A stretch of 41,264 nucleotides of DNA, taken from positions 1 to 41,264 of the forward strand of contig CAMBQF010000007.1 in NCBI GenBank assembly GCA_945869825.1. Reading direction: 5' to 3'. The notes below the pieces were generated by a model that had not been told where the DNA came from, did not search any database, and worked only from the letters and a program-made list of their open reading frames with translations. This document shows positions 1 through 41,264 of this stretch, piece by piece (the first letter of the stretch is position 1; each line of letters begins with the position of its first letter). Made by a program: the position numbers and the translations under genes. Source of the stretch: Chitinophaga pinensis (GTDB lineage Bacteria; Bacteroidota; Bacteroidia; CAMBQF01).

Positions 1-80
1 TGGTAATGTTGAGTACGGGGCAGTATTAGTTGATGTTTAGCAGTTGATAGTTCTAAGTTTTAAAGGATTTATTCTTTTTT

Positions 81-112
81 ACTGACAACTGGCAACTGAC
101 TACTGACAACTG
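81..112. repeat. Heptanucleotide tandem repeat next to the guaA promoter
   Basis: Four and a half copies of a 7-base unit run without interruption: ACTGACA, ACTGGCA, ACTGACT, ACTGACA, ACTG. They end one base before the -7-like box of guaA, so they fill the region where a -33 element would lie. Copy number could change by slippage and alter promoter spacing, but that is inference. Confidence 0.8.
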
Positions 113-113
113 T

Positions 114-121
114 TATCTTTG
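114..121 (+). promoter_or_regulatory. Bacteroidota -7 box TATCTTTG of guaA
   Basis: TATCTTTG matches the Bacteroidota -7 consensus TAnnTTTG and ends three bases before the guaA ATG. The transcript would therefore be leaderless or nearly so. No TTG -33 element is seen at the usual 17-23 base spacing; the heptamer repeat sits there instead. Confidence 0.65.
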
Positions 122-124
122 CCC

Positions 125-1660
125 ATGCAAATTTCAGAACAGATTCTAATCCTTGATTTCGGCTCGCAGTATACCCAATTGATAGCCCGCCGCCTGCGTG
201 AGTTAAACGTTTTCTGCGAAATATACCCTTACAACCATTTTCCTGAAATTACCGATGCAACCAAAGGCATCATACTATCGGGCAGCCCCCATTCGGTACG
301 CGAAGAAAACGCCCCTACTGTAGATTTAGAAGCATTGTTTGCCAAAGCCCCTGTGTTGGGCGTATGCTATGGTGCACAGCTTATTGCACAGCAGTTGGGC
401 GGCGAGGTTTCGGCATCGAAAGTGCGTGAATATGGCCGTGCCAATTTAGCTACTGTTGCCAATGACAATGCCCTGACTAAAAATATTTTTAACGGCAGCC
501 AGGTATGGATGAGCCATGGCGATACCATTACCAAACTACCGGAAAATGCCAGCCTGATAGCTACTACAGAAAGTATACCTGTGGCGGCTTATAAATTAAA
601 TAACAAAGAAGTTTACGCTATACAGTTCCACCCTGAGGTGACGCATAGTACAGATGGCTTAACACTGCTAAAAAACTTTGTGGTTGATGTTTGCGGTTGT
701 ACCCAATCGTTTACTCCTGCATCGTTTGTTGATACTACAGTGGCTGAGCTGAAAGAGAAACTGGGCAACGACCGTGTGGTGCTTGGCCTATCGGGCGGTG
801 TGGACAGCTCGGTAGCGGCAGCGTTGCTAGACCGTGCCATTGGCGATAACCTGTTTTGCATATTTGTAGATAACGGGTTGCTGCGTAAAAACGAGTTTGA
901 AACCGTTTTGGAAGCCTATAAAGAAATGGGGCTTAATGTAATTGGTGTTGATGCCAGTCAGCGGTTTTACGATGCCCTTGCAGGCCTTAGCGACCCTGAA
1001 GAAAAGCGCAAAGCCATTGGCAAAGCCTTTATTGAGGTGTTTGATATTGAAGCCCATAAAATAGAAGATGTGAAATGGCTGGGCCAGGGCACTATCTATC
1101 CTGATGTAATTGAAAGCATGTCGGTAAAAGGGCCCTCGCAAACCATAAAAAGCCACCACAACGTAGGCGGATTGCCCGATTTTATGAAGTTGCAAGTGGT
1201 AGAACCTCTTCGCATGTTGTTTAAAGACGAAGTACGCCGCGTTGGCCGCACTATGGGCTTAACAGAAGAGCGTTTGGGTCGCCACCCATTCCCTGGGCCA
1301 GGTTTGGCTATACGCATACTGGGTGATATTACTGCCGAGAAAGTACAACTGCTGCAAGAGGTTGACCATATATTTATTGAGGGCCTTAAAAACGATGGCC
1401 TGTACGATAGTGTTTGGCAAGCGGGCGCAATATTACTTCCTGTAAAATCGGTAGGGGTAATGGGCGATGAGCGCACGTATGAAGCTGCTGTTGCATTACG
1501 CGCTGTTAGCTCAGTTGATGGTATGACGGCCGACTGGTGCCATTTGCCTTACGAGTTTTTGGCAAAAACATCAAACGAAATAATAAACCGCGTAAAAGGC
1601 GTAAACCGCGTGGTGTATGATATTAGTAGCAAACCACCCGCCACTATTGAGTGGGAGTAG
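125..1660 (+). CDS. guaA: GMP synthase (glutamine-hydrolysing)
   Basis: This enzyme makes GMP from XMP, glutamine and ATP, the last step of cytosolic guanine nucleotide synthesis. The product is 511 residues, normal for single-chain GuaA. The N-terminal class I glutamine amidotransferase domain shows the nucleophile elbow GVCYGAQ (Cys about 81) and a late FHPEVTHS segment holding the catalytic His and Glu. It is followed by the ATP pyrophosphatase domain with the P-loop [10 protein letters not shown], and a C-terminal dimerisation domain ending KPPATIEWE, the usual family ending. The frame stays open back to a TTG at 119, but that TTG is part of the TATCTTTG promoter box, so ATG 125 is chosen. 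No operon partner is evident; the next gene starts 47 bases downstream and is unrelated. Confidence 0.97.
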
Positions 1661-1707
1661 GTTTAAACCTTTTCAGGTAATTAAGTCATACTTATAAAAC
1701 GTTTACT

Positions 1708-3135
1708 ATGCACAAGATAATTACCTGCATTTTATTTAGTATAACCTTATCATTATCAGCCCAAACCTATTCGTTAACAGTAAATAACGGTTATGGAAGT
1801 GGCAGCTACGCCGCTGGCGATACTGTTCATGTTTATTGCAATGCCTATGATACGCTTACTGTATTTAGCCACTGGAGCGGCGATACTGCTTTTTTGCAAT
1901 ATGCCGATGAATGGCATACCTGGTTAGTAATGCCCGAACAAAATATAGCAGTAACAGCAAATTTTCAGTCTTTCTATATCCCTTTAAATTATGATTTGAT
2001 ACAAGGGCGCGACAATTTAAAGCCGGTATATTATGCCTTTCCTCCAGATATGAAAGGTGTTGTTTATCTGCTACATGGAACCGGCGGCAGCGCCCGCGGC
2101 TGGCTTAGTTTAGAAAACCGCAAATTGGTAAACGATTTATTGTACAATGGCTATGGTGTATTAATAACCGAGGCTGAAGAGAGTACATTAAACCAAGACC
2201 TTAACAGCGATGGCAAATTACGCTGGCAAACCAACCCGGTAGATACTTTAACCAATGTTGACTACGTTAACATTAAAATACTAACGGATACATTTATCAA
2301 TAGGGGCAGCTTTACTGCACAAACCAAACGGTTTAGCGTGGGCATGAGCAATGGGGGCTCGTATGCTATTTCTTTAGCTACTATTTATCAATTTACAGCA
2401 GGGGTAAGTTATTGCGCCCAAGGCAACGGGCCTATATTTGATGTTACCAATACCCCTATACAGTTTTGCATGCAGCAAAACGATAACAATGAAAATGTAG
2501 GCCCTGTTGGCAATGCCAATGCATTGGTAAATTCTAACACATTAATAAACAGGGGCATTTGTAGCCGGTATTACAGCAACCCGCAAAACCCATTGTACCC
2601 TGAACGTTTTGCCCGCATAGCCGGAATTACCCTACAAAAATCGCAACAAATTTTTGCTGATTTGCAAACCAATGGGTGTTTATTGCCAAACAATTTTATG
2701 AAATTTGCCGGCGATAGCGTTGCGGCTATTGTATTAGCTAATCCGGGCAATTGGCCTTCGCTGCAAGGGTTAACCGGCGCACAGCTTGCTGATATTATAA
2801 ATCAAATAAATTGTTGTTTTACTGCACACCAGTTTTTTAGCGACTATAATAAACGAACAATTGAATTTTTAAATTATCAATGTAGTATCCCCAACACAAT
2901 TAACGAAAACACGATACAAGAAAAAAGCTGCTTATTCCCTAACCCCGTAAATGGCATTGTGTATGCTAATTGCTATGCGGGTAAGCTTACTATAGAGGTA
3001 CTAAATAATTCGGGGCAAAAAGTACTCTCTTCCTTAGGGTTTCCAATAAATGTAAGCACGCTACCGCAAGGTTTATACTTTGTAAGAATATTTACTGATA
3101 AAGGTGTTAGCCATCAAAAAATAGTAGTTCAGTAA
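1708..3135 (+). CDS. Secreted alpha/beta-hydrolase (PHB depolymerase/esterase-like) with T9SS sorting domain
   Basis: The 475-residue protein starts with a Sec signal peptide (about 1-19, ending LSAQ). Residues about 20-88 form a small beta-rich domain like the bacterial InlB-type B repeat (VNNGYGSGSY ... FSHWSGD ... MPEQNIAVTANF). The hydrolase core follows, with an oxyanion-type HGTGG at about 123-127 and the nucleophile elbow GMSNGG at 212-217 (Ser214). A likely catalytic His lies in the TAHQFF segment. The last ~70 residues, from LFPNPVNG to KIVVQ, are a T9SS type A sorting domain, so the enzyme is probably exported through the outer membrane and released or anchored at the surface. The substrate cannot be told from sequence; ester or polyester hydrolysis is the family-level guess. 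Confidence 0.8.
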   Translation: MHKIITCILFSITLSLSAQTYSLTVNNGYGSGSYAAGDTVHVYCNAYDTLTVFSHWSGDTAFLQYADEWHTWLVMPEQNIAVTANFQSFYIPLNYDLIQGRDNLKPVYYAFPPDMKGVVYLLHGTGGSARGWLSLENRKLVNDLLYNGYGVLITEAEESTLNQDLNSDGKLRWQTNPVDTLTNVDYVNIKILTDTFINRGSFTAQTKRFSVGMSNGGSYAISLATIYQFTAGVSYCAQGNGPIFDVTNTPIQFCMQQNDNNENVGPVGNANALVNSNTLINRGICSRYYSNPQNPLYPERFARIAGITLQKSQQIFADLQTNGCLLPNNFMKFAGDSVAAIVLANPGNWPSLQGLTGAQLADIINQINCCFTAHQFFSDYNKRTIEFLNYQCSIPNTINENTIQEKSCLFPNPVNGIVYANCYAGKLTIEVLNNSGQKVLSSLGFPINVSTLPQGLYFVRIFTDKGVSHQKIVVQ

Positions 3136-3172
3136 TATTAAACCAATACAGGAATTACATAAGAAATTGTAA

Positions 3173-3355
3173 CTAACCATTAAGCAACTTATGCTCTAAG
3201 TGCTGCTCCACGTAACGCACAGGTTTACCAACGTGAGCTACGGCAGCTAAAATTTCTTTAGGGGTAACGTGGAAACGTTTTGCCCAAAAAGCAACCTCTT
3301 CTTCGTCATTAATGTTAATCCAGGTTTTTGCTAGATAATTTCCTTTGTGTGGCAT
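3173..3355 (-). CDS. DUF3606 domain-containing small protein
   Basis: The 60-residue protein begins MPHKGNYLAKTWININD. It has the DUF3606 pattern: an acidic start, a Trp followed by a helix (VAFWAKRFHVTP), then an ILAAVAHVGKPV helix-turn-helix-like segment. Such short proteins are common in Bacteroidota and Proteobacteria and have no established function. It converges with the esterase gene (37-base gap) and diverges from the nuclease gene at 3532. It is probably a real single-gene unit because it has a family match and an ATG start. Confidence 0.75.
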   Translation of the reverse strand: MPHKGNYLAKTWININDEEEVAFWAKRFHVTPKEILAAVAHVGKPVRYVEQHLEHKLLNG

Positions 3356-3416
3356 AATAATGAAGATTTAAAAGTTAAGACAGAAGAAAAAAGCTTACAA
3401 ATACAAAACCTCCCTT

Positions 3417-3441
3417 GCCTATTATGTTTGTAAAGATAGGC
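3417..3441. repeat. Inverted repeat in divergent intergenic region
   Basis: GCCTAT and ATAGGC face each other across 13 bases, with CCTCCC just outside the left arm and GAGGG outside the right. The repeat lies between the divergent starts at 3355 and 3532. It could be an operator or just part of a leader; there is no evidence to choose. Confidence 0.4.
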
Positions 3442-3517
3442 TATTTTGAGGGACTTTTGTCGTATTAATCAAATCGTCAGGTAATTATTTTTTCAAAACA
3501 AATACTAGCAAATAATG

Positions 3518-3525
3518 TAGCTTTG
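3518..3525 (+). promoter_or_regulatory. -7 box TAGCTTTG of the beta-CASP nuclease gene
   Basis: TAGCTTTG matches TAnnTTTG and ends six bases before ATG 3532. No clear TTG -33 element is present at the right distance. Confidence 0.55.
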
Positions 3526-3531
3526 CTATAG

Positions 3532-4935
3532 ATGAAAGTTACATTTTACGGTGCAGCGCGGACAGTAACCGGCAGCAAGCACATACTTACCACCATTGGC
3601 GGAAAAAAAATATTGCTAGACTGCGGCCTTTTTCAAAGTAAGGGAACAGAAGAGCTTAACCTCCATTTTGGTTTCAACCCAGCAGAGATTAATTATGTTA
3701 TCCTATCGCATGCGCATATAGACCATAGCGGGGCTTTGCCAATGTTAGTTAAACAAGGCTTTAGCGGGCCTATATATTGTACCCGCGCCACCTACGACCT
3801 ATGTCGCATAATGCTTGCAGACAGTGCAAAAATCCAGGAAAGTGATATAGCCTATATTAATAAGAAGCGAGCGGCTAAAAATCTGGAACCGCGTGAACCA
3901 TTGTATAGCCAAGACGATGTTGAAGCCTGCATGAAGCTGTTTCGCTATAAGGAAAAATACACCGAATGGTATACGCTGGATGATGAACTGGAAGTTAGCT
4001 TTACCGATGCGGGGCATATACTGGGCAGCGCTTGTGTAAACCTGAAAATACGCGAGGGGCATGATAAGGTGATACATCTGTTATTTTCTGGCGATGTGGG
4101 CCGCCCAGGCGACCTAATATTACGCGACCCCGAGAAAACTTTTCAAGCCGACTATATTATTTGCGAAAGTACCTACGGTAACCGCCTGCATGAGCCGAGG
4201 GTAAACACGCGTGAAAATCTATTGAAAATTGTTACCGATACCTGTGTAAAGCGAAAGGGTAAAATCATTATCCCTGCCTTTAGCCTTGGCCGCACCCAAG
4301 AATTGGTATATACCCTTGACAGGATGCGTACCGAAGGGTTGCTGCCGGATATTAAAGTGTATGTTGACAGTCCGCTGTCTATAAATGCAACAGGGATTAT
4401 GCGCAATCACCCCGAATGTTTTAACGCTGATATACTGGAATATATGAAGCACGATACAGACCCATTTGGCTTTAATAACCTTATGTACATTCAGAATGTG
4501 GAGGACTCTATCAGATTGAACAGCCTTGATGAGCCGTGTATCATTATATCATCATCGGGCATGATGGAGGCGGGACGTATAAAGCACCATATAAAAAACA
4601 ATATTGGCAATAGCAAAAACACAATACTAATAGTGGGCTTTGTGCCCGCCAATACCCTTGGCGACCGTTTGCTGAAAGGGGCCGACGAGGTTAAGATATT
4701 TGGCAAGGAATACCAGGTAAAAGCTGAAATAAAAGAGCTGCAAGCCTTTAGCGCCCATGCCGATTATGAAGAGCTGTTTGACTGGTTGAGGCCACAGAAC
4801 CCTAAAAAGGTAAAACGTTTCTTTTTAGTGCATGGCGAATATGATGCTCAACAGGCGTTTAAAGAACGGTTGCTAGCGCATGGATTTAACAATATTGAAA
4901 TTCCGGAGCGTGAGGATAGTTTTGATTTGACATAG
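3532..4935 (+). CDS. MBL-fold metallo-hydrolase, beta-CASP/RMMBL family (RNase-like)
   Basis: The 467-residue protein belongs to the CPSF73/YSH1-like branch of metallo-beta-lactamase nucleases, which cut RNA in characterised members. The zinc motif HAHIDH lies at about 60-65, followed by the GHILGSA segment and the SGDVG aspartate. The beta-CASP domain contains FSLGRTQE and the SSGMMEAGR signature. The RMMBL end carries FSAHAD and FLVHGE, which supply further metal ligands. All metal-binding motifs appear intact, so it should be active, probably cytoplasmic (no signal peptide). Its RNA targets are unknown. The start is ATG directly after a TAGCTTTG box. Confidence 0.9.
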   Translation: MKVTFYGAARTVTGSKHILTTIGGKKILLDCGLFQSKGTEELNLHFGFNPAEINYVILSHAHIDHSGALPMLVKQGFSGPIYCTRATYDLCRIMLADSAKIQESDIAYINKKRAAKNLEPREPLYSQDDVEACMKLFRYKEKYTEWYTLDDELEVSFTDAGHILGSACVNLKIREGHDKVIHLLFSGDVGRPGDLILRDPEKTFQADYIICESTYGNRLHEPRVNTRENLLKIVTDTCVKRKGKIIIPAFSLGRTQELVYTLDRMRTEGLLPDIKVYVDSPLSINATGIMRNHPECFNADILEYMKHDTDPFGFNNLMYIQNVEDSIRLNSLDEPCIIISSSGMMEAGRIKHHIKNNIGNSKNTILIVGFVPANTLGDRLLKGADEVKIFGKEYQVKAEIKELQAFSAHADYEELFDWLRPQNPKKVKRFFLVHGEYDAQQAFKERLLAHGFNNIEIPEREDSFDLT

Positions 4936-4958
4936 GGGGTATTGAGGTTGTACCTTTG
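4926..4958 (+). promoter_or_regulatory. Near-perfect Bacteroidota promoter (TTTG-N21-TACCTTTG)
   Basis: TTTG at 4926-4929 is followed, 21 bases later, by TACCTTTG at 4951-4958. This fits the described Bacteroidota consensus of a TTG-type -33 element and TAnnTTTG -7 element. It overlaps the stop of the nuclease gene. The next coding start is about 350 bases downstream, so it would give a long 5' leader for the gene at 5311 or an unannotated small RNA. Confidence 0.55.
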
Positions 4959-5048
4959 TATTTTTTTGGTGAGGAGTGGAAATGTGAATTAACAGATAAA
5001 AAGATAAAAAATTAAAGAATGTAAAACCTAAATAAAACTCGAAATTTT

Positions 5049-5226
5049 CCTACAATAGAAAGGGTTTTCGCCGCACCCCTCCTTAAATCCCTCTCCAAAG
5101 GTGGAGGGACTTTAAAAAGCAATGAAATGTTGAAAATATACTACAATAGAAGGGGTTTGGGCTGCATTGTATGCTGAAAAAGACACCCCGTCAAAGCACA
5201 GCTTTGACACCCCTCTCAAGAGGGGA
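5049..5226. repeat. Cluster of REP-like intergenic repeat elements
   Basis: The 375-base gap 4936-5310 holds no gene but is full of repeats. TACAATAGAAAGGG (5051) recurs as TACAATAGAAGGGG (5142). A palindromic element with TAAATCCCTCTCC (5084-5096) and GAGGGACTT (5104-5112) recurs at 25316-25347. Two back-to-back perfect hairpins follow: GTCAAAGC/GCTTTGAC (5190-5208) and CCCCTCT/AGAGGGG (5210-5225). C-rich palindromic elements of this kind are usually interspersed through a genome; here they probably lie in the transcribed leader of the gene at 5311. Confidence 0.7.
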
Positions 5227-5310
5227 TAAATATTTAGTTGAAGTTTTACTTTAAGTAAAAGGTTAAAACAGAAGAAATAAAAGTTTAAAATTTATTACAA
5301 TAACAAGGCT

Positions 5311-7335
5311 TTGAGCAAGGATAAAAAATACACTAACAGGTTAATTGATGAGACTAGTCCGTACCTGTTGCAGCATGCACATAACCCGGTAGCATGGTAC
5401 CCCTGGGGCGAGGAAGCGCTGGCAAAGGCAAAGGCTGAGAATAAGATGTTGCTGGTAAGTGTGGGCTACTCGGCTTGCCACTGGTGCCATGTTATGGAAC
5501 GCGAGTGTTTTGAGAATGAGGAGGTGGCTGCATTGATGAATGAGTACTTTATCAACATAAAAGTAGACAGGGAAGAACGACCAGATATTGACCAGGTGTA
5601 TATGAGCGCTGTGCAGCTTATGACCGGCCGCGGTGGATGGCCATTGAACTGCATTACGCTACCCGATGGAAGGCCTATTTATGGAGGTACTTATTTCCCA
5701 AAAGACCAATGGATGAATATTTTGAAGCAAATGGCAGAGATATTTATCTACGAGCGGGAACGGGCTGATGACTACGCTGCCAAGCTAACAGAAGGTGTGG
5801 CAATGAGTGGGCTGGCTATTAAAAGTACCAAAACAGATATTAATTGGGAAGGGATATTGAACGACACTATTGCTACGTGGATGCACAGCATGGATAATGT
5901 GGAGGGTGGCCCTGCCAGGGCGCCTAAATTTCCGCTGCCCAACAACTACTTGTTTTTGCTGCGCTACGCTACACTGTATAAGAACAAGGGATTGCTTAAC
6001 CATATAAACCTGACGCTGAAAAAGATGGCGTACGGGGGGATATACGACCAAATTGGCGGAGGTTTTGCGCGCTACTCTGTAGATGGTTTTTGGAAGATTC
6101 CCCATTTTGAAAAGATGCTGTATGATAATGCCCAGTTGGTATCGGTATACGCCGAGGCTTACAAAGCTACCGGCATTGCCCTGTACAAAGAGGTGGTAGA
6201 TGAAACCCTGGACTTTATAGCCCGGGAGTTGACATCTGCCGAAGGATTGTTTTACTCGGCACTGGATGCTGACAGCGAAGGGGAAGAAGGTAAGTTTTAT
6301 GTATGGAAGAAAGAGGAGATTGAGGAATTACTTGGTGTTGATTTTGCCGTATTTGCTGACCATTATAACATAAACGATGCTGGCTATTGGGAGCATGGAA
6401 ACTACATCTTGCTTAGAAAAGAAGACGAAGAAAATATAGCAACTAAGCATAGAATATCAGTAGAAAGCCTTAAAGAAAAAATTAGTGGATGGAAAGTACT
6501 GTTACTTACTGAGCGAGCTAAGCGTGTGCGCCCCGGGTTAGATGATAAGAGCCTTGCATCTTGGAATGCGCTGATGATAAGGGGCTATGCCGATGCCTAT
6601 AAATACATTGGAACGAAGGCGTACCTTGATACCGCCATTGCTGCCATGCAGGCATTTGAAAGTAAATACACACAGGCAGACGGGCTGCTGTACCATAACT
6701 ACAAAGAAGGCCGCAGCACCATTAACGGCTTTTTAGAGGACTATTGCTTTGCTATTGATGCCTATGTGGCATTGTATGAAAACACCTTTGAGGCCAGTTA
6801 TATTAACAAAGCTGTAGCCCTAGCAGAAAGCTGCTATGCCCACTTTGCCGATGCCCAAACGGGGATGTTCTTTTTTACCCCAGCCAGCCAAACAGACCTT
6901 ATAGCCCGCAAAATGGAGGTTCATGATAATGTAATACCGGCCTCGAACTCAGCATTGGCGCGGAGTTTATATACCCTTTTTCAACTAACAGGTACTATTA
7001 AATACCGCGATACCGCCATGCAAATGTTGAATAACGTGGCGGAAGATATGCCCGGCTACGGCGGGGGCTATTCTAACTGGGGATTACTAGCGTTGCAACT
7101 AGCCAAGCCGTTTTATGAAGTTGTAATAACAGGCGAAAAGGCTACGGAATTTGCCGGCGAGGTAAACGCTACCTACCTACCCAATACATTACTAGCCGCG
7201 GCTAAAAATGACGAACCCCTTGATGTATTCAAGGGGCGGCAAAAAAAGGGGGAAACCCTGCTATATATTTGCCAAAACAACACCTGCCAAGCCGCTGTAA
7301 AAACAGTTGCCGAGGCATTGTTGGGTATTATTTAG
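5311..7335 (+). CDS. Thioredoxin domain-containing protein, YyaL/DUF255 (SSP411-like) family
   Basis: The 674-residue protein starts with the family's conserved N-terminus ([21 protein letters not shown]), followed by a thioredoxin-like domain with CHWC (Cys about 56 and 59) and RGGWPLN and GGTYFP motifs. The rest is an (alpha/alpha)6-barrel resembling N-acylglucosamine 2-epimerase and glycosidase folds, with [15 protein letters not shown] and GFLEDYCF segments. The family is widespread (human SPATA20, B. subtilis YyaL), but its reaction is not established. The start appears to be TTG 5311, because the conserved N-terminus begins ~10 residues later and the next Met is far inside. Its stop overlaps the stop of the opposite-strand gene by eight bases. 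Confidence 0.88.
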
Positions 7336-8527
7336 CTTCGATAGAAGATGTATTTATAATAAAGTATATGTCGTGGGTAAGTTTCATTCCACCGGTCATA
7401 TGGCTGTTCTTTGACATAGGTGCTTTTATTATAGACTTATCGCTAAAACTGCAAACGTACTCAACGTTGTACTTGTACATTTTGGGGCGGCTTGTCTGGC
7501 GGTCTTCAAACCCACTGATAGCTGATGGCCAATTAGTTTCATTGCCATATTTGGTAATATCAGTATACTCGGCACGGCCAACGGATGCAATAATATCCTT
7601 AGAGTCGCTTGGCTCAAAACTGTAGGTAGAATATAAATCGCCAAAATTTATCACCTCAACAGCACTCCCTTTGGTAAAAGAACTACTGCCTATTTTGGCT
7701 GGGCTCAAAGCCGTATTATCATTTCCGCTGCCACCAAAATCAACACCAGAGGCCTGTATTACAAAATAGATGTCGTGGGTTAGCTTCATGCCACCTTTCA
7801 TATGGTTATTGCTGTTAACAGGTGCTACAAGTAACGCTTTATTATCGCCAAAGCGGCACACCAGCTCTACCGCATAGTTATACATTTTTGGGCGGTTGGC
7901 CTGACGGTCATCAAAGCCGCTGATATCAGAGGGCCAATTGTCTTCGTGCGCATAGGTTTTAATCTCGTTAAACTTTGAAGAACCTACGGCATCTTTAATA
8001 TCATCCTCGTCTGACGAGCTAAAGCTGCAGGTTGAGTAAAGGTCGCCAAAGTTGGTAACAATAACCCCTTCTCCAACCACAGTTCCATTGGTAACAACAT
8101 TAATGCCGCCGCCTAATGGTTTATCAAAGGTAACACCATCTTCGCCTATTATGAAGTATATGGTTTTACTGGGTTTCATTTGCTTTGGCATAGAACGATT
8201 TTCGCCTTCGGGAACCCTAAGCAATACCTTGTTATCAGCAAAGCGGCAAACAAAGTAGGTTGTGTATTCTTTAATATCATCTTCGTTATCAAAAAAGGCA
8301 GTCAGGTTGCTTATGCCACTTGGCCACGAAGTTTCGCGACAGTTAGCGTCAATCCTGTTAAACTCATCAGCTCCAACAATACGGGTGATTTTATCTTCAT
8401 CAGCAGAAGTGAACTTATAGGTGGTATACATGCTGCCGGGCTTGACAATGTAAGCGGCATCGCCACGGTCTTGGGCATTAAGTAATGCAGGAAATACTAA
8501 TAGGAACAGAAAAAAAATCTTCTTCAT
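7328..8527 (-). CDS. Secreted protein with three copies of an unrecognised ~107-residue domain
   Basis: I do not recognise this family. The 399-residue protein has a signal peptide (1-18, ending LLNAQ), no T9SS tail and no lipobox. After it, one domain occurs three times: about 26-134, 156-264 and 291-396. Shared landmarks in order are G(D/S)(L/M)YxTxxF, an acidic stretch before a short helix (VG..(K/E)(F/Y)), an NWPS/SWPS box, an (E/V)(Y/L)VC(R/S)F strand, a (S/H)M..xMK segment and a closing (D/T)IYF(V/I)I strand. Copies 2 and 3 are much closer to each other than to copy 1, which suggests a recent second duplication. Each copy keeps one Cys in the VC(R/S)F strand; copies 1 and 2 have one further Cys. 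It is probably periplasmic or cell-surface; the function is unknown. Confidence 0.8.
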
Positions 8528-8854
8528 AGTTATATTTATTTTGATGCAAAATAGTGATTACTTGTTTATTGTAATCTTTAGGTGCAGTGCAAATTTAATT
8601 GTGTGGATATACTTTCGGACCAAAAAAAATTTATCTGTTCTATCAGCATATCAACATGGTTGTAGCTATTAGCTACTATAAATTTCGGATACCAGACCAA
8701 GTGTTTAAATAACCCGAAAATTGGTTGATATCCCATGCTACTTGCATTGAGAATTTAGCAGCTTTAACATCTGCATGCCGAAGGGGGCAATTACCCAAAA
8801 ATATAAAAGCCCCAAAAGGGGCTTTTATATAATATGTTGGCGTTTGCCATAGCA
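8528..8854. other. Intergenic region with a 15-bp palindrome
   Basis: No gene is seen in this 327-base gap between two minus-strand genes. It holds the palindrome GTAGCTATTAGCTAC (8662-8676; 7-base arms around one base), about 135 bases upstream of the three-repeat protein gene, and at its far end the terminator of the ECF sigma gene. No exact TAnnTTTG box precedes ATG 8527. Confidence 0.5.
8801..8830 (-). terminator. Rho-independent terminator of the ECF sigma gene
   Basis: A perfect 13-bp stem (ATATAAAAGCCCC / GGGGCTTTTATAT) surrounds an AAAA loop. On the minus strand it is followed by a T-rich run. It lies 25 bases after the sigma gene's stop. Confidence 0.9.
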
Positions 8855-9355
8855 CTATAAATCTGCCAAAGCATCCATAAGTTGTTTACGGGCCAAGAAT
8901 ATGCGACTTTTAACTGTACCAATTGGCAAATCCAAATGTTCAGCTATTTCTTTGTACTTGTAGCCTTCAAAATACATCTCAAAAGGAATTTTGTATTCGT
9001 CTTCTAAAACTTCTACCGCTTTATAAATTTCCTTTTCATTCATTTTAGACTCTGCAACGCGGCCGCTGGCAACCTGAGGAAGATTAACATAGTATAGATC
9101 TTTGGTACCATCTATAATAGTGCGCGTTTTTGCTGCTCTGCGGTAGTTATTTATGAAGATGTTCTTCATAATAGTATAAAGCCAAGCTTTTAAATTGGTA
9201 GAGTCTGCAAATTTATCGCGGTATACCATTGCTTTTAGCATAGTTTCCTGCAGCAAATCTTTTGCCTGTTCGTCATTAGATGTTAGACTAAGGGCGAAGT
9301 ATCTTAATTGGTTTGAAAAAGCCAATATTTGTTTATTAAATTCTACAGATGACAT
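8855..9355 (-). CDS. ECF-type RNA polymerase sigma factor, downstream of the CarH-like regulator
   Basis: This 166-residue sigma-70 family protein has region 2 (QLRYFALSLT, then DLLQETMLKA and NLKAWLYTIMKNIFIN) and region 4 (IPFEMYFEGYKYKEIAEHLD, then IGTVKSRIFLARKQL), the standard ECF layout. It is about 60% identical by eye to the sigma factor at 17083-17589. That alignment fixes the start at ATG 9355: both proteins then begin MS(S/T)(V/I)(E/D)FN. The frame stays open to a TTG at 9400, but that TTG is inside an inverted-repeat half-site. It lies 290 bases downstream of the MerR/B12 gene on the same strand. Three identical-spacing inverted repeats occupy its upstream region, so it is probably under specific control. 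No anti-sigma gene is adjacent. Confidence 0.92.
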   Translation of the reverse strand: MSSVEFNKQILAFSNQLRYFALSLTSNDEQAKDLLQETMLKAMVYRDKFADSTNLKAWLYTIMKNIFINNYRRAAKTRTIIDGTKDLYYVNLPQVASGRVAESKMNEKEIYKAVEVLEDEYKIPFEMYFEGYKYKEIAEHLDLPIGTVKSRIFLARKQLMDALADL

Positions 9356-9367
9356 AAGGCGGATTTT

Positions 9368-9400
9368 TTGTTTAATATTTTCCACTGTAAAGGTAAACAA
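9368..9400. promoter_or_regulatory. Inverted repeat TTGTTTA-N19-TAAACAA, copy 1 (candidate operator)
   Basis: TTGTTTA at 9368-9374 and TAAACAA at 9394-9400 are separated by exactly 19 bases. The repeat starts 13 bases upstream of the sigma gene's ATG at 9355, in the expected promoter/leader position. Confidence 0.75.
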
Positions 9401-9421
9401 TATTTATTACCATCCTACAGT

Positions 9422-9454
9422 TTGTTTAATATTTTTTATCAAAAAAATAAACAA
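9422..9454. promoter_or_regulatory. Inverted repeat TTGTTTA-N19-TAAACAA, copy 2 (candidate operator)
   Basis: TTGTTTA at 9422-9428 and TAAACAA at 9448-9454 again have exactly 19 bases between them. Copy 2 begins 54 bases from copy 1 and shares extra flanking bases with it (AATATTTT after the left arm, TAT after the right arm). Confidence 0.75.
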
Positions 9455-9509
9455 TATCATTCTTAAAAGTGCAATAACCCTGCCAAATAGTAATGAATGA
9501 GCAAAAATT

Positions 9510-9542
9510 TTGTTTATGAATTAACGAAATATAATTAAACAA
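9510..9542. promoter_or_regulatory. Inverted repeat TTGTTTA-N19-TAAACAA, copy 3 (candidate operator)
   Basis: TTGTTTA at 9510-9516 and TAAACAA at 9536-9542 have the same 19-base spacer. The spacer sequence differs from those of copies 1 and 2, so only the arms and the spacing are conserved, as expected for protein-binding sites. Confidence 0.75.
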
Positions 9543-9566
9543 AACAGCGAACACACAGTAAAATTA

Positions 9567-9580
9567 GGTGTTGCAACACC
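9567..9580. promoter_or_regulatory. 14-bp perfect palindrome GGTGTTGCAACACC
   Basis: This perfect palindrome lies between the regulator gene's stop and the three TTGTTTA operators. It may be a further regulator site or part of a transcript end; there is no T-run beside it, so a terminator is unlikely. Confidence 0.45.
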
Positions 9581-9646
9581 AATCGGAAAATAATGCAATT
9601 AGTAGCAAAAAGATTGAAAGGTGCCAAATTGGCTTAAAACAATTTT

Positions 9647-10534
9647 TTACTGCTTATCAAGAAATGTGACAAAATCGTCGATATTGATAAAATATGTGAC
9701 ACCATTTACAGGTTTTAACATGTGTTTTGAAACCTGTGAGCCCGCTACAAGTACTGTAGCGTCTGGGAAATTATTTCTAAGACTTTCAAAATACGAAGTA
9801 ATTAAAGTTGTACTATTAGGCGTAGTGATGAAAGTAAAAAAACCTTGTGCTTTGTATACATTAGCAGCTGTTACTAAATCTACTAATGGTAAAGACTGAC
9901 CAAGGTAAAGAACCTGTATACCGCGAGACTTAAAATAATAATTAGCAAACAACAACCCTAATTCATGAAACTCTCCATCGGGTAAAAACAAGATATAGCG
10001 TAAATCTCTTTCAGGCAGTAATAAACCATCAATAGCAACAATCATTTTGCGGCGGATAAGGCTTGTCACAAAATGCTCCTGTGCTATATTTATTTCGCCT
10101 GCTTGCCACATTAAACCAACTTTACGCAAAAATGGCAGGATAACATAACGCATGGTTGCATCAAACCCAAACTTGATAGTAGTAACAGATATAACTTTTT
10201 CAAACATACGTTCAGAAAAGTCAACCATAGCTATAATAAGCTTATCTATATGTATAGAATAAAAATCATCGGGATCAATAGCTCCTTCAGAAACCACCTC
10301 TAATTCTTTTGTCAACTGGTCGCCAGAAAGGCGGCTAAGTTTAGAGATTTTACCACCATGCCTGATTAGCTGAGACAGGTTAAGTAGTAATTTAAGCTCT
10401 GTGTCATCATACCTGCGTATGTTGGTTTCAGTGCGCTGGGGCTTTAAAACTCCATAGCGTTGTTCCCATATTCTTATGGTATGGGCTTTTACGCCAGACA
10501 ATCTTTCTAAGTCTTTTATAGAGTATAACGCCAT
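9647..10534 (-). CDS. MerR-family regulator with CarH/LitR-like cobalamin-binding domain
   Basis: The 295-residue protein begins with a MerR winged-helix domain (YSIKDLERLSGVKAHTIRIW, then RRYDD). A helical B12-binding module and a Rossmann-like B12 domain follow. The two signatures needed for adenosylcobalamin in CarH are present: W-x9-EH (Trp143, Glu153, His154) and ExHxxG (Glu188, His190, Gly193; His190 would be the lower cobalt ligand). CarH/LitR proteins repress promoters in the dark as AdoCbl-bound tetramers and release DNA on light. By homology this is a B12-dependent, possibly light-sensing repressor, but no carotenoid genes are nearby. The start is ATG 10534, after a TACGTTTG box. 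It is transcribed toward the ECF sigma gene and diverges from a second sigma gene. Confidence 0.88.
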   Translation of the reverse strand: MALYSIKDLERLSGVKAHTIRIWEQRYGVLKPQRTETNIRRYDDTELKLLLNLSQLIRHGGKISKLSRLSGDQLTKELEVVSEGAIDPDDFYSIHIDKLIIAMVDFSERMFEKVISVTTIKFGFDATMRYVILPFLRKVGLMWQAGEINIAQEHFVTSLIRRKMIVAIDGLLLPERDLRYILFLPDGEFHELGLLFANYYFKSRGIQVLYLGQSLPLVDLVTAANVYKAQGFFTFITTPNSTTLITSYFESLRNNFPDATVLVAGSQVSKHMLKPVNGVTYFINIDDFVTFLDKQ

Positions 10535-10550
10535 AGTTTTATGCTAAATG

Positions 10551-10568
10551 CAAACGTAACAACGTTTG
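10551..10568 (-). promoter_or_regulatory. -7 box of the MerR gene inside a dyad
   Basis: On the minus strand TACGTTTG (10558-10551) matches TAnnTTTG, 16 bases upstream of ATG 10534. The same bases form the left arm of CAAACGT-AACA-ACGTTTG (10551-10568). A protein bound there would cover the promoter, consistent with autoregulation. Confidence 0.6.
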
Positions 10569-10604
10569 ATTATAATAATTGTTTAGAAGCAATTATTATC
10601 AAAC
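10564..10604. promoter_or_regulatory. Long inverted repeat between divergent regulator and sigma promoters
   Basis: GTTTGAT-TAT-AATAATTG (10564-10581) pairs with CAATTATTATCAAAC (10590-10604), giving 15 matched positions with a 3-base bulge around an 8-base centre. It lies between the -7 boxes of the divergent genes, so one bound protein could influence both. Confidence 0.65.
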
Positions 10605-10628
10605 AGCTTTTTTAACAAATACGTTTAC

Positions 10629-10636
10629 TAAATTTG
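10629..10636 (+). promoter_or_regulatory. -7 box TAAATTTG of the second ECF sigma gene
   Basis: TAAATTTG matches TAnnTTTG, 30 bases before ATG 10667. It lies within a small dyad (ACAAAT 10615-10620, ATTTGT 10632-10637). Confidence 0.6.
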
Positions 10637-10666
10637 TAGACTATTGCTATCGCAGCACCATCAGAT

Positions 10667-11260
10667 ATGTTATTTATACGGTCTAAAAGCATAAAAAAGT
10701 TTACCGATGAAGAATTGGTAGAACGCTATGTAAATAGCCGTAAAAACAGTTATGTAGCAGAACTTTTTAACCGGTATACCGTCATGGTATATGGTGTTTG
10801 TATTAAATATCTTAAAGATGAGGATGAAAGCAAAGACGCTACCATGCAAATTTTTGAGAAACTTATAACCGATCTCCCGAAGCACACAATACGCACTTTT
10901 AGGCCATGGCTGCATATGGTTACACGCAACCATTGCCTTATGAAACTAAGAAAAGAAGCAGGTATTATCAATATAAGCACCGATGATTATGTGCTGGAGA
11001 GTGAAGATTTTGTGGAAAATGGTATAGATATGCATCATATTACCGAAGCGCACGAAAAAGAAGCTAAATATGTAAAACTGGAGCAAGCTGTAGAAAGCCT
11101 TACTGATGAGCAAAGAAAGTGCATTGAGTTATTTTACTACCAAAAAAAATGTTACGATGAAATTGTAGAGATTACAGGCTATAGCTACAAGCAGGTAAAA
11201 AGTTACATACAAAACGGCAAGCGCAACTTGCGAATTAGTTTGAACAATACAAATGGCTAA
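10667..11260 (+). CDS. ECF-type RNA polymerase sigma factor (with coupled TPR partner)
   Basis: This 197-residue sigma-70 family protein is of a different lineage from the two FEMY-type sigma factors in the window. Region 2 includes SYVAELFNRYTVMVYGVCIK and a DATMQIFEKLI segment, and PWLHMVTRNHCLMKLRK contains the region 2.3/2.4-like aromatic cluster. Region 4 reads LTDEQRKCIELFYYQKKCYD, then ITGYSYKQVKSYIQNGKRNL. Its stop codon overlaps the start of the next gene in the string ATGGCTAA, giving an 8-base overlap typical of a sigma/anti-sigma pair. It diverges from the CarH-like regulator across a dyad-rich promoter region. Confidence 0.92.
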   Translation: MLFIRSKSIKKFTDEELVERYVNSRKNSYVAELFNRYTVMVYGVCIKYLKDEDESKDATMQIFEKLITDLPKHTIRTFRPWLHMVTRNHCLMKLRKEAGIINISTDDYVLESEDFVENGIDMHHITEAHEKEAKYVKLEQAVESLTDEQRKCIELFYYQKKCYDEIVEITGYSYKQVKSYIQNGKRNLRISLNNTNG

Positions 11261-12515
11261 CGATAATTTAAATAACCAACCTGTTAAGGGCGACGATTTA
11301 CTCGCGTACCTTAATAAAGAGCTAAGTAAGGCTGATAAGCACAAGCTTGAAGGCCAAATGCTTGAGGATGAGTTTTTGGCTGATGCTGCCGAAGGGCTGG
11401 GTATGGTTAAAAACAAAGCTGCGTTGGCTACAAATATTGCAGCTATAAATGCCAGCCTCTCAACATCATTAAATAAAACAGCAGCTGCAGAAACCCGCTC
11501 ATTTCTTTCTGTTGTTGGCAATACAGCTGCTATTGCAGCGTCTGTTACACTGCTTGTTGTTGCCGCCTACTTTTTATCACAATACTCATCAGGAACCAAT
11601 ATGGAAGCGCATAAAAGCGTTGCTGATAACCCAAAGGTTAACTCTCAGCCCCAATTTGCCCCATTAAATGATGGCTCTGTAGTTTCAGAAGAATCATCAG
11701 CCAATGCCGACTCTGTAATAAACCCATTAGAAAAACCTGTTAAAAATATTACTGCTAACAAATACATATGGACTCCTAATATAATTGGTACAGACGAAGC
11801 AGATTTGAGTGAAGACGTAACAATGGAGCCAACCGTAGGATCTGCCACAAATGCAACAAATACAGTTGAAATGCCAATAGCACCTGTTGCGTCTGATATT
11901 GACCTGTCAAAATACGGCCCTGCGTCAAACAATGCATACAACAACGATTATAAAAGCATAAACCAGTTTAGTACCGTTTCGGGTACTAAAGAAAATGCAA
12001 AACCTGAAAAGAAAAATAAAAATCGCAGCGAGGATGTAATTACAGACAATGCACCGGGCGTATATATGGATGGTATACTTATTAAGAAAGATAATGATGA
12101 TAAAGATGTAGCTGACTCACCAACCCGATCAGTACTTAATGATAAAAAAGCCCCGCCTACAAACGATGCCACTGCAAAAGCAATGGACTTATATAAAAAT
12201 GGTGATTACCGCGGTGCAATTAATGAATTAGATTATATATTAAAGGAAGACCCCACTAACGTTAAAGCCCTATACTATTCAGGCATGGCCAATAAGTACC
12301 TGGGGAAAGAAAGCAAGGCACTTAATTTTTATAGTAAAGTACCTAAAAATAACCCACTTTACGAGAATGCTCAATGGGAAAAAGCCCAGATATACAAGTC
12401 GCAAAAAAACAATGCTCAGGCTATTACTGCCTTGCAAGAGGTTGTAAATTTTAATGGTACGCTTAAAATACGTGCACAGAATATGATAAAGGAACTTGGG
12501 GGCACAAATAAATAA
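11253..12515 (+). CDS. Membrane-anchored TPR protein, candidate anti-sigma factor
   Basis: The 420-residue protein has a charged cytoplasmic N-terminus (about 1-85) containing DDLLAYLNKELSKADKHKLE. This resembles the first helices of anti-sigma (zf-HC2-like) domains but lacks the His/Cys ligands. One membrane helix follows (about 88-111, VVGNTAAIAASVTLLVVAAYFL), then a long low-complexity Asn/Asp/Thr-rich linker, then C-terminal TPR units from about 305 (AMDLYKNGDYRGAINELDYI, then VKALYYSGMANKYLGKESKA). The overlap with the sigma gene implies translational coupling. Such sigma-TPR pairs are common in Bacteroidota. The anti-sigma role is inferred from order and topology, not from a diagnostic motif. 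Confidence 0.75.
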   Translation: MANDNLNNQPVKGDDLLAYLNKELSKADKHKLEGQMLEDEFLADAAEGLGMVKNKAALATNIAAINASLSTSLNKTAAAETRSFLSVVGNTAAIAASVTLLVVAAYFLSQYSSGTNMEAHKSVADNPKVNSQPQFAPLNDGSVVSEESSANADSVINPLEKPVKNITANKYIWTPNIIGTDEADLSEDVTMEPTVGSATNATNTVEMPIAPVASDIDLSKYGPASNNAYNNDYKSINQFSTVSGTKENAKPEKKNKNRSEDVITDNAPGVYMDGILIKKDNDDKDVADSPTRSVLNDKKAPPTNDATAKAMDLYKNGDYRGAINELDYILKEDPTNVKALYYSGMANKYLGKESKALNFYSKVPKNNPLYENAQWEKAQIYKSQKNNAQAITALQEVVNFNGTLKIRAQNMIKELGGTNK

Positions 12516-12548
12516 CCACACTATAATATAGTTTCATTCCGTTTTTTA

Positions 12549-13229
12549 ATGGACAGTACAAATTTTTCGGTCGATTCAGCCTATTTGGCCCCTAGTTTAT
12601 ATATGGACTTTAACAGTCCGGAGGTGGCTGCCTTTGTAGCCAAACATGCTGAAGGCAAAACCGATAAGGAAAAAGCTATAAGCCTGTACTATGCCGTACG
12701 CGATGGTTTCTGGTACGACCCATACCATGTAAACATGAGCCACATAGCACTAAAAGCCAGTAGCATGATTGAGCGCGGTAGCGGATATTGTGTAGAAAAA
12801 GCCAATTTTTTGGCTGCTGTTGCCCGTGCCTGCAATATACCTGCAAGGTTGGGTTTTGCTATTGTGCGAAACCATATTGGTACCGAAAAGCTGCAGCAAA
12901 TACTTAAAAGCGATTTATTTGTTTTTCATGGTTACACCGAGCTTTATATAAACGGACAATGGGTAAAGGCTACACCTGCTTTTAATAAGGAGCTTTGCGA
13001 ACGATTTAATGTAACCCCGCTCGAATTTGATGGCGAACACGATTCTGTTTTTCAAGAGTTTGATGCCCAAGGCAATAAGCATATGGAATACCTTCACGAC
13101 TATGGTATATTTACCGAAGTGCCCCGAGAGCTAATGGTAAACGAACTTAAGAAACATTACCCGCACTTGTTTAAAGGTTTGAGCCATAATGATAGTGGCC
13201 ACTACTTTACGGAGGGTAACGAAGAGTAA
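12549..13229 (+). CDS. Transglutaminase-like (cysteine peptidase fold) family protein
   Basis: This 226-residue cytoplasmic protein matches the transglutaminase-like superfamily. The catalytic Cys lies in GSGYCVEKA (Cys81) and is preceded by the family's AISLYYAVRDGFWYDP segment. The His is in FHGYTELYINGQW (His127). The third residue, usually Asp in a W..D position, falls in VKATPAFN, so the triad may use a variant third member. Bacterial relatives act as proteases or amidases of unknown substrate. It follows the TPR gene by 33 bases on the same strand and could be co-transcribed. A strong terminator follows. Confidence 0.82.
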   Translation: MDSTNFSVDSAYLAPSLYMDFNSPEVAAFVAKHAEGKTDKEKAISLYYAVRDGFWYDPYHVNMSHIALKASSMIERGSGYCVEKANFLAAVARACNIPARLGFAIVRNHIGTEKLQQILKSDLFVFHGYTELYINGQWVKATPAFNKELCERFNVTPLEFDGEHDSVFQEFDAQGNKHMEYLHDYGIFTEVPRELMVNELKKHYPHLFKGLSHNDSGHYFTEGNEE

Positions 13230-13248
13230 AAAAAACTTTACAGCATAA

Positions 13249-13275
13249 AAAAATCCCGCTATAAGCGGGATTTTT
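13249..13275. terminator. Bidirectional rho-independent terminator
   Basis: AAAAATCCCGCT (13249-13260) pairs with AGCGGGATTTTT (13264-13275) around ATA. A-run and T-run flanks make it work in both directions, serving the convergent transglutaminase and metalloprotease genes. Confidence 0.92.
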
Positions 13276-13296
13276 CATTTATAGTAATATGTTCAA

Positions 13297-15432
13297 TTAT
13301 TGTTTTGCAACAATAACCTTCTTCATTGCTTGTTTGCCATCAGTGCTAAAACGCACAAAGTAAACACCATCAGCGCCAAATGTTTCGCGAGGGATAGTAA
13401 TGTTTTGTTGTCCGGCTAGCATATCGCCATTAAATACATTGGCAACAGTACGGCCTAAAACGTCAATCACATCAACACTAACTTTGTCGTTTTTAGGCAT
13501 ATGGAAAGATAATGTAGCAATAGTATTTCCTAATGGATTAGGGAATACGCTTAAACCAATAGTATTATCAAGGTTTTCATCAACAGCAGTTGTATTGGCA
13601 ATATTAATCTTGTCTAAGTAAAAGTTGTTGCTACCGTAACCTCCGCTTGTAAACTCAAATTTAAATCGTACGTTGTCCTGGCTGGTAACGTTGTTTGGAA
13701 GAGAAATTGTTTTCTCTGTCCAAAAGTTAACGTTAGGTGGCAGGTAAGCACCGGTGTACAAACCTGCGTTAGCAAGCTCTGGACCTGTGTAAGTAGCACG
13801 AACTGTCCAAGTCTGGCCGCAGTTAGTAGAGTAATAAACTTTCAACACATCAGTGTTACCAGTGTCGCTGGCTGCACCAGAATATGAAAACTTCAAGTTT
13901 ACAGGAGTTTGCAGGTTGCTGATGTTGTATGAAGGAGTTATTAAATCTTCAACACTGCCCTGCAAGTTGCCATAGTTGTTAATGTACGCAGAGTGGAACA
14001 TATCAGCAGCTGCGCCTATGATACGTTGCCATTTACGGCCGCTGTTATCCTGGTCAAAAACAAACCATTTGTCATTAAACCACTGCTCATTTTCAAAGCT
14101 TTCAAAATAACCCCAATTATTATCATCAGCGGTATTAGAGCTAACTATAATATAATCATTAATGGTTTTGGTAGAAGTACCTTGTGGGTTTGTAACATCA
14201 AGAGTTACATCAAATTTGCCGGGAGTACTGTATGTAATTGTTGGGTTTGCGGCGGTAGATGTACCTGTATTTGCGCCTTCAAATGTCCAGTTACGGCTTG
14301 AAATTGTTCCGTTGTAAGAGTTATCGGTAAACGTTACGCTAGTACCTTCGCAAAGCATAACACGGTTAGCAAAAAAGTCAGCTTTAGGTTCGCAAGCAAT
14401 TGGGGGATCGTTAACTACACCGGTATTAGCCAAATTTTCAGGGCTCCATAAATTTTCACGGAAACCTTGAACAACTCCGCTTTCCGGGCCTTCTAATACA
14501 AAATCCATAATAGCCTTTTGGCCTTTACTGAACATGTTCATACACTCATCGTTAGAGTAGTCCATGTAGTTCATAAACATCTCGCCCCTAAGAGTATCAC
14601 CATCAGCACAAGTGTTAAATTTAGGATAGGTAAAACAACCAAAGTTAGCTTCTTTGTGCACAGGGGTATCAAACACAAGGTCGCTACCGCAATCTTCGTC
14701 GCCCCAAATGTGGCGTAATCCAAGCCAGTGGCCAATTTCGTGTGTAGCTGTGCGGCCAACATTACCAGCAGAAGAACCAATGCTACCAATATAATCAGAA
14801 CGTATAACAATACCGTCTGTAGCGGTTAAACCACCTAAAGGAAACTGCGCATAGCCCAATACTAAACCTAGGTTTGATATATTACCAATACTTTTAACAA
14901 CCCAAACGTTTAAGTAATTATCTCTATTCCAGTAAATTACTGATTTAGCACCGTTTTGGTTTGATGCACTTAAGGTGCGGGTAGAGTATGTGCGGGTAAT
15001 ACCATCTGTACACTTACCTTCAGGGTCTAAATTTGCCAATACAAACTCAATGTTACAATCGGCAGCAACACTGTCAAAAGCAGCCGGAGTATTAGCTGCG
15101 TCAGCGTTAAGCCTGCGGAAGTCTTCGTTCATAATAGCTACCTGGTCTAAAACCTGAGCTTTGGTAATGTTTTCAGAACCACCAGCATAAAGAATGTGGA
15201 AAACAACCGGAATAATACGTGGGCCGGCTTTTTCTGATTTTGCTTGCGGATGCGCCGCTAAATAGCTTTGCAAATCGTCCATAAACTGCACATGCTGGGC
15301 AGCTAACGTTGGGCTTTTTGCCAACTCTTTGTGTAAAACTTCGTCAGCAGCGCATTTATTTTGTGCAGGCTCTTGCGCCTGGGCTAAAAAAGCTAATGCT
15401 AAAGCTGCTAGTGTAAACGTAATTTTTCTCAT
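13297..15432 (-). CDS. Secreted M43 (pappalysin/cytophagalysin) zinc metalloprotease with T9SS sorting domain
   Basis: The 711-residue protein has a signal peptide (ending AFLAQAQ), a pro-region and an M43 catalytic domain with the extended zinc motif HEIGHWLGLRH at about 231-241 and a Met-turn in MNYMDYSND. A PKD domain follows (SVTFTDNSYN ... YSTPGKFDVTLDVTN), then a jelly-roll/MAM-like domain (WGYFESFENEQWFND to about FYLDKINIA), and finally a T9SS type A sorting domain (VFPNPLGN ... GVYFVRFSTDG ... KKVIVAKQ). It should be secreted across the outer membrane as an extracellular protease. ATG 15432 gives a clean signal peptide; the frame extends three codons further to a TTG, which is less likely as the start. 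Confidence 0.92.
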   Translation of the reverse strand: MRKITFTLAALALAFLAQAQEPAQNKCAADEVLHKELAKSPTLAAQHVQFMDDLQSYLAAHPQAKSEKAGPRIIPVVFHILYAGGSENITKAQVLDQVAIMNEDFRRLNADAANTPAAFDSVAADCNIEFVLANLDPEGKCTDGITRTYSTRTLSASNQNGAKSVIYWNRDNYLNVWVVKSIGNISNLGLVLGYAQFPLGGLTATDGIVIRSDYIGSIGSSAGNVGRTATHEIGHWLGLRHIWGDEDCGSDLVFDTPVHKEANFGCFTYPKFNTCADGDTLRGEMFMNYMDYSNDECMNMFSKGQKAIMDFVLEGPESGVVQGFRENLWSPENLANTGVVNDPPIACEPKADFFANRVMLCEGTSVTFTDNSYNGTISSRNWTFEGANTGTSTAANPTITYSTPGKFDVTLDVTNPQGTSTKTINDYIIVSSNTADDNNWGYFESFENEQWFNDKWFVFDQDNSGRKWQRIIGAAADMFHSAYINNYGNLQGSVEDLITPSYNISNLQTPVNLKFSYSGAASDTGNTDVLKVYYSTNCGQTWTVRATYTGPELANAGLYTGAYLPPNVNFWTEKTISLPNNVTSQDNVRFKFEFTSGGYGSNNFYLDKINIANTTAVDENLDNTIGLSVFPNPLGNTIATLSFHMPKNDKVSVDVIDVLGRTVANVFNGDMLAGQQNITIPRETFGADGVYFVRFSTDGKQAMKKVIVAKQ

Positions 15433-15549
15433 TTCAACCAATATATAGTTATAACAGGAAACAAATATCGTGTATTATCTTATTATGACAAAAACATTTT
15501 TTGGGTGTTATCGGATAAAATAGCTAAAGCCCTTAAAAATATTGGTAAA

Positions 15550-16548
15550 CTACCAACGTACCAATGCCGATGCCCAGGTAAAACCAGCACCAAAAGCTGC
15601 CAGGCAAACCAAATTACCCTGCTTTACCCTTCCCTGCTCCCAAGCTTCGCTTAATGCCAATGGAATGGAGGCTGCCGTGGTGTTACCATACTTTTGTATA
15701 TTATTAAAAACTTTATCATCGCTAAGGCCAAACCGTTCTTGTACGGCTTGCGATATGCGCAGATTAGCCTGGTGTGGTATCAGCAGGTCAATATCTTCTT
15801 TGGTAAGGTTATTATGTGTTAAGGCTTCATTAATAACTTCAGGAAAACGAACTACTGCATTTTTAAAAACAAAAGGGCCGTCCATATAAGGCAGCATGCT
15901 TCCATCTTCAATCATAGCCGGAGTTATTCGTTCTTTTCTTCGGCTACCTGGGTGTTCAGTCATCAGCTTTTCTGCATATGCCCCATCTGCATGCAGGTGG
16001 GTAGATAGCACGCCCCTACCCTCTTCATTTGTAGCTTGCAAAACGGCTGCGCCCGCACCATCGCCAAAAATAACCGCCATGCCACGGCCACGGTCGCTAA
16101 TCTCCATTACATTAGATTGTATTTCAGCGCCTACTAAAAGGATGGTTTTATAAGCGCCTGTTTTAATGTATTGATCTGCAATAGAGAGGCCGTATATAAA
16201 ACCGCTACATTGCGCCCTAACATCTATACAAGGTATGCCCGGCAAATCAAGTTCGCGCTGCAATAATACCCCCGACCCCGGAAAATTATAATCTGGGCTA
16301 AGGGTAGCAAATACAATCATTTCTATATCAGACACGTTTATACCTGCGCGTTCTATAGCCATGCGGGCTGCATTTGCGCCCATTAATGATACTGTATCTT
16401 TTCCTTCGGTAAAAAACCGCCGCTCTTTTATTCCGGTGCGCTGAACTATCCATTCATCAGTAGTATCCATCTTCTGCACTAAATCATTGTTTGTAACAAC
16501 ATTCTCTGGCACATAGTGTCCTACCGCACTTATAAGTGTACTTGGCAT
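15550..16548 (-). CDS. fabH: Beta-ketoacyl-ACP synthase III
   Basis: The 332-residue FabH condenses acetyl-CoA or branched acyl-CoA with malonyl-ACP to start fatty acid synthesis in the cytoplasm. The Cys-His-Asn triad is visible: Cys114 in AQCSGF, His259 in LIPHQAN, and Asn289 in KYGNTTAAS. The N-terminus (VGHYVPENVVTNNDL) and TDEWIVQRTGI are standard. It stands alone here, with no fab or plsX neighbour, so it may be one of several FabH paralogues, including ones used in secondary lipid pathways. A TTG-N18-TAGGTTTG promoter lies just upstream of ATG 16548. Confidence 0.93.
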   Translation of the reverse strand: MPSTLISAVGHYVPENVVTNNDLVQKMDTTDEWIVQRTGIKERRFFTEGKDTVSLMGANAARMAIERAGINVSDIEMIVFATLSPDYNFPGSGVLLQRELDLPGIPCIDVRAQCSGFIYGLSIADQYIKTGAYKTILLVGAEIQSNVMEISDRGRGMAVIFGDGAGAAVLQATNEEGRGVLSTHLHADGAYAEKLMTEHPGSRRKERITPAMIEDGSMLPYMDGPFVFKNAVVRFPEVINEALTHNNLTKEDIDLLIPHQANLRISQAVQERFGLSDDKVFNNIQKYGNTTAASIPLALSEAWEQGRVKQGNLVCLAAFGAGFTWASALVRW

Positions 16549-17082
16549 AAAAAATTTTGCGGCAAACCTACTAAAAAATACTAAAAGTCAATTTTTGATA
16601 TTCTTTTACCAACCATCGATAGAAAATAACAGGATATAGAAAACCTGAAAATTCGGTAATACTACCTGTATACATTTGCCATAGTAAAATGTAATGTAGC
16701 CATACCTATTGGGTAAAAAACCAAACAAACCAGCCAAACTGGCACTCGAGAATTATAGTTATTACATGCCTTCTATTTTTTAAGCCAAACAAAAAGGCCA
16801 TGAATAGTTTAGTAAGCCAGGCTTAAACTATAGCAAACTAAAAAAACAAAAAGATTATAAATACAAACACTAAGCCTAAAAAGTAAAAAGCAAGTGTTTT
16901 TATTATTTATATTTTTAATATACAAATTATACGCAATACATACCAAATATCGATAATTAACTACCAACAATCGAATAAACCAAAACAAAATATAAGGTAG
17001 TATTATCTTCACCAAAGCAAACAACAAATAAGAAATAGTTTATTTATTTCTAAGAATAAAAAATATCCAAAAAAGCGAAATT
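16549..17082. other. 534-base gap with a possible promoter and no convincing gene
   Basis: The gap lies between divergent fabH and an ECF sigma gene. It contains the fabH promoter and an isolated plus-strand TACATTTG box at 16671-16678. It is otherwise very AT-rich, with stop codons in all frames apart from chance frames. The sigma gene at 17083 may have a leader of about 400 bases. A small GCCAAACTGGC inverted repeat lies near 16733. Confidence 0.5.
16563..16591 (-). promoter_or_regulatory. fabH promoter (TTG-N18-TAGGTTTG)
   Basis: On the minus strand TTG (16591-16589) is followed after 18 bases by TAGGTTTG (16570-16563), ending 14 bases before ATG 16548. Both elements and the spacing fit the Bacteroidota consensus. 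Confidence 0.7.
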
Positions 17083-17589
17083 ATGTCAACTATAGATTTT
17101 AACACCCAGATAATAAGCCACTCTAAACATCTAAAATACTTTGCTTTGAAGTTAACTGCTGATTATGAAGAAGCGCAGGACCTTATGCAAGAGACTTTGT
17201 TAAAAGCAATAAAATACAGCCATAAATTTGCCGAAGAAACTAATTTAAAGGCATGGTTATATACCATAATGAAAAACCTTTTTATTAACGATTACCGCAA
17301 AGCCATTAAAACCCGAACCGTAATAGACCATGGCAAAGACCTTAACTATATACACGTAGCGCAAGGTGCAGGCCCAAGGGTTCCGGAATCGCATATGAAC
17401 GAACTTGAAATACGTAGTGCCATAAACAGCCTTGATGCCGAATATCAGGTACCATTTGAAATGTATGTTGAAGGGTATAAATACAAAGAAATTGCAGAAT
17501 ACCTTGATTTGCCAATAGGCACAATTAAAAGCCGCATTTTCTTGGCGCGTAAAGATTTAATGACCAAACTACAAGACTTTAAACATTAA
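17083..17589 (+). CDS. ECF-type RNA polymerase sigma factor, paralogue of 8855-9355
   Basis: This 168-residue sigma-70 family protein has the same layout as the sigma factor downstream of the CarH-like regulator, about 60% identical by eye. Near-identical blocks are NLKAWLYTIMKN, PFEMY.EGYKYKEIAE.LDL and KSRIFLARK. Region 2 begins HLKYFALKLTADYEEAQDLM, and region 4 ends at the C-terminus. No anti-sigma gene is next to it. It is transcribed alone from a 534-base upstream gap and ends at a strong terminator. The TTGTTTA inverted repeats seen upstream of its paralogue are absent, so the two genes are probably controlled differently. Confidence 0.93.
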   Translation: MSTIDFNTQIISHSKHLKYFALKLTADYEEAQDLMQETLLKAIKYSHKFAEETNLKAWLYTIMKNLFINDYRKAIKTRTVIDHGKDLNYIHVAQGAGPRVPESHMNELEIRSAINSLDAEYQVPFEMYVEGYKYKEIAEYLDLPIGTIKSRIFLARKDLMTKLQDFKH

Positions 17590-17627
17590 GCTATTATTTA
17601 AAGCTTAACTTAACCCTCTAGAATATC

Positions 17628-17659
17628 AAAAATCCCCGGCTGCACAGTCGGGGATTTTT
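17628..17659 (+). terminator. Rho-independent terminator of the ECF sigma gene at 17083
   Basis: AAAAATCCCCG (17628-17638) pairs with CGGGGATTTTT (17649-17659) around a 10-base loop that can itself pair further. A T-run follows. Confidence 0.9.
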
Positions 17660-17721
17660 GTTAAACACAACCTTATGAAAAAAGCGAAAAAAAATACTAA
17701 TACTGAAAGGTCTTTAAATAC

Positions 17722-17746
17722 CAATCCCCGCCACGGGCGGGGATTG
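17722..17746. repeat. Perfect hairpin element between convergent genes
   Basis: CAATCCCCGCC (17722-17732) and GGCGGGGATTG (17736-17746) form an 11-bp stem with an ACG loop. No long T-run follows. It looks like an interspersed palindromic element rather than a dedicated terminator, though it could help stop transcription from either side. Confidence 0.6.
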
Positions 17747-17768
17747 AATACTAATTATTATTGTTGGA

Positions 17769-17791
17769 GATCCCACATCAAGTGCGGGATG
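17769..17791. repeat. REP-like palindrome (GATCCCACATCAAGTGCGGGATG)
   Basis: ATCCCACA and TGCGGGAT are inverted around TCAAG-type central bases with one mismatched pair. Sequences of this 'ATCCCGnnTCAAGnnCGGGAT' type recur between genes in many bacterial genomes. It lies just before the lpdA stop. Confidence 0.55.
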
Positions 17792-17799
17792 ACTTTAGA

Positions 17800-19200
17800 T
17801 TACATGTGTAACGGCCTGTTATCAATAGCAGCTAAGCAGGCTTCTTTCATCCCCTCGGTAAAGGTTGGATGGGCATGGCTAGCACGGGCAATATCCTCGG
17901 CCGATGCGCGGAACTCCATTGCAATAACACCTTCGGCTATGATATCAGCAGCGCGGGGACCAATAATATGCACGCCCAATATCTCATCAGTTTCGGCATC
18001 TGCTAATACTTTAAAGAAACCATCAATATCACCTGCAGCGCGGGCGCGGCCCAGGGCACGCACAGGGAATGACCCTACTTTGTATTTACGACCATCGGTT
18101 TTCAGTTCTTCTTCGGTGTACCCTACTGAAGCAACCTCGGGCCAGGTATAAACCACACCAGGTATAAGTTTATAGTCGATATGCGGTTTTTGGCCTGCCA
18201 TATATTCAGCAACTAAAACACCTTCTTCCTCGGCTTTGTGGGCAAGCATAGCGCCACGTACCACATCGCCAATGGCAAATACTCCTTCTACACTTGTTTC
18301 TAAATGGTCGTTAACAGCAATGCGTCCTCGCTCATCCGCTTTCAGGCCTATATTTTCCAAACCTAAACCTTCAGTATACGCACGGCGGCCAACGGCTACC
18401 AGGCAATAATCGCCGGTAAAGGTTACTTCTTTGCCTTTCGCATCGGTAGCTGTTACGGTTACCTCTTTACCTTTAGCTATTGCACCTGATACTTTGTGGC
18501 TTGTAAAAAACTCCATGCCCTGTTTTTTAAGCACACGTTGCAGTTCTTTACCCAAGGCACGGTCCATGGTTGGTATAATAGAGTCGGCATACTCAACACA
18601 GCTAACTTTAGCGCCCAGTCGGCTATAAACCGAACCTAGTTCTAACCCAATAACCCCACCACCTATAAGTATTAGGTGTTTAGGCACTTCTTTAAGCTCT
18701 AATGCCTCGGTTGAAGTAATAATGCGTTTTTTATCAACTTCGATACCGGGCAACGATGCCGGTTTTGAACCTGTAGCTATGATAGTTTTAGCTGTTTCCA
18801 GGGTTTCTTCGGTACCATCTGCCTTGGTAACCTTAATAGTATTTTTATTTACAAAAGAACCAACACCGGTGTAAACATCAACTTTGTTTTTCTTCATTAA
18901 AAAGGCAATACCATCCACATTTTGCTTCACAACATCGGCCTTGCGGGCAATCATTTGCCCCATGTTTACTTTAGGCTCTGTTATGTCTATACCATGCGCT
19001 TTAAAATTATGCAGGGCATTATGGTAATGTTCTGAAGAATCTAACAACGCTTTTGAAGGTATGCAACCAACATTTAGGCAGGTGCCGCCAAGAGTTGGAT
19101 ATTTTTCAATTAACGCGGTTTTAAAACCAAGTTGCGATGCGCGTATAGCGGCAACATATCCTCCGGGGCCTGAGCCTATAACAGTTAAGTCGTACTTCAT
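17800..19200 (-). CDS. lpdA: Dihydrolipoyl dehydrogenase
   Basis: The 466-residue flavoprotein oxidises dihydrolipoamide on E2 or H-protein subunits, passing electrons through FAD to NAD+. The N-terminal FAD motif is VIGSGPGGYVAA, the redox disulphide is GGTCLNVGCIPSK (Cys41, Cys46), and the NAD-binding motif is IGGGVIGLELG. The C-terminal dimerisation domain carries the catalytic HAHPTFTE segment. It is not in a pdh or odh operon here, so one enzyme probably serves several complexes. The start is ATG 19200 with a TACCTTTG box 24 bases upstream. Confidence 0.96.
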   Translation of the reverse strand: MKYDLTVIGSGPGGYVAAIRASQLGFKTALIEKYPTLGGTCLNVGCIPSKALLDSSEHYHNALHNFKAHGIDITEPKVNMGQMIARKADVVKQNVDGIAFLMKKNKVDVYTGVGSFVNKNTIKVTKADGTEETLETAKTIIATGSKPASLPGIEVDKKRIITSTEALELKEVPKHLILIGGGVIGLELGSVYSRLGAKVSCVEYADSIIPTMDRALGKELQRVLKKQGMEFFTSHKVSGAIAKGKEVTVTATDAKGKEVTFTGDYCLVAVGRRAYTEGLGLENIGLKADERGRIAVNDHLETSVEGVFAIGDVVRGAMLAHKAEEEGVLVAEYMAGQKPHIDYKLIPGVVYTWPEVASVGYTEEELKTDGRKYKVGSFPVRALGRARAAGDIDGFFKVLADAETDEILGVHIIGPRAADIIAEGVIAMEFRASAEDIARASHAHPTFTEGMKEACLAAIDNRPLHM

Positions 19201-19224
19201 TGTAATTATAAAATTTTAGCGTTG

Positions 19225-19232
19225 CAAAGGTA
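19225..19232 (-). promoter_or_regulatory. -7 box TACCTTTG of lpdA
   Basis: On the minus strand TACCTTTG matches TAnnTTTG, 24 bases upstream of ATG 19200. No TTG at the usual spacing. Confidence 0.55.
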
Positions 19233-19292
19233 ACAAAAGAACAGATAAAACTATGTGACTAAAATATCGTATAAACAATAGCCTAAACGGAA

Positions 19293-19320
19293 GCCTTTCA
19301 TACATTGGTAATGTATAGGC
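19293..19320. promoter_or_regulatory. Inverted repeat upstream of the response regulator
   Basis: GCCT-TTC-ATACATT (19293-19306) pairs with AATGTATAGGC (19310-19320) around GGT, giving 11 matched pairs with a 3-base bulge. It lies about 60 bases upstream of ATG 19382 in the lpdA/response-regulator divergent region. It may be an operator or a leader hairpin. Confidence 0.5.
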
Positions 19321-19381
19321 CACAAATGCAAAGCGAGCTGGTTTTTATAATTGTAATTTGAGAAAACTAAACTTAAACAAA

Positions 19382-19771
19382 ATGGCAAAACCCTACTCTT
19401 TTATTTTAATTGATGATGAGCCCGTAAGTAATCAATTAACCGAAATTCAAATTAAGCGTGTTTTTCCTGATGCAAAAATCACCTGTTTTTCTGACCCACG
19501 GGAGGCGATAGACAATATAGAACATAACTATATTGACTACCCAAAAAACACTACCATATTTCTTGATATAAATATGCCCTATTCGGGCTGGAAGGTTTTA
19601 GAAGCATTTGAAGAGTTTGCCGCAGCGATAAACGACTGGTTTATAGTATACATACTCACATCGTCATCAGACGAAGGCGAAGAGGCAAAAGCTAAACTTT
19701 TTCCGCTGGTTAAAGCATGTCTGCAAAAACCTGTTACGAAACAAGATTTACTGGATATGTTTGGTAAATAG
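19382..19771 (+). CDS. Single-domain response regulator (CheY-like receiver)
   Basis: The 129-residue protein is a receiver domain only. It has the acidic pocket IDDEP, the phospho-acceptor Asp in FLDINMP, a Thr/Ser switch in ILTSSSDE and the conserved Lys in CLQKPVT. There is no output domain, so it presumably signals by protein contact to an unlinked kinase or partner. The frame extends back to TTG 19358, but ATG 19382 starts right before the first beta strand (MAKPYSFILIDDE) and is preferred. No histidine kinase is adjacent. Confidence 0.9.
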   Translation: MAKPYSFILIDDEPVSNQLTEIQIKRVFPDAKITCFSDPREAIDNIEHNYIDYPKNTTIFLDINMPYSGWKVLEAFEEFAAAINDWFIVYILTSSSDEGEEAKAKLFPLVKACLQKPVTKQDLLDMFGK

Positions 19772-19784
19772 TTGAGTGTTGCTG

Positions 19785-20540
19785 CTATGGAAGTTTCTTT
19801 AAGTATTTAAGAAACTTATGCAAGCCTACTTTTTTGGCAGCATCAAATTCGTAGCTGATGGCGTTTTCTAAATAGTCTACAATATCTGTTTCTGGCACTC
19901 CCCTGCCTACACCCAGTTTGGCAGCCTCGGCCTTATGCTCTAATCCGAGTTTCAAAGCTTTATTAAAATCATCAATAAAATCCTGATTAACAGGTTTGTT
20001 TGATGCCCATACGGCAAATACAAACGGCAACTTGGTTAACTTCTCCCACTCACCTGCAAGGTCGTAGGTATAAGTATGCTTACCTAATAACGGGAAGGTA
20101 CGGTCGCCAATAACAACGGCTGCGGTTTTGCCGGCTATCTGTTGTTCAAACCCTGCTGAAGCGGGTACAAACTGAGGATTGATATTCCATAGCTCATTAG
20201 CCAACACCTGCACCAGGGTAACAGAGGTACGCGACTGGTAATCGAGCATAATAGTTTCAATTTCCTCCAGCGGAACATCGCTAAGCAATAGTACCGACTT
20301 TACATCGCCAACCGCACCAATGCAATAATCTGCTATAATATGGTATTCAGGCAACTGGGGTAAAAGAGCAACCGGAACAAGTCCGGCATCAACAGTTCCA
20401 TCTTTAAGTTTTTGCGCACAAACAGAAGGTATATCCAAATCTATAACTATCCTATCATTAAGGAAAGAAGAGTTTTGGATTCCGTAAAGAAATGGTAACG
20501 TATTTAAATAAGATACTACCGAAAACTTAACCTTTTGCAA
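19785..20540 (-). CDS. mqnA: Chorismate dehydratase of the futalosine menaquinone pathway
   Basis: This 251-residue MqnA/MqnD-family protein starts with the typical VSYLNTLPFLYGI. Further family features are DAGLVPVALLPQLPEY, the CIGAVGDVKSVLLLS strand and a late FVFAVWASNKPV segment. MqnA removes water from chorismate to give 3-[(1-carboxyvinyl)oxy]benzoate, the first step of the futalosine route to menaquinone. The start is TTG 20540, two bases after the stop of the sprE/porW gene, so the two are co-transcribed and probably translationally coupled. Menaquinone is the usual respiratory quinone of Bacteroidota. No other mqn gene is in the window. Confidence 0.88.
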   Translation of the reverse strand: MQKVKFSVVSYLNTLPFLYGIQNSSFLNDRIVIDLDIPSVCAQKLKDGTVDAGLVPVALLPQLPEYHIIADYCIGAVGDVKSVLLLSDVPLEEIETIMLDYQSRTSVTLVQVLANELWNINPQFVPASAGFEQQIAGKTAAVVIGDRTFPLLGKHTYTYDLAGEWEKLTKLPFVFAVWASNKPVNQDFIDDFNKALKLGLEHKAEAAKLGVGRGVPETDIVDYLENAISYEFDAAKKVGLHKFLKYLKKLP

Positions 20541-20542
20541 TA

Positions 20543-23227
20543 CTAATTCAATTTATACTTATCCTTAAAGAAGATCTTATAGTTATCAATTGTTTTTTGC
20601 CTTTGAATAACGGCAAGATTTTCATTAGTTACAATTACCGCTACATAATCGTTTGCCCCCAGTAAAGCCAGGGCTTTTTTATCGCTTTTTATGGCATTAA
20701 AGTAGGTGGTTGCGTATGGCTGGTTATTAAACTTACGTATCAAAATCATTTGGGTAGAATCGTTCAAAAAGCGGCTCTCTATCTTCAAATCCATTAGGCT
20801 GAAGAATTCTGTATTAAAGTCTGAAACCAGTGTTTTAACCTCATTAACCTTAACCTTTTTATTTGTTAAAATAAGTGCAAAGTTATGGATTGAGTCGGGA
20901 GCCATAGTAAACATGGTAAGCGCATCTACATTGGTTTTAGAATTATCGATAAAGCCGGTAGAATCTCCCCTTGATTTTTTGATATAATCTAACAGGTACT
21001 GCGCATCACCTTTAACAGGGTCTAACGGGTAGTTAGTTACCACATCGCGCAGCGATGCTTCGAATGAGTTAACATCCTGTGTGCGACCTACAGCTAATGC
21101 GCGGAGGTAAGCAAACTTAGGGCGGAACTCTTTATCCTTGTATTTAGCCAAAGCCTCATCGCAACGGGTAACAACCTCCCTGTAAAACTGCTTTTTATAC
21201 AAATCAAAGGTTTCAGAATAAAACTTTTCCAGTTCCTTTTTAGCAATCTCATCTGTTAGCGGTGCGCCTGGGTTATTAATTAGCTTGGCATAATCGCTGG
21301 TTGGAAAATCTTTAAGTATCTTATTCTTGTAATAGTCTTCTTTGGCGTTATTTCCAAGCACACCATATACCCTATATAGCTGGTAGTAGGTAGAAAGTTC
21401 GTACTTATTATTTGAAGGGAAGCGCAACAGCATTTTCTCAAACATCTCTACCGCTCTTAGCTTATCATCTAACTGCTCGCGGTAAATATTAGCTGCATCG
21501 TAATAAGCATCAAGTATCTTATTGTTTGAACTGTCAAAATCAGCCTGTGTTTTAGGAAGAATACCTGTAATTTTTTTAATATCAGCTTCACGCTTCAATT
21601 TTTGCATGGCCAGCGTATCGCCACCAGCGGCCTTTAGCAGACTGTCTAACGGGTCGGGCTCATTAGTAGAATTGGTAGGCAAAATACTTTGCTTGTTACT
21701 ACGGCGCCAGTTGTCTTCTAACTTTCTATCGCCCCAAATACGCTTAAACTCACCAAAGCCTTGGCTACGTAATATTTGGTTGGTAAAGTAAAAGCCCTGG
21801 CCCTGGGTACTGGTACTATTATTATTATTATTGTTGTTATTATTAAACAGGTTATTATTATTGTTAAATGGGTCATTTCCCCCCTGGGTGTTATTTGCTT
21901 TAGCTTCTCTTTCTAAGCGGTCTTTATCATCTAAAAAGGCATTTATTTTTTTAAGGCGATCTGCTTCTGGCATTTTGGCCAAGGTTTGCAAGCTATCTTC
22001 AACCTCTATAACGTCTAGATTCCTAATTAACTCACTAAGGCTTTTCTTTTTATCCTGTACACCTTTATATAGCGGGCTTTCGCGATCAATCAATACAGAT
22101 GAACTATCGTAATATGCTTTTGCAGGGCGGTATTCCGGGTGAGAGAGGTAAATCTCGCCGATAGCTAAATATGATGTTCCTTTTTGGGTATTGTTGCCCT
22201 TACTAAACCTTACCGATTTGTTATAATCTTTAAGTGCCTGTGATTCGTCATTATCGCGCTGCGCCAGTTCGCCCAGGGCATAATATATCTGGTCTAAGTA
22301 ATCAATGTTCTTATCCTCTTTGGCCATTTTAAGCAGGCGTTGGCGTATGCCCTTGCTGGTGCCGCTGCTGCTATCAAAACTGCGGGCAAGGTTAAGCTGG
22401 GCATTAAAAGCCATATCATAGCTTGGTTGCATTTTCAAGACCTCGCCAAACATTTTAGAAGCCTCTTTATAGTTTTTATTTTTTTGGTGTATCTGTGCCA
22501 GTATGTAGGTATAGCGGGCACGTACTTTTTTAGATTTAGTAAGTTCTATAGCCTTTTGCAATGGGGCTATAGCGGCAGAATCATCGCCCTGCTTCAAATA
22601 AAAATCAGCCTGTACAGAATAATACTGGTCTTTCATTTTATTTGGGAAATCTTTTTCATTTTTAATACGGTCTATAACCGACTGTGCTTCGCTAAACATA
22701 GCCAGCTCGCTATATGTCCGTGCAAGGTAAATCATGGCTTCGTGCCTCCAATGCCTGCGTTTCTTCTTGCTTTTGGTATTGGCAACATATTCAAGATCTT
22801 CTAAAGCGGCGTAATAATCTCTTTTGTAAAAGCGGGCTTTACCGCGAAGAAGGTAGCAAGCATCAACCCAGGCATTGTACTGTTTACCCTTAATAAGCAT
22901 AGAGTGCTTAGTAACAACGGTTTCGGCCTTCTTGATAGCCTTATCCATTTGTGGGTAGATAGATTTAGACTGCTCTACCGTCCCAAATTTGAATACTGGC
23001 AGCAGGCGGTCGTATTTATCAATATGGGCTTTTTCTAAGTTGGCTACTCCTTCTTTAAAAGATTCACCACCGTTGAAATAGCCGTTAAAACGCGATGTGG
23101 TACCGTGGTATGCGCGGTTGGCCCACTTGTTCTTTTTAACAGAACAGGCATAGAGCACACCTGCCAGGGCAAAAACTAGCAGCAGGACGCGCAAAGCATG
23201 GTTATTGTATGTTATGTTGTTTTTCAA
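20543..23227 (-). CDS. sprE/porW: T9SS/gliding TPR lipoprotein SprE/PorW
   Basis: This is a lipoprotein of about 890 residues required for T9SS and gliding in its family; PorW links the outer-membrane translocon to the PorK/N ring. The lipobox GVLYAC is followed by the family's start (TTSRFNGYFNGGESF) and many TPR units in the N-terminal half. The hallmark GDRKLEDNWRRSNK lies near the middle, just after a poly-Asn linker. The listed start, TTG 23227, falls inside a TAGATTTG promoter-like box. An in-frame TTG at 23194 would give MRVLLLVFALAGVLYAC, a compact lipoprotein signal, so the true start is uncertain. It is followed by mqnA after two bases. Confidence 0.9.
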   Translation of the reverse strand: MKNNITYNNHALRVLLLVFALAGVLYACSVKKNKWANRAYHGTTSRFNGYFNGGESFKEGVANLEKAHIDKYDRLLPVFKFGTVEQSKSIYPQMDKAIKKAETVVTKHSMLIKGKQYNAWVDACYLLRGKARFYKRDYYAALEDLEYVANTKSKKKRRHWRHEAMIYLARTYSELAMFSEAQSVIDRIKNEKDFPNKMKDQYYSVQADFYLKQGDDSAAIAPLQKAIELTKSKKVRARYTYILAQIHQKNKNYKEASKMFGEVLKMQPSYDMAFNAQLNLARSFDSSSGTSKGIRQRLLKMAKEDKNIDYLDQIYYALGELAQRDNDESQALKDYNKSVRFSKGNNTQKGTSYLAIGEIYLSHPEYRPAKAYYDSSSVLIDRESPLYKGVQDKKKSLSELIRNLDVIEVEDSLQTLAKMPEADRLKKINAFLDDKDRLEREAKANNTQGGNDPFNNNNNLFNNNNNNNNNSTSTQGQGFYFTNQILRSQGFGEFKRIWGDRKLEDNWRRSNKQSILPTNSTNEPDPLDSLLKAAGGDTLAMQKLKREADIKKITGILPKTQADFDSSNNKILDAYYDAANIYREQLDDKLRAVEMFEKMLLRFPSNNKYELSTYYQLYRVYGVLGNNAKEDYYKNKILKDFPTSDYAKLINNPGAPLTDEIAKKELEKFYSETFDLYKKQFYREVVTRCDEALAKYKDKEFRPKFAYLRALAVGRTQDVNSFEASLRDVVTNYPLDPVKGDAQYLLDYIKKSRGDSTGFIDNSKTNVDALTMFTMAPDSIHNFALILTNKKVKVNEVKTLVSDFNTEFFSLMDLKIESRFLNDSTQMILIRKFNNQPYATTYFNAIKSDKKALALLGANDYVAVIVTNENLAVIQRQKTIDNYKIFFKDKYKLN
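21815..21867. repeat. Trinucleotide (ATT/GTT) microsatellite coding for poly-Asn in sprE
   Basis: Runs of ATT and GTT on the plus strand encode two Asn stretches in the SprE/PorW linker (five and nine residues). Length change here keeps the reading frame, so the linker could vary between strains without losing the protein. Confidence 0.8.
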
Positions 23228-23232
23228 ATCTA
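23225..23232 (-). promoter_or_regulatory. -7-like box TAGATTTG overlapping the called sprE start
   Basis: On the minus strand TAGATTTG matches TAnnTTTG and contains the TTG that would be the first codon of the longest frame. If it is a real promoter, translation must begin downstream. Confidence 0.45.
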
Positions 23233-23391
23233 CGGTTCTCTTGCCAATAAGTAACGCAAGATGGGCAAAAATATTGTATTTTAACTATGTCCAGCCGGGG
23301 TACAATATATTTTTCAAAACAAGGGGTGTTTATAACGCAATTGGCCTTTTATTTGATTATAGTTTAACATAAGCTACTATTGCACTTTTAT

Positions 23392-23979
23392 ATGAAATGC
23401 ATTAAACGTTTATTATTACTACTTGTTGCACTACAAAGCAGCATATGCTTTGCCCAAACGGGTAAGGTGCTAACCGAGTATGTTGTAGTAAATGGGGATA
23501 CTTTTCCAGCAATAGGTTTTGACCCCTATGTGGTGAAAGGCAAGCGTGAATTTGCCACTAAAAAGAAGGAAGCAGCCTACGACAAACTGGTTTACCGGGT
23601 GCAAAAGGCCTACCCTATTGCCAAAAAGGCAGGTGTTAAATACCAAAACATACAAGACTCGCTGAAAAATTTGCCCGAGCGGGAGCGTAAAGAGCGGATG
23701 AAGAAACTGGAGGACGAACTGTATAAAGAGTATGAGCCACAGATAAAGAAAATGTCGTTGCAGACGGGTAAGATACTCCTGAAGCTAATAGACAGGGAAA
23801 CCGGGCAAAACTCTTATAATGTTGTAAAAGACCTGCGCGGAAGTTTTAGGGCAGTGTTTTACCAAGGCTTTGCCAAAATGTTTGGAGCCAACCTTAAAAC
23901 AGAATACGACCCTGATAATGACCAGGAAGATAAAATGATAGAAGAGATAATAGGTAAGATTGAAAGAGGCGAGAAATAG
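23392..23979 (+). CDS. DUF4294 domain-containing exported protein
   Basis: The 195-residue protein has a signal peptide (IKRLLLLLVALQSSICFAQ) and then the DUF4294 region: VNGDTFPAIGFDPYVV, a basic KREFATKKKEA helix, YPIAKKAG, a charged segment around PERERKERMKKLE and RETGQNSYNVVKDLRGSFRA. The family is found almost only in Bacteroidota and has no assigned function. It is divergent from sprE and is followed 85 bases later by the M16 peptidase pair. ATG 23392 is preferred over the TTG four codons upstream. Confidence 0.8.
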   Translation: MKCIKRLLLLLVALQSSICFAQTGKVLTEYVVVNGDTFPAIGFDPYVVKGKREFATKKKEAAYDKLVYRVQKAYPIAKKAGVKYQNIQDSLKNLPERERKERMKKLEDELYKEYEPQIKKMSLQTGKILLKLIDRETGQNSYNVVKDLRGSFRAVFYQGFAKMFGANLKTEYDPDNDQEDKMIEEIIGKIERGEK

Positions 23980-24064
23980 AATAAAATAAGACAATTACCC
24001 TAATAAAACATAAACAATATGGGCCGGCAACGGTTCTTAATGCACCTATAAGAAAATAGCACAA

Positions 24065-25303
24065 ATGATAAATTTTGAACGTTTTATCCTTGAAAACGGC
24101 CTGCGGGTGTTGGTGCATACCGACAACTCTACCCCAATGGCGGTTATGAATATATTATACGATGTAGGTGCCCGCGACGAAAACCCTGAAAAAACAGGAT
24201 TTGCCCACCTGTTTGAGCATCTAATGTTTGGAGGTTCGGCAAACATACCTGATTATGACGAGCCGCTGCAACTGGTAGGTGGCGAGAATAACGCTTTTAC
24301 ATCAAACGATATTACCAACTACTACCTTACACTGCCAACGGCTAATCTTGAAACAGGCTTTTGGCTAGAGAGTGACCGTATGCTGGAGCTGGCTTTTTCT
24401 AAAAAAAGCCTGGATGTGCAACGCAATGTGGTGATTGAAGAATTTAAACAGCGTTACCTAAACCAGCCTTATGGTGATGTGTGGTTGCTGCTACGCCCCC
24501 TGGCATACCAAGTGCACCCTTATAACTGGGCTACTATTGGCAAAGTGATAAAGCATGTGGAAGATGCCACAATGGACGACGTAAAAGGCTTCTTTTACAA
24601 ACACTACCGCCCAAATAATGCCATTTTGGTAGTTGCAGGAAACGTTACTGTAGAGCATGTTAAAGAACTGTGTAACAAATGGTTTTTGCCCATACCTGCA
24701 GGTGATGTGCCGGTTAGGAATTTACCTAAGGAACCTACCCAAACAGAAGCACGCAAACTAACAGTAGAACGTGCAGTGCCTGCAAGTGCTATTTATAAAA
24801 CATGGCATATACAAGACCGTTTGCACCCTGATTATTATGCTATCGACTTAGCATCAGATATATTATCAAACGGAAAATCATCACGCTTATACCAGCGTTT
24901 GGTTAAAGAGCTAAAGCTGTTTAGCGATATTAATGCTTACCAAACGGGTGATATTGACGCCGGGTTGTTTGTAGTATCGGGCAGGTTGAATAATGATGTG
25001 AAGATGGAAGATGCTGAAAAAGCTATTGATGAACAACTGAATATTTTGAAGAACGAGATAGTGGAAGAACGCGAGCTTGATAAACTAAAAAACAAACTGG
25101 AAAGCAATAATGTGTTTGGCGAGATGAGTGTTTTAAATAAAGCCATGAACCTTGCCTATGCTGAACTGCTTGGTGATGCCAACAGGGTGAACACAGAAAT
25201 GGAAAGCTACCAAAAGGTAACCTCGGCCGACATTAAGCGAGTAGCCAACACGGTTTTTACCCCTGAAAATAGCTCGACACTATATTATTACGCAAAAAAT
25301 TAA
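24065..25303 (+). CDS. M16 family zinc peptidase (catalytic subunit)
   Basis: The 412-residue protein belongs to the pitrilysin/insulinase family M16B. The inverted zinc motif HLFEH is present in GFAHLFEHLMFGGS, with a distal Glu available in the NVVIEEFKQR helix. No signal peptide is visible, so it is likely cytoplasmic or exported by an unusual route. The gene is followed, after 56 bases that contain a REP-like element, by a second M16-fold protein lacking the zinc motif. Such pairs usually form a clam-shell heterodimer like the mitochondrial processing peptidase. The substrate is unknown. Confidence 0.9.
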   Translation: MINFERFILENGLRVLVHTDNSTPMAVMNILYDVGARDENPEKTGFAHLFEHLMFGGSANIPDYDEPLQLVGGENNAFTSNDITNYYLTLPTANLETGFWLESDRMLELAFSKKSLDVQRNVVIEEFKQRYLNQPYGDVWLLLRPLAYQVHPYNWATIGKVIKHVEDATMDDVKGFFYKHYRPNNAILVVAGNVTVEHVKELCNKWFLPIPAGDVPVRNLPKEPTQTEARKLTVERAVPASAIYKTWHIQDRLHPDYYAIDLASDILSNGKSSRLYQRLVKELKLFSDINAYQTGDIDAGLFVVSGRLNNDVKMEDAEKAIDEQLNILKNEIVEERELDKLKNKLESNNVFGEMSVLNKAMNLAYAELLGDANRVNTEMESYQKVTSADIKRVANTVFTPENSSTLYYYAKN

Positions 25304-25304
25304 C

Positions 25305-25351
25305 CCCCCACTCCCTAAATCCCTCTCCCCGAAAGAGAGAGGGACTTAAAA
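25305..25351. repeat. REP-like palindromic element between the two M16 genes
   Basis: TAAATCCCTCTCC (25316-25328) and GAGGGACTT (25339-25347) repeat the element at 5084-5112. CCCTCTC and GAGAGGG form its stem. It lies inside an operon, so it may attenuate or stabilise the downstream mRNA. Confidence 0.75.
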
Positions 25352-25359
25352 TAAATAAA

Positions 25360-26646
25360 ATGGAAATACTTAACCGCAAGCAAGCCCCCGTATATAAAAC
25401 AATAGAGCATATAGAAATACCCGAACCTAAGATTTACAACCTTAAAAACGGCTTACCCCTATATTATATAAACGACGGCACACAGGAAGTTATACGCATA
25501 GAACTTTGCTTTAATGCAGGCTATGGGCACGAGAGCCAACGCATGCAGGCCAACGCATCGTTCAACCTGCTTAACTCGGGTACGGCTACGCGCACGTCTA
25601 TGCAAATTGCTGAAGACTTAGATTACTATGGGTCGTACCTTGAGTTATCTCCCCAAAAAGAAAACTCATATATAACCTTATACAGCCTCAATAAACACCT
25701 TAACAGTGTATTGCCTGTATTTGCTGATGTATTATCAGGAGCGATATACCCGGGTAAAGAAATTGACACCTATAAGCAAAACGCTATACAAAAGCTGAAT
25801 GTAAATAACCAAAAGGTGAGTAACCGGTCGGCACGCAAGTTTAACCAGGTGATGTTTGGCGAGAATAACCCTTTTGGCTATGCTGAAACTGAAGCCGATT
25901 TACAAGCCATTACCCCTGAATTACTGAAGGCATTCTATATAAACTACATCAAATCGGGCTCAGTAAGTATTATTGTGGCGGGTAAGGTAGGCCCTGAACA
26001 ATTGGCCGCTATTGATGATTATATTGGCAGTATGCCTTTTACATCCAATAACATACCCACCATTGTTAACCTTGCCCCTACCCCTGCCGTGGAACTTAGC
26101 CACCGCGTAGAAATGGAAGGTACTGTGCAGTGCGCCATACGTGTAGGTAAAATGGCCGTTAACAAGCCGCACCCAGATTACCAAGCGTTGAAGATACTTA
26201 ACACCTTATTGGGCGGTTATTTTGGTTCAAGGCTTATGAGCAATATCCGCGAGGATAAAGGTTATACGTATGGTATAGGGTCGTGGATTATATCGCGTCA
26301 AGACCTTGGGTACTTTGCAGTATCGACGGAGGTAGGTGCTGATGTATACCAAGATGCATTGAAGGAAATTTACTACGAAATAGACCTATTGACTACCGAG
26401 CTCATTGAAGAAGACGAGCTGGAAGTGGTGCGGAACTATAAAATGGGTAGCCTGTTGAAAGGTTTTGACGGGCCATTTTCTCGCGCTGATAAACTCAGGG
26501 GCCTGCTTAACTATGGTCTTGATACCAGCTACTACGATGTTTACATTAAAAAGATTTTGACCATAAAGCCCGAAGAACTGCATGATGTAGCTAAGCGCTA
26601 CCTGCAAGCCGGTTCTTTTTATGATGTTGTAGCCGGAAAAATTTAA
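25360..26646 (+). CDS. M16 family protein without zinc motif (partner subunit)
   Basis: The 428-residue protein has the M16B fold (YNLKNGLPLYYINDGTQEVIRIELCF, then the late ILNTLLGGYFGSRLMSNIR and DKGYTYGIGSW). At the place where HxxEH belongs it reads NASFNLLNSGT, so the zinc ligands are missing. The late R..Y region (KGYTYG) used for substrate binding is kept. This is the pattern of the non-catalytic subunit in two-chain M16 enzymes. It most likely pairs with the product of 24065-25303, with which it shares an operon. Confidence 0.9.
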   Translation: MEILNRKQAPVYKTIEHIEIPEPKIYNLKNGLPLYYINDGTQEVIRIELCFNAGYGHESQRMQANASFNLLNSGTATRTSMQIAEDLDYYGSYLELSPQKENSYITLYSLNKHLNSVLPVFADVLSGAIYPGKEIDTYKQNAIQKLNVNNQKVSNRSARKFNQVMFGENNPFGYAETEADLQAITPELLKAFYINYIKSGSVSIIVAGKVGPEQLAAIDDYIGSMPFTSNNIPTIVNLAPTPAVELSHRVEMEGTVQCAIRVGKMAVNKPHPDYQALKILNTLLGGYFGSRLMSNIREDKGYTYGIGSWIISRQDLGYFAVSTEVGADVYQDALKEIYYEIDLLTTELIEEDELEVVRNYKMGSLLKGFDGPFSRADKLRGLLNYGLDTSYYDVYIKKILTIKPEELHDVAKRYLQAGSFYDVVAGKI

Positions 26647-26671
26647 ACAGCCCATACAGAAACACTTTAGC

Positions 26672-26693
26672 TTTTGTTTCGTAACAAAGCTCT
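26672..26693 (+). other. Possible hairpin before the PorE-like gene
   Basis: GCTTTTGTT and AACAAAGC are inverted around TCGT with one bulged base. There is no T-run, so a terminator for the M16 operon is doubtful; it may be a leader hairpin. Confidence 0.35.
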
Positions 26694-26705
26694 CTATCTA
26701 ACACT

Positions 26706-28673
26706 ATGAAGCGCATATACCTGCTCTTTACCCTGCTAATAAGCTTACAGGCTTTTGCCCAAGACTGCCCGGAAGTTACCAATAAAAAAGCCCTGAAGCT
26801 ATACGACCAGGCTATTGAAAAATATAAATCGAAAAGTACGTACCGCGATTTGCTTGAGCAGGCTGTGGATGCAGAGCCTGACTTTGCGGTAGCCTACGAC
26901 TCGCTGGGCCGAAGTTGGTACTATATAAATAAGACCCTAAACTTTAGCGGCGATAGCTACAAGAAAGCTGACAGGTATTTTAGGCAGGCGGTAGAAGTAT
27001 GCCCCGATGTTGACCCCTTTGCCTACTACGTAATGGGCCGCATGGATATGTGGAACAGCCAGTTTGGCAATGCTGTTGTTAATTTTAAAAAATTCCTGGC
27101 GTATGAAAAGCGCAAAGACAAGGAGTTTAAGCTTAATGACCTGGACTTAGACTCTGCCGAGATATTTTTAAAGGAATGCGATTTCTATGAGAACGTATAT
27201 AAAAAGCCAGTTCCGTTTAATCCGCTGCCTATACCCAACGTAAGTACATCGGTAGATGAATACCTGGGCTATTTAACACCCGATAACGAAGTATTGTACT
27301 TTACCCGCCGCACAACAGAAAGTAGCCTTAACAGTCTTACAGGCCCTGTACAAAAAGAGCGCTTTTGCAAGGCGGTGCAACAAGCCGATGGTACTTTTGA
27401 TAAAGGAAAGCCTATGCTGTCGCCATTCAACCAGCCAGGGAATAATGAGGGAGGGCCATCATCAACCATAGATAATAACACCTTGTATTTTACCATTTGC
27501 AGGGATGAAGCCGGCTACCGCAATTGCGATATTTTCTATACTGTATTTGCCAATAATGAATGGGGCGATATAACTAAGATGGATGGCCTAAACACGCCCG
27601 ATTATTGGGAATCGCAACCCTCTGTATCATCAGACGGTAACACCTTATACTTTGCCAGCGACAGGCCTGGTGGGCAAGGTGGTATTGATATATGGAAGTC
27701 GGTAAAAGACACTGGAGGCAAATGGGGTAAGCCTGTAAATGCAGGGGCTAGCATCAACTCTGAACTGGACGATAAGTCTCCATTTTTCCATACCGATGGG
27801 CAGACACTTTATTTTTCATCAGAAGGCCACGAAAATATAGGAGGCTTTGATATTTTCCTTTCCAAGCTAGATTCAACCGGAAAGTTTTTAAAACCTAAAA
27901 ACATTGGGTACCCTATTAATACAGAGAAAGACGATTTAGGCTTTTTCTGCAGTACTGATGGTAAGACCGGGTACTTCTCATCGGACAGGCACAAAGGCGT
28001 TGGCGGGTTTGATATTATGGGCTTTGACCTGTATGCAGCCGCAAGGCCAGAGAAGGTATTGTTTGTAAAAGGCACGTTGAAAGATGATGCAGGCAAGCCT
28101 GTTAAAAATGCTACGGTAGAGATTAAGAATATAGACAGCAAGCAAATAACCAAGGTTCAGGTTGACACCGCTACCGGCCGCTATGTTACAGCCGTTGCCT
28201 TAAAAAGCGATTATATACTAACGGTAAAACAACCGGGCACGGCATTTACATCGCAATTTTTCTCTAAAAACGATACAGCAACCGCCAAACCACGCAAGGT
28301 TGATTTAGAGGTTACCCCTATAAAAACAGGCAAGGCGTATACGCTGAACAATATCAACTTTGCTACCAACTCGGCAGAGCTTAATGGCCAATCAAAATTG
28401 GTGATAGATGAGTTTGGGACCTTCCTTAAAGAGAACCCCAAAATAAAGGTGGCCATACATGGGCATACCGACGATGTGGGTAACGATGGGGCTAACCTTA
28501 CACTTTCAGAGAGCAGGGCCAAATCAGTATACGATTACCTGATAAGCCAAGGGCTAGGAGCCGACAGGCTATCGTATAAAGGCTTTGGCGAGACCAAGCC
28601 GTTGGTGGCGAATACATCAGAAAACAACCGAGCCAAAAACCGCAGGACGGAGTTTGTAATTGTGGCTAAATAG
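26706..28673 (+). CDS. PorE-like OmpA-family protein (TPR, PD40/WD40-like propeller, carboxypeptidase-regulatory domain, OmpA C-terminus)
   Basis: The 655-residue protein has a signal peptide (about 1-19) and an N-terminal TPR region (about 25-150). Five PD40-type blades follow, recognisable by repeated (D/N)xx(T/V)LYF and GG(F/I)DI(F/W) motifs. Then come a carboxypeptidase-regulatory-like Ig fold (VKGTLKDDAGKPVKNATV, about 455-530) and an OmpA peptidoglycan-binding domain with HGHTDDVG and NRRTEF at about 545-655. This exact domain order and length is that of P. gingivalis PorE (PG1058), a T9SS periplasmic component. Bacteroidota carry several proteins with this architecture, so orthology is likely but not proven. 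It lies near sprE/porW. Confidence 0.82.
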   Translation: MKRIYLLFTLLISLQAFAQDCPEVTNKKALKLYDQAIEKYKSKSTYRDLLEQAVDAEPDFAVAYDSLGRSWYYINKTLNFSGDSYKKADRYFRQAVEVCPDVDPFAYYVMGRMDMWNSQFGNAVVNFKKFLAYEKRKDKEFKLNDLDLDSAEIFLKECDFYENVYKKPVPFNPLPIPNVSTSVDEYLGYLTPDNEVLYFTRRTTESSLNSLTGPVQKERFCKAVQQADGTFDKGKPMLSPFNQPGNNEGGPSSTIDNNTLYFTICRDEAGYRNCDIFYTVFANNEWGDITKMDGLNTPDYWESQPSVSSDGNTLYFASDRPGGQGGIDIWKSVKDTGGKWGKPVNAGASINSELDDKSPFFHTDGQTLYFSSEGHENIGGFDIFLSKLDSTGKFLKPKNIGYPINTEKDDLGFFCSTDGKTGYFSSDRHKGVGGFDIMGFDLYAAARPEKVLFVKGTLKDDAGKPVKNATVEIKNIDSKQITKVQVDTATGRYVTAVALKSDYILTVKQPGTAFTSQFFSKNDTATAKPRKVDLEVTPIKTGKAYTLNNINFATNSAELNGQSKLVIDEFGTFLKENPKIKVAIHGHTDDVGNDGANLTLSESRAKSVYDYLISQGLGADRLSYKGFGETKPLVANTSENNRAKNRRTEFVIVAK

Positions 28674-28752
28674 GTTGTTTCTTGTTCCTTTTTCCGCATT
28701 GCGGACATCTATTTCATACAAAATAGCATCAGTCCCTAACATATAAAACAAA

Positions 28753-28780
28753 AATCCCCTCCTGTTTCCAGAAAGGGATT
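28753..28780 (-). terminator. Terminator of rplS
   Basis: On the minus strand AATCCC...GGGATT form an imperfect stem that is followed by ATTTTTGTTTT, 24 bases after the rplS stop. The stem is interrupted, but the T-run is good. Confidence 0.65.
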
Positions 28781-28803
28781 CCTTAATATGATTAAGCGTA
28801 GTA

Positions 28804-29181
28804 CTATGCAGTAACTGTAGCAACACCTGACATGTTACCCAATTTTTCTTTAATACGAGCTTTTTTACCTTTAAGCTCGCGTAGGTAGAATATACGTGCA
28901 CGACGCACAACACCACGCTTGTTAAGGTCAATTTTATCAATAAAAGGAGACTCAGTAGGGAAGATACGCTCTACACCAACACTGCCAGACATTTTACGAA
29001 CTGTGAAAGTAGAAGTATTGGCAGAACCGCTACGTTGTAATACAACGCCTTGGAATAACTGAATACGTTCTTTATCGCCCTCTTTAATTTTAAAGTGAAC
29101 AGTAATAGTATCACCGGCTTTGAACTTTGGGAAGTTACGGCCTGACTTTGCTTGGTTATTTACGAAATCTAAAAGTTCCAT
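28804..29181 (-). CDS. rplS: 50S ribosomal protein L19
   Basis: The 125-residue protein is L19, which sits at the 30S-50S interface. It shows the family's [20 protein letters not shown], the [11 protein letters not shown] strand, [18 protein letters not shown] and [21 protein letters not shown]. The C-terminus is a little longer than the ~115-residue E. coli form. In many bacteria rplS lies with rpsP-rimM-trmD; here it stands alone with its own promoter and terminator, a common state in Bacteroidota. Confidence 0.97.
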
Positions 29182-29207
29182 TGTGGGGTGTTTTTTAAAA
29201 CGGACTG

Positions 29208-29237
29208 CAAAAGTACAAACTTATTTGTAATATCAAA
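29208..29237 (-). promoter_or_regulatory. rplS promoter (TTTG-N18-TACTTTTG)
   Basis: On the minus strand TTTG (29237-29234) and TACTTTTG (29215-29208) are 18 bases apart and sit 26 bases upstream of ATG 29181. This is a good Bacteroidota consensus match for a strongly expressed gene. Confidence 0.75.
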
Positions 29238-29331
29238 CAGTTTGGGTAAATTTATTTGCAATAGGGGTTATATATGATAAAGGTACATATTTAATGCGGT
29301 AAACACCTGCTTACCGTTAGCTATACACTAC

Positions 29332-29339
29332 TATATTTG
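29332..29339 (+). promoter_or_regulatory. -7 box TATATTTG of recG
   Basis: TATATTTG matches TAnnTTTG and ends four bases before the GTG start at 29344, implying a leaderless or near-leaderless transcript. Confidence 0.6.
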
Positions 29340-29343
29340 CGCC

Positions 29344-31449
29344 GTGAGCTACGATAAGCTTAAAAAGCCCATAGAGTATTTAAAAGGTGTTGGCCCGCAA
29401 CGGGGCGATGCCCTAAAAAAGCATCTGAATATTTTTTGCTACCACGATTTGCTTACCTACTACCCCTTTAGGTATGTTGACCGGTCTAAATTTTACCAGA
29501 TAAGAGAGATAACGCCTGATATGCCTTTTGTGCAGATGGTGGGGCGGCTTACCAGTATAGAAGTTGTAGGGCAAAAACAAACGCAGCGGCTGGTAGCTAA
29601 ATTTACCGATGGTGACGAACTCATAGACCTGGTTTGGTTTAAGGGCGTAACCTGGATGAAGAAAAGCCTTTCTGTAGGACCTGAGTATATTGTATTTGGC
29701 AAGCCAACAGAATATAACCAGCGAGTAAATATAGCCCACCCGGAGATTGAGCTAAACACACCTGCCAACAGGGTTTTAAATACAGCATTGCAACCTGTAT
29801 ACAACAGTTCTGAAGCTTTAAAAAGCCGGGGGCTGGATACTAAAGGTATACTTAAACTACAACAAACGGCTTTAGAGGAACTTAAAGGGGCTATACCCGA
29901 AAACCTGCCTGACAGTATTATAAAAAAAGCAGCGCTGCTAAGCCACGACACGGCTTTACAGGCTATCCACTTTCCGCCAAGTGTTGATATGCTGAACAAG
30001 GCGAAGAACAGGCTGAAGTTTGAGGAGTTGTTTTTTAACCAGCTGAAACTGCTTAAAGCCCAAAACTATAATAAGAAGCAATACCAGGGATTTGTATTTG
30101 AAAAGGTTGGAGAGCATTTTAATACCTTTTTTAAAGAATATCTTCCGTTTGAATTGACAGGAGCCCAAAAAAGGGTGATGAAAGAAATACGGGCCGACCT
30201 TGGTAGTGGTCGCCAGATGAACCGCCTGTTGCAAGGCGATGTGGGTAGCGGCAAAACTTTAGTAGCCCTGTTAACTATGCTTATTGCTATTGATAATGGT
30301 TACCAAACCTGTTTAATGGCCCCTACCGAGATATTAGCAAACCAGCATTTTGCAACGTTGCAGGGCATGCTGAAAGATATGGACTTGAACATAGCCCTGC
30401 TTACAGGGTCGGTAAAAAAGGCGCAACGCGATGTAATACATAAAATGCTGGAAGACGGCAGTTTGGATATACTAATAGGCACCCATGCTTTAATTGAAGA
30501 TAAGGTTCAATTTAAAAACCTGGGCCTTGTGGTTATTGATGAGCAGCACCGTTTTGGGGTGCAGCAACGGGCACGTTTATGGAAGAAAAATGACCGGCCT
30601 CCACACATCCTTATCATGTCGGCTACACCCATACCACGTACGCTGGCTATGACTTTGTATGGTGATTTGGATGTATCAATAATAGACGAGTTGCCACCGG
30701 GACGAAAAGCCATAAGCACGGCACATAGGTTTGAAAGTTCGCGGATAACGGTGTTTGGATTTATACGGGAGCAAATAGCCTTAGGCCGGCAGATTTACAT
30801 TGTGTACCCACTTATTGAGGAGTCGGAAAAAAGTGACCTGAAAAATCTTTATGAAGGGTACGATGTTATCTGCCGCGAGTTTCCACGGCCTGATTACCAT
30901 GTAAGTATTGTGCACGGAAAACAAAAAGCCGCTGAAAAGGATGCCGAAATGCAACGCTTTGTAAAAGGCGAAACGCAAATTATGGTAGCCACTACGGTTA
31001 TTGAGGTTGGGGTAAATGTGCCCAATGCATCGGTAATGGTGATTGAGAATGCAGAGCGGTTTGGTTTATCGCAACTGCATCAGCTGCGTGGCAGGGTTGG
31101 TAGGGGTGCAGACCAATCATACTGTATATTAATGACCGGCTACAAACTATCTGCCGATGGCAGGGTTAGGATTGATACCATGGTAAGGACCACTGACGGT
31201 TTTGAAATAGCTGAGGTAGATTTGAAATTGAGAGGTCCGGGGGATATGTCGGGAACCCGCCAAAGCGGTACGGAAGATTTCAAACTGGTAAATTTAGTTG
31301 AAGACCAGAAAATATTGTCGTATGTGCGGTCAATTATCATCGAACTGCTTAAAAAAGAGGACCTTGACGCTAACCCTTCGTATAAAATGCTGAATGATTA
31401 TGCAGTATTTTGTCAAAGAAATACAGGGGTTTGGAGCCGTATTTCTTAA
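29344..31449 (+). CDS. recG: ATP-dependent DNA helicase RecG
   Basis: The 701-residue RecG remodels stalled forks and Holliday junctions. The N-terminal wedge/OB domain starts IEYLKGVGPQRGDALKKH, with the FKGVTWMKK strand later. The SF2 helicase core has Walker A GDVGSGKT, motif II IDEQHRFG (a DEQH box), SATPIPRTLAMT, and the late VGVNVPNASVMVIENAERFG and QLRGRVGRG motifs. The C-terminal TRG-type segment is present. The start is GTG 29344, because the N-terminus aligns with the family and a promoter box directly precedes it. Confidence 0.96.
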   Translation: MSYDKLKKPIEYLKGVGPQRGDALKKHLNIFCYHDLLTYYPFRYVDRSKFYQIREITPDMPFVQMVGRLTSIEVVGQKQTQRLVAKFTDGDELIDLVWFKGVTWMKKSLSVGPEYIVFGKPTEYNQRVNIAHPEIELNTPANRVLNTALQPVYNSSEALKSRGLDTKGILKLQQTALEELKGAIPENLPDSIIKKAALLSHDTALQAIHFPPSVDMLNKAKNRLKFEELFFNQLKLLKAQNYNKKQYQGFVFEKVGEHFNTFFKEYLPFELTGAQKRVMKEIRADLGSGRQMNRLLQGDVGSGKTLVALLTMLIAIDNGYQTCLMAPTEILANQHFATLQGMLKDMDLNIALLTGSVKKAQRDVIHKMLEDGSLDILIGTHALIEDKVQFKNLGLVVIDEQHRFGVQQRARLWKKNDRPPHILIMSATPIPRTLAMTLYGDLDVSIIDELPPGRKAISTAHRFESSRITVFGFIREQIALGRQIYIVYPLIEESEKSDLKNLYEGYDVICREFPRPDYHVSIVHGKQKAAEKDAEMQRFVKGETQIMVATTVIEVGVNVPNASVMVIENAERFGLSQLHQLRGRVGRGADQSYCILMTGYKLSADGRVRIDTMVRTTDGFEIAEVDLKLRGPGDMSGTRQSGTEDFKLVNLVEDQKILSYVRSIIIELLKKEDLDANPSYKMLNDYAVFCQRNTGVWSRIS

Positions 31450-31649
31450 ACAACCTTATAAGGGTGTTAGAAAGAGGGTAAAAATGGTTTTGAAAAGTCG
31501 TATATATTTAACATATTTGCCTGATATCGATTAGGACTATATGACTATTTCTGTTACCCACATTAACCACTAAGTAGCACAGCCTATTGAGTATACCTTT
31601 ACTTATATAACAGAAAATAAACACACAAATAAACTCTCAAGCAGTTAAA

Positions 31650-34600
31650 ATGAAACATTTTACCAAACTGTTGGCTGTACTATTATGCACAGCTTTTTCT
31701 ATTTCGCTATCGGCCCAAACGGTTTATCCGGACTATAATGATGGGCAGGCTTACATTAAAATTTACAACCATTATCCATTAGACAAAGCAATGTCTGATG
31801 AAGTACTGGTAAGTAACGTTCCGTTTTTAGCAAAAATGGCTGCTAAATATGGTATTATCAAAGTAAGGAGGCCCTTTTATAGGTCGGGTTCATTAGAAAT
31901 GCGCCAGGTGTACCATGTTTATTTTGCCAATTATGCATTGATAAATGACCTTATGCGTGAGGCTAAGTCTGATGCTACGGTTGAATATGCTGAAAGAGTG
32001 CCTATTTTAAAAACCACCCTTACGCCTAACGATTTAGGAACAAACAGCTGGACAAATGGTAATTGGGCTTTATTCAGGGTAAACGCAGAATCAGCATGGA
32101 ATAACACCACAGGTAGCGCAACCAATACCCAAGTGGCTATCGTAGATAATGCTGTGCAAATAACCCATACAGATTTACAAGCCAATATTTACATTAACCC
32201 CGGAGAGATTGCGGGTAATAATATTGATGATGACGGTAACGGTTATGTTGATGATGTTAACGGTTGGGATACCGGCGATAACGACAATAACCCAATGCCA
32301 CCGAACACATCGTACAACCATGGCACGCATTGTGCTGGTATTACAGGCGCTGTTAGTAACAATGGCACTGGCATAGCATCTATAGGCTACAACATAAAAA
32401 TTATTCCTGTAAAAGCAACCGGAAATGCTGACGGTGCAAATTCAGTAAGCGCCGGATATGAAGGCGTAGACTATTCAATATCAGCAGGAGCTGATATTAT
32501 AAGCATGTCGTGGGGCGGCGGCGGAAGCAGCCAAACAGCCCAAAACCTGTTTAACTATGCTAATACCCAAGGTATATTGTGTATTGCCGCAGCAGGCAAC
32601 GATAATGTTAGCACAGTATTTTACCCGGCAGGTTATACTAACGTAATGAGTGTAGCCTCTACAGGTAACGGTGGTTCTAACGACCAAAAATCTAGCTTTT
32701 CAAACTATGGTTCGTGGATTGATATTTCGGCCCCGGGCGCTAACATCCGCAGCACTGTTCCTACCAATAATTATGCTATACTAAGCGGCACTTCTATGGC
32801 TTGCCCGCTGGTAGCAGGCTTAGCTGGCTTAATACACTCTATAAACCCCAACCTTACACCGGCACAAATTGAAAACTGTATAGAAAGTACCGCTGTTAAC
32901 ATAAACTCATCAAACAGTAACTATACCAATTTATTAGGAGCTGGCCGTATAGACGCGCAAGCAGCTACCGCATGCGCTTTAGCAACGGTAAATCCTTTTG
33001 ATGCTTCAATACAAAGTGTAAACGCACCAACAGGCGCCGCCTGCCAATTAACATTTACACCACAGATAACCCTTAGAAATACCGGTTTAAATACACTGAC
33101 GGCAGTAACCATAGGCTGGCAGGTAGATGGTGGCACCGTAACTAACTTTAACTGGACAGGCAGCCTTGCATCTCAGGCTCAGGTAAACATTACACTGCCA
33201 AACATAACTGTTGCTGCAGGTAACCATACTTACACAGCTACCAGCGGTAGCACAGTAAATGGCAACCAAAACGATGGAAACGCAACCAATAATAGTGCAA
33301 CAGGTACATTTACCGCTTTAAGTTCTGCGGGGCAGACGTTGCCATTTTTTGATGATTTTGAAAGTGGAACTTTTGCAACGAAAGGGTGGACGGTTGTTAA
33401 CCCTGATGCATCTACAACATGGAACATTGTAACAACAGCTGGACAGCAGGCGGGAACAAAGTCGGCAACGGTTGACTTCTTTAACTATGCTACAACAGGA
33501 GAGCGAGATGGTATAGTAACCCCAACATTAAACTTACAAGGTTTATCATCTGCTACGTTAAGTTTTGAATATGCTTACAAACGCTATAACAACAATGGCA
33601 CCCCTAACCCAACAGATTCTTTAATAGTATTAGTATCTACCAACTGTGGTGCTACTTATCCATTCCGCATTTTTATAGGTGGAGAAAATGGCCAGGGTAA
33701 TTTTGCCACAGCGGCATCATCAGGTACAGCATTTAGCCCTGCCGTTACAGACGATTGGTGCTTTGGCGCAGCGCCTGGTGTTTCTGTGTGCCCTAGCATA
33801 TCGCTAAATCAGTTTTTAGGCCAGTCTATCCGCATTAAGTTTGAAAGCTGGAATAACTATGGCAATAACCTGTTTATTGATGATGTAAATATTACCGGAG
33901 TATCAGCTATACAGCCCCCTACCCCATCATTTACCGCCAGTACAACTTCAATATGCGCAGGCCAAAGCATCACGTTTAACAGCACCAGCACTGGCAACCC
34001 AACATCTATTCAATGGACTTTCCCCGGAGGAAGCCCTGGTAACTCATCATCGGCAACCCAAGCGGTTACTTTTGCAAACGCAGGCACTTATGTAATAACA
34101 TTGGCAGCAACAAACCAAGGTGGTACAAATACTACCACACAAACCATAACTGTAAATGCCAGCCCAACTATTACCGCAACCCCTGCCACACCTGCCATTT
34201 GCGCAGGCAGCAGCGTTGCGTTAACTGCCAGCGGAGGTACTACATATACATGGTCTCCAGCCACAGGTCTAAGCAGTACAACAGGTGCTACGGTTACTGC
34301 CAACCCAACCAGCACGCAAACTTATACTATTACCGGCACTACCAACGGTTGTTCAGGAACTACTACCAAAACTGTTACTGTAACACCATTGCCGGTAATT
34401 ACCGCTACACCTGCAACAGCAGCTATATGTGCAGGCAGCAACGTGGTATTAACAGCTGCGGGTGGTACTACCTACACATGGTCGCCAAGTACAGGCTTAA
34501 GCAGTACTACGGGTGCCAGTGTAACAGCAAGCCCTGCTACTTCCCAAACCTACACCATTACCGGTACAACTAATGGTTGCAGCGGAACTACTACCAAAAC

Positions 34601-35774
34601 TGTAACTGTAAACCCTGCACCAACCCTTATAGCTAATGCTGTAGACAATACGCTTTGCGCAGGTGAGCAAACCACACTTAACGTAAGTGGTGGTACAAAT
34701 TACACCTGGACAGGCAATGGCCTTAGCGGAAACTCTGGACCGAGTGTAACAGCTGCCCCAACCCAAACTACAACATACAGTGTTTCATCTACCGTAAGTG
34801 GTTGTACAGGCACCACAACTGTTGTGGTAACAGTAAATGCTTTGCCAACGGTTGGCGTTTCAGCATCGGCTAATGGACTATGTGTTGGTTCTCCATCAAC
34901 ACTTACAGCAACTGGCGCTATAAGTTTTACATGGAGCGGTGGTACTATTGGTGGACAAACAACTAACCCTATTACAGTTAACCCAACGCAAACAACTACT
35001 TACACTGTTACCGGTATTGACGGAAATGGTTGCAGCGATACTGAAACAATTACTATTAACGTAGGTGGTACAGCACCAAGCATTAGCGCAGAAAGTAATA
35101 AAGATACTATCTGCTCAGGCACTACTATTACGTTATCTGCCTTAGGTGCAACAAACTATACCTGGACTGGTGACGGTTTAAACAACACGTCTGGAAGTGA
35201 TGTTACGGCTAGCCCAGCGCAAACTACAACGTATGTAGTAACGAGCAATGATGGCGGTTGCAATGCTACCGCACAAGTAACCGTTGTGGTAAACAATACT
35301 CCAGCCACTCCGTCTATCTCTATCAATAACAACATCCTTATGTCATCGCCGGCTATTTACTACCAATGGTACTTAAATGGCCAGCCGATAGACGGAGCTA
35401 CCAACCAAGCTTATACCCCGACGCAAGAAGGTAACTATAGCGTAGAGGTGAGAGATGCTAATGGTTGTACTTCTATGTCAAACTCGTTCCCTTATACAAC
35501 TGCAGTTAACGAATCCACCTTTGGCGGTAAGGTATCTATCTACCCTAACCCTGCCAATAATGAGGCATTTATTGATATTGCAATGAACAAGCCTGCCGCT
35601 ATAAGCATACGTTTATTTAACTCAGTTGGCCAAACTATTGGTGGCTTACAAAGCGTAGAAAGCTTAGGTGGACGTTTTGCTTTACCTATTAACGGATTGC
35701 CATCGGGAATTTACATGGTTGAAGTAACAGCAGGAAACAAGCAACTAGTTAAAAAATTAGTGCTTACTAACTAG
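31650..35774 (+). CDS. Secreted subtilisin-like serine protease (S8) with PKD/Ig-like repeats and T9SS sorting domain
   Basis: The 1374-residue protein has a signal peptide (ending SISLSAQ), a pro-region and an S8 domain with Asp166 (VAIVDNA), His224 (HGTHCAG) and Ser382 (SGTSMACP). A CARDB-like Ig domain, a jelly-roll domain (DDFESGTFATKGW to LFIDDVNITG) and a PKD domain (PTPSFTASTTSICAGQSI) follow. Next come about five ~76-residue Ig-like repeats with a CAG...TYTWS...TYTVTG...GC core (about 841-1220), and a T9SS type A tail (IYPNPANNEAFIDIA to KLVLTN). It should be a large surface or released protease; the repeats probably act as a stalk or substrate binder. ATG 31650 gives a clean signal peptide. 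Confidence 0.93.
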   Translation: MKHFTKLLAVLLCTAFSISLSAQTVYPDYNDGQAYIKIYNHYPLDKAMSDEVLVSNVPFLAKMAAKYGIIKVRRPFYRSGSLEMRQVYHVYFANYALINDLMREAKSDATVEYAERVPILKTTLTPNDLGTNSWTNGNWALFRVNAESAWNNTTGSATNTQVAIVDNAVQITHTDLQANIYINPGEIAGNNIDDDGNGYVDDVNGWDTGDNDNNPMPPNTSYNHGTHCAGITGAVSNNGTGIASIGYNIKIIPVKATGNADGANSVSAGYEGVDYSISAGADIISMSWGGGGSSQTAQNLFNYANTQGILCIAAAGNDNVSTVFYPAGYTNVMSVASTGNGGSNDQKSSFSNYGSWIDISAPGANIRSTVPTNNYAILSGTSMACPLVAGLAGLIHSINPNLTPAQIENCIESTAVNINSSNSNYTNLLGAGRIDAQAATACALATVNPFDASIQSVNAPTGAACQLTFTPQITLRNTGLNTLTAVTIGWQVDGGTVTNFNWTGSLASQAQVNITLPNITVAAGNHTYTATSGSTVNGNQNDGNATNNSATGTFTALSSAGQTLPFFDDFESGTFATKGWTVVNPDASTTWNIVTTAGQQAGTKSATVDFFNYATTGERDGIVTPTLNLQGLSSATLSFEYAYKRYNNNGTPNPTDSLIVLVSTNCGATYPFRIFIGGENGQGNFATAASSGTAFSPAVTDDWCFGAAPGVSVCPSISLNQFLGQSIRIKFESWNNYGNNLFIDDVNITGVSAIQPPTPSFTASTTSICAGQSITFNSTSTGNPTSIQWTFPGGSPGNSSSATQAVTFANAGTYVITLAATNQGGTNTTTQTITVNASPTITATPATPAICAGSSVALTASGGTTYTWSPATGLSSTTGATVTANPTSTQTYTITGTTNGCSGTTTKTVTVTPLPVITATPATAAICAGSNVVLTAAGGTTYTWSPSTGLSSTTGASVTASPATSQTYTITGTTNGCSGTTTKTVTVNPAPTLIANAVDNTLCAGEQTTLNVSGGTNYTWTGNGLSGNSGPSVTAAPTQTTTYSVSSTVSGCTGTTTVVVTVNALPTVGVSASANGLCVGSPSTLTATGAISFTWSGGTIGGQTTNPITVNPTQTTTYTVTGIDGNGCSDTETITINVGGTAPSISAESNKDTICSGTTITLSALGATNYTWTGDGLNNTSGSDVTASPAQTTTYVVTSNDGGCNATAQVTVVVNNTPATPSISINNNILMSSPAIYYQWYLNGQPIDGATNQAYTPTQEGNYSVEVRDANGCTSMSNSFPYTTAVNESTFGGKVSIYPNPANNEAFIDIAMNKPAAISIRLFNSVGQTIGGLQSVESLGGRFALPINGLPSGIYMVEVTAGNKQLVKKLVLTN
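34170..35310 (+). repeat. Tandem 228-bp coding repeats in the subtilisin gene
   Basis: The first two units start at 34170 and 34398, exactly 228 bases (76 codons) apart, and are close at the DNA level (about 80% by eye). Three more diverged units follow. Expansion by unequal recombination is likely for the first two. Confidence 0.8.
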
Positions 35775-35798
35775 TATTCTATTGATTAAAATAGGGAG

Positions 35799-35822
35799 AA
35801 GGGTTGCCGATAGGCAACCCTT
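35799..35822 (+). terminator. Rho-independent terminator after the subtilisin gene
   Basis: AAGGGTTGCC and GGCAACCCTT form a 10-bp stem with a GATA loop, followed by TTTCTTTTT. It serves the subtilisin gene and may partly serve the convergent oxidoreductase operon. Confidence 0.92.
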
Positions 35823-35935
35823 TTTCTTTTTGCCTCTGGCGCATATATGCCTAGGCATTACTTCCTTTTCATTCCGATAACTATCGAGACGTTTTTAAAT
35901 ATAAGGCCAGTATAAGAAAATAACTTTGGAAAAAA

Positions 35936-37075
35936 CTAAAATTCTTCCTGAATAAGCTCGGCGGCTTGTTTGCCTGTCAGGCTGCCGATTGCTACGCCCA
36001 TACCACCGCAACGCACGGCCAGTACTAAGCCGGGTTGCCTGCGCTCTAAGATGTAGCTCTTTTTAGTTCCCATGGCCATAAAGCCCGACCAGCGATGGTC
36101 TACCACAACGTTTGTATACGGGGCAATTATACTTTTCAGCATTTCATCGAGCCTGTTTTGTACAATGGTTGTTAGCCCGTCTGAGAAGGTTTCTTCAGCA
36201 CCAAAATCAAGGTTGCGGCCACCACCAAACAGTATTCGGTTGCCTACATTGCGAAAGTAGTAATACCCTTTATCGGCATGGAAAGCCCCTTTTAGTATTA
36301 ATCCATCTACAGGTTGGGTAATAAGCACCTGAGCGCGGGCAGGCTTTATATCAATATCAGGGAACAACCGTGCAGCAAAGGCATTGTTTGCTATAATTAC
36401 TTTTGATGCATTGAAGCTGACTTTTCCGCCATCTCCCACAATATAATATCCGCTACTGGAATCTTCAATCCTATCAACCAAAAATCCATTTAGAGTAAAT
36501 ACACCTAACGATTGGGCAAGGCCTAACAGGTTTTTGATCATCAGGCCGGTATCTATCTGGCCCTCGGCTGTATTTAGTATAAGATGTGATGTATTGCCTA
36601 AACCATTCTTTTCAATGTCAGCATCGGCAGGTAAATAAACATTATCCTTGCCCACAATATCTTTAACCAATGTATTCAGGTAATCGAGCTTATTTGCACA
36701 GATGGCGTATAGTTCATCATCGGTATCGCTAAACACCTCGTAATTACCCAATGGTTCGTAGCCAATGTTATCATCGCCGAGTAGTGAACGCAACTCAAGT
36801 AAGCCTTTGTAACGGTATTCTACCAATTGCTTAACCTCATCTTCGGTATGCGACTGTAAATCGTTTAGCAATTCTGAAGGGCTGCCAAAGCATGCAAAGC
36901 CGGCATTTTTTGTACTGCCTCCCCATGGAAGGAAACCACGTTCAAGGACTATTACATTTAAGCCAGGATTATACTTTTTTAGATTTATTGCTGCTGTTAA
37001 ACCCACAATTCCACTACCGACAATTACTACATCGATTTTAGAAAAGAATGTGTTTTTTTCCCAAAAGCTAAGCAA
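35936..37075 (-). CDS. FAD-dependent oxidoreductase of the DAO (D-amino acid/glycine oxidase-like) family
   Basis: The 379-residue flavoprotein has the N-terminal dinucleotide motif GSGIVGLTAA (Gly20-Gly25 region) and ERG, then WGGSTKNAGFACFGS, and a C-terminal RWSGFMAMGTKKSYI and CGGMGVAIGS region that closes the FAD site. This is the DadA/ThiO-like family that oxidises amine substrates. The substrate cannot be assigned. TTG 37075 is chosen as the start because LSFWEK... is the normal N-terminus of Bacteroidota relatives and lies three bases after the upstream gene's stop. It is the last gene of a three-gene operon with the unknown exported protein and the DUF6580 protein. Confidence 0.87.
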   Translation of the reverse strand: MLSFWEKNTFFSKIDVVIVGSGIVGLTAAINLKKYNPGLNVIVLERGFLPWGGSTKNAGFACFGSPSELLNDLQSHTEDEVKQLVEYRYKGLLELRSLLGDDNIGYEPLGNYEVFSDTDDELYAICANKLDYLNTLVKDIVGKDNVYLPADADIEKNGLGNTSHLILNTAEGQIDTGLMIKNLLGLAQSLGVFTLNGFLVDRIEDSSSGYYIVGDGGKVSFNASKVIIANNAFAARLFPDIDIKPARAQVLITQPVDGLILKGAFHADKGYYYFRNVGNRILFGGGRNLDFGAEETFSDGLTTIVQNRLDEMLKSIIAPYTNVVVDHRWSGFMAMGTKKSYILERRQPGLVLAVRCGGMGVAIGSLTGKQAAELIQEEF

Positions 37076-37078
37076 ACC

Positions 37079-37639
37079 CTAGTAGTTTGATATGGTGAGC
37101 ATAATTGTAAACTCCGTGTCAGAGCCTTTTTCAAACTCAACCTCTAACTCTATGATGCGGCCTTTAAACTCCTTGGTAACATCATCCTGCGGGTTTTCTA
37201 AAAACATAACATACCGTGTATAATCGGTATCGCTTTCGGTAAGGTCGTCACGCTCTATCCAACCTTTATCGGCAATGCAATCGGCAATACGTTTTTTAAT
37301 GCCCTCAAACTTAGACTTTAGTACGTTGACATTGCCATCACCATCGTAAAAAGAACGGTAGAAGCTTTGTTTGATGGTTCGGTCTATACTGATACGGCTT
37401 ACACTCATATCAGTAAGAACAACCTTAGACTCGAGAATAATAGACTTTGTTGAGCGTATGGTGTCGCCTTTAATGATGTCAAAACTATCTTTAGCAGCAT
37501 CAAGTACTTTTAAAAAATCGATACAAAACCTGTCGTTTTTAGCAGCAGCAGAGCGTGCAATAGAGAGTGAATCTTGCGCATTGGCAAAACCCAAAAAAGC
37601 TAACAGTGTTAGCAAAGCAAGTATGTACCTTTTAAACAT
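37079..37639 (-). CDS. Unrecognised exported protein
   Basis: I do not recognise this 186-residue protein. It has a signal peptide (about 1-21, ending GFANAQ) and no lipobox or sorting domain. The mature part is charged and helical at first (RSAAAKNDRFCIDFLKVLDA) and beta-rich later. It contains two Cys, in DRFCIDF and ADCIADKG, that may form a disulphide. It sits six bases after the DUF6580 gene and three bases before the FAD oxidoreductase, so it belongs to that operon. A periplasmic role linked to the oxidoreductase or transporter is possible but unproven. Confidence 0.7.
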   Translation of the reverse strand: MFKRYILALLTLLAFLGFANAQDSLSIARSAAAKNDRFCIDFLKVLDAAKDSFDIIKGDTIRSTKSIILESKVVLTDMSVSRISIDRTIKQSFYRSFYDGDGNVNVLKSKFEGIKKRIADCIADKGWIERDDLTESDTDYTRYVMFLENPQDDVTKEFKGRIIELEVEFEKGSDTEFTIMLTISNY

Positions 37640-37645
37640 TAAAAA

Positions 37646-38200
37646 CTAAGCTTTTGCTTTAGCCGGAATAAACCGCTGAGCCAAGTAGAAAGAGCCAAAG
37701 AAGAAGGCAGAGAAAACAACATCGCCTAACAATGAATTTTTAACAAATGGCAATGCTGCGATGTAGCTTGAGGTAAGACCTGCTAAATCTTTAGTGTACA
37801 TGGGTTCTGCAAGCCATGCACCAAAATTAGTAATAATAAAAAATAGCGCGGTAGATGCAACAGCCCCCATTGGTACACGGGCGTATTTGCCATTAGTGCC
37901 TACCCACATTCCAATAAAGGTAATTGCAATGTAGCATGGGTATACAAACAGGGCTTCCCATTTAAAAAAGTACTCAAAAGGGTTAGCCATATTGTACAGG
38001 TATGTGTTAACCAAAATATCGCTAAGAAACTGAACTATTAGTGGAAAAATAAACGCTATGTATTTACGGCCAAAAAGTGCACCAGAAAATAAGGCAGTAG
38101 CAGCTATGGGCGACAGGTTATATACCTTAAGCAAGCGCATAGAGCAAGCTAAAACCACTAATAAAAGTGCAAATAAAAATTTGTTTTGTTGTTTGTTCAT
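37646..38200 (-). CDS. DUF6580 family putative membrane transport protein
   Basis: The 184-residue integral membrane protein has about five hydrophobic helices, starting FLFALLLVVLACSMRLLKV and including a conserved PIAATALFSGALFG segment and FPLIVQFLSDILVN. The family resembles the substrate-binding S components of ECF vitamin transporters in size and topology, but its substrate is unknown. It heads the operon with the unknown exported protein and the DAO-family oxidoreductase. The start is ATG 38200, with a TATATTTG box 32 bases upstream. Confidence 0.78.
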   Translation of the reverse strand: MNKQQNKFLFALLLVVLACSMRLLKVYNLSPIAATALFSGALFGRKYIAFIFPLIVQFLSDILVNTYLYNMANPFEYFFKWEALFVYPCYIAITFIGMWVGTNGKYARVPMGAVASTALFFIITNFGAWLAEPMYTKDLAGLTSSYIAALPFVKNSLLGDVVFSAFFFGSFYLAQRFIPAKAKA

Positions 38201-38232
38201 GTCAAAATAGTCCTAAAAGTCAAACGGGATTA

Positions 38233-38240
38233 CAAATATA
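38233..38240 (-). promoter_or_regulatory. -7 box TATATTTG of the DUF6580 operon
   Basis: On the minus strand TATATTTG matches TAnnTTTG, 32 bases before ATG 38200, in the 56-base gap after the upstream beta-barrel gene. Confidence 0.55.
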
Positions 38241-38256
38241 CAAACTAAAAGTGTAT

Positions 38257-38988
38257 TTAGTTATAATAGTTACGCCCCTTAAACTGTATACCAAACACAA
38301 GGCCAAGATAGGCGCTGTGGTTTTTAAAATAAGGTTGATTGTCAACCCTGGAAGGCTTTGTAACATCAATAAATCCATAATTTACCCTTAAACCAACCTG
38401 GTAACTCATGCGGGTATTAGCTCGCGAGTTAAAGAACTTCCCCCCCTCCATACATATGCCTACGTTAGTTCCCGTAATATTACTCTTTATGTCTTTACGC
38501 GAATATGAAGGTGAAATTGTAGTACCATTAACTCCCTTAATTGCTGAACCTGTAGTTTTGGCACTGGCTAAAAAAGAAACCTGCGGGCCAAATAAGAAGT
38601 ATGCCCCATCATCAGCAATGGGTTGTATAGATAGCATAATGCCCAGGTCTATATAACTTAAATTCACTTTGTAGTCCGTAGGATTAAGAAACGAATCACC
38701 TTTTGTTTTATAACCCTGGCGAATGCTGCTATAGCCCAGTTCTATGCTAACACCCTTTAGTGTATGCGAGTAGTAAGAACGGCCATTGAAATAAAAGCTA
38801 CCATTGATGCCTGCACTGTAGCCAATTGCTGGTTTATAGGTAGTATCTCCCTCGCCTGAGAATATGCGAGAATTGATAAGCCATGTGCTTAGACCACCAG
38901 CTTTAACACCCATTTGAAAAACAGATTGTGCCCCTGCACTAAGAGAGATTAAAGTAAAAGCTACTAATAATAGCCCAAAACGTTTCAT
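38257..38988 (-). CDS. Outer-membrane beta-barrel (porin-family) protein
   Basis: The 243-residue protein has a signal peptide (ending LSAGAQ). After it, alternating amphipathic strands rich in Gly, Tyr and Ser (VFQMGVKAGG, YSAGINGSFYF, GVSIELGYSSI, YLGLVFGIQF) fit an 8-strand outer-membrane beta-barrel (OMP_b-brl type). It ends in an aromatic-rich tail. It is most likely a small porin or a structural protein; no specific function is visible. ATG 38988 is preferred; the frame runs two codons further to a TTG. It is separated from the gene upstream of it by a terminator. Confidence 0.8.
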   Translation of the reverse strand: MKRFGLLLVAFTLISLSAGAQSVFQMGVKAGGLSTWLINSRIFSGEGDTTYKPAIGYSAGINGSFYFNGRSYYSHTLKGVSIELGYSSIRQGYKTKGDSFLNPTDYKVNLSYIDLGIMLSIQPIADDGAYFLFGPQVSFLASAKTTGSAIKGVNGTTISPSYSRKDIKSNITGTNVGICMEGGKFFNSRANTRMSYQVGLRVNYGFIDVTKPSRVDNQPYFKNHSAYLGLVFGIQFKGRNYYN

Positions 38989-39023
38989 ATACAAAATGCT
39001 TTTTATGATTTAAAAATAAAAAA

Positions 39024-39044
39024 ACCCGTGCTTTTAACACGGGT
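39024..39044 (-). terminator. Rho-independent terminator of the small gene at 39080-39304
   Basis: On the minus strand ACCCGTG and CACGGGT form a 7-bp stem with a 7-base loop, followed by seven Ts. It lies 35 bases after the small gene's stop. Confidence 0.9.
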
Positions 39045-39079
39045 GGTTGGGGTTAAGTTATAAACAATACTATGAGCAA

Positions 39080-39304
39080 TTACTCTCCGTCTGCTGAAAG
39101 ATGTTTTAAATCGCTAAGCAGGTGAGTAATTTTATTTATTATTAGTAAGTCGGTGTCAGAAATGTTATTACCATGGGTAAAGGTTCCCATATCAACAAAG
39201 TAATTCTCAGGTAAATTAACCGCATGCTTTTTAGCGTTTACATTGTGAGGTATAACATTAGAAGCTTTAACGTTGCCAGTAAAAATTGCGCCTTTAGTGA
39301 TCAT
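39080..39304 (-). CDS. Small unrecognised protein (74 residues)
   Basis: I do not recognise this protein. It begins MITKGAIFTGNVKASNVIPH and ends in a short acidic helix (INKITHLLSDLKHLSADGE). There is no signal peptide, membrane segment or Cys. It is supported as real by an ATG start, a TACATTTG promoter box 26 bases upstream and its own rho-independent terminator. It stands alone between the beta-barrel gene and the metallophosphoesterase. Confidence 0.65.
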   Translation of the reverse strand: MITKGAIFTGNVKASNVIPHNVNAKKHAVNLPENYFVDMGTFTHGNNISDTDLLIINKITHLLSDLKHLSADGE

Positions 39305-39330
39305 TGTTTTGTTGTTTAATAATTACACTA

Positions 39331-39338
39331 CAAATGTA
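39331..39338 (-). promoter_or_regulatory. -7 box TACATTTG of the small gene
   Basis: On the minus strand TACATTTG matches TAnnTTTG, 26 bases before ATG 39304. A TTG lies 24 bases upstream of it, slightly more than usual. Confidence 0.55.
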
Positions 39339-39398
39339 TGACCGCAACTACGGCTTAAAAACCAATAAAAGGTTTGATGTTACCGATGTAAGTTTTTT

Positions 39399-39430
39399 GC
39401 TGATTAGCTGATTAGCCGAATAGCTAAACA
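39399..39430. repeat. Degenerate 8-bp tandem repeat
   Basis: GCTGATTA, GCTGATTA, GCCGAATA and GCTAAACA run head to tail in the gap after the metallophosphoesterase gene. The first two are identical and the others are drifting copies. Confidence 0.65.
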
Positions 39431-39540
39431 TCTAATTATCAACAAAATAAATTGAATATAAAATTCAATAAAGCAAAAAAACAATGAAAGGTATGTAAGG
39501 ATAATTTAAAAAGGAGGATTAATTGTTGCCCAATAAAGGT

Positions 39541-40788
39541 TTAGCCTTTTTTCAATTCGAAAACGGTAATTTCAGGAGGGATACCAACCCTGCCTAAATA
39601 GCCTAAAAAGCCAAAACCACGATTAACATAAATATACTGCTTGCCTTTTTGGTATAAGCCCGCCCATTGCTCATACAGGTACTGGCTGGGGCTCCATTTA
39701 AAGCCGGGAATTTCAATGCCCACCTGAAAACCATGCGTGTGGCCCGAAAGGGTTAAATCAATATCGGGGTGCAGCGGCCTAACTTTTGCATCCCAATGCG
39801 AAGGATCATGCGAGAGTAGAATTTTAAAGGCTTTATCTTCTGTACCAATAACCGCCTTTTCTAAATCGCCATACTGAGAAAAACCATGCTTGGCGCCCCA
39901 GTTTTCAACACCTACAAGGGCTATCTGGCTTCCGTTACGGGTCAGCGTAACGTTTTTGTTCATTAGTAAATTCCAACCCATTTGGCTATGTATTTCTATA
40001 ATGCGGGCCAGGTTAGCATCTTTAGCCGCTTTGCTTTCCCAGTCCTGCACATAATCGCCATAATCGTGGTTTCCTAAAGTAGAAAACACACCCATTGGTG
40101 CATTAAGAGTGCTAAGCACGGGCATAAAGCGGGTAGCCTCGTCAGAAACATTATTTACCAAATCACCAGTAAAAAAGATAGCCTCAGGCTTTTGCTCCCC
40201 TATAAGGTTAATAGCGTTACGAAAATGCGAATCGGAAAGGAAGCTGCCTGTATGTATGTCAGAAATTTGTACAAACTTAAAGCCATCAAACCCATCGGGC
40301 AGGTTGGGAAATGTTAAAACTACCTTTTTAACAGAAAAATCGAAGGCTGTTTTAATCATGCCATATACCATAGCTACCATGGGTATGGCAGCCAACCCAA
40401 CAGCGGCTTTATTAAAAAACTGCAACCTGTTTAGCTTTGGCGCTTCATCGCCAATTTGTTTCTTTGCATGGAAAAGGCCTTCTATTAAACGAATGCCACG
40501 GTATAAATCATTTACCAATAAAGGTATAGAGCCTATTATTTTACCAATGGTAAGTATCATTACAATATCAAAGGCATACATAACATGCACCATGTTGGTG
40601 TAGCCCTTATTTAATATGGCCGCTATAATTAAATGAATGATAGCCAGGGCTGAAACAGACCAATAGGCTATTGCCAAACGCTTTTTAGGCTTGATATGCC
40701 ACTTTACGGTGAGGGAGCGGACACCCTGGTAGAAATAAGCATCAACCAGCAGTGCTATAACAGGTATTATTAAAAAGCGTATAATCAT
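39541..40788 (-). CDS. Membrane-anchored calcineurin-like metallophosphoesterase
   Basis: The protein is 415 residues from ATG 40788. Three to four N-terminal membrane helices (about 1-110) precede a linker with another hydrophobic helix and a YkuE-like metallophosphoesterase domain. The metal-binding motifs are in order: ISDIHTG, GDLVNN, GNHDYG, a HDPSHW region and GHTHGF. The catalytic domain probably faces the periplasm. The substrate is unknown; relatives hydrolyse lipid-linked or nucleotide phosphodiesters. An in-frame ATG two codons upstream (40794) is only two bases from the TACCTTTG box, so 40788 is preferred. It diverges from ribB across a gap of about 90 bases. Confidence 0.88.
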   Translation of the reverse strand: MIIRFLIIPVIALLVDAYFYQGVRSLTVKWHIKPKKRLAIAYWSVSALAIIHLIIAAILNKGYTNMVHVMYAFDIVMILTIGKIIGSIPLLVNDLYRGIRLIEGLFHAKKQIGDEAPKLNRLQFFNKAAVGLAAIPMVAMVYGMIKTAFDFSVKKVVLTFPNLPDGFDGFKFVQISDIHTGSFLSDSHFRNAINLIGEQKPEAIFFTGDLVNNVSDEATRFMPVLSTLNAPMGVFSTLGNHDYGDYVQDWESKAAKDANLARIIEIHSQMGWNLLMNKNVTLTRNGSQIALVGVENWGAKHGFSQYGDLEKAVIGTEDKAFKILLSHDPSHWDAKVRPLHPDIDLTLSGHTHGFQVGIEIPGFKWSPSQYLYEQWAGLYQKGKQYIYVNRGFGFLGYLGRVGIPPEITVFELKKG

Positions 40789-40796
40789 AAGCATTG

Positions 40797-40804
40797 CAAA
40801 GGTA
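40797..40804 (-). promoter_or_regulatory. -7 box TACCTTTG of the metallophosphoesterase gene
   Basis: On the minus strand TACCTTTG matches TAnnTTTG and ends two bases before ATG 40794 or eight before ATG 40788. Confidence 0.55.
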
Positions 40805-40859
40805 GACGGTAGCTGTTATATTATATTGTATAGAAAGAACAAAATATGGGGTATTTGGT

Positions 40860-40867
40860 TAATTTTG
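40860..40867 (+). promoter_or_regulatory. -7 box TAATTTTG of ribB
   Basis: TAATTTTG matches TAnnTTTG, 14 bases before ATG 40882, in the short divergent gap with the metallophosphoesterase gene. No FMN riboswitch fits in the space. Confidence 0.5.
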
Positions 40868-40881
40868 CATAAAATTTAGCA

Positions 40882-41264
40882 ATGGCAAGTGATATAAGGC
40901 TTAATACAATTGAAGAAGCAATTGACGATATTAAAGCCGGTAAGGTGATAATAGTAGTAGACGACGAGGACCGTGAAAATGAAGGCGATTTTGTTTGTGC
41001 GGCCCGCAGCGTTACCCCAGAGATTATAAACTTTATGGCAACCCATGGGCGCGGGCTTATTTGCGCACCTATAATTGATGAGTTGGCGGATAAATTAGGT
41101 TTAGAACTAATGGTGCAGAATAACACATCGCACCACGCTACGCCATTTACCGTATCTATAGACCTTTTAGGGCATGGTTGTACCACAGGTATATCAGCAT
41201 CTGACCGGTCTAAAACCATACAGGCATTAATAGACCCAACTATAGACCCAAGCGAGTTTGCAAG
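40882..41264 (+). CDS. ribB: 3,4-dihydroxy-2-butanone-4-phosphate synthase (ribB or ribBA), cut at the window end
   Basis: The frame is open from ATG 40882 to the window edge (127 complete codons). It begins [20 protein letters not shown], then [12 protein letters not shown], the acidic metal-binding loop of RibB. Next come [25 protein letters not shown] and [15 protein letters not shown], which contain the other conserved ligand residues. The enzyme turns ribulose 5-phosphate into the four-carbon unit of riboflavin plus formate. Bacteroidota usually have a fused RibBA with a C-terminal GTP cyclohydrolase II; the missing 3' end decides this. A chance antisense frame overlaps it. Confidence 0.95.

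Follow-up and report, generated by a model that had tools for sequence, protein, structure and literature searches.

The sigma factor locus

The analysed window is a 41,264-nucleotide stretch from Chitinophaga pinensis, and the locus of interest consists of two genes on its minus strand that are separated by an intergenic gap of 291 bp. The first gene (9647..10534) encodes a MerR regulator that resembles CarH and includes a cobalamin-binding domain (MerR_1 and B12-binding_2), and the second (8855..9355) encodes an ECF sigma factor (Sigma70_r2 and Sigma70_r4_2). The gap extends from the MerR stop (9647) to the sigma ATG (9355), and carries three putative operator dyads of the form TTGTTTA-N19-TAAACAA. 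Dyad 1 (9368..9400) is located 12 bp upstream of the ATG, dyad 2 (9422..9454) lies 54 bp from it as measured centre to centre, and dyad 3 (9510..9542) lies a further 88 bp from dyad 2. The MerR protein is the predicted binder of these dyads, and the sigma factor gene is their predicted target.

A preliminary description of this locus had reported three exact inverted repeats with 19-base spacers, placed just before the sigma gene start, and no other copy in the window. A renewed scan returned the same coordinates and spacing, confirmed that the nearest dyad ends 12 bp before the ATG, and gave no additional match in the window even when two mismatches were allowed. That three dyads within 175 bp are beyond chance, as was also proposed, is well founded because 80 Bacteroidia genomes lacking the MerR gene average only about 0.16 exact N18/N19 dyads each. 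The proposed search of this genome and its relatives for the same arms and spacing yields copies outside the window and across Bacteroidia. Absence of these features from orthologous loci had been named as grounds for rejecting the operator reading, and they are present there. Specifically, the position of dyad 1 is matched in two same-genus genomes. All three dyads are retained in one of these (G002), wherein the second is an N18 form with one arm mismatch and the third has arms identical to those of the window around a diverged spacer. Two dyads are retained in the other (G001), in which dyad 2 was not found.

Several other features of the region deserve mention. The sequence TTTGGCARGRTT, which lies between dyads 3 and 2 (window 9450-9510), is kept in an alignment of all three same-genus genomes and is possibly part of a promoter. 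An imperfect palindrome before the MerR start (10564..10604), found by direct reading, includes one TTGTTTA half-site; the window scan gave no N18/N19 dyad match there, and it is a possible weak autoregulatory site. The sigma orthologue of G001 (C1:3213820-3214317) carries one internal TGA, and may be broken or misassembled. There is also a second ECF sigma gene in the window (17083-17589), which is 65% identical to the first and has no N18/N19 dyad within the window.

Architecture of the proposed operator

Across the class, the operator takes the form TTGTTTAA-N16/17-TTAAACAA, which corresponds to 18, or less often 19, bases between 7-base arms, with each arm commonly extending one base farther inward (TTGTTTAA/TTAAACAA). 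When one mismatch is allowed, there are 74 dyads with the N18 spacing and 16 with N19 at 80 named MerR loci, and no other spacing exceeds 4. The N19 dyads of the window are of the minor form, and N18 is the usual spacing of their relatives. Each arm contains TnnACA, the published CarH half-site, and the two half-sites are arranged as divergent inverted repeats. A scan with this half-site alone reveals peaks in the divergent orientation at gaps of 18 (86 pairs) and 19 (20 pairs) above a background level of roughly 5 for each gap. There is an excess of TnnACA direct repeats at gap 15, which was set aside since inspection near the dyads traced most of it to TTAACA overlapping the left (TTGTTTAACA) arm.

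The only clear positional signal outside the arms is a T-rich flank immediately upstream of the left arm. Distances between the centres of neighbouring dyads group near 35, 43, 54 and 63 bp. For distances below 80 bp, the phasing statistic at 10.5 bp reaches an nR2 of about 20, uncorrected for the several values that come from related genomes, and this is consistent with helical phasing.

Distribution across Bacteroidia

The survey covers 198 Bacteroidia genomes, of which 118 carry the MerR gene and 80 lack it. Exact N18/N19 dyads are found in 82/118 of the former and 11/80 of the latter (Fisher p 2e-15, a value that overstates the number of independent events because the genomes are related by descent). 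The mean number per genome with MerR is 1.62, as compared with the 0.16 given above for genomes without it, whereas the N20/N21 spacing control is flat at 0.21 and 0.16, respectively. Exact dyads are absent from 36 of the 118 MerR-bearing genomes, some of which have imperfect ones. Among the genomes without MerR, fetched flanks place the dyads of G008, G032, G064 and G169, and one of the two in G081, inside open reading frames, and that of G037, which is 69% complete, in an intergenic region.

The sigma factor itself, or RNA polymerase carrying it, might recognise its own promoter in the dyads and thereby autoregulate. The location of dyads immediately upstream of sigma genes in many genomes speaks for this, as does the presence of a sigma homologue in 100/118 genomes with MerR (and in 10/80 without it). 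However, genomes with MerR that lack the sigma homologue keep their dyads (14/18 genomes, 2.5 per genome), whereas those with the sigma homologue that lack MerR are near background (2/10 genomes, 0.3 per genome). Dyads therefore track MerR and not sigma. Moreover, an ECF promoter consists of -35 and -10 elements, a form to which a symmetric pair of arms at a single set spacing does not conform, and a search for a -33/-7 pair held at constant distance from the dyads turned up no consistent one. The sigma factor, which had been raised early on as an alternative binder, is thus a very improbable one. The computational link between dyads and MerR is strong, and genome co-occurrence, dissociation from sigma and the TnnACA sequence in the arms together favour the CarH-like protein as the leading candidate, as had been suggested.

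Predicted target genes

The genome of origin contains 11 exact arm pairs at spacings of 0 to 30 bases, and seven of these have the N18 or N19 spacing. Outside the window, exact N18/N19 dyads precede a crtZ-crtI-crtB-lycopene cyclase cluster (C38:18340), a pterin operon with genes for 6-PTPS and folE (C77:1507) and a DUF4397 gene (C112:2435), and another lies within an ORF (C77:181). The crtZ label is based on reading of the sequence and on gene position, and this small protein gave no Pfam or NCBIfam match. A dyad with one mismatch (C1:49121) is located 6 bp upstream of a bacteriorhodopsin-like gene. One with two mismatches (C111:9936) perhaps marks dxs as a target, the least certain of all because the reversed control of the N18 scan in this genome also gave 4 matches, and because most of the remaining two-mismatch matches either fall within ORFs or show no evident connection.

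Fetched flanks from the survey provide 102 distinct dyads, whose downstream genes were labelled by BLAST against a small purpose-made reference set, so that unlabelled targets may include known families. Genes for the sigma factor are the most frequent (30), followed by those for DUF4397 (13), SRPBCC (5), 6-PTPS, crtI and fasciclin (4 each), folE (3), crtZ, rhodopsin and merR (2 each), and crtB and SDR (1 each). The remaining dyads precede an unlabelled gene (14), lie inside an ORF (13) or have no gene nearby (4). A single dyad is situated between SRPBCC and photolyase genes and faces both. The recurrent DUF4397 target is a large secreted protein with a Por_Secre_tail domain, as in L044:2530-6357. 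Secreted fasciclin-like proteins occur downstream of dyads at loci L094, L114, L150, L156 and L158. The algal protein AstaP is described in PMC10147662 as a fasciclin protein that binds carotenoids, and for the dyad-linked fasciclins this parallel is a lead rather than evidence.

Of the 71 dyads before labelled genes, 68 have their downstream end no more than 75 bp from the predicted ATG and 25 no more than 10 bp from it, and this closeness fits steric repression better than activation. Ends within 10 bp of the ATG, seen at many genes, could also be expected if the dyads instead formed RNA hairpins in transcript leaders and acted as attenuators or masked the ribosome site. The third dyad of the window does fold somewhat better than shuffled sequences (z -2.26). 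However, the other two barely beat theirs (z -0.48 and -1.22), and an AU-rich hairpin loop would not require an inter-arm distance confined to 18 or 19 bases, which makes a hairpin function scarcely credible.

A candidate cobalamin-dependent repressor

The MerR protein carries a MerR_1 winged-helix DNA-binding domain (Pfam E 1e-13), and alongside B12-binding_2, Pfam gave no separate match to the Rossmann B12-binding family. Its best solved-structure match is Thermus CarH/LitR, both by sequence and by predicted fold (E 2e-16). The cobalamin motifs Wx9EH and GxxH are present, and W143, E153, H154 and H190 are invariant in our alignments. The protein scores 107.6 bits with the NCBIfam CarH equivalog model, which is far under the cut-off of 400. 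The residue that follows the tryptophan, which is H132 in Thermus CarH and there takes the upper coordination position on cobalt once the protein is illuminated, is Q144 in the window protein. Among 76 Bacteroidota MerR proteins with the Wx9EH motif at named loci, none has histidine at this position and 54 have glutamine. Since the equivalent of H132 is missing, release from DNA by light is not to be assumed for this protein and can only be inferred.

These data could also mean that the MerR protein binds the dyads without sensing light, and that it instead signals cobalamin or redox state or depends on a partner. A Thermus H132A variant is reported in PMC10442372 to remain mostly tetrameric in the light, which would fit. 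The same source, however, also cites an earlier report wherein the full-length H132A protein disassembles in light. In addition, the GxxW, EH, GxxH and GxxxP motifs, given for light-responsive cobalamin domains in PMC11796333, can be read in the protein, and the regulon, with its carotenoid, photolyase, rhodopsin and pterin genes, is of a light-response type. Insensitivity to light thus appears unlikely, while retaining a real chance of being correct.

Our preferred interpretation, which we regard as quite probable, is that the CarH-like MerR protein encoded alongside the dyads uses them as its operators, that this protein belongs to a Bacteroidota branch of B12 photoreceptor-repressors, and that it governs a light regulon in part via the ECF sigma factor. 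The model predicts that the protein binds, represses and responds to light, and its oligomeric state and the part played by sigma are predictions as well. Two DNA-binding domains of one MerR oligomer, either a dimer or a tetramer, would each contact one TnnACA half-site, wherein the half-sites point outward from the dyad centre and are 24-25 bp apart. If it behaves as CarH does, the protein would sit on the dyads in the dark with adenosylcobalamin bound and block transcription, and cleavage of the cofactor by light would cause it to leave. The triple dyad would impose tight control on the sigma factor, and single dyads would control the promoters of carotenoid, pterin, rhodopsin and other genes without an intermediary.

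A broader proposal is that such photoreceptor-repressors exist throughout Bacteroidota, that they use outward-facing CarH half-sites and release DNA without the H132 switch, and that they control rhodopsin, carotenoid, pterin and DNA-repair genes partly through a dedicated ECF sigma factor. We consider the chances of this proposal to be about even. One B12-type receptor is predicted to govern both rhodopsin and carotenoid genes in these bacteria, and the operator would offer a searchable mark by which light control could be traced through much of the class Bacteroidia. DUF4397 and fasciclin proteins would be placed in the light regulon. How a CarH-like protein might release DNA without the histidine ligand switch described for Thermus CarH is a further question that arises from these findings.

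Comparison with known systems

Among the titles and abstracts listed in a search of the open-access literature, none described the dyad operator, and an earlier description is possible because most subscription papers fall outside that scope. As far as the literature searched extends, the dyad arrangement appears new for the CarH-like family, and its half-site is the one published for CarH.

The closest counterparts are the CarH proteins (class I LitR) of Thermus thermophilus and Bacillus megaterium, which share the MerR-type DNA-binding domain, the four-helix bundle and the Rossmann cobalamin domain. The window protein keeps their tryptophan, EH and lower axial histidine, and the half-site TnnACA and carotenoid genes among the targets are likewise common to both. 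Published CarH operators, as described in PMC9304148, are built of 11-bp direct repeats, three or four in tandem. In contrast, tandem 11-bp TnnACA repeats are not the rule here: divergent inverted pairs dominate, each operator being one outward-facing pair 24-25 bp apart that often occurs in series. In addition, the H132 equivalent is glutamine or another residue, and an ECF sigma factor is a main target.

Class II LitR proteins, represented by PplR1 and PmlR2 of Pseudomonas, likewise recognize an inverted repeat of TnnACA-like half-sites, and their regulon similarly includes photolyase, folE and cryptochrome-like genes. However, their sites are given in PMC9758184 as TRTACA-N12-TGTAYA, wherein the half-sites face inward rather than outward. 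That paper further describes these proteins as retaining only the four-helix bundle, with PmlR2 being paired with a separate LOV photoreceptor. Finally, CarA and CarH of Myxococcus resemble the present system in their light-controlled carotenogenesis, MerR-type repressors with cobalamin domains and long operator, and they differ in that their operator is read, in PMC9304148, as direct repeats overlapping the -35 element.
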